Both the position numbers and the translations under genes were made by a program. The notes under the pieces are model-generated. The model was not told the origin of the DNA and did not search any database. It worked only from the letters and a program-made list of their open reading frames with translations. Shown piece by piece: positions 1 through 46,885 of a DNA stretch of 46,885 nt. Positions within the stretch are counted from its first letter, which is position 1, and the number at the start of each line of letters is the position of its first letter. This DNA comes from Acidobacteriaceae bacterium (GTDB taxonomy: Bacteria; Acidobacteriota; Terriglobia; Terriglobales; Acidobacteriaceae): assembly GCA_003138975.1 (NCBI GenBank), contig PLHQ01000059.1:1-46885 (forward strand). Direction: 5' to 3'.

Positions 1-1118
1 GTTCGCGGACGCAACCACATGTCGGCAATGCGCAGGGCCGGAAGCCATAGGTAGTGACGCAGCGGAGCGGCCTGAATGCGCGCCGCCGCAAGCGCGGCGA
101 AACGGGCATCGAGTTCCGGAGTTACGTCATGATCCCGGTTGTAGTCGGCGAAAAGCCGCGCGGTCTCCTGGCGCTGCTGTTCCGAATCAAAGGCACGGCG
201 CGGCAGCTGCGTCACATCAATTTCGGAGCCGGGGACGTTCCAGTAGATCTCCTGCACGGAGGCGTAGTCCGCAATCCAGGTCTTGGTCCAGCGATTGAAT
301 CCCCCCATGACGGGTTCATCGGAATCGTTTGCGTATCGAGGCGCGAGCGGTTCGAAGCGGTGCAGCGTGTGCAAGTTTCGCATTGTCCACGGAACTAGGG
401 GCGCCAGCACAGTGATGGCGAGAATAACTCCGGCGCGCAGGATAGGAAGCACGCGGCGCGCGCGCGTCCTTTGTTTTTGCACAACCATTGCCCTTAGCAA
501 GAGTAGAAACAAATACCCCGCGACGGCAGCAAGCAGAATTCCACCGTCGGGCCGCAACAGAATGCAGGCTCCGATGGAGAGGCCGCACCCTATCCACGTG
601 GTGGTTGATCTTAATGAGTGAGATTCCTGAGAAAAGGACATGAGTCCGCACAAGGCAAAATCCAGCGCCAGCGCGGTGAAGAAGATTTCCAGAGTTTCGG
701 TGAGAACTGCGGCTGAGTAATTGGCGAGGAATGGACAAACCGCAGCGAGCATGAACGCGGCCTTCCCCGCACGCTCGTCGAACAGACGGCGAGCGAGATC
801 CGCGACCAGACAGCACGTGCCCAGATCGAAGACGACTTGGATCAGCAGGACGGCGCGGAAATTGTTCCAGCCAAAGACGGCGAAAATTGCTGCCAGAAAC
901 GCCGGATATCCGGGCAGTCGGGAGAGCGTTGGGATGACATGGCCGGAATCGGTGATGCCGTAGACGCCATACTGCAGCCAGTTCATGGCAATATCGGCGT
1001 ACAGGCGCGAATCGTCGACGATGCCCGGAAAGTGTAGGACGAAGACCAGCCGCAGTGCAACTGCCACCAAGGTCCCCGCCAGAAAGAATCGAGCACCCTT
1101 ACGAAGCAGTTGCAGCAC
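1..1118 (-). CDS. GT39/ArnT-like membrane glycosyltransferase, 3' end off window
   Basis: An uninterrupted minus-strand frame of 372 codons runs off the left edge. The translation is strongly hydrophobic with several membrane segments. Near the N-terminus it has the acidic pair in VDDSRLYADIA, followed after one loop by RLPGYPAFLA, the layout of dolichyl-phosphate-mannose-type (GT39/PMT/ArnT) glycosyltransferases, whose first periplasmic loop carries catalytic acidic residues. Such enzymes move a sugar from a polyprenyl phosphate donor to an extracytoplasmic acceptor. The best start is GTG at 1116-1118: an in-frame stop lies 16 codons upstream, and no ATG occurs before the conserved region. 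The gene is divergent from the polysaccharide fusion gene, so both may serve envelope glycans; that link is inference. The acceptor is unknown. Confidence 0.75.
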   Translation of the reverse strand, partial: MLQLLRKGARFFLAGTLVAVALRLVFVLHFPGIVDDSRLYADIAMNWLQYGVYGITDSGHVIPTLSRLPGYPAFLAAIFAVFGWNNFRAVLLIQVVFDLGTCCLVADLARRLFDERAGKAAFMLAAVCPFLANYSAAVLTETLEIFFTALALDFALCGLMSFSQESHSLRSTTTWIGCGLSIGACILLRPDGGILLAAVAGYLFLLLLRAMVVQKQRTRARRVLPILRAGVILAITVLAPLVPWTMRNLHTLHRFEPLAPRYANDSDEPVMGGFNRWTKTWIADYASVQEIYWNVPGSEIDVTQLPRRAFDSEQQRQETARLFADYNRDHDVTPELDARFAALAAARIQAAPLRHYLWLPALRIADMWLRPR

Positions 1119-1215
1119 GATGAGAATATAGCGCGTTGAGTCAACTTCGCGCCGGGAAAGCGCATCTTAGTTACCAATTACCACTTGCGGGCGCCCTGTG
1201 TAGTCTCCCCAACAA

Positions 1216-1244
1216 TTGACCGCCCGCCGCCTGCAGCATACGAT
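1216..1244 (+). promoter_or_regulatory. Sigma-70-like promoter of the fusion gene
   Basis: TTGACC (1216-1221) and TACGAT (1239-1244) are separated by 17 bases. The expected transcript start near 1251 is only about 10 bases before the ATG at 1261, so the mRNA would have almost no leader. No Shine-Dalgarno is visible, which agrees with that. Confidence 0.45.
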
Positions 1245-1260
1245 GAACGATTAGCTCTCC

Positions 1261-4200
1261 ATGGCCGAACCTGTCTTTTATGATCCGCAACGTGCGCGCT
1301 GGAAGCGCCTGAGACGACTGGCTGACGTTCTAGTCGCGGCGCTCTCCGCGCTGGTTATTTTCTTCGTGTACACCACGTTGCGGGACGAGCGTCTGCCTGA
1401 ACTGCTGTTTTCTCCACAGAAGCGGGCCTTCAAGGCGTTGAAGGAGAATGAGAAGGAAAAGGCCCGCGATCGTCAGAAGAAACTGGCCAACCGCTCTCAT
1501 CGGAAGTCGAAATTGCCAGCGTCTGAGGTCAAACTAAATCAGGAAGAAGGCATTCGGGCGGCGTTCTATGTTCCGTGGGATGCGGCCAGCTTCTCTTCTC
1601 TGCGCGATTTCGCCCACCAGATCGACTTGCTTTATCCCGACTGGCTGCATGTGCTCACTCCCGATGGCCACCTGCAGGGAGTAGACGACCAGACGAACAA
1701 GTTCTTCGACGTCGTGCAGAACAATCGCGCGCGCTCGGTCGACGACCGGGTGATGCCGTTTCTCAAAGCAGAAGACCCCAGCATGGAGGTCTTCCCCATG
1801 GTCAACAACTTCAACGGCACCGATTGGGTGGGGGGCATTACGGGATTCTTGAATGATCCTGAGGCGCGCGCGGCGTTCCGCAAGCAGGTGGGGATATTTC
1901 TTTCTTCCGACCGCTTCCGCGGCTTGATGGTGGACTTCGAAGCGTTCCCCGATTCCGGGCAGCCGGGTTATGTGGCGCTCTTGAACGAACTTTCGGCGGA
2001 CTTGCACGCGCGCGGGATGAAGCTGTATGTCAGCGTGCCTCCGCACGGCAAGGAGTTCGACTACGCCGCAATCTCCGCGCCCGCGGACGGCGTGGTCATC
2101 ATGAATTACGACGAACACTATCCCGGCGCTGCATCGGGCCCGGTCGCGTCGCAGGACTGGTTCGTCGACAATCTTAAGTTCGCCGCAGGCGTGATTCCCA
2201 AAGAGAAGCTGATCTGTGCCATCGCTAATTATGGCTATGACTGGGTGCTCAAACCGAAGAAGGGGAAACTTCCGCCGGATGCCCACGACAGCTCTGTGAG
2301 CGCGCAGGAAGCCTGGCTGGCGGCGCGCGATTCTGATGAGGACGTGATCTTCGACGACGATGCACTGAATCCACACTTCAGTTATCTGGACGAACACAGT
2401 CTGCGCCACGACGTGTGGTTTCTTGATGCGGTCACGGCTCTGAATCATATGCGAGCCGCGCAAACGTTGGGCATCCAGACTTTCGCGTTATGGCGACTGG
2501 GCGGTGAGGATCGTTCGCTTTGGCGCATATGGGACGTTCCTGGCGATGCTGGCGCAGCCGACAAACTCCGCGATGTGCCTCCGGGCCAGGATGTGGACAT
2601 GGAGGGCCAGGGCGAGATCCTTCGCATCGAGGACCGCCCGACTCACGGCACTCGCGACCTGACCATCGACGCAGAGACGAAGCTCATCACCGACGAAAAT
2701 TTTCAGAACCTGCCAAAACCCTTTCGCGTGGGGCGTTATGGATACAGCCCGAACGAGGTTGCGCTCACATTCGACGATGGACCCGATCCCGAATGGACGC
2801 CCAAGATTCTCGATGTGCTCAAACGCGAGCACTCTACGGCCACGTTTTTTCTGATCGGCATCCAGACCGACAAGTTTTCAGGGATAGCCAAACGTATTTA
2901 CAACGAAGGCCATACCATCGGCAACCACACCTTCACGCATCCGGACGTGAGCAATATTTCATCGACCTACATGAAGGTGGAGTTGAATCTCACCGAGCGG
3001 CTTTTTGCCAGCCTGATGGGAATACGCACTACGCTGCTGCGCCCACCCTACGCCATTGACGAAGAGCCCGACACCGCCGATCAGGTGAAGCCGCTCGAGT
3101 TCGCGCAGGACATGGGCTACATCACCGTCGGCAACCGGATTGATCCTAACGATTGGAGCGACAAGCCGCGGCGGCACACTGCCGAAGAGATCTCCGCTTA
3201 CGTACTGGCGCACCTGCCGCCTTGCGGGCCTAACGATCTACGCTGCGGCAACATCGTTCTACTTCATGACGGCGGCGGCAATCGTGCTGAGACAGTTCGT
3301 GCGTTGCCCATGATCATCGATGGCATACGTGCCCGTGGGTACTCGGTGGTCCCGGTGTTTAAATTGTTCGGCAAGACGCGGGCCGACGTGATGTCGCCTT
3401 TGAGCACGGGAGAACGGTGGGCCGCACGCCTGGATGGGCTGGGCTTCTGGCTCTTCGAGGCCGGCATTATCTCAATCACGTGGATTTTCTTTCTCGGCGA
3501 CCTGCTCATGACCGGGCGTCTGCTTTTCATTGGAGCTGCGGCGGTCTACGACCGGTTGCAGGAGAAGATTTTCGGCAAACCCGCGGAAATCGCATCGTAT
3601 AGGCCGAAGGTGGCTGTTCTGATCCCCGCATACAACGAAGAAAAAGTGATTGTGCGTACCATCCGAGCGGCGCTGAACTCCGATTACCGCAACCTGCGCG
3701 TGATCGTGATCGACGACGGTTCGAAGGACCGCACTCTGGGCGTAGCACGGGCCGCATTTGTCGCAGAGGAAAAAGCTGGAAGAGTCCTCATCCTTACGAA
3801 GCCGAACGCCGGCAAGGCTGAGGCGCTCAACTATGGCATCGAGCATATTCAGGATGCCGAACTCTTTGTGGGCATTGACGCCGATACCATCATCGCCGCT
3901 GACGCCATCTCGCGCTTGGTACCGCATTTCATCAATCCTAAGGTCGGTGCCATTGCGGGCAACGCCAAGGTGGGGAATCGTGTGAATCTGTGGACGCGCT
4001 GGCAGGCTCTGGAATACATCACCAGCCAGAATTTCGAGCGTCGTGCTCTGGATGTTCTCGGGGCGGTCAGCGTAGTGCCGGGAGCGATCGGGGCATGGCG
4101 CGTTTCCGCGGTGCGCGAGGCTGGCGGTTACCAGATTGACACCGTTGCCGAAGACGCCGATCTCACCATGGCCCTGTTGCGCCGTGGCTATCGCGTGGAA

Positions 4201-4770
4201 TACGAAGACATGGCTTTGGCTTATACCGAGGCGCCAACCAACGCGAATGGCCTGATGCGTCAGCGTTTCCGCTGGTCGTTTGGAATTCTCCAGGCTGTCT
4301 ACAAGCACAGTGGAGTGTTCGCTCGCAAGGGAGCGCTGGGCTTTGTCGCGCTGCCGAACATCGTGATCTTCCAGATTCTGCTGCCGCTGGTGTCGCCGCT
4401 CATTGACATCATGTTCGCTTTCGGCGCCATCTGGTATTTCATCCAGAAACACTTTCATCCCGATTCCACGGATCCGGCCAGCTTTCACAAACTCGTCGCA
4501 TTCTTCTTCGTGTTCCTGGTGATTGACTTCCTGGCTTCGGCCTTGGCGTTCGCGCTCGAGCGCCGCCGTCCGGACGACAAAGAAGACGTGTGGTTGTTGA
4601 GCCAGGTGTGGTTGCAACGTTTCGCGTACCGTCAATTATTTTCGGTAGTGCTGTTCAGGACGCTGAAGCGTGCGCTGGAAGGCAGGAAATTCGCGTGGGA
4701 TAAGTTAGAGCGCACGGCGGCGGTGAAGCGTGTAGCGTCGGAGGATCGGGAGTCGGTGAACGTGCCGTAG
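1261..4770 (+). CDS. GH18-like / polysaccharide deacetylase / GT2 triple fusion
   Basis: The 1169-residue protein has an N-terminal membrane anchor (about residues 20-40) and three enzymes in a row. Residues ~95-430 are GH18-like and keep the MVDFE core (D225, E227) and MNYDEHY at 281-287. Residues ~495-700 are a NodB-type (CE4) deacetylase with DD at 505-506, metal-binding H556 and H560, RPPY at 594-597 and LLHDG at 667-671. Residues ~730-765 cross the membrane; residues ~780-1010 form a processive GT2 domain with DDGS at 818-821, DAD at 873-875, AED at 963-965 and QRFRW at 1001-1005, followed by further membrane segments. This combines the activities of separate polymer synthases and PgaB-like deacetylase/hydrolases, so one polypeptide could polymerise an N-acetylhexosamine glycan inside and deacetylate or trim it outside. 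Substrate is inferred, not shown. Confidence 0.88.
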   Translation: MAEPVFYDPQRARWKRLRRLADVLVAALSALVIFFVYTTLRDERLPELLFSPQKRAFKALKENEKEKARDRQKKLANRSHRKSKLPASEVKLNQEEGIRAAFYVPWDAASFSSLRDFAHQIDLLYPDWLHVLTPDGHLQGVDDQTNKFFDVVQNNRARSVDDRVMPFLKAEDPSMEVFPMVNNFNGTDWVGGITGFLNDPEARAAFRKQVGIFLSSDRFRGLMVDFEAFPDSGQPGYVALLNELSADLHARGMKLYVSVPPHGKEFDYAAISAPADGVVIMNYDEHYPGAASGPVASQDWFVDNLKFAAGVIPKEKLICAIANYGYDWVLKPKKGKLPPDAHDSSVSAQEAWLAARDSDEDVIFDDDALNPHFSYLDEHSLRHDVWFLDAVTALNHMRAAQTLGIQTFALWRLGGEDRSLWRIWDVPGDAGAADKLRDVPPGQDVDMEGQGEILRIEDRPTHGTRDLTIDAETKLITDENFQNLPKPFRVGRYGYSPNEVALTFDDGPDPEWTPKILDVLKREHSTATFFLIGIQTDKFSGIAKRIYNEGHTIGNHTFTHPDVSNISSTYMKVELNLTERLFASLMGIRTTLLRPPYAIDEEPDTADQVKPLEFAQDMGYITVGNRIDPNDWSDKPRRHTAEEISAYVLAHLPPCGPNDLRCGNIVLLHDGGGNRAETVRALPMIIDGIRARGYSVVPVFKLFGKTRADVMSPLSTGERWAARLDGLGFWLFEAGIISITWIFFLGDLLMTGRLLFIGAAAVYDRLQEKIFGKPAEIASYRPKVAVLIPAYNEEKVIVRTIRAALNSDYRNLRVIVIDDGSKDRTLGVARAAFVAEEKAGRVLILTKPNAGKAEALNYGIEHIQDAELFVGIDADTIIAADAISRLVPHFINPKVGAIAGNAKVGNRVNLWTRWQALEYITSQNFERRALDVLGAVSVVPGAIGAWRVSAVREAGGYQIDTVAEDADLTMALLRRGYRVEYEDMALAYTEAPTNANGLMRQRFRWSFGILQAVYKHSGVFARKGALGFVALPNIVIFQILLPLVSPLIDIMFAFGAIWYFIQKHFHPDSTDPASFHKLVAFFFVFLVIDFLASALAFALERRRPDDKEDVWLLSQVWLQRFAYRQLFSVVLFRTLKRALEGRKFAWDKLERTAAVKRVASEDRESVNVP

Positions 4771-4794
4771 GCTGCTTTGTGAGTACGATTTCAT

Positions 4795-5949
4795 CTAGCG
4801 GAAAAGCAGTTGCGCGAATTCGGCGAGATTCCTTCGCCATACCATCCAGGTATGCATGCCGGGCGTTTCGATCTCGGTCTCTTTCACTCCCTTGGTTTTG
4901 AGCCAGGCCCGCAGATTGCGGTTTACCGTGATCAGACCGTCCTCGGTACCACAGGCGATCCACAATAGGTGCAGTTGCTGATTCGCTTTTGCATCGAGTG
5001 AGGGAAAATCTTTTTGAAAGTCCTCGTTGGGAGCCCCGGCTGAGCTAAAGGCGCCAATCCAGGAAAACTTGTCGAGATTGTTCAGCCCGGTCAGCAGCGA
5101 TTCCTTGCCGCCCATCGAGAGCCCGGCAATCGCCCGCGCATTGCGATCTCTCGTGATCCGGTACTCACCCTCGACTTGCGGCATGACCTCGGTGAGCAGC
5201 GCCTCACCAAACTTTTCAAAGTTTCGATCCCGCAACTCGGCATTGCTCCATGCGTCCCATCCCACGTGCACGAACTTCATCGTGCCGTAACCGAGCGGCA
5301 TCACCACGATCATTGGTTTAGCTTTGCCCTGGGCGATCAGGTTGTCGAGGATCACGTTTGCATGCCCGATGGCTGTCCATCCGCTGGCGTCGTCACTGAA
5401 CCCGTGCAGGAGATAAAGCACTGGATAGGTCTTCTTGGCTGCTGGGTTGTAGCCCGCTGGAGTGTACACGTAGTAGTCGCGATCATCGCCCGCGACGTTG
5501 GACTTATAGAAGTGACGGTGAATCTCGCCGTGCGAAACGTCGTTCAGTTCCCAAGGCAACGATGAGGGCCCGGGAACATGCACAACATTCCTCGGGGAAA
5601 GCAGGCTGGGCACCAAGTCGTGGTTGGAAGGGTCAAGCAAGCGCACGCCATCTGCGGTGAAGGCGTATCCGTAGTAGTCGGGAGCCAGGGGAGCAGTCGT
5701 CACGCTCCACACACCTTGGTCGTCCTTTTGCATGGGCACACCGTCCGCACCGTCTCGCCAAAGCTTCACCTCTGCCGCATTCGGGTCACGGAAACGGAAC
5801 GTAACGGTGGCGTCGGTGTGCACTTCAGGTGAAACCACCGGTGCTGGCGGTCGCGGAGGCGGAGTCTGCGCCGGTTTGTCCTGCGCAGCCAGAGCTCCAA
5901 GCACCGAGAGGACGCAGAAGCACGCTTTAACACTGGACGAAGACTGCAT
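4795..5949 (-). CDS. Secreted esterase, esterase D / enterochelin-esterase type
   Basis: This 384-residue alpha/beta hydrolase starts at the ATG at 5947-5949, directly before a signal peptide (residues 1-23, ending ALAAQ). The frame stays open upstream but that extension is charged and would bury the signal. Residues ~45-125 are an immunoglobulin-like E-set domain related to the N-domain of glycogen-branching enzymes; residues ~140-384 are the esterase fold. Visible catalytic elements are the nucleophile elbow GLSMGG (S278), probable acid D337 in CGTEDG and H366 in GMHTWMVW. LHGFSDD at 181-187 supplies the oxyanion region. Relatives include feruloyl/acetyl-xylan esterases (CE1) and enterochelin esterases; the substrate here is unknown. 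It converges with the polysaccharide fusion gene with 24 bases between, so a shared terminator would be needed. Confidence 0.85.
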   Translation of the reverse strand: MQSSSSVKACFCVLSVLGALAAQDKPAQTPPPRPPAPVVSPEVHTDATVTFRFRDPNAAEVKLWRDGADGVPMQKDDQGVWSVTTAPLAPDYYGYAFTADGVRLLDPSNHDLVPSLLSPRNVVHVPGPSSLPWELNDVSHGEIHRHFYKSNVAGDDRDYYVYTPAGYNPAAKKTYPVLYLLHGFSDDASGWTAIGHANVILDNLIAQGKAKPMIVVMPLGYGTMKFVHVGWDAWSNAELRDRNFEKFGEALLTEVMPQVEGEYRITRDRNARAIAGLSMGGKESLLTGLNNLDKFSWIGAFSSAGAPNEDFQKDFPSLDAKANQQLHLLWIACGTEDGLITVNRNLRAWLKTKGVKETEIETPGMHTWMVWRRNLAEFAQLLFR

Positions 5950-6031
5950 GGGCCGTATCCTCCATCGAGGTTGGGGTTCGGTTTTGGGCGCTATGTTTAC
6001 TGGGAGGCCACGGAGGAGCCGCAGCCGAGAA

Positions 6032-6445
6032 CTAAGAATGACCCTTGCCCTCAGCCACTTCCAAGCGTGTCTCGGCCTTGTGCAAGGCATTCAGAGAACG
6101 CTCCACGTCGACATTGGTGTCTCCGCTGGTGAGGCGTTGCTCGGCGCGCTGTTTGGCTTTGCGCGCGCGTTCCACATCGATCTCGGAAGGACGCTCTGCG
6201 GTCTCGGCGAGAATCGTCACTTTATCTGGCAACACCTCCGCGAAGCCCCACGCCACAGCAAGCCGCTGCTCTTCCCCTCCGTCGCGGTACGTAATTTCGC
6301 CCACCGCCAGTTCGGTGATGAGCGGCGCATGCCCCGGCAGGACGCCCAGATAGCCGTTCTTGCCTGGAATCTGAACTTCCGCCGCCGCCGTGTCGACAAC
6401 CTTCTTTTCCGGCGTCACGATCTCGAGTTGAAAAGTATCTGGCAT
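6032..6445 (-). CDS. atpC: ATP synthase F1 subunit epsilon
   Basis: The 137-residue protein has the epsilon beta-sandwich (LEIVTPEKKV, GYLGVLPGHAPLITEL) followed by a C-terminal helical hairpin from about residue 85. Epsilon joins gamma to the c-ring in the central stalk and can inhibit ATP hydrolysis. I chose ATG at 6443-6445, because PDTFQLEIVTPE is the usual family N-terminus; a TTG three codons upstream is possible. It is the last gene of the leftward atp operon and is separated from atpD by 76 bases containing a hairpin with a U-tract, so its level may be set separately from the other subunits. Confidence 0.95.
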   Translation of the reverse strand: MPDTFQLEIVTPEKKVVDTAAAEVQIPGKNGYLGVLPGHAPLITELAVGEITYRDGGEEQRLAVAWGFAEVLPDKVTILAETAERPSEIDVERARKAKQRAEQRLTSGDTNVDVERSLNALHKAETRLEVAEGKGHS

Positions 6446-6496
6446 TCTGAGCAATTTGTAGAGAAGTAGTTTGCTACGTTTCCTCTGGCCACAAGC

Positions 6497-6521
6497 AAAA
6501 AAGACGTTGCAAGCAACGTCT
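6497..6521 (-). terminator. Intrinsic terminator-like hairpin between atpD and atpC
   Basis: AGACGTTGC (6502-6510) and GCAACGTCT (6513-6521) form a perfect 9-base inverted repeat touching the atpD stop codon. Read on the minus strand it is followed by a run of T (complement of 6497-6502). This is the classical form of an intrinsic terminator, but it lies inside the operon, so it may act as a partial terminator or attenuator before atpC. Confidence 0.6.
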
Positions 6522-8080
<1,559 letters not shown>

Positions 8081-8083
8081 CTC

Positions 8084-9166
8084 TCACATTGCCGCAGCGC
8101 CGCTCACAATTTCGATAATCTCTTTCGTGATCTTCGCCTGCCGCGCCCGGTTCATGGCCAGCGTGAGCGAGTCGATCATGTCGGTGGCATTGTTGGTGGC
8201 GGAATCCATCGCCGTCATGCGCGCGGCGTGCTCGGCAGCGACCGACTCCAGCAGCGCGCGGAAAATCTGGATGGCCACATACTTCGGCAGCAACGCCCGG
8301 AATAACTCCTCTGGAGCCTGCTCGTAAATGTAATCCACTTGTGCTGTTCCGAATTGCAACGCTGCCTGTTCGCCCGCGGACTCAGCACCTCGCATGCCCA
8401 CACCCGCGCTGATCGCCGCTTCCTTGGCCTTTTTCTTTTCTTCTTCCGTCATCTCCTCAGCCAGACGGACAGTCTGCTCACCAATCTGCTCGATGGGAAG
8501 AATCTGTTCCACGATGAGGCGCTGTGCGATCACCGATTTGAATTCGTTGAAAACTATATAGACCGCGTCGATCTCTTCGCGCTGGTAGCGCTCAATCACC
8601 ATCTCCGCCAAAGTGCGCGCTTGTGCAAATTCCAGCTTGCCCAGAACACCAACGTGCTCGCCAGCAATTTGTATCGCTCCGGCCCGCTCCCCGGCCTCAG
8701 CTCGCTTTTCCGTCGATTCATCGGTCTCGGCAAGGCTCTGCGTCTGCACGACCGCGGCAGGATAGCGCCTCCGCAAGAAATCGCGCCCTTTCCGACCAAT
8801 CGCCTCAATGTCGATATTCTTACCTGCCTTGGACTCGAGAAACCGGCTGGCTGCCTTGGTGACGTTAGCGCTGAACGCGCCCGCCAAGCCCTTGTCGCCA
8901 GTGACAACGATCAGCAAAATGTTTTTCTCTTCCCGCTGCGCCAACAAAGGATGCTTCGGTTCACCCGTCTCCGGATCGTAAATCTCTGCCCGCGCCACCA
9001 ACGACTTCAGCACATTCGTCAACATATGCGCATAGGGACGCGCCGCCATGGTGCGATCCTGCGCGCGGCGCAGCTTGGCCGCCGAGACTACTTTCATGGC
9101 TTTGGTAATCTGCCGCGTGTTCACCACGCTGCGGATACGGCGCCGAATGTCGAGAATGTTTGCCAT
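8084..9166 (-). CDS. atpG: ATP synthase F1 subunit gamma, enlarged
   Basis: The rotor subunit gamma is recognised by its conserved N-terminal helix (RRRIRSVVNTRQITKAMKVV) and the C-terminal segment with RMTAMDSATNNATDMI (316-331). It is 360 residues long, whereas most bacterial gamma subunits are about 285-295. The extra length sits in two charged or Ala-rich stretches, about residues 146-178 and 228-275, in the globular part away from the coiled-coil shaft. The second contains a lysine- and glutamate-rich helix (TEEEKKKAKEAA). The Rossmann-like core around VTGDKGLAGAFS (88-99) is intact. The gene lies between atpA and atpD in the leftward operon, separated from atpA by 77 bases of palindromic spacer. 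Confidence 0.96.
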   Translation of the reverse strand: MANILDIRRRIRSVVNTRQITKAMKVVSAAKLRRAQDRTMAARPYAHMLTNVLKSLVARAEIYDPETGEPKHPLLAQREEKNILLIVVTGDKGLAGAFSANVTKAASRFLESKAGKNIDIEAIGRKGRDFLRRRYPAAVVQTQSLAETDESTEKRAEAGERAGAIQIAGEHVGVLGKLEFAQARTLAEMVIERYQREEIDAVYIVFNEFKSVIAQRLIVEQILPIEQIGEQTVRLAEEMTEEEKKKAKEAAISAGVGMRGAESAGEQAALQFGTAQVDYIYEQAPEELFRALLPKYVAIQIFRALLESVAAEHAARMTAMDSATNNATDMIDSLTLAMNRARQAKITKEIIEIVSGAAAM

Positions 9167-9178
9167 TGTACGAGTAAC

Positions 9179-9225
9179 GAGTACCGAGTACTGAGTTCCG
9201 AGTTTGACTGTACCGCTCGGTACTC
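9179..9225. repeat. Inverted repeat in the atpA-atpG spacer
   Basis: GAGTACCGAG (9179-9188) and CTCGGTACTC (9216-9225) are perfect inverted copies. The rest of the 77-base spacer is made of imperfect variants of the same word (GAGTAACGAG, GAGTACTGAG, GGGACTCG), so several alternative hairpins are possible. Confidence 0.6.
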
Positions 9226-9243
9226 GGCACTAGGGACTCGATA

Positions 9244-10833
<1,590 letters not shown>

Positions 10834-10848
<15 letters not shown>

Positions 10849-11370
10849 TTCCTTCATTCTTTCCAACTGCCCCTTTACCGAGCCGTCGTAGATCGTGCTG
10901 CCTACCCGGACCACTGCACCACCCAAAAGCGACGCGTCCTGCTCGTAGCGTGCGCGGACCTTTTTACCGGTAAGCTTCTCGACCTGTGCCTCGAACTCGC
11001 GCTTCTCGGCGTCTTCCAATTTACGGACGCTTATGATCTCCGCCTCGGCGAATCCCAGTCGAGCATCGAGTTCTTTCTCCAGTTGCTTGATAACCGGATC
11101 GAGAAAATGCACTCGCCGGTGATCGATCAATACGGCAACCAGGTTCCTCACTTGTTTTGAAATCCCATCCCGCCCGACGATCGCGTCCAGCACGCGGCGC
11201 TTCTGCTCGGCGGGAATCGCGGGATTCTCCCACACTCGCCGCAAGTCTGAACTCTCGGCCAGCAGGCTGGCAATGGTGCGCAGTTCCGCGATCGAGCGAT
11301 CCGCATCGAGATGCGAGCTTAGAACCACCTCCGCAAAAGCCCGGGCGTACGTACTGGCTACCGAAGCCAC
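10834..11370 (-). CDS. atpH: ATP synthase F1 subunit delta
   Basis: This 178-residue subunit of the peripheral stalk (OSCP type) has the typical N-terminal helical bundle starting VASTYARAFAEVV, the central segment VRNLVAVLIDHRR, and the C-terminal signature ending with GGAVVRVGSTIYDGSVKGQL. It links the b/b' stator stalk to the alpha N-termini. Its start codon lies only three bases beyond the atpF stop, suggesting translational coupling. Confidence 0.96.
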
Positions 11371-11373
11371 GCT

Positions 11374-12150
11374 CTATCGCCTGCCCTTTCCCGGTGCATC
11401 TCCCGATTTTGCGGAAGATGACAAGCCCAATTGCCCGGCAAAATTTCGCACCAGCGCCTGGTCGGTGGCAGCATCGACATGAATCTGTTTCTGCGCCAGT
11501 CCAACCGCCAGATCGGCCGCATAAGCAGTCAGAGCGCGCCGCGCCGCCTTAGCTGCGGCTGCGATTTCCTGATGCGCCGATTCCACCATCTTCCGCGCAT
11601 CTTCCTGAGCTGCCGCCTGGATGCGCGATTCCTCGGCGGCGGCTTCTTTCTCCGCAGCATCGCGCATCATGCCAATTTCCACATCCAACTTCATCAGGCG
11701 CGATTCGATTTCTGCCAGTTTCCGCCGCGCTTCTTCGCTGGCCTTCTGCGCCTCCTGCATCGCTTTCTGGATCGCCGCCGTGCGCGCGCTGAACATTCGC
11801 GGCAAATACTTTCGGCTTGCCCAGAAGATCACTCCCGCGATCACGGCAAAATTCAGCAGCACGCTCAACAAGTACGCATGCTGCAGACTCATTCCGGTCC
11901 ACTTCGCGAGCAGGCGCACGGATGGCGATTGCTTGAATTCAGCGGTTTCGTCTTTCTCTTCTCCCGCAGCCTCCCGCGTCTGGTGCACGAGTTGCTGCCC
12001 GAAGCTTCGCTGCTCCGAGGCTTGTCTGACCTCCTGCTGTTGCTGAGCTGCGGGTTGTTTCTGCGCGCGCAACGGCGCCATCGCCCCGGCGAGAATCACT
12101 CCGAGAAACGCCAGCGCGCTCATCCGCATAATTTTCTTAATGGAAGTCAT
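11374..12150 (-). CDS. atpF: ATP synthase F0 subunit b with secretory-type N-terminus
   Basis: The 258-residue protein carries a b-type stator stalk: a membrane segment at about 91-113 followed by RKYLPRMFSARTAAIQKAM and a long Ala/Glu/Lys coiled coil to about residue 230. Usual b subunits are 155-170 residues and begin at that membrane helix. Here an extra ~90 residues precede it: a signal-peptide-like stretch (MRMSALAFLGVILAGAMAPL, residues 8-27, then RAQ) and a Gln-rich polar linker. If the signal is cleaved, the linker would lie in the periplasm before the membrane helix. I kept the ATG at 12148-12150 because it gives this coherent signal. It follows the b' gene by 61 bases and precedes atpH. 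Confidence 0.92.
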   Translation of the reverse strand: MTSIKKIMRMSALAFLGVILAGAMAPLRAQKQPAAQQQQEVRQASEQRSFGQQLVHQTREAAGEEKDETAEFKQSPSVRLLAKWTGMSLQHAYLLSVLLNFAVIAGVIFWASRKYLPRMFSARTAAIQKAMQEAQKASEEARRKLAEIESRLMKLDVEIGMMRDAAEKEAAAEESRIQAAAQEDARKMVESAHQEIAAAAKAARRALTAYAADLAVGLAQKQIHVDAATDQALVRNFAGQLGLSSSAKSGDAPGKGRR

Positions 12151-12211
12151 CCTCTTCGAACTGGTGAAACTCGACCTCGTGGCGTGGCTTTCGACATCGT
12201 GCCCTTCGACA

Positions 12212-12667
12212 TCAGCGTCGGGCCCCGGCCGGCTCCAGTACGCGCCGCATGATTTCTATGGCCAACGCCTGAACCTGGCCTTGCAAGCCGGTCTGGGCTG
12301 CTTCGCGATCCTTCTCGATGTCCGCCTTCGCTGCCTGCACCTGCGCCTGGGCCTTAGTGCGCGCTTCGTTCATCGCCACCGTGCGCGCGTCCAGCGCCTC
12401 TTTGCGCCGGGCCTCTTGCGCACGGAACAATGTGGCTCGCGCCTCACGCAGCCGCTGCTCGTATTCGGACGTCCGCGCCTCAGCCGCGGCAATGTCAGCC
12501 CTCGACTTCTCTACGGCGCCTTCGGTTTTGCTGCGGCGCTCATCAAGCACACGCCGCAAAGGCTTGTGCACAATCGTTTTATAGAGTACGTATAGCAGCG
12601 CCAGCAGAATTACCGTCGGCACAGCTCCGAGCAGTAATCCGCCTAGTTGTCGTAGCGTTTCATCCAT
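12212..12667 (-). CDS. atpF: ATP synthase F0 second b-type subunit (b')
   Basis: A 151-residue b-family stator protein with one N-terminal membrane helix (LLLGAVPTVILLALLYVLY, 10-28) followed by HKPLRRVLDERRSKTEGAV and a long charged coiled coil. It has ordinary b/b' length and no signal peptide. With the following gene it makes a b/b' heterodimeric peripheral stalk, as in photosynthetic bacteria and many Acidobacteriota. It is the first gene of the operon: a promoter lies 43 bases upstream and no a (atpB) or c (atpE) gene precedes it, so the membrane rotor genes must be elsewhere. No clear Shine-Dalgarno is visible before the ATG. Confidence 0.9.
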   Translation of the reverse strand: MDETLRQLGGLLLGAVPTVILLALLYVLYKTIVHKPLRRVLDERRSKTEGAVEKSRADIAAAEARTSEYEQRLREARATLFRAQEARRKEALDARTVAMNEARTKAQAQVQAAKADIEKDREAAQTGLQGQVQALAIEIMRRVLEPAGARR

Positions 12668-12709
12668 TGAGACTGCTATACAGGGAAATGAGGGCTATGA
12701 AAACTGTTA

Positions 12710-12738
12710 AGTCTAACGTCCGAAGGAGTTTATGTCAA
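12710..12738 (-). promoter_or_regulatory. Sigma-70-like promoter of the atp operon
   Basis: On the minus strand, consensus TTGACA (12733-12738) and TAGACT (12710-12715) are separated by exactly 17 bases. The predicted start near 12703 leaves a leader of roughly 35 bases before the b' ATG at 12667. Confidence 0.65.
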
Positions 12739-12851
12739 CGCAAAGGGCTAAATTTCACGAGGACTTCGGCGCCGGTGTAGGGTTTCGGGATTCGCCAAAT
12801 CCCATTGTCAAGCCACGTTTTCGGCCCATTGCAAGAATTTGCAACTAATCC

Positions 12852-12879
12852 TTGACTTCCCGACCAAGAGGATTAGCAT
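12852..12879 (+). promoter_or_regulatory. Candidate promoter of the hairpin-rich element
   Basis: TTGACT (12852-12857) and TAGCAT (12874-12879) lie 16 bases apart on the plus strand, directly before the three hairpins at 12881-12961. Each box differs from consensus, so this is only a candidate. Confidence 0.35.
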
Positions 12880-12880
12880 A

Positions 12881-12970
12881 GAGGTATCACCTCCGATCCA
12901 ATTCAGGATCGAATGGGCCGATAGCCAAGGAATGTCACCGCTTCTTGGTTGCCGGCCCATTTAAATTCTG
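12881..12970 (+). ncRNA. Candidate structured small RNA (three tandem hairpins)
   Basis: No coding frame is convincing here. Hairpin 1 is GAGGT/ACCTC (12881-12885 with 12889-12893). Hairpin 2 is CGATCC/GGATCG (12894-12899 with 12906-12911). Hairpin 3 has a 9-base outer stem AATGGGCCG/CGGCCCATT (12912-12920 with 12953-12961) and an inner stem AGCCAAG/CTTGGTT (12923-12929 with 12944-12950). The plus strand then reads TTAAATTCT, a weak U-rich tail, and a promoter-like pair lies just upstream. An alternative is that hairpin 3 acts on the minus strand as the terminator of the PIN toxin gene, which stops at 12990; it has no T-run in that direction. The remaining gap from 12739 to 12851 shows no gene. 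Confidence 0.35.
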
Positions 12971-12989
12971 TGAAGCTGTGCAATCACAG

Positions 12990-13442
12990 TCATGGCGAAC
13001 TAGGGTCCATGATCGGACAGCCTTCGCTTCGCGCTGCTGACAACAGCGCCTTGTCAGCACAAACAAAAACTGGCTCTTCGGCCCCTGAAATCGAACGCAA
13101 CAGCAGATAGCCCGCCAGTTGCATAGCGTCGTACCCCTTAAGGGCGTAACCATCGAGTAGCGCGAATGCCACGTCCAACAAAGAGTCTGAAAATGGCTGG
13201 ATTAGGAACTTGGCCTCCGAATGCTGGCGGAAAGATTCAATCAATTCGTCGGCTGCGTGACCGGGAATCTCGCCACTACGCTGCCGCCGCCGGATTGCGG
13301 CCCGGAACTCAACCTGCGCAATAGACAGAATCGCAAAACGATGTCCAGCGTCGCCGGTACTGAGGGCAAGCAGCCGCTCCGTGCCGAGCTCATACACGTA
13401 CAACTTGACGAGGGCACTCGTTTCTAAGTAATAGAGCGCCAA
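12990..13442 (-). CDS. PIN-domain ribonuclease, VapC-like toxin
   Basis: This 150-residue protein has the PIN-fold layout: YLETSALVKLY at 5-15, AQVEFRAA at 42-49 (E45), LKGYDAMQLA at 101-110 (D105) and VCADKALLSAA at 127-137 (D130). PIN toxins of type II systems use these acidic residues to bind Mg2+ or Mn2+ and cut RNA. The first acidic position is Glu7 where most relatives have Asp. The start is TTG at 13440-13442, three bases after the stop of the upstream gene, with AGAGG about ten bases before it; no ATG is available. Tight coupling to the upstream gene suggests a toxin-antitoxin pair, but the partner is not a recognised antitoxin. Confidence 0.82.
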   Translation of the reverse strand: MALYYLETSALVKLYVYELGTERLLALSTGDAGHRFAILSIAQVEFRAAIRRRQRSGEIPGHAADELIESFRQHSEAKFLIQPFSDSLLDVAFALLDGYALKGYDAMQLAGYLLLRSISGAEEPVFVCADKALLSAARSEGCPIMDPSSP

Positions 13443-13445
13443 TGC

Positions 13446-14093
13446 TCAGCGCCTCTCGCGCAGAATAGTGGCGGACAACGGCTCGCCTTTGATATGGATC
13501 GGGTGGAAATCCAGGTCCCTCTTCGGGAGCCCCAGCACCTCCTGTACTTCAGGCATTAAGCGGTTGAGCCGGATGCTCGTAACCGGAAACTGAGGGGACT
13601 TTGGGTTTGGCACCTTCCCAACTAGGATCAACCTCTTTTCGATGGCACTCCGAATCGCGTCCTGCCAGTGAACGTCTGCGGGCTGGAACGCACCTGGCGA
13701 AAATGGCTCAGAGGGAAGAATCTCGTCCCGGAATTTTTTCAGCGAGACAAAGTTCCAACCCGGCGTTGATTCCGCACGGTCCAGGGCCCTGAGCAGTCTA
13801 TTTGCAAGCGAATCCGAACTGGATTTCCTGTCCTCCCCGCGGGAGACCTCAGGCGACGCGATTTTCCGTTCTTCTGGTGCCGGCTCGAACCGGATCTCGA
13901 TCCGACCGGATTCAGGGGACCAATTGTCCGCGGATGCATCGCTGCGTTTCTTTCGACCGTTCGCGTCCAAGAGTGAAACACGGAGTTGGTACTGTCCTGG
14001 GATGGTATAGCGGAGTTCGTGCAGAATATTTCTTAAGGGGCTAACTAGCTTCTGAGCAAGCTCCGGCTCTAACTGATCAATTCTGACGTTCAT
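13446..14093 (-). CDS. Unrecognised 215-residue partner of the PIN gene
   Basis: I do not recognise a family. Residues 1-75 look beta-rich (QYQLRVSLLDANG, SGRIEIRFEPAP), residues 75-95 are a polar linker, and residues 95-200 contain alternating helices and strands (LANRLLRALDRAE, WQDAIRSAIEKRLILVG) that could form a winged helix. Typical VapB antitoxins are about 70-90 residues, so this would be an unusually large one; it might combine a DNA-binding and a toxin-binding part. The start ATG at 14091-14093 has AGAGG six to ten bases upstream and a strong promoter behind it. It runs into the PIN gene with a three-base gap. It could instead be an unrelated protein co-transcribed with a solitary nuclease. 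Confidence 0.7.
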   Translation of the reverse strand: MNVRIDQLEPELAQKLVSPLRNILHELRYTIPGQYQLRVSLLDANGRKKRSDASADNWSPESGRIEIRFEPAPEERKIASPEVSRGEDRKSSSDSLANRLLRALDRAESTPGWNFVSLKKFRDEILPSEPFSPGAFQPADVHWQDAIRSAIEKRLILVGKVPNPKSPQFPVTSIRLNRLMPEVQEVLGLPKRDLDFHPIHIKGEPLSATILRERR

Positions 14094-14147
14094 GTTTGCA
14101 CCTCTAAACAGCGCTAATATAAGCGGCTAAACACCACCGCAGCGATA

Positions 14148-14177
14148 TTTATATAATGTTAAATAAACCTATGTCAA
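14148..14177 (-). promoter_or_regulatory. Strong promoter of the PIN pair
   Basis: Minus strand TTGACA (14172-14177) is followed after 16-18 bases by overlapping TATA-type boxes (14148-14155) in a locally very AT-rich stretch. A second AT-rich word, CTTATATTAGCG, lies between it and the ATG and might be an operator. This promoter sits between the end of hflX and the partner gene, so the pair is transcribed independently. Confidence 0.6.
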
Positions 14178-14193
14178 GGAAAATCTGATTGCA

Positions 14194-15678
14194 CTATGTG
14201 ACCACCCACCCCCTCACTCTCCTGACCACCGACTCCGGTGCCTCCACCTCAAGCTCCACCGCGCCGTCTTTGTATTCTCGCGAATAAATTCGCGCCTTGG
14301 CTTCGAGCATGGCCAACGTCTTCCCTTCTTTCTGCGGGACGCGGAGGTGCACGCGGCTGACACGGTCTTCGTCGATCATAGTGTCGATGCGCTCTAACAA
14401 CTTCTCCAGGCCTGTGCCTTCCGCGGCGGACACATACAGCGTTTTCGCGTCGTCACGCAGTGCGCCATTCATCAAACCCTCGGCTACTTCCACATCCAGC
14501 AGATCGACTTTATTCATCACTCGCAGGCGCGGCTTCTTCTCCGCTTCCAGCTCTTTCAGGACAATTTCCACCTGCGCGTCCTGCTCGGCTGAAAGCCGGC
14601 TGCTGGCGTCGGAGACATGAAGAATCAGCGAGGCCCGCTGCACTTCTTCCAGCGTGGCGCGAAACGCCGAGACCAGAGTGTGCGGCAGGCTGCGAATGAA
14701 TCCCACCGTGTCTGAGAGCAGCACCTTGCGCTTCGACGGCAGAACCACGGCGCGAATCGTTGGATCGAGTGTGGCGAACATGCGCGGCGAAGCCAGCACC
14801 GCAGCCCGCGTCAGCGCGTTGAAGAGCGTCGACTTCCCAGCGTTCGTATAGCCCACCAATGCCACCGTCGCCACCGGCGCCGATTCGCGCCGCTGCCGCT
14901 GCTGTGCCCGGATGCGCCGCACGTTTTCCAGTTGCTGCTCCACATGCCGGATGCGCCGGTGTATTTTCCGCCGATCGGTTTCAAGCTGGGTTTCGCCGGG
15001 ACCGCGCGTGCCGATGCCGCCGCCGAGTTGCGACATCTCCACACCGCGCCCGGCCAGACGCGGCAGCATGTATTGCAACTGAGCCAGTTCCACTTGCAAC
15101 TGGCCTTCCCGCGTGCGTGCGTGCCGCGCAAAGATGTCGAGAATCAGCTGGGTCCGGTCGATCACCCGCCGTTTGACGATTTTTTCGATATTGCGCTGCT
15201 GCGAGGCAGTCAGATCGTGATCGAAGAGAAGCAGGTCGGCATTCACGGACGCAGCCGCGCCCGAAATTTCCTCCAGCTTGCCTGCGCCAATCAAAGTCGC
15301 GGGATCGGGCCGGTCGCGCCGCTGCAGAATTTCACCGACAACTTTCGCGCCCGCGCTGCCCGCCAGTGTGCGCAGTTCAGCCAGCGATTCTTCCGCGTCA
15401 AACTCTGGAATGCTTGGTTTGTTGGTGCTGGACTTTCCCGAGGCATGCGCTGGAGTTCCCGCCTTCCCATTGGCAGCGGGTTGGACGGCAACAGCATCGC
15501 GCGCTGCCTGCGCCTGTGCAGTCACCTTGGCGCCGCTGCGCCCGCGCGTTCGTACGTCGAGCCCAACCAGGAAAGCACGCTCCTGCGCGTCCTCTGCAGG
15601 CACAGGCTGCGTGGCGAAAGACACACGTCCGAATGCGGGCGCGCGGTCGCGAGTTTTTTTGGGATGTGACCTGCGCAA
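14194..15678 (-). CDS. hflX: GTPase HflX
   Basis: HflX is a ribosome-associated GTPase that rescues or splits stalled 70S/50S particles under stress. The 494-residue protein has the HflX N-domain ([10 protein letters not shown] at 33-42, [14 protein letters not shown] at 125-138), the glycine-rich linker [19 protein letters not shown] (219-237), G1 GYTNAGKST (276-284), the DTVGF G3 motif and NKVDLL G4. A low-complexity Ala/Lys-rich stretch at about 50-90 interrupts the N-domain, which is unusual. The start is uncertain: TTG at 15676-15678, 12 bases after hfq, or a GTG at codon 19; both precede the conserved region. It is the second gene of an hfq-hflX pair, the same neighbours as in Proteobacteria but without miaA. 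Confidence 0.95.
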
Positions 15679-15690
15679 GCCGAAAACGCC

Positions 15691-16023
15691 TTACCCTTCG
15701 CTACCGGAAGCGCTCGCCGCCGACGCCGTTGCTGGCGCCGATGAAGATGTTGTCCCTGTTGGGGCCGCAGGCTTCCCCTCGGAATGCGTCACGTGCGCGC
15801 CATGCGGCAGCGTCCGGCCCATCACCACCGTCGAGATGGCGTGCTTGAAGATCAATTGCTCCTGCCCGTTAGCCTCCAGCACCACGGAATACTTGTCGAA
15901 GGAGCGAATGCGGCCCGTCAACTTTACTCCGCTCAGCAGATAAATCGTGATGCTCAGTCTCTCTTTGCGGGCTGTATTAAGGAAGGAATCCTGGATATTC
16001 TGCGCCGGCTTGCTGCTTTCCAT
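15691..16023 (-). CDS. hfq: RNA chaperone Hfq
   Basis: The 110-residue protein has the Hfq Sm fold: [21 protein letters not shown] (9-29), Sm1 with [14 protein letters not shown], and Sm2 IFKHAIST with the KHA-type RNA-binding triad. The C-terminal 35 residues are a disordered Ser/Ala/Thr/Gly tail ending in SGSEG. Hfq hexamers pair small RNAs with mRNAs and protect them. AAGGAG lies eight bases before the ATG at 16021-16023, an ideal ribosome site. It is first in the hfq-hflX unit and its presence means trans-acting small RNAs are likely in this organism. Confidence 0.96.
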
Positions 16024-16344
16024 AGCCGATCTCCTTAGATTCTTTTGAACTGTGACCTATCCACCTGCTCCTTCGGCATTCGCCTCCGGACCAGCTCAAA
16101 ACAACAGCGTTTCCTCGCGGCCTTCCGCACAAGGAACACGGGGGGACAACCTGCCTTCTCGCCACCCCGGTTTCCCGAGGCCGCTCCGCCAGCAGGTAAC
16201 TGCGAGTACGATACGGCGTCCTATCGCGCTTTTCAACCTAGAACTTCGCGGAAGTCACCTTTTGTCTCAATGTGGAAAACGTCGCGTTGTGTACAATCGC
16301 CCGCGTGGGCGAATTCCGCCCCCGGTGAAATCTTAGGAGGCATC
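16024..16344. other. Divergent intergenic region hfq / PuuD-like gene
   Basis: It holds the ribosome sites of both genes (AAGGAG for hfq; AGGAGG at 16335-16340 for the plus-strand gene). A plus-strand TACAAT (16292-16297) is a possible -10 box, followed at once by a small hairpin TCGCCC/GGGCGA (16297-16302 with 16307-16312). No convincing -35 box, gene or riboswitch fold was recognised. Confidence 0.4.
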
Positions 16345-17118
16345 ATGGCAAGCGCCGCTCTCGCAACGTTCCTCGGACCACAAATCAATTTCCCCCCTGA
16401 CTTCAATACGAATTTCCTGATGCTGGTCCGCTGGATTCACTTCCTCGCCGGCATCACCTGGATCGGACTGCTCTATTTCTTCAATCTGGTGAACGTCCCG
16501 CTGATGAAAGAGCTCGACGCCACCACCAAGGGCAAAGTGATGCCCGCGCTCATGACGCGCGCTCTATGGTGGTTTCGCATGTCCGCCGCGCTCACCGTTC
16601 TGGCCGGAATCGTCTACTGGGAAAACATTGTGACTTCTGACGTTCACAACGGCCAAATTCTAGGATTGAATCCCTCCCACGGCGCCGTGATGGGAAGCTT
16701 CTTTCTGATCTGGACGATGGTCTGGGGAGTGCTCTACGCTTGCCTCATCCCCGGCAAAGGCATTTTCGACAAGGGCGTGTTCGTGGGAGTGGTCTACGCT
16801 GTGGTCGTCGCGGCTGCGGCCTGGCTCTTCTTGAGCTTGAACAGCCATAGCTGGGAGAGCAATCGCCTGCTCGCGATTGGCATCGGCGGCGGCATCGGAT
16901 GGGTGATGCTGCTCAACGTCTGGGGGGTAATCTGGCGCATCCAGAAACGCCTCATCCAATGGACCCGCGATAACGCCGCCAACGGCACTCCCATGCCGGA
17001 CAAAGCCAAAGCCATGGCCCGCCAAGTCTTCCTTGCATCCCGAGCGAACGCATTTCTGTCGATCGCGATGCTGTTCTTCATGGGCGCCGCCAGCCACTAT
17101 CCGATGTTTGGGAAGTGA
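16345..17118 (+). CDS. PuuD-like (urate oxidase N-terminal domain) membrane protein
   Basis: The 257-residue protein is almost entirely membrane helices, starting with RWIHFLAGITWIGLLYFF (about 24-41) and containing RALWWFRMSAALTVLAGIVYW. This matches the N-terminal membrane domain of PuuD-type urate hydroxylases (Urate_ox_N family). The cytochrome c domain found at the C-terminus of full PuuD is absent; the protein ends shortly after FMGAASHYPMFGK. Conserved histidines (H30, H113) could be functional or haem ligands, but this is inference. AGGAGG four bases before ATG 16345 fixes the start; the frame stays open 100 codons upstream without any family match. No purine-degradation genes are nearby, so urate oxidation is not supported by context. 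Confidence 0.85.
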   Translation: MASAALATFLGPQINFPPDFNTNFLMLVRWIHFLAGITWIGLLYFFNLVNVPLMKELDATTKGKVMPALMTRALWWFRMSAALTVLAGIVYWENIVTSDVHNGQILGLNPSHGAVMGSFFLIWTMVWGVLYACLIPGKGIFDKGVFVGVVYAVVVAAAAWLFLSLNSHSWESNRLLAIGIGGGIGWVMLLNVWGVIWRIQKRLIQWTRDNAANGTPMPDKAKAMARQVFLASRANAFLSIAMLFFMGAASHYPMFGK

Positions 17119-17147
17119 AGTGCGGAAATTATGCTCTATAAGGAAAA

Positions 17148-17173
17148 TCAGGCCGGCCCTCGGGCCGACCTGA
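17148..17173 (-). terminator. Terminator of TonB receptor 1
   Basis: TCAGGCCGGCCC (17148-17159) and GGGCCGACCTGA (17162-17173) pair at 11 of 12 positions. On the minus strand the hairpin is followed by TTTTCCTT, 19 bases beyond the receptor stop codon. It may also stop transcripts of the convergent PuuD-like gene. Confidence 0.75.
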
Positions 17174-17192
17174 AGCTACGAGGTGATTGACC

Positions 17193-20100
17193 TTAGAAGT
17201 CGATCCGCAGCGCCATCTGCAACACGCGCGGAGCATAGTCGGAACTGATCACGCCGAACGTACTCGGACTGCTAATATCCGCCGTGCCCCCAAAGCCGGG
17301 GAGCTCGAGGTTGACGTGGTTAAACACGTTGAAAGCGTCTGCGCGGAGCTCAATATGCACGCCCTCTGTAATAGGGAAGTGTTTGATCAAGCCTATGTCG
17401 AAGTTGGAGTAGTGGGGGCCCCTTAGGTTATTGCGGCTGCCCGCCTCTAATCCTAACGGACCGCTGAAAGAACTAAGTGCCGCCACTTGGTTATGGAATA
17501 ATTGAATAGTCGGATTTCCCGAAGCCGCGTTGATCTCATAGTGGGTATCGACCTTGAGGTTTGCAGTGTCTCCGTTAAAGATCGCGGGGACGTTGTTGGC
17601 AAAGCTGATCGGAAAGGCATTGGCCACCGTTTCGAAGGCCAAGCCAGTGCGCCAGCTAGCAAGCCCTGAGATAGACCACCCCCCCACGACTTCATCCAGA
17701 GCACGCGCCATGGTACCGCCTAGCGCTTTACCGCGCCCCACCGGCAGTTCATATAACCAGTCCGCAGTGATAGAGTTTTGAACATCAAAGTCGGAGTTGC
17801 CGCGGCAAACTCCAATATTGATAGAGTCGCACAGGATGCCACCGGAACCGGGACCGTTACCACCCTCGTTATTAGCTGCAGCAGAGATGTTATCGAGCGA
17901 GTGTGACCAAGTGTAGTTCAGGTCGTACTGCAATCCATGTGACATTTTCTTGTGCAAGGTCGCCAGCAAGCCATTGTAGTTCGAGTAACCCTTGTTGGTT
18001 ACAAAGAGACTATCGCCAAATTGGGGGTTGAGTCCCACTCCGGGGAAGATTGCGCCGATGATATTCAGCACCTGAATCGTGTCAGCCAAGTCGCCGCGAG
18101 CCACAAGTCCGCCACCATAGGTGGCCGCCAGAGAAGCGCAGTTGGGGAAGCCCACGCCCTCGCAGGTGACTCCAAAAGTGCCAAGCGCTGCGTTCATCTG
18201 GTTCTCAAAAAACGGGAGCGCCGGAATGGCCTGGTTGTTGCGCACCGCAAGAGAAAGTTGAGCGAACTGGGAAGCCAGACGCGTTCCCGACGCAGGATCT
18301 ACAAAATCCACGGTCTGGAAGGCATCGGATTGCGCCAACAACCGGTGAGCGAAGCGTCCGACGTAGGTCGCATCCAGCTGGAAGTTGCCTGGAAGCTCGC
18401 GCTGAATTCCGAGTGTAAACGTCTCCGAATATGGGGTTTTCAGGCTGGGGTCGATCCCGTAGTTAAACTGATTCTGGACCAAACCGTCGACTGGCGAGAA
18501 AGGACTAAATGTGCCATTGCTGAAGGGCGCGTACGGAGTCGTAATCGGCGCAGGAGTCGCGATCGCTCCTGCCGGCAAAGCATTGATAGTGGTAAAACGC
18601 GGATCAGATTGCAAGTCTTGTACTGCGCTGCTCTGCTGGCCATAAACGGTGGATGCGGCGTTCTGAAGAATCCAGGTGCTTTGGTCCTGTAGAAAATTCA
18701 ACGCATTTACCACGGTGTGGTCATCCACGATCGCGGCACCGGCGCGAATCACAGTCTTGCGGTCACCCAGCAACCGTCCCAGCGGTCCGTCCACGCCCGC
18801 GGGATTGTAGGCGAATGCCAGACGCGGCTGGAAATCGTGCCAATCGGGGTGATAAAGCCCAGGGGCGTGGTTCGCTTTGCCCGCGAGTGAGTAATAGAGA
18901 AGAGGGTTCACTAGCCCGCAACTTGGACCGGGACACCCAGTGTTGCCGGCCAACCCGTTCGCAATGCGAGGTCCTATGGTTTGAGCGAAATCCAAGTTCG
19001 GTGTGGCTTCCAACCCGTTGACCTCATAAGGCACCGTGTTGAACTGGTAGCGCAAGCCATAGGTAAGCGTGAGATCGCTGCGCGCTTTCCACGAATCTTG
19101 CAGGTAGGCTTCCGTCTCGTAATACCGGTATTGGCGAGTGTGTCCAGTTCCTTGGGGAAGTGGCTGCAGATCTCTATTGTTGTTGTATTGGCTGGTCACT
19201 TCCGCATAGTGCCCTAGGATGAATGCGAAGGCGCTGTCGTACAGGTTTTCAGAAACCGAATCGGTCGCCAGATCGGCTGGCCGCAAACTGGGACTGAGGC
19301 TTGCCAAACCTCCACCGATGCCCAAGTAGACATAGTTGAAGTCGCTGACCAGCTTGCTGGTCGTCTTAATTGGCTTGAAAGTGCCTCCCACCTGGAAAGT
19401 GTGTTTACTGCGCACATAGGTGAAATCATCGCGAAAGACGGGAATTGGAATCGTCCGGGCCTGGGAAGACGGGGTCATATAAGGCGAGGTCAGGTAGCTC
19501 CCACTTGAGCCGTTATAGTCGAAATTGCTGAATGCGGTAGTTCCCAGGGGAGCATACAAATACGGGAAGTTCTCCTCCTGGCGGGTCTCGCCGTACACAA
19601 ACTGGTTGATTTTCGTGGTACTGATGGTCCACGTGTGACCGAATACATAGGCGTAGCTATGATTGGTATCGATGAAAGTTAAGGGATCTCCAGGAAACTG
19701 AATCGAAGGATTCCGGTCATCAGTCTCTCGCACCAGGCTGCCACGAACAAAAATCTTCATCTTGTCGGTCAGGTTGTAGTCAACTTTCGCTACATAGTCG
19801 TTCAGTGTTTGGTTGCCGGGGGCATTGAAAACGAGTCCACCTGTGTTGAGTCCGTCGCCTACTGCCGTGCTGTTGGGAGCCGGATAACGGCTCAGCAGGA
19901 AACTCGTCAGGCCGGGGCTTGGGCCGATGCCCAGAGGATCAAGCGCGGTCACCTGCGCCGGAGTTAACGTTGAGACGCCGCCGCTGGTATTGATGTAGGA
20001 GATCGAGCCGTTACTGAAAGAGGTAAGTGGCACGGTTTGCGTAACCTGATTTGAGCTGGCGTCCCGCCGGCCTTCATAGTTGAAGAAGAAGAACAATTTG

Positions 20101-21026
20101 TCCTTCACAATCGGACCGCCCAAGGCCGCGCCAAATTGATTGCGCACCAAATTCTGTCGGGGGACAATGGGAGTCGCGAAATTGTTGAAAAAGTCATTCG
20201 CCTCGAAGCCCTTGGTGCGGTAGTACTCGTAGCCGGAACCATGGAAAGAGTTCGTCCCGCTCTTGGTCACCAAATTGATCTGTGCACCACTGCCCCGTCC
20301 CTCCGACGAGAGCGGATTGGCCACCTCGCCACGGAACTCCTGCACCGAATCCACGGGCGCATATCCGACCACATAAAATGCGAATCCGCCAGCGTAGTCG
20401 TTGACGTCCAACCCATCCAAGGTAATATTGCCTTGATCCGTGCGCGCGCCGGTGATGGCGCCATTGCGACTTTGTGATCCGTCATCGTCAGTTGATGCCG
20501 TCACCACACCCGGCTGGTAGGCTAGAAGCGCTGCCGGGCTGTCGCGGATCTGCACCGGCAACTCGTGCACCAGGTTCATGTCAAAACTGTTGCCTACGCT
20601 GGAGTCGCTCGTATCCAGCGATACGGCGCTACTCTCGCCCTTTACCTCGATTGTCTCCGAACTCCTGCCTATCTTTAACTGCGCGTTTTGCGTGTGCGTC
20701 GTGTTGACCGCCAGATACAGCTTCGGCACGACTACCGTGTCGAAACCCTCTTTGACAAAGGTCACCTGGTACCCCGGCCCCGGGGGCAGATCGTGGAACG
20801 TGTACGCTCCTACCGAATTTGTATTGGCTTCATAACTGGTGTTGGTCTTCGTATCCAGCAGCTTCACGCTGACGTCGGGGACCACCGCACCGCTCGCATC
20901 GGTCACCACTCCGGTCAACGACGCCACATCCTGCGCGGCTGAGAGGGTTGGTATGCCCAGCAGTAGGGCCAGGGTAAGTGAAGCAAGAAGAACTCTGGTG
21001 AGAACGGGGCGAAAGGCAGATTCCAT
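17193..21026 (-). CDS. TonB-dependent receptor, Oar-like (receptor 1)
   Basis: A 1277-residue outer-membrane protein. It begins with a signal peptide (LLASLTLALLLGIPTLSAAQ, ending near residue 32), then a carboxypeptidase-regulatory-like beta-sandwich (about 34-120: SLTGVVTDASGAVVPDVSV, LPPGPGYQVTF), a plug domain (TLDGLDVNDYAGGF, VQEFRGEVANPLSSEGRG), and a long beta-barrel ending in the aromatic RIDF. This is the Oar-like architecture very common in Acidobacteriota, thought to import large carbohydrate or peptide ligands with TonB energy. The ATG at 21024-21026 is chosen because AGGAGA lies eight bases upstream and the signal peptide follows directly. The ligand is unknown; no glycan-degrading operon or SusD-like partner adjoins it. 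Confidence 0.93.
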   Translation of the reverse strand: MESAFRPVLTRVLLASLTLALLLGIPTLSAAQDVASLTGVVTDASGAVVPDVSVKLLDTKTNTSYEANTNSVGAYTFHDLPPGPGYQVTFVKEGFDTVVVPKLYLAVNTTHTQNAQLKIGRSSETIEVKGESSAVSLDTSDSSVGNSFDMNLVHELPVQIRDSPAALLAYQPGVVTASTDDDGSQSRNGAITGARTDQGNITLDGLDVNDYAGGFAFYVVGYAPVDSVQEFRGEVANPLSSEGRGSGAQINLVTKSGTNSFHGSGYEYYRTKGFEANDFFNNFATPIVPRQNLVRNQFGAALGGPIVKDKLFFFFNYEGRRDASSNQVTQTVPLTSFSNGSISYINTSGGVSTLTPAQVTALDPLGIGPSPGLTSFLLSRYPAPNSTAVGDGLNTGGLVFNAPGNQTLNDYVAKVDYNLTDKMKIFVRGSLVRETDDRNPSIQFPGDPLTFIDTNHSYAYVFGHTWTISTTKINQFVYGETRQEENFPYLYAPLGTTAFSNFDYNGSSGSYLTSPYMTPSSQARTIPIPVFRDDFTYVRSKHTFQVGGTFKPIKTTSKLVSDFNYVYLGIGGGLASLSPSLRPADLATDSVSENLYDSAFAFILGHYAEVTSQYNNNRDLQPLPQGTGHTRQYRYYETEAYLQDSWKARSDLTLTYGLRYQFNTVPYEVNGLEATPNLDFAQTIGPRIANGLAGNTGCPGPSCGLVNPLLYYSLAGKANHAPGLYHPDWHDFQPRLAFAYNPAGVDGPLGRLLGDRKTVIRAGAAIVDDHTVVNALNFLQDQSTWILQNAASTVYGQQSSAVQDLQSDPRFTTINALPAGAIATPAPITTPYAPFSNGTFSPFSPVDGLVQNQFNYGIDPSLKTPYSETFTLGIQRELPGNFQLDATYVGRFAHRLLAQSDAFQTVDFVDPASGTRLASQFAQLSLAVRNNQAIPALPFFENQMNAALGTFGVTCEGVGFPNCASLAATYGGGLVARGDLADTIQVLNIIGAIFPGVGLNPQFGDSLFVTNKGYSNYNGLLATLHKKMSHGLQYDLNYTWSHSLDNISAAANNEGGNGPGSGGILCDSINIGVCRGNSDFDVQNSITADWLYELPVGRGKALGGTMARALDEVVGGWSISGLASWRTGLAFETVANAFPISFANNVPAIFNGDTANLKVDTHYEINAASGNPTIQLFHNQVAALSSFSGPLGLEAGSRNNLRGPHYSNFDIGLIKHFPITEGVHIELRADAFNVFNHVNLELPGFGGTADISSPSTFGVISSDYAPRVLQMALRIDF

Positions 21027-21259
21027 TGAACTGTCTCCTAAATGCAGCTGGGGCCTTGGGAAACAGGTCTCTGCAGCCTCATGTTTGTTAAATTGCTGAT
21101 TGCCAAGGCGAACGACGGGAGAATACATCGCTGTTAGCGGGACAGTAAAGCAGCTAATGTTCCAAAGTAACACCGAGGTAACGTATTCACTATGAAAGGC
21201 ATGTGGGCTTCGCGTCGAGCGACTATCAGGCCACAGATATGGATTTAAGGAGATTATCT

Positions 21260-21412
21260 ATGATAGTTGGTATGACTTCGGAGGCCTCTTCGAGTAACGG
21301 CGCAGTCGCTCCCGCCGCAAGAATCTCCCTGGAAATGTCGATGAGAATTATGTATGGATCCCGCGCATCTCGACGCCGCAAAAAAATCGGGAGGCCGTTT
21401 CGGGCCTCCTGA
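21260..21412 (+). CDS. Possible small ORF, 50 residues
   Basis: The frame opens at ATG 21260 with AAGGAG eight bases upstream, one of the best ribosome sites in the window. The product ends in a very basic stretch (SRASRRRKKIGRPFRAS) and has no recognised family. Its 3' end overlaps the minus-strand terminator at 21380-21409, and it lies in a region of gene decay, so the frame may be accidental. The rest of 21027-21259 shows no gene; it must contain the receptor 1 promoter but I could not pick it. Confidence 0.25.
   Translation: MIVGMTSEASSSNGAVAPAARISLEMSMRIMYGSRASRRRKKIGRPFRAS
21380..21409 (-). terminator. Terminator of the decayed receptor
   Basis: GGAGGCC (21390-21396) and GGCCTCC (21403-21409) form a perfect stem, and the minus strand then reads CGATTTTTTT (complement of 21380-21389). 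It lies 30 bases past the stop codon of the receptor fragment at 21439, the normal place for that gene's own terminator. Confidence 0.7.
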
Positions 21413-21438
21413 TCAGGAATGAGCCACTTTCGAAACTA

Positions 21439-21569
21439 CTAGAAGTAGAACTTCGCCCCCAGCTGCACCAGCCGGCTGGGATTTGCAGCGTAACTTGACC
21501 AAAGCTGCTGGACTGTACGTTGTTGTTAATGCACGGGAAGGGACCAGCAGTGTTAGTCGGTACGCTGGC
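21439..21569 (-). pseudogene. Decayed C-terminus of a third TonB receptor
   Basis: The last 16 codons before TAG (21439-21441) read AANPSRLVQLGAKFYF, the typical final beta-strand of Oar-like receptors with terminal Phe. Immediately upstream, in a frame shifted by one base at 21490-21491, the translation reads NNNVQSSSFGQVT (and before it ASVPTNTAGPFP), the usual residues preceding that strand. The two pieces join into one receptor tail if one base is restored. Beyond 21570 the similarity stops at an 11-base tandem repeat. It differs from both intact receptors (their ends are RIDF and LRVSF), so it is not a copy of either but a relic of a deleted third gene. Confidence 0.7.
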
Positions 21570-21572
21570 AGC

Positions 21573-21594
21573 GTGGACCTTATGTGGACCTTAT
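21573..21594. repeat. Tandem 11-base direct repeat
   Basis: GTGGACCTTAT occurs twice head to tail (21573-21583 and 21584-21594). It sits exactly where receptor similarity in the relic ends and may mark the deletion scar. Confidence 0.7.
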
Positions 21595-21600
21595 ATGGTT

Positions 21601-21635
21601 CAAAAAAAAGGCGGGGGCCATTTTCGGCTCCCCGC
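21601..21635 (-). terminator. Terminator of TonB receptor 2
   Basis: GCGGGGGCC (21611-21619) pairs with GGCTCCCCGC (21626-21635) with one mismatch; the minus strand then carries eight T (complement of 21602-21609). It is 18 bases past the receptor 2 stop codon. Confidence 0.8.
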
Positions 21636-21653
21636 TAATAATATGCCGCAGGA

Positions 21654-24600
21654 CTAGAAGCTGACTCGCAACGAGAACTGCCCGAACCTGCGCTCATCGT
21701 TGTTGCCGCCTTCGGCGAGGCTATTCAGACCGCCCTTGAGCCCTTGGACTACCAGGGGTGTCGTGGTCGGCCCGGTGTAACCGATGAGGAAGGTGTTTAC
21801 ATACATGTTGTGGTGGTTGAAAATGTTGAAGCCTTCAGCGCGGAAGGTTAATCCGACCCGCTCGGTGAGTTTGAAATTCTTATTCACTGCCGTATCGAAG
21901 TTCCACGCACCAGCTCCGCGAAATGCGTTGCGGGCGGTCATGCCGGCTGGAAATGGTCCGAAGTCGGAAATTCCCAAGGTCGGGTTGTCAGGCGCGAAAC
22001 TTGCCGGGAGAGGCAGGGTCAGCAGGTTGAACAGGTTCGGGCCGGCAGCAGTAGGATTTGAACTGACATGGTAAGTAGGAGCCGTGGCCGGCGTCAGCCG
22101 GGGAAAGGTATAAAAATTGTAGTCGTTGTCAAGATCGTAAGCAGTAAACGGAATGCCCGTGCGCGCGGTAAAGATACCCACCAGTGACCAGCCTCCGGCT
22201 GTCCTGCCGAGGAAACCATTCTGGCTCTTGAACCACGGTGTCTCCCAGATGGGCGAGATCACGAACCGTTGCCGAACATCATAGTCTGAGTTGCCCCAAT
22301 CCAGCTTCGGGTCGGAAAAGAGAGTGTATCCAAGGCTGCCGTACCCGTTCCCGGATCCTCCCTGTAAGCTATCGGAGAAGGTTGAACTAGTATCATCCAA
22401 GGAGTGGGCCCAGGTGTAGTTCGCCACCATACTCAGACCAGTGTTGTGCAGGTTCTGCGTCTGGAGCTTCACATTCAGAGCATTGTACCTGCTCGTGCCA
22501 CCACTGCCTCGCTGGTTGATGTTACTGTATTGAAAGTTTGGCCGAGTGAGACAAACCCCAGTGGGGCTTACGTAGGCGGGATTACACGTCGTGCTTCCGG
22601 GGTTCACGTCCGTGCCATCGACCGCTGGGTCGCCCAGATAAACCTGGCCAGCCCCGGGGAGATTGATATTGTTGAGGTCATAGAGGTGAACGCCATGAGC
22701 GCCGCTATAACCTATTTCTACCACCGTGTTTGGAGCCACTTCGCGCTGTAGGGACAGGCTCCAGAACTGGGTCTGCGCCACGTGGATGCTGTCCTTGTTG
22801 TCACGGAGCTCGGTGGGTGGAAGATTGCTTGAGGGACCGGGCAGGCCCAGCGGGCCGAGGTCGTTGTTGGTCAGGTAAGCAGAGGTGCAGGTTGCGCTAC
22901 GAGCCGGGCAACTGGTAGTCAACACGGCGCTAGCCGGTGGATTGAAGCTGGCATTGTAGGTCACATTGCCAAAGTTGCGTTCATAGCTGATTCCGAAACC
23001 ACCTCGCAGGCTGCTCTTACCATCGCCGAAAAGATCATAGGCGAAACCTACGCGCGGCGCTGCTGTGCCCCAGCTTGGCGCCCAGAACTGGCCAATCGAG
23101 CTTTTATCTGCAATCTGGACTTGACCCGTCCGAACTTGGTCAAAGAATCCAGCACCGGAGCCGAGGTAGAAGTTGGAGTCCAGGTTCTGCTGATTGTTAT
23201 GTTGCACGCCGTAATGTTCGTAGCGCAGACCATAGTTGAGCGTCAGGCGTGGAGTGAACCTAAAGCTGTCCTGGGCAAAAAGGGCCCAGTCGTTGTAGCG
23301 GTAGCTTCGCCCGTAGGTAGCCGAGGTCAGCGGCGGAGTAACGACGCTGTCTGCTGGACATGGGCTGACCGGGTTGTTGTTTATATCGACTGGGCAGGGG
23401 AGCGCACCATTCGGATTGACTCGGGCAGCGAAGCCGCTGCTACCGCTAAGTATGCTTCCGCCCGGGTTGCCCCCAAAATTAACCAGGTCGTCCATGCTGT
23501 CCTGTTGGGAGCCGCCAAGCTGTTCCACTGCCTGCGCGTAAGCGCCGTAGCCGTAGTTCAGCTGAATGTAGGTATACTGACCTCCAAACCGCACGTTGTG
23601 CTTGCCCTTGGTCCATGACAGGTCATGTTCGAATTGAATCGTATTTTGCGGTCCGCCGGCTGGCAACCCTCCCGTTCCCGGCGCATTATTGTTCTCCAAT
23701 CCTGGCGTTGAAATGGAAGCGCCGGTCAGGGGGTCACTCCCCGGGTAGAACATCAGGTTTGGGATGCTCTGATACGCCGCGTTGTATGACGTTGCGTCAT
23801 TGTAGCGCGCAAAGCTGAGCTTGGTGTTGTTGAGAAGGTTGTTGTTAAAGGCGTGGTTCACCGAGAACAGATAAATCATGTTCTGATTGAGGGTACCACT
23901 ATTATATTGGGAATACGCGCTGTAGTCATTCGTACCGTTGAATAAGTCCTCCCTCTCTCTGCCGATGCGGAAGAACATCTGAGTTTTGTCACTCAGGTTG
24001 TAGTCGAGACGGCCCACAAGGCTCCACGAGTTCTGCGGTGGGCCGCCGCCATCATTGTACGGTACGATGAAGCTCACGGGGTCGAAAATTGGCTGAGTCG
24101 CGGCAACCGGCGTGATTCCGTTTATCGGATTAACGATCAGGGGGTTCGCCGTGTTCGCCGCCAACGCCCCCGCAGTGATTGGTGAGCCGTTGGGAGTCAA
24201 GCCGGTAGTGCCCCCGAAGGCGCTGAAGTAGGCCTGAGCGTTTGCGGGTAACATACCTATGAATGTGGGGTCGAATACCTCGGCATGCTGGACGGAGTTA
24301 CTTCGAACACGCGTAAACTCCGTGCTTTCAGAAACGAACAACTTGTTCTTGATAATCGGACCGCCGGCCTGGAAGCCGAACTGGTTGCGCGTGTACCCGC
24401 CCTTCGGAAGGTCGTTGGCATCGTTATTGTACGTATTCGCTGTGTAGGCCGAGAGGCGGTTAAATTCCCACACGGAACCGTGGAAAGCGTTGGTGCCTGA
24501 TTTCGTGGTCACATTCACCACGCCGCCGGAGGCGCGACCGTATTCGGCCGCGAAGTTATTGGTAACTATGCTGTATTCTTGCACACCATCGATTGGAACG

Positions 24601-25283
24601 TTTTCGCCAATGCCAACGCTAAAAATGGCGATGTTCTCCACGCCATCGAGCAGAATCTCCGTACCTGATTCGCGCTGGCCGTTTATAGAGAAGCCCACGC
24701 CCCGGCTCGAAAGCTCCTGGCCACCGCCACCGGACGACATAGTTGCACCATTCGAGGTAGTATCCCCGTTGCTGACGTTGCCGGACATCGCAACAAAGTC
24801 ATAAGGGTTGCGGGTGAGGCTGGGTAGTTGCGCCAATTGCTGTGTGTTGATGAGCTGCGAAAGTTCCTGGGTTTGCGTGTTCACCTCGGTCCCGGCACTC
24901 GTAGCTGAGACCTCAACCACCGTCGAACTCTGACCGACCGCCAGTTGCGCATCGACCGTGACGGTCCCTCCGACGGTTACTTCCACGACGCTCTTGAAGG
25001 TCTGAAAACCCTTGTTGGAGATCGTCACCTCGTACTTTTCTGGGGTGAGGCCGGGAATCGAATACTGACCAGAAGCCCCGGTAACGGTTAACCGCTCGGC
25101 TCTAGTCTCCACACTCAACGCCTTGACGGCAGCACCAGTAATTACGGCTCCGGTCGCATCATGGACAGATCCGACGATCGAGCCCGCTTCGGATTGTCCG
25201 AAAGCCAGGCAGGAACCGAATAGGAATAGAAACAGTGCCAATAAGGAAGCAACCAGCCCAAAACTATGCACGCCCCGTTTCAT
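21654..25283 (-). CDS. TonB-dependent receptor, Oar-like (receptor 2)
   Basis: A 1209-residue outer-membrane receptor with the same plan as receptor 1: signal peptide (FGLVASLLALFLFLFGSCLA, cleavage near FGQ), carboxypeptidase-regulatory-like domain (about 32-115: GSIVGSVHDATGAVITGAAV, GLTPEKYEVTI), plug (ILLDGVENIA, GVQEYSIVTNNFAAEYGRAS, NVTTKSGTNAFHG) and a barrel ending LRVSF. ATG at 25281-25283 is chosen because GAGGAGA precedes it; a TTG five codons earlier lies inside that ribosome site. It is not a recent duplicate of receptor 1: the plug motifs are shared but the barrels differ in length and sequence. Its leader contains two strong hairpins. Ligand unknown. Confidence 0.93.
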   Translation of the reverse strand: MKRGVHSFGLVASLLALFLFLFGSCLAFGQSEAGSIVGSVHDATGAVITGAAVKALSVETRAERLTVTGASGQYSIPGLTPEKYEVTISNKGFQTFKSVVEVTVGGTVTVDAQLAVGQSSTVVEVSATSAGTEVNTQTQELSQLINTQQLAQLPSLTRNPYDFVAMSGNVSNGDTTSNGATMSSGGGGQELSSRGVGFSINGQRESGTEILLDGVENIAIFSVGIGENVPIDGVQEYSIVTNNFAAEYGRASGGVVNVTTKSGTNAFHGSVWEFNRLSAYTANTYNNDANDLPKGGYTRNQFGFQAGGPIIKNKLFVSESTEFTRVRSNSVQHAEVFDPTFIGMLPANAQAYFSAFGGTTGLTPNGSPITAGALAANTANPLIVNPINGITPVAATQPIFDPVSFIVPYNDGGGPPQNSWSLVGRLDYNLSDKTQMFFRIGREREDLFNGTNDYSAYSQYNSGTLNQNMIYLFSVNHAFNNNLLNNTKLSFARYNDATSYNAAYQSIPNLMFYPGSDPLTGASISTPGLENNNAPGTGGLPAGGPQNTIQFEHDLSWTKGKHNVRFGGQYTYIQLNYGYGAYAQAVEQLGGSQQDSMDDLVNFGGNPGGSILSGSSGFAARVNPNGALPCPVDINNNPVSPCPADSVVTPPLTSATYGRSYRYNDWALFAQDSFRFTPRLTLNYGLRYEHYGVQHNNQQNLDSNFYLGSGAGFFDQVRTGQVQIADKSSIGQFWAPSWGTAAPRVGFAYDLFGDGKSSLRGGFGISYERNFGNVTYNASFNPPASAVLTTSCPARSATCTSAYLTNNDLGPLGLPGPSSNLPPTELRDNKDSIHVAQTQFWSLSLQREVAPNTVVEIGYSGAHGVHLYDLNNINLPGAGQVYLGDPAVDGTDVNPGSTTCNPAYVSPTGVCLTRPNFQYSNINQRGSGGTSRYNALNVKLQTQNLHNTGLSMVANYTWAHSLDDTSSTFSDSLQGGSGNGYGSLGYTLFSDPKLDWGNSDYDVRQRFVISPIWETPWFKSQNGFLGRTAGGWSLVGIFTARTGIPFTAYDLDNDYNFYTFPRLTPATAPTYHVSSNPTAAGPNLFNLLTLPLPASFAPDNPTLGISDFGPFPAGMTARNAFRGAGAWNFDTAVNKNFKLTERVGLTFRAEGFNIFNHHNMYVNTFLIGYTGPTTTPLVVQGLKGGLNSLAEGGNNDERRFGQFSLRVSF

Positions 25284-25334
25284 GATTTCTCTCCTCAACC
25301 GCGGAAGATCAGACTAAAGAAAGGCTTGAAAACC

Positions 25335-25386
25335 ACCGCCGGCTAACAGGCGGTTTCAGCGCATCGACCCGTTTCAAACGGCGCTG
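25335..25386 (-). promoter_or_regulatory. Two-hairpin leader of receptor 2
   Basis: Upstream of the receptor 2 start lie ACCGCC/GGCGGT (25335-25340 with 25349-25354) and a nested hairpin whose outer stem is TCAGCGC/GCGCTGA and inner stem CCGTTT/AAACGG (25369-25374 with 25376-25381). On the minus strand the hairpin nearer the gene is followed by TTTTC. They could form an attenuator or a protein-binding leader. The remainder of 25284-25615 holds no recognised gene. Confidence 0.35.
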
Positions 25387-25615
25387 AGGTACTAAGGTAA
25401 TGCAACTCACACTCCAAAACAGGAATCGCGAAACACCCTTTATTTGCAATGTGTTGTTATCTATTGTGCGATGGGGGTCCCAAAAACTGAATTAGCATAG
25501 GCATCAATCTATTAATTTTGGTATTAAGGCAACTGCTTTGAAGTTATTGACATCGCCGAGAGGAAGGTTCGACAAACACTTAGGAGAGAGGAGGCCTGCT
25601 ACAATCGGCCTTTCT

Positions 25616-26821
25616 GTGACAACGTCTTTCAGCAAGCGCGAATCGCCGGCGCCGGGTAAGAGGTCGTTCGGCTCTGTCCCGCTGCTCGACTTGCAGAGGC
25701 AGTATTTGCAGATTCGCCCGGAAGTGCTGGCCGCGATTGAAAACGTATGTGCGTCCCAGCAGTACATTCTGGGAGCGGAGGTTGAAGCGCTGGAGCGTGA
25801 ACTCGCGGGCTTCTGCGGCTCGCGCGACGCCATCGGCTGTGCCTCGGGCACAGATGCCCTGTGGCTGGCTTTAGCTGCCGCTGGAGTGCAGCCGGGGGAC
25901 CAGGTTCTCACCACGCCGTTCAGCTTTTTCGCTTCGGCCAGCGCCATCGTGCGTGCCGGCGCGCGTCCTGTGTTCGCCGACATCGACCCTCTCACATTCA
26001 ATCTCGATCCCACCCAGGTCGAATCTTTTTTGCGGAGCAGCCCACACGACAAACTACGCGCGCTGCTCCCGGTTCATCTGTACGGCCAGTGCGCCGATAT
26101 GGATCGATTCCAGCAGTTCGCGGAAGAATTTCATCTGCGAGTGATCGAGGATGCCGCGCAAGCTATCGGTGCGCGATGGGGCAAGCAGAGTGCCGGATCC
26201 ATGGGCGTCTCCGCGGCGTTCAGTTTCTATCCCACAAAAAATCTCAGCGCCTACGGGGACGCCGGATTGGTCACAACTAATGATCCGGAGATGGCGGCAC
26301 ACATGCGCCGCCTTCGCAATCACGGCAGCCCGCGCCGCTACGTTCATGAAGAATTCGGATGGAATAGCCGTCTCGACGCCATTCAGGCCGCCATCCTGCG
26401 CGTGAAGTTGAAATACATTGGAGGGTGGAATGACGATCGGCGCCACCGCGCCGTGCGCTACGATCAATTCTTTGCCGCTGCCGGCCTGACCTTAAGCGGC
26501 GCGCAACCTGAAGACAGCGCGCCCATTCGCCTGCCGCAAACTTCCGCGCAAGCGCACCACGTTTTCCATCAGTACGTCATCCGCGCTTACCGCCGCGACG
26601 AGCTGCGAGAATTCCTTACGGCGCGCAAGATCGGGACGGAAATCTACTATCCCATCCCGCTGCACTTGCAGCCCTGCTTTGTGTATCTCGGCTACCGCGA
26701 AGGCGATTTCCCTGAAGCCGAGCGTGCCGCGAAAGAAGTGCTGGCGCTGCCTATGTTTCCTGAACTCACCGAAGAAGAGCAGAAGTGGGTGGTCACCAGC
26801 ATCGCGGACTTTTACTGCTAG
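25616..26821 (+). CDS. DegT/DnrJ/EryC1/StrS-type PLP aminotransferase
   Basis: A fold-type I, PLP-dependent sugar aminotransferase family protein. Family landmarks are SVPLLDLQRQY near the start, ASGTDALWLAL, DAAQAIGARW (PLP-binding Asp), FYPTKNLSAYGDAG with the Schiff-base lysine in PTKN, and GWNSRLDAIQAAIL. Relatives transaminate nucleotide-linked keto-sugars to amino sugars for cell-surface glycans, such as WecE, ArnB and DesV. No nucleotide-sugar genes adjoin it, so the substrate is open. The start is uncertain: no ATG precedes the conserved region. GTG at 25616 gives 401 residues; a TTG at 25538 would add 26 residues, and GGAGG at 25590-25594 does not fit either well. Confidence 0.88.
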   Translation: MTTSFSKRESPAPGKRSFGSVPLLDLQRQYLQIRPEVLAAIENVCASQQYILGAEVEALERELAGFCGSRDAIGCASGTDALWLALAAAGVQPGDQVLTTPFSFFASASAIVRAGARPVFADIDPLTFNLDPTQVESFLRSSPHDKLRALLPVHLYGQCADMDRFQQFAEEFHLRVIEDAAQAIGARWGKQSAGSMGVSAAFSFYPTKNLSAYGDAGLVTTNDPEMAAHMRRLRNHGSPRRYVHEEFGWNSRLDAIQAAILRVKLKYIGGWNDDRRHRAVRYDQFFAAAGLTLSGAQPEDSAPIRLPQTSAQAHHVFHQYVIRAYRRDELREFLTARKIGTEIYYPIPLHLQPCFVYLGYREGDFPEAERAAKEVLALPMFPELTEEEQKWVVTSIADFYC

Positions 26822-26830
26822 CCAGAATGG

Positions 26831-27919
26831 CTAGTGCCTCCGACGCTTCGCTGGAGGCTTGGGCGTTTCCTTCTGCTCGCCCGGAGCCAGCACGCGCCGC
26901 ACGATCGGCGTGTTCATCTTGTATTTGCGTTCGCTGACGTTGCCACTATCGTCTTTCACACGAAGAATGAAGACCGGCAATGTGCCTTCTTTGTCGAAAT
27001 TCTCACTGGTCACTGTCACCGGCAGAACGCCGTTGAGGCCGTGCTCGCGGTAGGCCGTTTCGTAGCGATGCTTTCTGACGTTCCAGGTAAAAACGCGGAT
27101 TTGATCGTAGTCGTAGGGCAGACCATCATGCGGTTCCGTGATCACGCACAAGTACTGCGAGACATTTTTGTCCGCACCCTCTTTGCCCGGATCCTGCACC
27201 TGGTTTAACGCAAAGAAGGCAACAAAGCGCTGGCCTTCGGCATACTGCGCGATATCAAGTGGGACGTCGATATCCACCATGCGCGCCAGCACCCAACCCA
27301 CGCGGTTCTCCGCGTCGCGTACCAGCCACCAGTCTTCCAGCAGTGGGCCAGACGCTTTCCCGCCCGCTTTCGGCTGTATAGCCGCTCCGGGCTGCTTCTC
27401 CGCCGTTCCGCGTTTAAGCACGGAAACCTTCGCTCCCGCCAATAGCTGGTACAGATGCTCGGTCTCACGGCCGGGCGTGAGGTGCAGGTTCGTGTCGTTG
27501 CGCAGCACCCCGGGGGCTTGCACGGGATCGCTCAGGTTATCTTTCGTCAGCTTCTGCAGACCATCGTAGATTTGTTGATCCACCAGGTAGCGTTGCTCGA
27601 TCCAGCCTTCGACACCACTCCCGGTTCGCACCCGTGCAAAGCGCTTTTCGTGCTCCAACACTTCCACTCTCTCGCCGTTCTTCACGGTGCCGACCCGGTT
27701 GTAGATGGTGGCCACCTGATCGCGCAGCGTAGCCTGCACCGCCGAGACATAGTTCACTTCCAGCACGCGGTGCCGGCCGCGATTACAGGCGGAGAAGGTG
27801 AGCAGAAAAACGACGGCCAGCGCGCAGCGTAGGACCCTGCGATAAGAGTGAGACAAGAAGGAAGATTTCACAATCTTTGCGAGGTTCACTTCAGCGAGGT
27901 TCACTTCAGCAAGATTCAC
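26831..27919 (-). CDS. SH3b-domain lipoprotein
   Basis: A 362-residue lipoprotein precursor: hydrophobic signal RCALAVVFLLTFSAC with lipobox cysteine at residue 45 (or 35 if the third GTG is used). Two bacterial SH3-like domains follow, about 58-115 (ATIYNRVGTVKNGERVEVLE, GWIEQRYLV) and about 137-215 (TNLHLTPGRETEHLYQLLAG, VGWVLARMV). The C-terminal part (215-345) is an unrecognised mixed alpha/beta region ending in a Pro/Arg/His-rich tail. SH3b domains usually bind peptidoglycan, so an envelope role is likely. The gene has three in-frame GTG start candidates created by a 15-base tandem repeat and converges with the aminotransferase gene. Confidence 0.8.
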   Translation of the reverse strand: MNLAEVNLAEVNLAKIVKSSFLSHSYRRVLRCALAVVFLLTFSACNRGRHRVLEVNYVSAVQATLRDQVATIYNRVGTVKNGERVEVLEHEKRFARVRTGSGVEGWIEQRYLVDQQIYDGLQKLTKDNLSDPVQAPGVLRNDTNLHLTPGRETEHLYQLLAGAKVSVLKRGTAEKQPGAAIQPKAGGKASGPLLEDWWLVRDAENRVGWVLARMVDIDVPLDIAQYAEGQRFVAFFALNQVQDPGKEGADKNVSQYLCVITEPHDGLPYDYDQIRVFTWNVRKHRYETAYREHGLNGVLPVTVTSENFDKEGTLPVFILRVKDDSGNVSERKYKMNTPIVRRVLAPGEQKETPKPPAKRRRH

Positions 27920-27920
27920 C
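27879..27920 (-). repeat. 15-base tandem repeat at the lipoprotein start
   Basis: The unit GCGAGGTTCACTTCA occurs at 27879-27893 and 27894-27908, with a partial third copy at 27909-27920. Each unit contains a GTG in the reading frame of the lipoprotein, so gain or loss of units keeps the frame but changes the number of start codons and the signal-peptide length. Confidence 0.75.
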
Positions 27921-28067
27921 TTCCACTATAGCGCGTTGCGGGACTAGTTTCCGGAACGAAGGTTCGCCATGGCATGTACTTCGGCGACTCCGAATCTGCA
28001 CTCTAAACTGACACTGCAACGTCGCTTCGGTTACCATAAAGGAAATGTACCGCACTACGTAATTCTC

Positions 28068-28697
28068 ATGACGAAACGAACTATGAAAAATATTTCCAGG
28101 AATCTGTTCGCTTCTTGGTTGCTGCTCGCGGGATCGATCATGGCCATTTCCGCTTCCTCCGCGGCGCAAGAGCAGACGGTGAGTCCCGCGCTGCGTCCGC
28201 CCAAAGGCGCGCAGGTTGCCATTGTGATCTTCGAGGATCTGCAGTGTCCTGATTGCCGCCGCGCCGCGCCGTTGGTGGAGGAAGCTGCCAGAACCTACAA
28301 GATTCCGGTGGTGCGCCACGACTTTCCGCTGCCGTTTCATAACTGGTCGTACGACGCGGCCATCATCGCGCGCTACTTCGATACCCACTCCAAGGAGCTG
28401 GGCAACGAATTCCGCGACTACATTTTCGCCAACCAGTTGGAAATAACTCCGCAGAACTTGCGCGGCTTCGCGGAAAAATTCGCGGCCGAGCACAAAGTCG
28501 ACTTGCCCTTCGTGGTCGATCCCGATGGCAAGCTCGCGGCTCTGGTCAATGCTGACAAGGAACTCGGCAAGTCCATCAACCTGCAGCACACACCCACGCT
28601 TTACGTCGTGAGCAACAAACGCTCCGGCAAACCCTTTGTCGAAGTAGTCGACCGCAGCCAACTTTACGCGCTGATTGATTCGATGATGAAAGAATAG
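28068..28697 (+). CDS. Secreted DsbA-like thiol-disulfide protein
   Basis: A 209-residue protein with a signal peptide (NLFASWLLLAGSIMAISASS, cleaved near SAAQ) and a thioredoxin-like domain with the redox motif CPDC (C60, C63) in EDLQCPDCRRAAP. The helical insertion region and the cis-proline segment QHTPTLYVV match the DsbA/DsbG superfamily. It should oxidise or isomerise disulfides, or deliver electrons, in the periplasm. Start ATG at 28068 is preferred; ATG 28083 is also possible, and a longer form from 27969 would push the signal peptide away from the N-terminus. No DsbB partner is next to it. Confidence 0.85.
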   Translation: MTKRTMKNISRNLFASWLLLAGSIMAISASSAAQEQTVSPALRPPKGAQVAIVIFEDLQCPDCRRAAPLVEEAARTYKIPVVRHDFPLPFHNWSYDAAIIARYFDTHSKELGNEFRDYIFANQLEITPQNLRGFAEKFAAEHKVDLPFVVDPDGKLAALVNADKELGKSINLQHTPTLYVVSNKRSGKPFVEVVDRSQLYALIDSMMKE

Positions 28698-28739
28698 GGA
28701 AAATTCTCACTCTCAGCTCTCGGACCCGGCGTCAGGAGG

Positions 28740-29708
28740 CTACTCCGGTCGCCCGGTGTAGTGTTCCTGGGAGTGAACGGCTTCGTGATCTTCCAGCGAT
28801 TCCAGGTGCGTGATCACTTCGGCGGGCTTGGCCAGTTCGACGGGGAGGCGCTCTTCGAGAGTGGTTGCCACGCGGTGCGCTTCTCCTACCGGGGTGGCGT
28901 GCGGAAATAGCAAGTGGACTTCGATAATCTGCCGGTAGCCCGTAGTCCGGAAACGCACGCCATGGTAGTGCACTCCGAGGTCGGAACAAATCGCATCCAG
29001 CTTTTCGCGAATCCGCTTTCCGGCTTCCGGGTCGGAGTAATCGAGCAAGCCCACTGCTGAGCGCCAGGCCAGGCGTCCACCAGACCACAGGATGTTGGCT
29101 GCCACCGCGATCGCGAGCAGCGGATCAAACGGTTTCCATCCCGTAAGCATCACCAGGCCTAAACCGGCCACTACGCCAAAGCTAGTCAGGCTGTCGGTGA
29201 GCACGTGCTTACCGTCGGCCTCGAGGATGAGCGAGTGGCTGCGCTTTCCCACCTGGAGGAGGTACCAGCCCAGTCCAGCATTGAGGACGCCAGCGGCGAG
29301 CAGGAGCAGCGTGCCCGAGCCCAAGTGCTCCAGCTTCAGTCCTGCCATCCACTTCTCGATTGTGGCCACCAGGATCCACACTGCGGCCAGAACGATCATG
29401 GCTCCTTCAAAGCCAGCCGAGAAAAACGTGATGCGTTCGTATCCGTAGAGAAAGTTGGGAGCTGCGGGCTTCGTGCTGAGGCGCAGGCTGAATGCGGCGA
29501 AAGCGACGGCGACGACATGTACCACAGATTCGGCGAAGTCAGAGAGGATGGCGGCGGAGCCCGTCATAAAATACGCCGCGGTCTTACCTACCAGCATCAG
29601 CACGCCAATCATCAGGGACAAGCGCATGGCAAAGCGCGCCGCGCGCAACTCCTCGCGATCGCGCTGCGCGGCAGATGAATTGGATAGAGCAGTGATTGTG
29701 CCGGCCAC
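28740..29708 (-). CDS. Cation diffusion facilitator metal exporter
   Basis: A 322-residue CDF family protein with six predicted membrane helices (first about 27-49) and a C-terminal cytoplasmic metallochaperone-like domain (from about 205: LDAICSDLGVHYHGVRFRTTG). CDF proteins export Zn2+, Fe2+, Mn2+ or Co2+ by proton antiport. The transport site in the fifth helix has the usual H-x3-D (HVLTD). The matching site in the second helix reads SDFAESVVHV, giving E60 and H64 where common zinc exporters have His and Asp, so metal preference may differ. GTG at 29706-29708 is preferred since AGGAG lies five bases upstream; a GTG two codons earlier is too close to it. Confidence 0.9.
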   Translation of the reverse strand: MAGTITALSNSSAAQRDREELRAARFAMRLSLMIGVLMLVGKTAAYFMTGSAAILSDFAESVVHVVAVAFAAFSLRLSTKPAAPNFLYGYERITFFSAGFEGAMIVLAAVWILVATIEKWMAGLKLEHLGSGTLLLLAAGVLNAGLGWYLLQVGKRSHSLILEADGKHVLTDSLTSFGVVAGLGLVMLTGWKPFDPLLAIAVAANILWSGGRLAWRSAVGLLDYSDPEAGKRIREKLDAICSDLGVHYHGVRFRTTGYRQIIEVHLLFPHATPVGEAHRVATTLEERLPVELAKPAEVITHLESLEDHEAVHSQEHYTGRPE

Positions 29709-29842
29709 GCGCACTCCTGATTTGGCTTGATGCTAGGAAACTATGCTGTCATGGACGGTTGAGAGTTGACTGTGCGCGGAATCACAGAAGAGCTCATGGC
29801 ATGGTGGAGCAATCGCGGAGGCGGAGGCGTCCCCGGTGCGGT

Positions 29843-30049
29843 TCAGCGGATGCCAGTAAGCAGCCGGGCGAAGAGGAGGAGTGATAATCCAATGGCAGCA
29901 ATGCTATTGGCTCGAATGCCGCGATAGCTCGCCACCCAAGGGAACATCAAGACTTCGAAGAACGGCATCAGCTTTTCTGGCCAGAATAATCCTGCCACTC
30001 CAAATGCCAGACACAGCTGGCCAACCAGGCACAATCCCAAGTCATTCAT
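29843..30049 (-). CDS. Small two-helix membrane protein
   Basis: A 68-residue protein with two hydrophobic segments (LGLCLVGQLCLAFGVAGLFW and AAIGLSLLLFARLL) separated by a short loop with FFEVLMFPWVASYRGIRANS. No family recognised. It starts with ATG and has a compact, plausible composition, but no clear ribosome site. It lies between the CDF exporter and pfkA on the same strand. Function unknown. Confidence 0.5.
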   Translation of the reverse strand: MNDLGLCLVGQLCLAFGVAGLFWPEKLMPFFEVLMFPWVASYRGIRANSIAAIGLSLLLFARLLTGIR

Positions 30050-30137
30050 GGGTATGATTCCAACGCGGAAATGCCTTTGTATTAAAACGCGAAGGGGACA
30101 CCGACGGGAAGTTACTAAGGTGACTCGCAGCCCCGGC

Positions 30138-30159
30138 AGATATCCCGACGGGAATATCT
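30138..30159 (-). terminator. Hairpin at the pfkA stop codon
   Basis: AGATATCCC (30138-30146) and GGGAATATCT (30150-30159) form a stem with one bulged base, touching the pfkA stop. No T-run follows on the minus strand, so this is a weak or factor-assisted terminator at best. Confidence 0.35.
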
Positions 30160-31222
30160 CAGTCCCCGAATCCGATGCCGATGGCGCGCGCGGTGCGCAC
30201 GACCTCGCCGTTGGGATTCACCGACTTGAGGTGGCCAACGGCCTGGGCCACATCGACCGAGACAATCGAGTCGCCATGCAGCGCCACCATCATGCCGAAA
30301 CCTCCGGCAGCAATAAGATCGACAGCAGCCACTCCAAAGCGCGTCGCCAGTATACGGTCAAAAGGAGACGGCGTGCCTCCGCGTTGAATGTGCCCCGGCA
30401 CGCTCACCCGCACATCCTTGTGGGTACCGTGGGCGATGGCATTGCCCAGCAGATTGCCGATCGAACTGGCGCGGCGGTTCTCTTTCAACTCCGGCGGCGT
30501 CTTGACCCCTTCGGCCACCACCACAATCGTGAAATGCTTGCCAACTTTTTCGCGCTCCGCGATGTGCCGGCAAACGTGTTCGATGGTAAACGGAATCTCC
30601 GGGATCAGGATGACGTGAGCGCCCCCGGCAAGGCCGGCTTCGAGTGCGATCCATCCACAGTCGCGGCCCATCACCTCAACCACCATCACCCGGTGATGCG
30701 AGGCTGCGGTGGTGTGAATCCTGTCGATGGCGTCGCAGACGGTGTGCAGCGCGGTATCGAATCCGAACGTGACCTGGGTTGCGGAAAGATCGTTGTCGAT
30801 GGTCTTGGGTACGCCTACGATCTTCATTCCCTTCTGCGAAAGTTCGTAACCGATTTTCTGCGATCCGTCGCCGCCGATGGTGATGATGGCATCGATGCCC
30901 AGTTTCACGGCATTAGCGATTACCTTGCCAGAAATGTCGCGCACCACTTCTTTGCCGTGCTCGACTTTTTGATAGTGAAAAGGATCGCCACGGTTGGTGG
31001 TGCCGAGAATCGTTCCCCCACGCGGCAGAATGCCGCTGACCTCTTTTAGCGTAAGCTCGAACGATTTTTCCGGCCAGATGAGGCCGTCGAACCCATCCGG
31101 GATCCCGATGACCTTCCATCCATACTTCAGGATGGCAGCTTTGGTGGCGGCGCGAATGACGGCGTTAAGCCCGGGCGCGTCTCCGCCCCCGTAGCGATAC
31201 CGATACAGCGAATGTCAGACAC
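30159..31222 (-). pseudogene. pfkA: 6-phosphofructokinase, frame broken near N-terminus
   Basis: The enzyme phosphorylates fructose 6-phosphate in glycolysis. The 5' frame starts at GTG 31220-31222 and reads SDIRCIGIATG; the next conserved residues, GGDAPGLNAVIRAATKAAI, continue in another frame. The switch occurs at a run of five G (31186-31190 on the complement); six G would restore ATGGGDAPG, the phosphate-binding loop. Downstream the frame is intact to 30159 with GGDGS, PKTIDND and GHIQRGGTPS. GGDGS with PKTIDND points to the ATP-using group with lysine in the second position. Restored length would be about 354 residues. No usable start exists just after the shift. It could be a true inactivation, a sequencing error in a homopolymer, or slippage-controlled expression. 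Confidence 0.88.
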
Positions 31223-31486
31223 AGGAATGAATAGCTAGTCGGCCGGATGTAAGGAAATAAGGCCGCTCTTCACGATGATACTGTTGCCACGGAGAATGAC
31301 AACTTACGAGTGGCCGTAGAGGGAACGGCCTTCTGTCACCGGCAGAGTTCCCGCCGGTGGCCGATTCGAATTACGAAAATTATCACTGCCCGGTGCTGGA
31401 AGGAACCAACGGACCCTGCGCTCGAGTTCCCGTCGCGAGCTGGAATGAACCACCCTCCGTAGAGCATCTCAACTGGCGGCTGGCGG

Positions 31487-32149
31487 CTAGCCGCTGGTCG
31501 TGAGGGTCACGCTGGTACTGGTTGCGCCGCACAAAGTGGCAGAGACACCAGTCGTGCCGTCTACGCTCGAGACAGTCGTGCCGCTGCCAGCGGAGATTGA
31601 GGGAAGAATAGTTGTGTTCGATATATTCCAGGTCACTTCGTCCGTGACAGTCTGGGTCCCGGTGACGCCGCTGAAGATTGCCGTCGCGACAAAAGTTGCC
31701 GAGCTTCCGCTGGTGATTGTCGCGCTGGTGCCCCCGTTAACCGTGACCGTCAGCTGCTGCACCACAGGGCATACAGTGACCGTAATGGTGGAACTGGTGA
31801 TTGCACCTTCCGAGGCACTGATCGTTGTCGTTCCGGGCGGATTCGGGATGTTTGTGAGTGGCCCGGCGACGAGCTGGCCAACAACGCTGGGGTTAAAACT
31901 GGCAACCGACTCGTCGGAGGAACTCCAGGTGGATTTGCCCGTCACGTCGTTCGTGCTGCCGTCGCTGAAGGTGCCCGTCGCTGTCATTTGTTGAGTCGCC
32001 GAGGGCGCGAGCGAAAGGTTCTGCGGACCGATCGCGATCGAGCTCAGCGTTGGATTTACAAAAAAGCCCGTGCAACTCACGGCCAGGGCTAACATCGCGA
32101 GCGCGGCGAAGGCACTCGCGAGACGGAGTTTGTGCTTGGTGGATGACAT
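31487..32149 (-). CDS. Ig-like (Big_2) lipoprotein
   Basis: A 220-residue lipoprotein precursor with signal ASAFAALAMLALAVSC (lipobox cysteine near residue 26). Residues ~35-125 form a bacterial Ig-like group 2 domain (SIAIGPQNLSLAPSATQQM, DVTGKSTWSSSDESVASF). Residues ~130-220 are a second Thr/Ser-rich beta domain with two cysteines. ATG at 32147-32149 is preferred over the longer frame because the signal follows directly. Such small Ig-like lipoproteins are abundant in Acidobacteriota; adhesion or surface scaffolding is a guess. A similar protein is encoded at 42389-43030. The 264 bases between it and pfkA show no gene. Confidence 0.8.
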   Translation of the reverse strand: MSSTKHKLRLASAFAALAMLALAVSCTGFFVNPTLSSIAIGPQNLSLAPSATQQMTATGTFSDGSTNDVTGKSTWSSSDESVASFNPSVVGQLVAGPLTNIPNPPGTTTISASEGAITSSTITVTVCPVVQQLTVTVNGGTSATITSGSSATFVATAIFSGVTGTQTVTDEVTWNISNTTILPSISAGSGTTVSSVDGTTGVSATLCGATSTSVTLTTSG

Positions 32150-32452
32150 AGTTATCTGAGACTCCTTGGCCGCGGCCACTCGGCCTTAAACATCTCTGCT
32201 GCGGACAGCCTAAACCTTAAGATCCGCGCTGGTTCTGCGCGATCTGCCACTCTACACCATCTGCCGTCATGCGGGGGACGCCGCTACCCTCTTTAGAATA
32301 CCCTCTCGGCGCCACGGCGGCTGTAAAAAATTGTAGCAGAAGATTTCCGGCCGGGCGCGTAACTGCACTTCCTTGCACACACGGAACCAGAGCGGCCAAC
32401 GCCGCGCCTGGGGTAAGAACGCCGCAGGACAGAAGAGCTTGCAAGAAACAAG
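32150..32452. other. Intergenic, nothing recognised
   Basis: Short open frames occur here on both strands, but none has a ribosome site, family match or plausible composition. The segment must carry the promoter of the Ig-like lipoprotein; I could not identify it. Confidence 0.4.
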
Positions 32453-32483
32453 AAAAAGGCCAGTGCTGAAACCAGCACTGGCC
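32453..32483 (-). terminator. Terminator of the WXXGXW gene
   Basis: GGCCAGTGCTG (32458-32468) and CAGCACTGGCC (32473-32483) form a perfect 11-base stem with a four-base loop, followed on the minus strand by five T. It lies 23 bases past the stop of the WXXGXW gene. Confidence 0.85.
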
Positions 32484-32506
32484 AATGGAATCGACCACGA
32501 ATTAGT

Positions 32507-33604
32507 CTATAGTCCCTTGTGCTCTTCTTTCGGAGGAGCGCTCTCATGCTTGGGCGGTGCGCTTTTTTGTGGCTTTGGAGCACTCGGTTTCGGACTGGCA
32601 TTAGGCGCGCTCTCGCGGGCCTTCGGAGCGGGACTCGGCCTACTCTCAGCCCGTGGTTCGCTGGACGGACGAGCGTTCTCCCGGGTCGCGTTCCCACCTT
32701 CCGGCCGGTTGGCAGTATTGGCCTTGTTCGGCGGAACGAATGGGCGACCGGCCGCCTTCGCGCCGCTCGGTGATGCGGGACGATTCTCAGCAGAACGGTT
32801 CCCACCAGAAGCCGGAGCACGCGCTTCCTTCGGCGACATAGCCGGAGCGCGATAGGGCGCTCCAGCAGCCTTGGCAGTTACCACGCCGCGTCCGCTGAAT
32901 TCGCCGGGCTTTGCCGTTGCGGCGACTGCCGGACGGCCATGGTTCTCCGACGCAAACAAGGCACGATTCTGGCTGGCCGCATGTTCGTGCTGAACCTGCG
33001 CCGCAACGGGCGGAGTGTGCGGTTCGCGGGCGAACGCCTCTTCTTGCGGAGTCGGGCGCGCAGCCACGCCGCCTTCTCCGCCGTTGAAGGCAACATGGGA
33101 ATTGTTATTGACGATGACCGTCCGGTCAACGTAGACGTTGGTGATGTGGACGGTGTCTACGTGCATCACGGCTGTGTTGTAAAAGAAAGCTCCGCCGCGC
33201 CATTCACCGCCGCCGAAGCCGGCGCCACCATATCCGAATCCGTAATTAATGCCGCCATAAAATCCGATGTGCGGTCCCCAATATCCAGCATTCCAGGCGT
33301 AGACACCGTCGTTCCATCCCCAATATCCGGGGGTCCACAGCATGCCGACGGGTGCGACCACCCAGGTGCCGGGCACCCAGTAGTAACCGTCATCGTCGCT
33401 CCATGCCCAGTAGCCAGGAGTCCACAGATAGCCCGGGCCGGGGCCGATAGGCTGATCGTAAACCGGCAGTGCGGGCGGACCGATGCGAACCGAAATGCCG
33501 ATCCCGATGCCGATTTGAGCGACGGATGGAGAAGAAAGCGCGGCTGGAATAACCAGCAGCAGAAGTCCGAAAGCGAGTAAGCGAACTGCAGGGGGAAGTT
33601 TCAT
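32507..33604 (-). CDS. Secreted WXXGXW-repeat, proline-rich protein
   Basis: A 365-residue secreted protein with signal peptide (LLAFGLLLLVIPAALSSPSVAQ, cleaved near residue 30). Residues 60-110 carry four WxxGxW repeats (W61-W66, W76-W81, W90-W95, W104-W109), followed by a Gly/Tyr/Phe-rich stretch to about 145 and VDRTVIVNNN. Residues 190-365 are a disordered Ala/Pro/Lys-rich tail. Proteins with such repeats occur widely in soil bacteria (BcpO-related WXXGXW family); function is unknown, and aromatic repeats suggest surface or carbohydrate contact. GAGG lies upstream of the ATG at 33602-33604, and a strong terminator follows. The 203 bases upstream hold no recognised gene. Confidence 0.8.
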   Translation of the reverse strand: MKLPPAVRLLAFGLLLLVIPAALSSPSVAQIGIGIGISVRIGPPALPVYDQPIGPGPGYLWTPGYWAWSDDDGYYWVPGTWVVAPVGMLWTPGYWGWNDGVYAWNAGYWGPHIGFYGGINYGFGYGGAGFGGGEWRGGAFFYNTAVMHVDTVHITNVYVDRTVIVNNNSHVAFNGGEGGVAARPTPQEEAFAREPHTPPVAAQVQHEHAASQNRALFASENHGRPAVAATAKPGEFSGRGVVTAKAAGAPYRAPAMSPKEARAPASGGNRSAENRPASPSGAKAAGRPFVPPNKANTANRPEGGNATRENARPSSEPRAESRPSPAPKARESAPNASPKPSAPKPQKSAPPKHESAPPKEEHKGL

Positions 33605-33807
33605 CGGGTTTCCTCTGGCCCGGTGGGCTTACCCTGGAAGCGGCAGCGCCACGAGCGGGCGAATTTGGCTCAAAAATTCCAGCGCAGAATAGTCCGCAAC
33701 CGGAACTTTGGCCTGAAAAATATTTCTCTACACTTAAACACCGAAGGTTGGAGTATGTTGCTGGCCAAGAAGTTGTTTGGATTGTGAGCCTTACTGGGAC
33801 CAGAGAA

Positions 33808-34242
33808 CTAGTTCGTCCTCTTCGAGCGCGCGATGCGTTCGTCGATCAGCTTGCGGCCGGCAAATCCTTCGTCCGTACCGTGCCAGTGCGTGATGGATTT
33901 CTCTCCCATCTTCCAGCAGAGCAGGACTGTCTTGCCTTCCACCTGGCAGGGAAAATCAAGCAGTCCGATATCGATATCCTTCACTTGCACTCCGATGGAA
34001 TCAATTTCGGCGAGAGCGTCTTTCGCGCGTTGCTCCGCCTTGGCGCGCTCGGCCTTGCGGCGGGCAACAGCGACGACGTCAACGTGCGTGCCGCCATTAA
34101 GGAAAATGCGGTGGCTGAGCTCCTGCATCTCGCCCTCTACTTCTTCCATCAGGTTCTTGCCGCTCATCGCCGTACGCAGAAGTGACTCCAGCACCGGGAG
34201 CAGCGACTGGGCTTCGTCGAGAGTGAATGTGCGGTCAGACAT
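33808..34242 (-). CDS. DUF2203 family protein
   Basis: A 144-residue cytoplasmic protein matching the DUF2203 pattern: FTLDEAQSLLPVLESLLR at the start, a long helical middle, VKDIDIGLLDFPCQVEGKTV, and the end VLLCWKMGEKSITHWHGTDEGFAGRKL. No biochemical function is known. The start ATG at 34240-34242 gives the usual N-terminus; a 29-residue extension in the same frame has no family support. It lies 120 bases downstream of the YceI gene on the same strand. Confidence 0.88.
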   Translation of the reverse strand: MSDRTFTLDEAQSLLPVLESLLRTAMSGKNLMEEVEGEMQELSHRIFLNGGTHVDVVAVARRKAERAKAEQRAKDALAEIDSIGVQVKDIDIGLLDFPCQVEGKTVLLCWKMGEKSITHWHGTDEGFAGRKLIDERIARSKRTN

Positions 34243-34362
34243 TGAATCTATTCTACCGCATGCGGGAAAGCGGCAGTTGGCAATTATCGGCTGGCTATCA
34301 GCGCCCGGGCTCGTGCCGAAAACCGGCACGCAGTCTAACTGCCACTTGGCAGCTACTCGCTC

Positions 34363-34941
34363 TTACTTCGGCACCTGCTTGGTCATTTCGATATCGAGCG
34401 TGATGTTGATATCGTCTCCAATCATGCCGGGAGCGCCAGCCACTCCGAAATCCATGCGATTGATTTTCGTGGACGCGGAAGCGCCCATGCGTTGGTTACC
34501 CCACGGGTCCTTGATGGCGGGGGTCGGGCCGTCCAGGTCTAGAACAACTTCCTTAGTGACGCCGTGAATCGTTAGATCGCCAACGACCTTCAGCTTGCCT
34601 GCTCCGGCGGCTTCGACCTTCTTCGACTGGAAGGTAATCGTCGGATATTTTTGCACGTCTAGATAGTTGGGGCTGCGCAGATCGTTGTCGCGCATTTCGA
34701 CTCGAGTGTCCACCGAAGCGGCTTCGATAGTTGTCTGGATCGAAGACTTTTCGAGATGAGAGGGATCATATTGCACTGTGCCGCTCACTTTGGTGAATGC
34801 TCCACGAACCGTGGAGATGCCCAGATGGCGCACGGCAAACTGGGCCGATGAGTGCGGAGGATCAATCTGCCAAGTATCTTGCGCCGCAGCGGATAGGGTG
34901 AGAAGCAGGGCGACGGCGAGAGCGGAGAGAGTGCGAGACAT
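34363..34941 (-). CDS. YceI-family secreted lipid-binding protein
   Basis: A 192-residue protein with signal peptide (TLSALAVALLLTLSAAAQ) and a complete YceI lipocalin-like barrel: TWQIDPPHSSAQFAVRHLG, SSIQTTIEAASVDTR, RDNDLRSPNYLDVQKYPTIT, DLTIHGVTKEVVL, KINRMDFGV. YceI proteins bind polyisoprenoids or similar long lipids in the periplasm. ATG 34939-34941 is chosen; a TTG three codons upstream sits too close to AGGAG. Confidence 0.93.
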   Translation of the reverse strand: MSRTLSALAVALLLTLSAAAQDTWQIDPPHSSAQFAVRHLGISTVRGAFTKVSGTVQYDPSHLEKSSIQTTIEAASVDTRVEMRDNDLRSPNYLDVQKYPTITFQSKKVEAAGAGKLKVVGDLTIHGVTKEVVLDLDGPTPAIKDPWGNQRMGASASTKINRMDFGVAGAPGMIGDDINITLDIEMTKQVPK

Positions 34942-35039
34942 GAATTTCAAGTTCTCCTGAAGTTCTTGTAGAGAGCGCTATATTTTAGCGCACCTAGCGG
35001 CTGAAAGTTTGGAAGGTGAAAAGGTCATCTCCTCGCAAG

Positions 35040-35861
35040 TCAACGCGATCTGCCGCTTGAGGGATCCGGTGATGTCGCCGCGTTGACGTCGACATGCAAC
35101 TGTTGAGCGGCCGGGCCCCTAGCCGGATAACAGTTGCCATCGCGACTGTAGTTAGAACACCGGGCGCCCACGTCTTTGCGTTGCGGCGATTGCGCGAACT
35201 GCCACACTTCGGCGAAGCGGACGCCGCTTTCGGCGGGGCTTGGCGGATGAGCGGGAAAAGCGCAGCCCGGCGCGGGCGGGCAGGCGTCGTTGATCGCCCA
35301 GTAGACGATCTGCCTTCCGTCGGCGTTCTGGTGAATGTCTTCGGCGGTCACGATATTGCCGTCATCTTTGGCGGGGATGCCTGAACAATAGACACCCGCG
35401 CGAAATCCGGCTGCCGTGACGCCATCGACCCAGCCGTAAATATAGGCTTTCTGCTCGGGCAGCATGCGTCCGCCTTGCTCCTGGTCGAGGAAGATGACGG
35501 TCTCGGCGGGAAAGCCTTCGCGGCGGGCGGCAGCAGCGGCCGCTTGCGCATCGGATTGGCCAAGCTTGGTGGCGTTGGCGACTGTTTTCAGTTCCGCGTA
35601 GAGGCGCCCGTTGAACAGTACGAGGAAGCCGAAGCCCGCCGATTCGACCGCGGCGCGGTGGCCAGCCCAGGTGTTGGTCTTCACGCCCGGAGGATTATTG
35701 AGCCAATAGCCAGTGTAGAAAAAAGTCTGGCGCAGAGTTTTCAGGTTGGCGTCGCCGGGATAGTCGTTGCGATCGAAGCCGAGGTAGGTTCCGCTCTGAG
35801 CCTGGAGTGTAGCGCGAAGAAAAATTAACACCGCGATCGATACGCGCCACGGAAAGTGCAT
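35040..35861 (-). CDS. Secreted DUF1906 glycoside-hydrolase-like protein
   Basis: A 273-residue secreted protein with signal SIAVLIFLRATLQAQ (cleaved near residue 22) and a TIM-barrel-like DUF1906 domain related to GH25 lysozymes: YLGFDRNDYPGD (26-37), YTGYWLNNPPG, AETVIFLDQEQGGRM, AGVYCSG, IVYWAINDACPP. The acidic pair in FLDQEQ could be catalytic. Such proteins (Rv2525c type) act on or bind cell-wall glycans; activity here is inferred. The C-terminus has several cysteines that may form disulfides. Confidence 0.78.
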   Translation of the reverse strand: MHFPWRVSIAVLIFLRATLQAQSGTYLGFDRNDYPGDANLKTLRQTFFYTGYWLNNPPGVKTNTWAGHRAAVESAGFGFLVLFNGRLYAELKTVANATKLGQSDAQAAAAAARREGFPAETVIFLDQEQGGRMLPEQKAYIYGWVDGVTAAGFRAGVYCSGIPAKDDGNIVTAEDIHQNADGRQIVYWAINDACPPAPGCAFPAHPPSPAESGVRFAEVWQFAQSPQRKDVGARCSNYSRDGNCYPARGPAAQQLHVDVNAATSPDPSSGRSR

Positions 35862-36001
35862 GGTTTTATCTTAAACGGAGCGAACAGCAGCGACTGCCGA
35901 CCTAGGCGGCTCGGCAGGATTGGAACTTCCTTCCCGGTTCTCGTTCTCCTCGGCGAACGACTTGATCTCTGCGGTGAAATGCCTTTCCTGAGGTCTGACG
36001 G

Positions 36002-37048
36002 CTAACCCCCGATATGCACCATGGTCCTCGACGCCGGCACGAAATCCGGTTCGCCGATGTGATGGCGTTCTTCTTTTTTCTGCACTACTCCTCGAATGAA
36101 CTCGGCCAACTCTTCGTCACTGGCACCGCGGCGCATCTGCGCGTGCAGGTCGTGGTCCCACACCGAGAACAGGCATGTCCGGATCTTCCCGTCGCTAGTG
36201 ATGCGGATGCGGCTGCAGTGTCCGCAGAAAGGATGCGACACCGGCGCGATGATGCCAATTTCGCCAACACCGTCGTCGAAACGGTAGCGGCGGGCAGTCT
36301 CCGATCGCGCCCGCCTAATCTCGACCAGCGGGCGATACTCCTCCATGCGCACCAGGATTTCGTCGAGTGTGACCACCGTCTCCGGCGACCACGTGCGCCC
36401 TTCTTCCAGCGGCATGAATTCGATGAAGCGCACGGTAACGCCTTCTTCGCGCGCGAACATGCCGAAGGGAATGATCTGATCTTCATTGAAGCCGCGCATG
36501 AGCACGCAGTTCACTTTCAGCGGCCACAACCCAGCGCGGCGCGCGGCGCGGATGCCGGCGAGCACGTGGTCGTATCCATTGGGTACGCGCGTGATGCGCG
36601 CGAACCGGTCGGGATCGACCGCGTCCATGGAAACTGTGACGCGGGTCAGGCCGGCATCTTTCAGGGGCTGCGCGAGATCGCCGAGAAGATGGCCGTTCGT
36701 CGTGAGCGCGATGTCCAGCGGATCGCCGCCGTTCCTACTAGTAGGCGTGCGCAGTTGGGCCAACTCACAGACGAATCCCACAACTCCGTTGCGCAGCAGC
36801 GGTTCGCCGCCAGTCAGACGAACCTTGGTGATCCCCATCCCGACCAGCACGCGCGTCATCCTTAGATAATCAGCAAATGGCAGATCGCCGTAGAGTGCTC
36901 CTTCATTTCCCGTGCGGCAATACACACACTTGTAATTGCAGCGGTCGGTGATGGAGATCCGCAGATCAGTGATCGGACGGCCGAATTTGTCGGCGAGAAG
37001 CACAGTAGTTGACTTCTGCGGAAAGGAAAAACCAACAGGCGCGACCAT
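36002..37048 (-). CDS. moaA: GTP 3',8-cyclase MoaA
   Basis: A radical-SAM enzyme that converts GTP to 3',8-cyclo-GTP, the first step of molybdopterin synthesis. The 348-residue protein has DKFGRPITDLRISITDRC with the SAM cluster motif CNYKCVYC, TGGEPLLR, and the C-terminal second 4Fe-4S ligands CGHCSRIRITSDGKIRTC. The usual terminal GG is present (HIGG). ATG 37046-37048 gives a family-like N-terminus; the frame continues 50 codons upstream to a GTG without conservation. No other moa, moe or mob gene is in the window, so the pathway is dispersed. A 140-base gap downstream holds only a hairpin, CTGCCGA/TCGGCAG (35894-35917). Confidence 0.95.
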   Translation of the reverse strand: MVAPVGFSFPQKSTTVLLADKFGRPITDLRISITDRCNYKCVYCRTGNEGALYGDLPFADYLRMTRVLVGMGITKVRLTGGEPLLRNGVVGFVCELAQLRTPTSRNGGDPLDIALTTNGHLLGDLAQPLKDAGLTRVTVSMDAVDPDRFARITRVPNGYDHVLAGIRAARRAGLWPLKVNCVLMRGFNEDQIIPFGMFAREEGVTVRFIEFMPLEEGRTWSPETVVTLDEILVRMEEYRPLVEIRRARSETARRYRFDDGVGEIGIIAPVSHPFCGHCSRIRITSDGKIRTCLFSVWDHDLHAQMRRGASDEELAEFIRGVVQKKEERHHIGEPDFVPASRTMVHIGG

Positions 37049-37272
37049 CCCGGCGGCTGTTTCCTTTCCAATGCGCTCCTCACGGAGCGCGGGAGGCGCC
37101 AGCGTTTCCACTAGCACCCTCGGGAAAGTGTGGGGCAGATACTCCTTTAACAAGCTCGGTACACGCCTTGTCCGCCCGACTCCTTCCCGCGCCGCCACGG
37201 CCTGGGTATGCCCGAAGGCCAGGACGGTCAGAAACTTGTTTCATTATAGAGCTTGGGGAGAGTGCAAAGGTT

Positions 37273-38094
37273 TCAAGGTTTCGGTGGGCCCAGCACCTTT
37301 TCGATTGCCGACTGTGCCAAGGGCGCCATGATCTTATACCCCGCAGGGTTGGGATGCAGCCCGTCATCGGCCAGTTCTTTCCTCAAGTAGCCCTTGTCGT
37401 CGACCATGGCGCTGAAGTAGTCAAGATACAGGCAGGCATTAGACTTGTCGTTCGATGAAGTCGAGCAATAGCTCTTCAGCCAGCGGTTCAGCTCCAGAAT
37501 CTTCTCTGGAGAGCGCTGCGCAAAAAGATCCTGCGACCGCGGCGTGTAGTTGTGTACCGGCAGCATCGAGGAGTAGATCACCTTGATATCGTGCGCGCGG
37601 GCGAGTTCGGCCATCGAGGCGTAGTTGGCCTCAATGTCTTCGAGCCGCATAGGACCGGTATTGCCCGCAATGTCGTTCGTGCCCGCAAGAATGATGACGA
37701 CTTTGGGATGAAGATCGATCACGTCCTGGCGAAAACGCACCAGCATCTGCGGCGTAGTCTGGCCGCCGATGCCGCGATTGACGTAAAACTTGCCGGGAAA
37801 ATATTCGTCAAGGTGCCAAATGTCGGTAATGGAGTCCCCGAAGAAAACAACGCGGTTCTCGCCAGCCGCCGGCGCTTGCAGCGCCGCGTTGGCGTCGCGG
37901 TAGCGCGTCAGCTGTCCGAAATCGTCGGTGAAGACCGCGATTCGCGAAGCCCGGTACTGGTCAAGACCGGCGAAGCCGCTGGTCGGAATGCCGGGCTGCG
38001 CCTGCGGCGCGGGATGGGCGGGTTGCTGGGCCAGGGCGGCGATCGCTAGAACGACCACCGATACAAACTTTACGGCCGATAGTCGCATCGTCAT
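37273..38094 (-). CDS. Secreted SGNH/GDSL hydrolase
   Basis: A 273-residue secreted esterase-type protein with signal VSVVVLAIAALAQQ and the four SGNH blocks: FFGDSITD (nucleophile Ser), GIGGQTTPQ, AGTNDIAG and DGLHPNPAGY (Asp/His). Family members deacylate carbohydrates, lipids or glycan acetyl groups. AGGT precedes the ATG at 38092-38094. It begins 31 bases after the ETF:quinone oxidoreductase gene and may be read through from it, although a functional link is not obvious. Confidence 0.9.
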   Translation of the reverse strand: MTMRLSAVKFVSVVVLAIAALAQQPAHPAPQAQPGIPTSGFAGLDQYRASRIAVFTDDFGQLTRYRDANAALQAPAAGENRVVFFGDSITDIWHLDEYFPGKFYVNRGIGGQTTPQMLVRFRQDVIDLHPKVVIILAGTNDIAGNTGPMRLEDIEANYASMAELARAHDIKVIYSSMLPVHNYTPRSQDLFAQRSPEKILELNRWLKSYCSTSSNDKSNACLYLDYFSAMVDDKGYLRKELADDGLHPNPAGYKIMAPLAQSAIEKVLGPPKP

Positions 38095-38125
38095 GCCTAC
38101 CTTACCTAGATCGAGCCTCAGAACT

Positions 38126-39841
38126 TCACATGCCGTCGTAATTTGGTCCGCCGCCGCCTTCTGGTGGCACCCAGGTGATGATCTGATATGGGTCGGCGAT
38201 GTCGCAGGTTTTGCAGTGGACGCAATTCGACGGGTTCAGGCTTATTCGCTTTCCGTTGGGCTGGCCGGCGTCGTCGACCATTTCGTAGACGTTCGCGGGA
38301 CAGAAATTCTGGCAGGGGCTGCCGAATTCTTTCACGCATCGAGTGTTGCAAATGTTGGTGTCGTGAATGACCAGGTGTGCGGGCTGGTCTTCTTCGTGCT
38401 TGGTGCCGGAGTGGTAAAGATCGGTGAGCTTGTCGAAGGTAAGTTTGCCGTCGCCTTTGGCGGGGCCGAGCAGGTGGGCTTCGTTGCCGCCGTCAGCGGG
38501 CAATTCCGCGAGTTTGTGCATGTGCTCGTGGCCAGCTTTCGCAGGATAACGGTTGCGCAGGCCGCGCCCACCGGTGATCATCTGCAATCCAGTATGGAAC
38601 ATGCCGGCGTAAAGACCCTGCTCGAATCCCTGATGCATGTTGCGAACTTTCCAGAGTTCGTCCTTGATCCAGCTCGATTCGACTTTTTTCTGGTACTCGC
38701 CAAGCATGGCGGCCGACGAATCGTCTTTCTTCAGCGCATCAAACGCAGTCTCGGCGGCAAGCATTCCGCTCTTGATGGCGAGGTGAATTCCTTTAAGCCG
38801 CGCGGAGTTTAGAAAACCGGCGGAATCGCCGAGGATCATCCATCCGTTGCCCGCTACGGGCGGAATCGCCCACCAGCCGCCGTAGGGCATGGACTTCGCC
38901 CCGTAGCGAATCATCTTGCCGCCCTCAAGCAGCTTCGCGACCATGGGATGTTGTTTGAAATCCTGCAGCACGCGCTGCGGATCAAGCCGCGGGTCGGGAT
39001 AGTCGAGTCCGGTAACGAATCCGAGCGAAACGACATTGTCTTTGCCACCGTAGATCCAAGCGCCGCCGTATTCTTTCGGAGTGAGCGGCCAGCCCATGGT
39101 GTAGACGACTTCACCCGGCGCGATGCGGCCCGAGGGAACTTCCCAAAGTTCTTTCACGCCAATGCCGTAGGTTTGCGGGTTGGCGTCGCGCGCCAGATCG
39201 AATCGAGAAACCAGCTGTTTCGTTAGTGATCCACGCGGTCCTTCGGCGAGGATTGTGATCTTGGCGTTGAGATCGTAGCCCGGCTCGAAGTTCGATTTCT
39301 GATGGCCCTCTTTGTCGACGCCCTTGTCGTCGGTGCGAACCCCCGTGACGCGGTCGCCGTCGAAAAGCAATTCAGATCCCGCGAATCCGGTGAAGATGGT
39401 GATGCCCGTCTCTTCCACCTTGCCGCCCAACCACTTCACAAAGCGGTTCAACGAGATCACATAGTTGCCATGATCCCGCAACGGCGGCGGCGTGATGGGC
39501 AGCTTGAACTTGCTCCTCTCGGTGAGAAAGTAAACGGCTTCGTTGGTCACTTCAGCATCGAGCGGCGCTTCCTTTTCGAATCCCGGAAGCAGTTCGCGCA
39601 TGGAGCGCGGATCGAGCAGCGCTCCGGAGAGACAGTGCTGGCCAACCTCGCGGGCTTTTTCCAGAACGTAGATGTTTTCTTTGCTGAGCTGCGAATCAGG
39701 ATGCGCCGCTTTGTGCTGGTCAATCAACTGCGACAAGCGCAGCGCACAGGCCATCCCAGCAGGCCCGCCACCGACGATGACCACATCGGCTGGCATCTGC
39801 GGGCGTTCAACGCCCTCAATGGGTTTGCGGAAGATCAGCAT
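38126..39841 (-). CDS. Electron-transfer flavoprotein:quinone oxidoreductase
   Basis: The 571-residue enzyme passes electrons from reduced ETF to membrane quinone, ending the pathway from acyl-CoA and amino-acid dehydrogenases. It has the FAD dinucleotide motif VIVGGGPAGMACALRL (21-36), GQHCLSGALLDP, ILAEGPRGSLTKQL, GDSAGFLN, and a C-terminal 4Fe-4S domain (about 490-545) with CNTRC, CQNFCPANVYE and NCVHCKTCDIADP, ending WVPPEGGGGPNY. Length equals the usual ~550-600. The ATG is three bases after the etfA stop, so the three ETF genes form an operon in the order etfB, etfA, this gene. Confidence 0.97.
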   Translation of the reverse strand: MLIFRKPIEGVERPQMPADVVIVGGGPAGMACALRLSQLIDQHKAAHPDSQLSKENIYVLEKAREVGQHCLSGALLDPRSMRELLPGFEKEAPLDAEVTNEAVYFLTERSKFKLPITPPPLRDHGNYVISLNRFVKWLGGKVEETGITIFTGFAGSELLFDGDRVTGVRTDDKGVDKEGHQKSNFEPGYDLNAKITILAEGPRGSLTKQLVSRFDLARDANPQTYGIGVKELWEVPSGRIAPGEVVYTMGWPLTPKEYGGAWIYGGKDNVVSLGFVTGLDYPDPRLDPQRVLQDFKQHPMVAKLLEGGKMIRYGAKSMPYGGWWAIPPVAGNGWMILGDSAGFLNSARLKGIHLAIKSGMLAAETAFDALKKDDSSAAMLGEYQKKVESSWIKDELWKVRNMHQGFEQGLYAGMFHTGLQMITGGRGLRNRYPAKAGHEHMHKLAELPADGGNEAHLLGPAKGDGKLTFDKLTDLYHSGTKHEEDQPAHLVIHDTNICNTRCVKEFGSPCQNFCPANVYEMVDDAGQPNGKRISLNPSNCVHCKTCDIADPYQIITWVPPEGGGGPNYDGM

Positions 39842-39844
39842 CCG

Positions 39845-40840
39845 CTAGCTTCCTGCTTTCGCCTTTTTCACTTCTTCAATCAAGGGCGGGACGATATCGA
39901 AGAGATTTCCAACAATCGCATAGTCGGCGATTTCGAAAATCGGCGCCTCGGAATCTTTGTTGACCGCGATGATTGTGCGCGAGCCCTTCATGCCGACGAT
40001 GTGCTGAATCGCACCGCTGATACCGAGTGCCAGGTAAAGTTTGGGTGCAACCGTCTGTCCCGAGGACCCGATCTGGCGGTCCATAGGGAGCCAGCCGGAG
40101 TCGCAGATGGGGCGCGAAGCAGCGAGGTCGCCGCCAAGAGCGTCGGCGAGTTGTTTGGCAATCTCGATATTTTTCTGCTCTTTGATGCCGCGGCCAACCG
40201 AGACGATGATTTCAGCCTGCGTGAGGTCGACCGCCTGCTTGGCCTCTTTGAAGACTTCCTGCGGCTTGTTGCGAACCACACCGTCCGCGATTTCGACGTT
40301 CACGGTTTCGACCGGAGCCGCGCTGGCACCGGCTTCGGCCTTGTCTCCGCGGAAAGCTCCATTCTGAAAAGTAGCAAACCACGGGGCATCGCTGGTGAAG
40401 CTGACGTCGGCAGCCAGCTTGCCTTGAAACATCTGGCGGGTGAAAACGAGCTTTCCGTTTTCGTGCTTGAAGCCAATGCAGTCGCTGATCACGGTGCGTC
40501 CCATGGCCGTCGCCAGCTTGGGAACGAAGTCGCGCACCTGGTACGTGTGCGGCATCAGCACGAGCTTCGGCTGTTTGGCTGCGAGCAATTGTTTCAGCGC
40601 CTCGGCGAAAGCATCGGGCGTGTAAGGCTCGAGCTTCGGCGATTCGACGGCGTAGACCTTCGCCACTTTCTTTGCAGCCACTTCGGCGGCGATCGACGAC
40701 GCGCTTGCACCTACGACGGCGGCCTCCAAAGTCCAGCCCGTGGCGGCGGTAATGGCTTGGCCGGCGGTGATGGTCTCCCAGGAGACCCGGTTAAGTTTGT
40801 TTTCGCGTTGTTCAACGATTACTAAGATGGTATCGGGCAT
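39845..40840 (-). CDS. etfA: Electron-transfer flavoprotein subunit alpha
   Basis: A 331-residue ETF alpha subunit. The N-domain begins ILVIVEQRENKLNRVSWE; the C-terminal FAD-binding domain shows VSVGRGIKEQKN, ASRPICDSGWLPMDRQIGSSGQTV, LALGISGAIQHIVGMK and IIAVNKDSEAPIFEIADYAI, all standard. It pairs with EtfB to hold FAD and AMP and shuttle electrons from several dehydrogenases. It follows etfB by 91 bases that hold no gene and precedes the quinone oxidoreductase gene. Confidence 0.97.
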   Translation of the reverse strand: MPDTILVIVEQRENKLNRVSWETITAGQAITAATGWTLEAAVVGASASSIAAEVAAKKVAKVYAVESPKLEPYTPDAFAEALKQLLAAKQPKLVLMPHTYQVRDFVPKLATAMGRTVISDCIGFKHENGKLVFTRQMFQGKLAADVSFTSDAPWFATFQNGAFRGDKAEAGASAAPVETVNVEIADGVVRNKPQEVFKEAKQAVDLTQAEIIVSVGRGIKEQKNIEIAKQLADALGGDLAASRPICDSGWLPMDRQIGSSGQTVAPKLYLALGISGAIQHIVGMKGSRTIIAVNKDSEAPIFEIADYAIVGNLFDIVPPLIEEVKKAKAGS

Positions 40841-40931
40841 AAGAGCGGTTCTTGGTTCTCAGTTCTCGGCAAGACGGCCGAGTTTCGTTCGGCGGACAGC
40901 CGAGGGAAGCTGTTCCCACCAGCATTGGTTG

Positions 40932-41702
40932 CTAAATTACGCGCAACTCGTTGCGCAGTTTGTCGACTAATTTCTTAGCGATCTCCGACGGCGAGCCCTC
41001 GATGTGTTCCGTCTTCTTCGTTTTCTGCGGAACGTACAGGCGTTCGATTTTTTGCAGATTCTCGCCGATGGCAGGCTGCACCTCCGCTAGCGTCACCTTG
41101 CGCAGCGGCTTGTTTTTCGCCTGCTTGATGCCGATCAGCGTGGCATAGCGCAGCTTGTTAATTCCAGACTGAATGGTGAGCACGGCAGGCAGCGGCATGT
41201 CGACGAACTGAAAGAATCCGGCTTCGAGTTCGCGCTTCACGCGGATACCGGTGTCGTTTTTTTCAATCTGCATGATGATGGTCGCGTGCGGCCAGCCCAG
41301 CAACTCAGCGAGGATGACTCCAGTCTGCGCGTAGCCATAGTCGTCGGATTGCAGGCCGGTGAAGATCAGGTCAAATTTTTCGTCTTTGATGGCCGCGGCA
41401 AAGGCTTTCGCCGTATTGAAGGCGTCGAGTCCTACAAAGGCATTGTCTTCCAGATGAATGGCGCGGTCGGCGCCTTTGGCCAAAGCCTCGCGCAGCACCT
41501 GCTGCGAGCGGGCCGGACCGGAAGTGATGACCACCACTTCTCCGGTATGCTTTTCTTTCTGGCGCAGCGCCTCTTCCAGGGCGTAGGCGTCCGGCTCGTT
41601 CACTTCATACGAGACGTCTTCGCGGATCCACGCAGCGCTTTCGTTGAGCTTGAGCGGCGCATCCTTCTGCGGCACCTGCTTCATGCAAACCAGGATTTTC
41701 AA
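40932..41702 (-). CDS. etfB: Electron-transfer flavoprotein subunit beta
   Basis: A 256-residue ETF beta subunit starting MKILVCMKQVPQKDAPL, with NEPDAYALEEALR, LAKGADRAIHLED (AMP-binding region), GLQSDDYGYAQTG and ELEAGFFQFVDMPLPAVLTIQSGINKLRYA segments. The start is TTG at 41700-41702: AGGAG lies six bases upstream and the residues from Lys2 are the family N-terminus; the internal ATG six codons later would delete the first strand. First gene of the ETF operon. Confidence 0.96.
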   Translation of the reverse strand: MKILVCMKQVPQKDAPLKLNESAAWIREDVSYEVNEPDAYALEEALRQKEKHTGEVVVITSGPARSQQVLREALAKGADRAIHLEDNAFVGLDAFNTAKAFAAAIKDEKFDLIFTGLQSDDYGYAQTGVILAELLGWPHATIIMQIEKNDTGIRVKRELEAGFFQFVDMPLPAVLTIQSGINKLRYATLIGIKQAKNKPLRKVTLAEVQPAIGENLQKIERLYVPQKTKKTEHIEGSPSEIAKKLVDKLRNELRVI

Positions 41703-41801
41703 ACGTGACTCCTTCGCTCCTGTGGCTTCCGGAAGCCACAGGGAAACCCACCAGTATAAATGAGCGGTCGGCAATTGGCACACAGATTGATGGGGCGGCA
41801 C

Positions 41802-42077
41802 TTATTCGGTGAAGACGACGGACTGCACCCCGGAAATCTCGAAGCGCTTCCGGCAACGCATGTTCTTGCAGGCCATCAGGTCGTCTTTGCGCAGCATGTA
41901 GGAGCGGGCCTTGGCAAAACGGGCGCGGTCGCGTTCATCGGCGCGGCCTGCGAGCTGGCGCTTCTTGGTGCGCACCACCCAGGTGACTTCATACTCCGCA
42001 GGCTGGTGGCAATGGGGACAATTTAAAGTTGCTAGTTTCTTTTCAGTGCGCTCGTCAAAAAAATCGCGTTCTTCCAT
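41802..42077 (-). CDS. Small zinc-ribbon-like protein
   Basis: A 91-residue cytoplasmic protein with two cysteine pairs, CPHC (about residue 20) and CKNMRC (about residues 70-75), a spacing suited to one Zn2+ ribbon with a basic helical insertion between (KKRQLAGRADERDRARFAKA). No named family recognised. It lies 99 bases upstream of etfB on the same strand and is divergent from a tiny basic protein. Nucleic-acid or protein binding is plausible but unproven. Confidence 0.7.
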   Translation of the reverse strand: MEERDFFDERTEKKLATLNCPHCHQPAEYEVTWVVRTKKRQLAGRADERDRARFAKARSYMLRKDDLMACKNMRCRKRFEISGVQSVVFTE

Positions 42078-42098
42078 AGTCAGCAGTAGGTCGCCACT

Positions 42099-42151
42099 GT
42101 TGATCGTAAGCCGGTCACCCGCTGTTTCGCAATCAGCGTCGGTCGATCAAC
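42099..42151. repeat. Inverted repeat between divergent small genes
   Basis: GTTGATCG (42099-42106) and CGATCAAC (42144-42151) are perfect inverted copies 37 bases apart, centred between the zinc-ribbon gene and the tiny basic gene. Possible operator for a dimeric regulator, or chance. Confidence 0.4.
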
Positions 42152-42199
42152 TGCGAAAGATGATTATTACAGTTTTGCAGCAGACAAAGCTATGGCAAC

Positions 42200-42376
42200 A
42201 TGAATGTTATGGCGCGCAAGAAGAAAGTAAAGCGGTTTCGAGCCGTGCAGGCCGTAAAAGAATTGGCGCGGGAACGCATGGGCGCGCCCCCGGCGGCGAA
42301 GGTTGTTCCTCACAAGAAGAAGAACCCGGCAAAGCACAAAGCTACGCTGGGAAGGCTGTTGGGCGAGACCGAGTGA
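42200..42376 (+). CDS. Tiny basic protein, 58 residues
   Basis: The frame starts ATG 42200 (or ATG 42209, 55 residues) and reads MARKKKVKRFRAVQAVKELA near the N-terminus, then a Pro/Ala stretch and a second Lys-rich cluster (PHKKKNPAKHK), ending LLGETE. The bias to Lys/Arg with an amphipathic helix suggests RNA, DNA or ribosome contact; no family recognised. Clean codon use, a discrete charged pattern at both ends and a stop 12 bases before the convergent lipoprotein gene support it as real despite its size. No clear ribosome site. Confidence 0.5.
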   Translation: MNVMARKKKVKRFRAVQAVKELARERMGAPPAAKVVPHKKKNPAKHKATLGRLLGETE

Positions 42377-42388
42377 TTACGGGCGGCC

Positions 42389-43030
42389 TTAGTTGAAGGT
42401 TGCGGTCACAATGCGGTCAGTTTGTAGGAATACCGTGCATGTCGTTCCGGAACTCGTATCGCAATTTGCCCATGTGACAGAACTGGATGGACTGATCGGC
42501 GTGCCGGTGAGTGTAACGGTTGTGCCGGTCGTAAACTGTGCCGCACAGGTTGTTCCGCAGTTAATGCCCGCGGGCGCGCTGCTGACTGTCCCCGTCCCTC
42601 CGCCGATGGTCACCGCCAAGTTGCTCAAAGCTCCGCCTTGCGGGCAGCCGTCACTGAGAGGGCCATCCACAGTGATAAGAGCGGAGTTGCTAGTTACCTG
42701 ATTGGGACTGTCATAGAAAGTGGCGTAAACATTTGCTGTGCCGCAGCCAATGTTTGGACTCACCACCCCGGCGCTGGTGACCTGGGCCACTTGCGGTGTA
42801 TCCGACTGCCAGGTCACTAGACTCGTGATGTCTTTGGTCGCCGGCGGGTGGATGTAGGTTCCGGAGGCTGTGAAGTTCACGTATAAACTAGGATCGATCG
42901 CGCCAAAAGTTGCACCGGAGGGCGCGATCAAAATCGACACCAGGTGCTGGTTGTACCCGCAGCTGGAGACGTTCACCAGAAATGTCGCGGTGGCGATAAG
43001 GGCGAGGATGCTGAACCACTTCCGGCTCAT
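42389..43030 (-). CDS. Ig-like lipoprotein, second copy
   Basis: A 213-residue lipoprotein precursor with signal FSILALIATATFLVNVSSC. An Ig-like group 2 domain follows (LVSILIAPSGATFG, DITSLVTWQSDTPQVAQV), then a beta domain with paired cysteines (GINCGTTCAAQF, ANCDTSSGTTC) resembling surface beta-repeat modules. Plan and size match the lipoprotein at 31487-32149 but sequence identity is low. AGGAG seven bases before ATG 43028-43030 fixes the start. Function unknown. Confidence 0.8.
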   Translation of the reverse strand: MSRKWFSILALIATATFLVNVSSCGYNQHLVSILIAPSGATFGAIDPSLYVNFTASGTYIHPPATKDITSLVTWQSDTPQVAQVTSAGVVSPNIGCGTANVYATFYDSPNQVTSNSALITVDGPLSDGCPQGGALSNLAVTIGGGTGTVSSAPAGINCGTTCAAQFTTGTTVTLTGTPISPSSSVTWANCDTSSGTTCTVFLQTDRIVTATFN

Positions 43031-43145
43031 CAACGAACTCCTGGGGCAAACGATGCGGCTGAATGCTCGTGCATTGGGGATGGGGCCAATTTAGTCAAGA
43101 ATGGGGCAAAAAGCAATCGTTAACGGCGAGGTTGATCAACCTTCG

Positions 43146-44195
43146 TCACCCCTTTACAGCTTCGGCGACTACGTCCGCAAACCTGCGGATATCGTCTTCT
43201 GTGGTGTCAAACGAGCACATCCATCGCACGATCGATTCCTCCTCCATCCACATATAGAAGAAGTAATGCTGCTTGATCTTCTCGATGGAGTGGCGCGGGA
43301 TCTGGGCGAAAACGCCGTTCGCCTCCACCTTCCATACAACTCTGACTCCCGGAACGCGGCTAACTTCTTTTTCCAGGAGTCGTGCCATGCGGTTGGCGTG
43401 TTCGGCGCTGCGCCGCCAGAGATCGTTGATAAGCAACGCCTCAAATTGTGCGGCGATGAAGCGCATCTTCGACGCCAGTTGCATGCTTTGCTTGCGCAGA
43501 TACAGAAAGTCGTGGCTCAGTTCGGACCGGAAAAACACAACTGCTTCGCCGCCCAGGATACCATTCTTGGTGCCGCCGAAGGACAGCACGTCGACGCCTA
43601 GATCGCGTGTAGCCTGGCGAAGATTTTGGCCGAGGGAGGCGGCCGCGTTGGCAATGCGGGCTCCATCCATGTGCAGGAACATGCCATGCTCGTGGGCGAA
43701 GTGGGTCAGCGCTTGAATTTCTTCCGGACGGTAGACCGTCCCCATCTCCGTGGATTGCGTAATAGAAATCACGCGCGGCTGCGAGTGATGTTCATCGCCG
43801 ATCCCGTGATAGGCATGGCGGACGGAATCGAGGGTAATCTTGCCATCCTGCTGCGGCAGCGGAATCAGCTTGCAACCGGTGTGCTTCTCCGGCGCGCCGC
43901 ATTCGTCGGTGTAGATGTGGGCATGCGCGCTGCAGAGCACGGAGTGGAAGGAGCGGGTCAAAGCCTGCAGACTCAGAACATTCGCGCCAGTCCCGTTGAA
44001 GGTGAAAAAAACTGCGATGTCCGGTCCGAAATGCTCTTCAAACTTCTTGATCGCCGAACGAGTATAGGGATCGTCTCCGTAGGCAACTACATGGCCTTGG
44101 TTAGCGCGCGCAAGGGCCGCTAGAATCTCGGGATGGACGCCGGCATTATTGTCGCTGGCGAAGCTGCGGGTAGGCTGGGAAGAGGTCTGCTCCAT
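43146..44195 (-). CDS. ltaE: Threonine aldolase-type beta-eliminating lyase
   Basis: A 349-residue PLP enzyme of fold type I. It begins FASDNNAGVHPEIL (12-25), has FNGTGANVL (66-74), HMDGARIANA with the PLP Asp (175-184) and the Schiff-base lysine K210 in SFGGTKNG. Low-specificity L-threonine aldolases cleave threonine or allo-threonine to glycine and acetaldehyde; related lyases act on other beta-hydroxy amino acids. The start ATG at 44193-44195 excludes an upstream extension with no similarity. The 268 bases between it and the divergent efflux adaptor show no gene. Confidence 0.9.
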   Translation of the reverse strand: MEQTSSQPTRSFASDNNAGVHPEILAALARANQGHVVAYGDDPYTRSAIKKFEEHFGPDIAVFFTFNGTGANVLSLQALTRSFHSVLCSAHAHIYTDECGAPEKHTGCKLIPLPQQDGKITLDSVRHAYHGIGDEHHSQPRVISITQSTEMGTVYRPEEIQALTHFAHEHGMFLHMDGARIANAAASLGQNLRQATRDLGVDVLSFGGTKNGILGGEAVVFFRSELSHDFLYLRKQSMQLASKMRFIAAQFEALLINDLWRRSAEHANRMARLLEKEVSRVPGVRVVWKVEANGVFAQIPRHSIEKIKQHYFFYMWMEEESIVRWMCSFDTTEDDIRRFADVVAEAVKG

Positions 44196-44463
44196 AGGGC
44201 AACAATGTAGCAGAGTGAGATGACGAAACAGGAGGGGCACGAGTTCAGGCGGTTCACCCGCGTACAAAGGGCCGGCCTTCTCTATTTCTTCACTGGCGGG
44301 GCATGGATAATTTTGCGTCCTGGTGGCTCCTTGGGGAATCTTCTAATTGGTGTCTAACGCTATGAGTGTGCCGCCGTCTAAGTAGGCTCAGGGCTTTGCT
44401 GAAGAACGTCGGATTGAGTGTGGTTATTCGTCAACAAATGGGGGAGCGGCTAAGGGTAAATCT

Positions 44464-45573
44464 ATGTCCATAAGACTTCATAATCATTTGGCCCAGAGTC
44501 TTTTCCTGGTGGCACTGGCGGCGAGCGCCGGTACATTGGCGTGCTCGGGGAATGCCGCGCAGAATGTTCAGGCCCACGCGCCGGCCGGGATGCCGGTGAA
44601 AGTGCAAGAGGCCCACGCAACGCCGGTCAACGATGCCACGGAATACGTGGCTACACTCAAATCGCGCGATTCGGCCGTCATTATGCCGCAGGTGGAGGGC
44701 CAGGTCACGAAGATTCTCGTCCGCTCGGGCGAGTCGGTTACCGCCGGCGCGGCGCTGATGGACATCGATCCGCTCAAGCAGCAGGCCACAGTCAAGAGCC
44801 AGGAAAGCTCCCGCGCAGCACAACTGGCGAACCTGAACTGGACCAAGCAGCAGTATGAGCGCGCCCAGGGACTCTATTCCGCGGGCGTGGTTAGTAAGCA
44901 GGATCTCGACCAGGCGAAGTCCGCCATGGACGCGGCCCAGGCGCAGGTGGACTCCCTGGATGCGCAGGTGAGCGAACAGCAAGTGCAACTGCACTATTAC
45001 AAAGTCGTGGCCCCGTGGAGCGGAATTGTTGGAGATATTCCTGTTCGCGTGGGCGACCGGGTCACGAGCGCGACGCAACTGACGACGGTCGACAAGCCCG
45101 GCAGCCTGGAAGTTTACGTCTATGTGCCGATCGAGCATTCCGCGCAGCTCAAGATGAACCTGCCGGTGCAGGTCCTGGACAGCGACGGCAATGTGATGGC
45201 GAATAGCCGCATCAGCTTTATCTCACCGCAAGTGGACAACTCCACTCAGACGGTCCTGGCGAAGGCACGCATCGCTAATAGCAATGACGCGCTGCGGCAA
45301 TCGCAATTCATCCGGGCCCGCATCGTGTGGGGCACCCACGAGAACCCGGAGGTTCCCATTCTTGCTGTGTCGCGGCTGGCGGGACAGTATTTTGCCTTTG
45401 TCGCAGAACCGCAGAATGGCGGATCGTATGTGGCGCGGCAGAAGGCGCTGAAGATCGGGCAGACGGTCGGAAACGACTACGAAGTCCAGGATGGCATCAA
45501 GCCGGGCGACAAAGTGATCGTATCCGGAACTCAGTTCCTGCTGGATGGAGCACCGGTGATTCCGCAAGGCTGA
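44464..45573 (+). CDS. RND efflux periplasmic adaptor (MexA/AcrA type)
   Basis: A 369-residue membrane-fusion lipoprotein: signal SLFLVALAASAGTLAC with lipobox Cys near residue 27, first beta-barrel/lipoyl half (VIMPQVEGQVTKILVRSGESVTAG), an alpha-hairpin coiled coil (about 110-165), the second lipoyl half (YKVVAPWSGIVGDIPVRVGDRV) and barrel/membrane-proximal domains (SISPQVDN-type segment, IKPGDKVIVSGTQFL). It bridges the inner-membrane pump and an outer-membrane channel of the TolC type. The pump gene follows in the same direction after a 122-base spacer; no TolC gene lies within the window. Confidence 0.94.
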   Translation: MSIRLHNHLAQSLFLVALAASAGTLACSGNAAQNVQAHAPAGMPVKVQEAHATPVNDATEYVATLKSRDSAVIMPQVEGQVTKILVRSGESVTAGAALMDIDPLKQQATVKSQESSRAAQLANLNWTKQQYERAQGLYSAGVVSKQDLDQAKSAMDAAQAQVDSLDAQVSEQQVQLHYYKVVAPWSGIVGDIPVRVGDRVTSATQLTTVDKPGSLEVYVYVPIEHSAQLKMNLPVQVLDSDGNVMANSRISFISPQVDNSTQTVLAKARIANSNDALRQSQFIRARIVWGTHENPEVPILAVSRLAGQYFAFVAEPQNGGSYVARQKALKIGQTVGNDYEVQDGIKPGDKVIVSGTQFLLDGAPVIPQG

Positions 45574-45579
45574 TAAGCA

Positions 45580-45666
45580 GGCTTCGGCTTTCGGGCTCCG
45601 GGCTTCGACTCTAAAGTCGCAGTGTTTTCAAATAATTAAGAGGTCATCAACGGTTGAGCCGAAGCC
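45580..45666. repeat. Inverted-repeat spacer between adaptor and pump genes
   Basis: GGCTTCGGCT (45580-45589) and AGCCGAAGCC (45657-45666) are perfect inverted copies bounding the spacer; a small hairpin CGACT/AGTCG (45606-45619) lies between. The left side also repeats variants of GGGCTTCGG, the same kind of spacer seen between atp genes. Confidence 0.6.
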
Positions 45667-45695
45667 CGAGAACTGAGGTCTGAAAGCCGACTTCT

Positions 45696-46885
45696 ATGTT
45701 CGTTGACTTTTTTATTCGACGTCCGGTGTTCGCCACGGTCTGCGCGCTGCTGATTATTCTGGCGGGTGCAGCCGTAATTCCCACGCTGCCGATCTCGCAG
45801 TTTCCCAACCTGGCGCCGCCGCAGGTGGGCGTTTCCAGCGTCTACATCGGAGCCAGCGCGCAGACGGTGGAGAGCGCGGTTACCATCCCTCTGGAGCAGC
45901 AGATAAACGGCGCCGAGGGAATGAAGTACCTGACCTCCACCAGCGGAAACGACGGATCAAGCAGCATCACGGCCACTTTCGATCTGAACCGCGATCCCGA
46001 CCTGGCGACGGTCGACATCCAGAACCGCGTCAACACGGCTCAGGGACGGCTGCCCGCCGCCGTGAAAGCGGTTGGCATCACGACCGCAAAGAGTTCGCAG
46101 AACTTTGTTTTTGGCGCTGCGGTCACTGCCGACAATAACAAATATTCCACGCTGTTCATGAGCAACTACCTTGACATTTACGTCAGGGACTCGCTTAAGC
46201 GCATTCCGGGCGTGGCTGACGTGATCATCTTCGGGGAGCGCAAGTATTCCATGCGGCTGTGGTTGGATCCGGTGCGCATGGCGGGACGCGGACTAACCGC
46301 GCCGGATGTGGTGAACGCTCTGTCGGAGCAGAACGTGGAAGTCGCCGCCGGGCAAGTAGGCCAGCAACCCGCCAAAGAGGGGCAGCAGTACCAGATCAGC
46401 GTGCGCGCCGTCGGACGTCTGAGCGAAGCGGGCCAATTTGACAACATCATCCTCAAAACCAACGCCGACGGAACGCTGGTCCGTCTAAAAGATGTGGGCC
46501 GGGCCGAGTTAGGCGCGGAAGATTACAGCAACGATCTGCAATTTAATGGGCGGGATGCGGTGGGCATCGGTGTTACTCAGCTTTCCACGGCGAACGCACT
46601 GGACGTCGACCGGCGGGCCATCGCCGAACTGGATCGCCTTTCGAAAAATTTCCCTCCTGGAATGCACTACAAACTTGCATTCGACACCACCGATGCAGTA
46701 GGCGAATCCATCCGTGACGTGCTCAGCACGCTGGGTACTGCGATCGTACTGGTTATCCTGGTGATCTTTGTCTTCCTGGAAGACTGGCGCAGCACGCTGA
46801 TTCCGGCCGTTACCATTCCGGTTTCGTTGATTGGAACGTTCACCTTCGTCAAACTGCTCGGATTTTCAGTCAATACTTTGACGTT
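45696..46885 (+). CDS. RND efflux pump permease (AcrB/MexB type), 3' end off window
   Basis: The frame starts ATG 45696 and stays open to the window edge (396 codons; full pumps are about 1040). It begins FVDFFIRRPVFATVCALLIILAG, the usual first membrane helix, followed by IPTLPISQFPNLAPPQVGVS, the porter-domain motif SAQTVESAVTIPLEQQINGAEGMKYLTS, GVADVIIFG, the long porter loops, and the second membrane helix IVLVILVIFVFLEDWRSTLIP. These are HAE1-family (multidrug) features. Proton-relay Asp residues in helix 4 lie beyond the edge. With the preceding adaptor it should expel hydrophobic toxic compounds. Confidence 0.95.
   Translation, partial: MFVDFFIRRPVFATVCALLIILAGAAVIPTLPISQFPNLAPPQVGVSSVYIGASAQTVESAVTIPLEQQINGAEGMKYLTSTSGNDGSSSITATFDLNRDPDLATVDIQNRVNTAQGRLPAAVKAVGITTAKSSQNFVFGAAVTADNNKYSTLFMSNYLDIYVRDSLKRIPGVADVIIFGERKYSMRLWLDPVRMAGRGLTAPDVVNALSEQNVEVAAGQVGQQPAKEGQQYQISVRAVGRLSEAGQFDNIILKTNADGTLVRLKDVGRAELGAEDYSNDLQFNGRDAVGIGVTQLSTANALDVDRRAIAELDRLSKNFPPGMHYKLAFDTTDAVGESIRDVLSTLGTAIVLVILVIFVFLEDWRSTLIPAVTIPVSLIGTFTFVKLLGFSVNTLT

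Follow-up and report, generated by a model that had tools for sequence, protein, structure and literature searches.

A GH18-CE4-GT2 fusion protein and its GT-C neighbour in Acidobacteriota: a candidate system for an amino-sugar surface polymer

Introduction

MatB of Streptomyces joins a deacetylase (CE4) domain and a glycosyltransferase (GT2) domain in one polypeptide, and its loss abolishes staining for poly-N-acetylglucosamine (PNAG) (PMC5972031; PMC4391728). MatA is its working partner, and matB has an IcaC-like gene beside it (PMC5972031). Glycosyltransferase domains fused to PgaB-like deacetylases have been reported as well (PMC7112194). Given these precedents, the premise of a sequence-only reading of the present locus, that PNAG synthase and deacetylase are always separate proteins, was wrong.

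Proteins with GH18, CE4 and GT2 modules are already in print in two genome papers, in a table or sentence on Acetivibrio cellulolyticus (PMC3413522) and on Sphingobacterium multivorum w15 (PMC7065263), the text for w15 giving the order CE4-GH18-GT2. These entries have the same three modules as the protein described here and list them without discussion of function, partner or conservation; likewise, the GT-C partner and the single loss of the GH18 catalytic glutamate described below are absent from the literature that we found on this architecture, as far as the parts consulted go. Literature searches on the fusion, judged mostly at the level of search output, returned nothing on its product or function. 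Here, we analyse such a fusion from Acidobacteriota, which are among the commonest soil bacteria, encoded in a window (the whole stretch of DNA analysed) of 46,885 nucleotides.

Results

The frame encoding the fusion (Table 1) opens with ATG and has zero internal stops, and none of the remaining five frames of the same interval stays open for more than 387 codons, a length reached in antisense frame 1 (10 stops); the other four remain below 184. Pfam places Glyco_hydro_18 at residues 184-413 (44.4 bits; curated cut-off 29.6), Polysacc_deac_1 at 497-598 (102.5 bits; cut-off 23.1) and GT2 models within 782-1057, of which the highest-scoring reaches 109.9 bits against a cut-off of 27. The earlier description of three domains with intact catalytic motifs in one frame is thus borne out, with D225/E227 in GH18, D505-D506, H556 and H560 in CE4, and DDGS, DAD and QRFRW in GT2. 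When the protein was aligned with 45 relatives (46 fusions, identity down to 36%), the CE4 and GT2 catalytic columns that we checked were all invariant except P595 (42/46) and W632 (45/46); judged from these sequences, the motifs are not chance occurrences. A frame or assembly artefact was ruled out by the presence of the fusion in 31/31 family genomes, one being a single-contig assembly, and by the unbroken frame in the 45 relatives. No riboswitch was found for the fusion, the sole Rfam match being located elsewhere.

Table 1. Coordinates of the fusion gene, its domains and its upstream neighbour in the window.
Feature	Position	Strand	Basis or remark
Divergent GT-C glycosyltransferase (PMT_2, ArnT-like fold), proposed partner	3..1118	-	Truncated by contig start, 372 of about 480 aa
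Intergenic region common to the divergent GT-C and fusion genes	1119..1260	.	One candidate promoter-like consensus match 1216-1244 (+), 0.2 expected in shuffles
GH18-CE4-GT2 fusion protein	1261..4770	+	1169 aa, one intact frame
First membrane helix, residues 20-40, N-terminus inside	1318..1380	+	Prediction, alignment
GH18 barrel, SleL/YaaH type, residues 96-430, predicted outside	1546..2550	+	Pfam, structure matches
GH18 D225 and E227	1933-1941	+	Catalytic D-x-E
CE4 (NodB/PgdA-type) deacetylase, residues 495-705, predicted outside	2743..3375	+	Pfam, profile and structure matches
Long helix 716-766, membrane crossing returning chain inside	3406..3558	+	Structure model, topology
Processive GT2 catalytic domain, residues 782-1010, predicted inside	3604..4290	+	DDGS, DAD, ED, QRFRW
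C-terminal membrane helices, residues 1024-1099	4330..4557	+	Structure model, topology

A conserved F-(Y/F)-D-P...R-W stretch precedes the first membrane helix. Across 116 aligned fusions the N-terminus holds a mean of 6.75 K+R per 20 residues, and the loop at 1060-1076 is low in K+R (1.0) and higher in D+E (2.4). In the structure model a continuous helix (716-766) connects CE4 to GT2, and the GT2 domain together with its membrane helices superposes on hyaluronan synthase over 376 residues (Z 29.3). Prediction from these features supports the arrangement proposed earlier, with GH18 and deacetylase outside and GT2 inside; neither the topology prediction nor the structure model puts GT2 and deacetylase on the same side.

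The GT2 motifs (DDGS at 818-821, DAD at 873-875, ED at 964-965, QRFRW at 1001-1005) supply the DDG, DxD, ED and QxxRW of a processive membrane GT2, together with the membrane helices of a synthase. The PgaC/IcaA model was the best scorer for this part (180.4 bits, model positions 16-394 of 407), at a value below the TIGR03937 equivalog cut-off of 422.3 bits, as is the 205.3 bits of the Kocuria CE4-GT2 fusion. In direct comparison the window GT2 scored 236 and 219 bits against the Kocuria and Streptomyces CE4-GT2 fusions, versus 137 against PgaC and 104 against NodC, and the window CE4 scored 150 bits against the Streptomyces fusion, 114 against Kocuria and 98 against NodB. By these scores the nearest named references tried are the MatB-like Kocuria and Streptomyces plasmid proteins, which stand in for MatB itself, and, nearer to these stand-ins than to PgaC or NodC and with a predicted order of CE4 outside, helix and GT2 inside, the window protein belongs with the MatB type. 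Stand-alone GT2s of other Acidobacteriota come close to these MatB-like values (four lie at 193-212 bits and a further three lower, at 110-149), and the Kocuria CE4 is outscored by three stand-alone CE4s (120-127 bits), so the label "MatB-like" owes as much to architecture as to similarity. A chitinase-like gene adjoining the Kocuria CE4-GT2 gene scores 22.9 bits, below the GH18 cut-off of 29.6.

The deacetylase domain has what we take to be the attributes of CE4, namely a D-H-H metal site (in the window protein presumably D506, H556 and H560), a catalytic D, RPPY and a conserved H. D505, H556 and H560 are kept in 46/46 and 67/67 sequences, and D506 in 46/46 and 66/67. The domain is alignable over its whole length to the B. 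cereus deacetylase Bc1960; with E. coli PgaB, BLASTP aligns at best 38 columns surrounding a single motif (E 0.14), short of a PgaB-like deacetylase. Pfam shows GH18 in the fusion and no GHL13, the hydrolase domain of PgaB, and GHL13 had zero matches over cut-off in 31 genomes, that of the window included, in a search in which the E. coli control matched; PgaA also had zero matches over cut-off in the 31 genomes. A pgaB-pgaC fusion was therefore ruled out, the CE4 being of PgdA/NodB type, unlike that of PgaB, and the hydrolase a SleL/YaaH-type GH18 instead of GHL13.

The signature of GH18 enzymes is DxxDxDxE. Only its last D and its E are kept here, M223 replacing the middle D; the short D-x-E form is also found in aligned SleL/YaaH/YdhD-type enzymes, and D225/E227 in a TIM barrel mark the domain as GH18. 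Its model matches the C. violaceum chitinase 5jh8 (Z 33.9) and SleL (Z 33.2); the whole-model VIA-align list consists mostly of GH18 rows, and absences from it are uninformative. E227 is retained in 44/46 and, in the larger alignment, 107/116 fusions from several phyla. In the other nine, which form one Granulicella/Bryocella clade, it is Q through a single change on the tree, with CE4 and GT2 intact. One fusion (locus L143) keeps E227 and has lost D225. The fusion, with D225 and E227 both replaced, accounts for the sole GH18 match in the genome of Bryocella elongata; thus, as a caution, a GH18 match in such a genome need not signal chitin breakdown.

Could the GH18 domain be mainly a polymer-binding or structural module throughout the family, with hydrolysis secondary? 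The single E227Q change would fit, as would the finding that this clade varies at 7 of 34 positions near-invariant elsewhere (D225, E227, M281, D284, W300, Y324, W411) and that the domain diverges there at a similar pace, with a GH18/GT2 divergence ratio of 2.59 versus 2.40 in the sister group (14 of 16 rows). However, retention of E227 in the great majority of proteins points to selected catalysis elsewhere, and W300 and W411 are each lost in 2/9 of the clade, so binding is not obviously kept; we regard a family-wide binding role as doubtful.

Of the 48 genomes examined from the window's family, 46 carry the fusion in whole or in part; across the phylum it was found in 52 of 297, the phylum scan scoring 2 candidates per genome. 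As few candidates were scored per genome, here and in the GT-C scan below (up to 5), absences may be misses. No fusion match was obtained in two drafts, 86% and 72% complete, from the genus of the window itself, and a search reaching close relatives only found no close viral relative. The earlier statement that such fusions occur in Acidobacteriota is correct but understates their range, with relatives in Deinococcota, Pseudomonadota and Bacteroidota and the two published listings outside the phylum. In the GT2 tree, whose deep branches are long and unresolved, the GH18-bearing group requires two changes and the Streptomyces CE4-GT2 protein is placed beside sphingomonad fusions (87/77), so repeated gain or loss of GH18 is possible.

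The divergent neighbour belongs to the GT-C glycosyltransferases, its fragment in the window matching PMT_2 at 51.7 bits (cut-off 26.1), and a full-length relative from locus L085 has the GT-C fold, matching both ArnT 5f15 (317 residues) and an archaeal oligosaccharyltransferase at Z 25.6. It stands head-to-head with the fusion in 67/69 close loci. Across the 297 genomes, a profile built from close relatives only found it at E <= 1e-60 in 38 of 52 fusion genomes, 14 being without it, and in 0 of 245 fusion-less ones. Fisher tests, whose values ignore shared ancestry, gave 1e-36 overall and 4e-10 outside the window's own family, and a weak association inside single families (0.048 in f5, 0.18 in f22). 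As a control, a PMT_2 paralogue from the same genome, a single sequence used at another threshold (E <= 1e-30), matched in 56/245 fusion-less genomes. Plasmid copies of the GT-C gene were sought and none were found.

On this pattern the GT-C looks like a dedicated partner of the fusion. Partial conservation is not peculiar to the GT-C: further neighbours recur within the family, in 39, 35 and 35 of 94 loci, as would be expected were the GT-C a bystander retained through conserved gene order. We find this improbable, given that the gene still co-occurs with the fusion in five f5 genomes where it lies on another contig (the contigs being short), that it is absent at this threshold from every fusion-less genome, and that the paralogue behaves differently. 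Because the GT-C tracks the fusion in most carriers and PgaA is without a match in the 31 genomes, we doubt the earlier description of the fusion as a self-contained machine.

Discussion

Based on these observations, we consider the following model probable. First, the membrane-embedded GT2 would polymerise an N-acetyl amino sugar at the inner face, and the nascent chain would cross the membrane via the synthase's own helices. The outer CE4 domain of the same polypeptide would then deacetylate the emerging chain, which the SleL-type GH18 would bind and, in most relatives, cut for trimming or release. Finally, for the majority of close relatives, the dedicated GT-C, using a polyprenyl-phosphate sugar, would act on this chain or on a molecule attached to it. 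We infer the order of these steps, the donor and acceptor of the GT-C, and export through the outer membrane. The donor for the synthase is most likely UDP-GlcNAc, and a beta-1,6 PNAG-like linkage seems a little more likely than a beta-1,4 chitin-like one.

GH18 relatives mostly act on beta-1,4 chains. The same holds for CE4 relatives, as described in the MatB paper (PMC5972031), and these preferences therefore pull against PNAG. A chitin- or chitosan-like beta-1,4 polymer or oligomer, made by a NodB-NodC-like path in one chain with the GH18 as a true chitinase setting its length, would also suit the chitinase/SleL-like fold and sequence of the GH18, the NodB/PgdA-type CE4 with its one-motif alignment to PgaB, the CE4-GT2 order shared with nodB-nodC, and the match of the GT2 to Pfam Chitin_synth_2 (37.3 bits; cut-off 27). 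Such a product is possible, though we lean against it, as the GT2 resembles PgaC and MatB-like sequences more closely than it does NodC, and MatB, likewise with a PgdA/NodB-type CE4, is required for PNAG (PMC5972031). Peptidoglycan deacetylases and cortex-lytic enzymes are among the closest structural matches of the CE4 and GH18 domains, and two sphingomonad copies adjoin VirJ and MprF-type envelope genes, which might suggest a cell-wall enzyme whose CE4 and GH18 remodel peptidoglycan while the GT2 makes a wall-linked glycan. This is unlikely in our view, since, with a processive GT2 embedded in the membrane on the same chain, the obvious substrate is what that GT2 produces, and MatB again provides a precedent (PMC5972031). 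Counting against the model proposed above, the bulk exopolysaccharide of two Granulicella strains, known here by that material alone, is mainly Man/Glc/Gal/Xyl and without acetate groups, as reported with standards that held no amino sugar (PMC5259719).

Returning to the amino-sugar model, we tentatively suggest, at less than even confidence, that the fusion, together with its dedicated GT-C, constitutes a two-gene system, so far undescribed, whose product would be a surface amino-sugar polymer of Acidobacteriota, deacetylated in part and glycosylated (with branches or caps). The GT-C never occurs without the synthase in the sampled genomes, and within this suggestion the polymer would therefore be the GT-C acceptor; the synthase would be able to act without the GT-C, and in one clade the built-in chitinase would now be a non-catalytic guide. 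The fusion would offer a compact one-chain model for the way in which an amino-sugar polymer is made, exported, deacetylated and cut as coupled steps, with the E227Q clade as a natural loss of one activity, that of GH18, usable for comparison.

How does this locus compare with known systems? ArnT and other GT-C transferases share the fold of the partner gene, whereas the profile of the partner has zero matches to solved chains at E <= 0.01. Rhizobial NodB and NodC follow the same order, CE4 then GT2; unlike the window protein they are separate, lack a GH18 and are of weaker similarity (98 and 104 bits). E. coli PgaB and PgaC likewise have a deacetylase and a hydrolase-type domain outside and a PgaC-like GT2 inside, but as separate proteins, with GHL13 rather than GH18 and a different CE4. 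MatB resembles the window protein, in its predicted topology, in having an outer CE4, a membrane helix and an inner PgaC-like GT2 in one chain, whereas it has no GH18 and its host has no outer membrane. In essence, the fusion would correspond to a CE4-GT2 synthase of the MatB type that carries one further domain, GH18, N-terminally and on the outer side.

The fusion and its distribution

The window corresponds to contig C60 in a 5.45 Mb draft genome, and its fusion is encoded by an unbroken reading frame in which all three domains score above the Pfam cut-off (see table). Candidatus Sulfotelmatobacter and further metagenome assemblies of Acidobacteriaceae or Acidobacteria supply the named relatives, at 81-93% identity. 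With the whole protein as query, the fusion was found in 52 of 297 genomes sampled across the phylum, namely in all 31 genomes of the window's own family (one of them matched in two pieces) and in 21 of the 266 outside it, one of which is cut (442-1155). Of 19 drafts from the window's genus, 17 carry the whole fusion or part of it, and the other two are 86% and 72% complete; in total the own family has it in 46 of 48 genomes, and the order's second family in 2 of 12.

On plasmids, relatives that align over 94% or more of the query occur in Deinococcus, Sphingobium, Sphingomonas, Novosphingobium, Prevotella and Sulfitobacter. Pfam confirmed GH18, CE4 and GT2 in the scanned Deinococcus, Prevotella and Sphingomonas copies; in the scanned Sulfitobacter copy it recovered CE4 and GT2, and BLAST gave a diverged GH18 match (23.6% identity, 86 bits). 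The two-gene annotation on the Sulfitobacter sp. OXR-159 plasmid may reflect a split gene or a frame break. Fusions on contigs labelled Rhodanobacteraceae and Verrucomicrobia (L111, L155) nest within the Acidobacteriaceae clade, and these contigs are probably misassigned metagenome bins. At loci L186 and L187, separate CE4 and GH18 matches lie near each other outside the fusion and might together be a two-gene equivalent of the fusion's outer half.

The neighbours of two sphingomonad copies (L174 and L166) hint at a surface-charge context, and the cyclase gene beside the Deinococcus copy is a hint of c-di-GMP control. Since the DUF3131 gene of Sulfitobacter sp. DSM 110093 overlaps the fusion's stop, its protein may be co-translated with the fusion. 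Several relatives also have ORFs of 480 and 360 aa close to the fusion, the sizes of two of the ATP-synthase-like genes in the window.

Features of the window and of related loci
Sequence	Feature	Position (strand)	Remark
Window	GT-C gene, PMT_2 protein	3-1118 (-)	Divergent from fusion; end cut off by contig start
Window	Fusion gene	1261-4770 (+)	1169 aa
Window protein	GH18	residues 184-413	Pfam
Window protein	CE4	residues 497-598	Pfam
Window protein	GT2	between residues 782 and 1057	Pfam
Window	ATP-synthase-like genes	6522-10776 (-)	360-aa ATP-synt protein flanked by ATP-synt_ab of 480 and 510 aa
Window	Molybdenum/tungsten cofactor riboswitch	37045-37245 (-)	RF01055, 45.2 bits (gathering 36)
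L174, sphingomonad	VirJ/AcvB and MprF-type (lysyl-phosphatidylglycerol) genes	11357-14702	Near fusion
L166, sphingomonad	VirJ/AcvB and MprF-type genes	7044-16817	Near fusion
L165, Deinococcus plasmid	Diguanylate cyclase gene	11441-12976	Immediately 3' of fusion
L173, Sulfitobacter sp. DSM 110093 plasmid	DUF3131 gene	11150-13666	Overlaps fusion's stop
L167, Sulfitobacter sp. OXR-159 plasmid	Fusion annotated as deacetylase part and glycosyltransferase part	7956-11369	

Catalytic residues and predicted topology

Every catalytic residue that the sequence-only reading had named is present at its number in the window protein. Across 46 aligned fusions, D505, D506, H556, H560, R594, P596, D628, D631 and H669 of CE4 and D818, D819, D873, D875, E964, D965, Q1001, R1004 and W1005 of GT2 are invariant. 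A second set of 67, made up of the window and 66 of 80 loci (truncated, gap-bearing and near-identical loci and a few others being left out), shows the same with two exceptions, a D506G and a D818N. The GH18 residues D225 and E227 are retained in 45 and 44 of the 46, and in 64 and 60 of the 67, respectively.

Membrane helices are predicted near residues 20-40, 727-757, 1034-1056 and 1078-1096, and the charge distribution along the sequence favours an N-terminus inside, GH18-CE4 outside and GT2 inside. As far as prediction goes, helices and charges bear out the topology proposed earlier, and the general reading of a machine that makes, exports and modifies an amino-sugar polymer is right to the same extent. 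The AlphaFold2 model (67 rows) has a mean pLDDT of 82.6 but a pTM of 0.59, so the domains are more trustworthy than their mutual placement. Its GH18 domain matches a C. violaceum chitinase over 305 residues (Z 33.9, rmsd 2.2) and also SleL (Z 33.2), GT2 with its helices matches a viral hyaluronan synthase over 376 residues (Z 29.3, rmsd 2.9), and CE4 fits the peptidoglycan deacetylase Bc1960 (35% identity).

Decay of GH18 in one clade

In a FastTree phylogeny of 116 fusions, from which columns round the GH18 active site were excluded, the nine proteins with Q227 group in a single clade with support 100, and one change accounts for them; Bryocella elongata DSM 22489 and Granulicella paludicola DSM 22464 belong to it. 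Of 34 GH18 positions conserved in at least 95% of the other Acidobacteriota rows, seven vary in this clade (D225, E227, M281, D284, W300, Y324 and W411), several of which are active-site positions of GH18 enzymes, and 27 are unchanged. The ratio of GH18 to GT2 pairwise divergence is 2.59 in the clade versus 2.40 in its sister group (14/16 rows). An E-to-Q change (E115Q) was also introduced into a class V chitinase, reportedly inactivating it, to obtain its complex with NAG4 (entry 3alg). In the Bryocella genome the fusion is the sole GH18 match, and a published table, as excerpted, gives zero GH18 chitinases for Bryocella elongata (PMC6252331). Since GH18 decays in this clade and the CE4 and GT2 sites are kept, cutting by GH18 seems, from sequence, dispensable for a protein keeping its other two active sites.

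A GT-C gene accompanies the fusion

A full-length relative of the divergent gene (locus L085) is modelled with a GT-C fold (pLDDT 90.5, pTM 0.91) that matches ArnT 5f15 (Z 25.6). Dereplication at 85% reduced 121 loci to 94, of which 72, including the window, have at least 50% identity to the window protein; 69 of these close loci have at least 300 bp upstream, and in 67 a GT-C gene lies divergently no more than 400 bp away. Among the 22 distant loci (21 with room), it is divergent in three and downstream on the same strand in two. A profile of this gene at E <= 1e-60 matched 38 of the 297 genomes, every one also carrying the fusion; they comprise 30 of the 31 genomes of the own family and 8 of the 21 other carriers. 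Relaxing it to E <= 1e-30 brought in one fusion-less genome, at 112 bits. A control PMT_2 paralogue from the same genome, queried as a single sequence rather than as a profile, matched 92 genomes, 36 of the 52 with the fusion and 56 of the 245 without.

In five genomes of family f5, GT-C gene and fusion lie on different contigs, so the link is not one of adjacency alone, although these contigs are short. Inside family f5 or f22 by itself the association is weak (Fisher 0.048 in f5, 0.18 in f22). The dependence runs one way, the GT-C gene being unseen without the fusion and the fusion often occurring without the GT-C gene, which suggests that the GT-C protein may act on the synthase's product.

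Proposed mechanism and product

We propose that UDP-GlcNAc would be polymerised by GT2 on the inner side and that the chain would exit via the synthase's own membrane helices. Once through the inner membrane, the chain would be deacetylated at that membrane's outer face and, where GH18 is intact, also cut there; in most Acidobacteriaceae it may be glycosylated further by GT-C. GT2 and MatB point to a beta-1,6 linkage, GH18 to beta-1,4. As to passage of the outer membrane, PgaA scored above cut-off in none of 31 genomes, which gave partial weak matches only, and in one of 14 control genomes. The excerpted data on two Granulicella EPS preparations, which record neutral and acid sugars without acetate groups (PMC5259719), count against a bulk role for the polymer, although no amino sugar was among the standards.

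Comparison with known systems

By BLAST, the window GT2 is nearer to CE4-GT2 fusions of Kocuria (236 bits) and Streptomyces (219), which served as MatB-like references in place of MatB itself, than to PgaC (137) or NodC (104); GT2s that stand alone in other Acidobacteriota score up to 212 bits. Among the sequences compared, the window CE4 scores best against the Sulfitobacter copy (154 bits), followed by the Streptomyces fusion (150), with stand-alone CE4s reaching 127, the Kocuria fusion 114 and NodB 98; its alignment to PgaB is limited to one motif. In the Kocuria protein Pfam detects just CE4 and GT2; its gene is adjoined by an annotated chitinase whose GH18 score is below cut-off. BLAST gave no GH18 match in the Streptomyces protein.

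The sequence-only reading had taken synthase and deacetylase to be separate proteins in poly-N-acetylglucosamine systems. This is wrong: the CE4-GT2 fusion MatB is required for PNAG by deletion, antibody and dispersin B evidence (PMC5972031, in excerpt), the three-module architecture has been published in a table (for Acetivibrio cellulolyticus) and in one sentence (for Sphingobacterium multivorum), and PMC7112194 describes fusions of a glycosyltransferase with a PgaB-like deacetylase domain that occur in operons lacking detectable pgaA and pgaD. The GH18-CE4-GT2 architecture is therefore known and not new; the more interesting points of this system are the apparent dedicated GT-C partner and the GH18 chemistry naturally lost in one clade.
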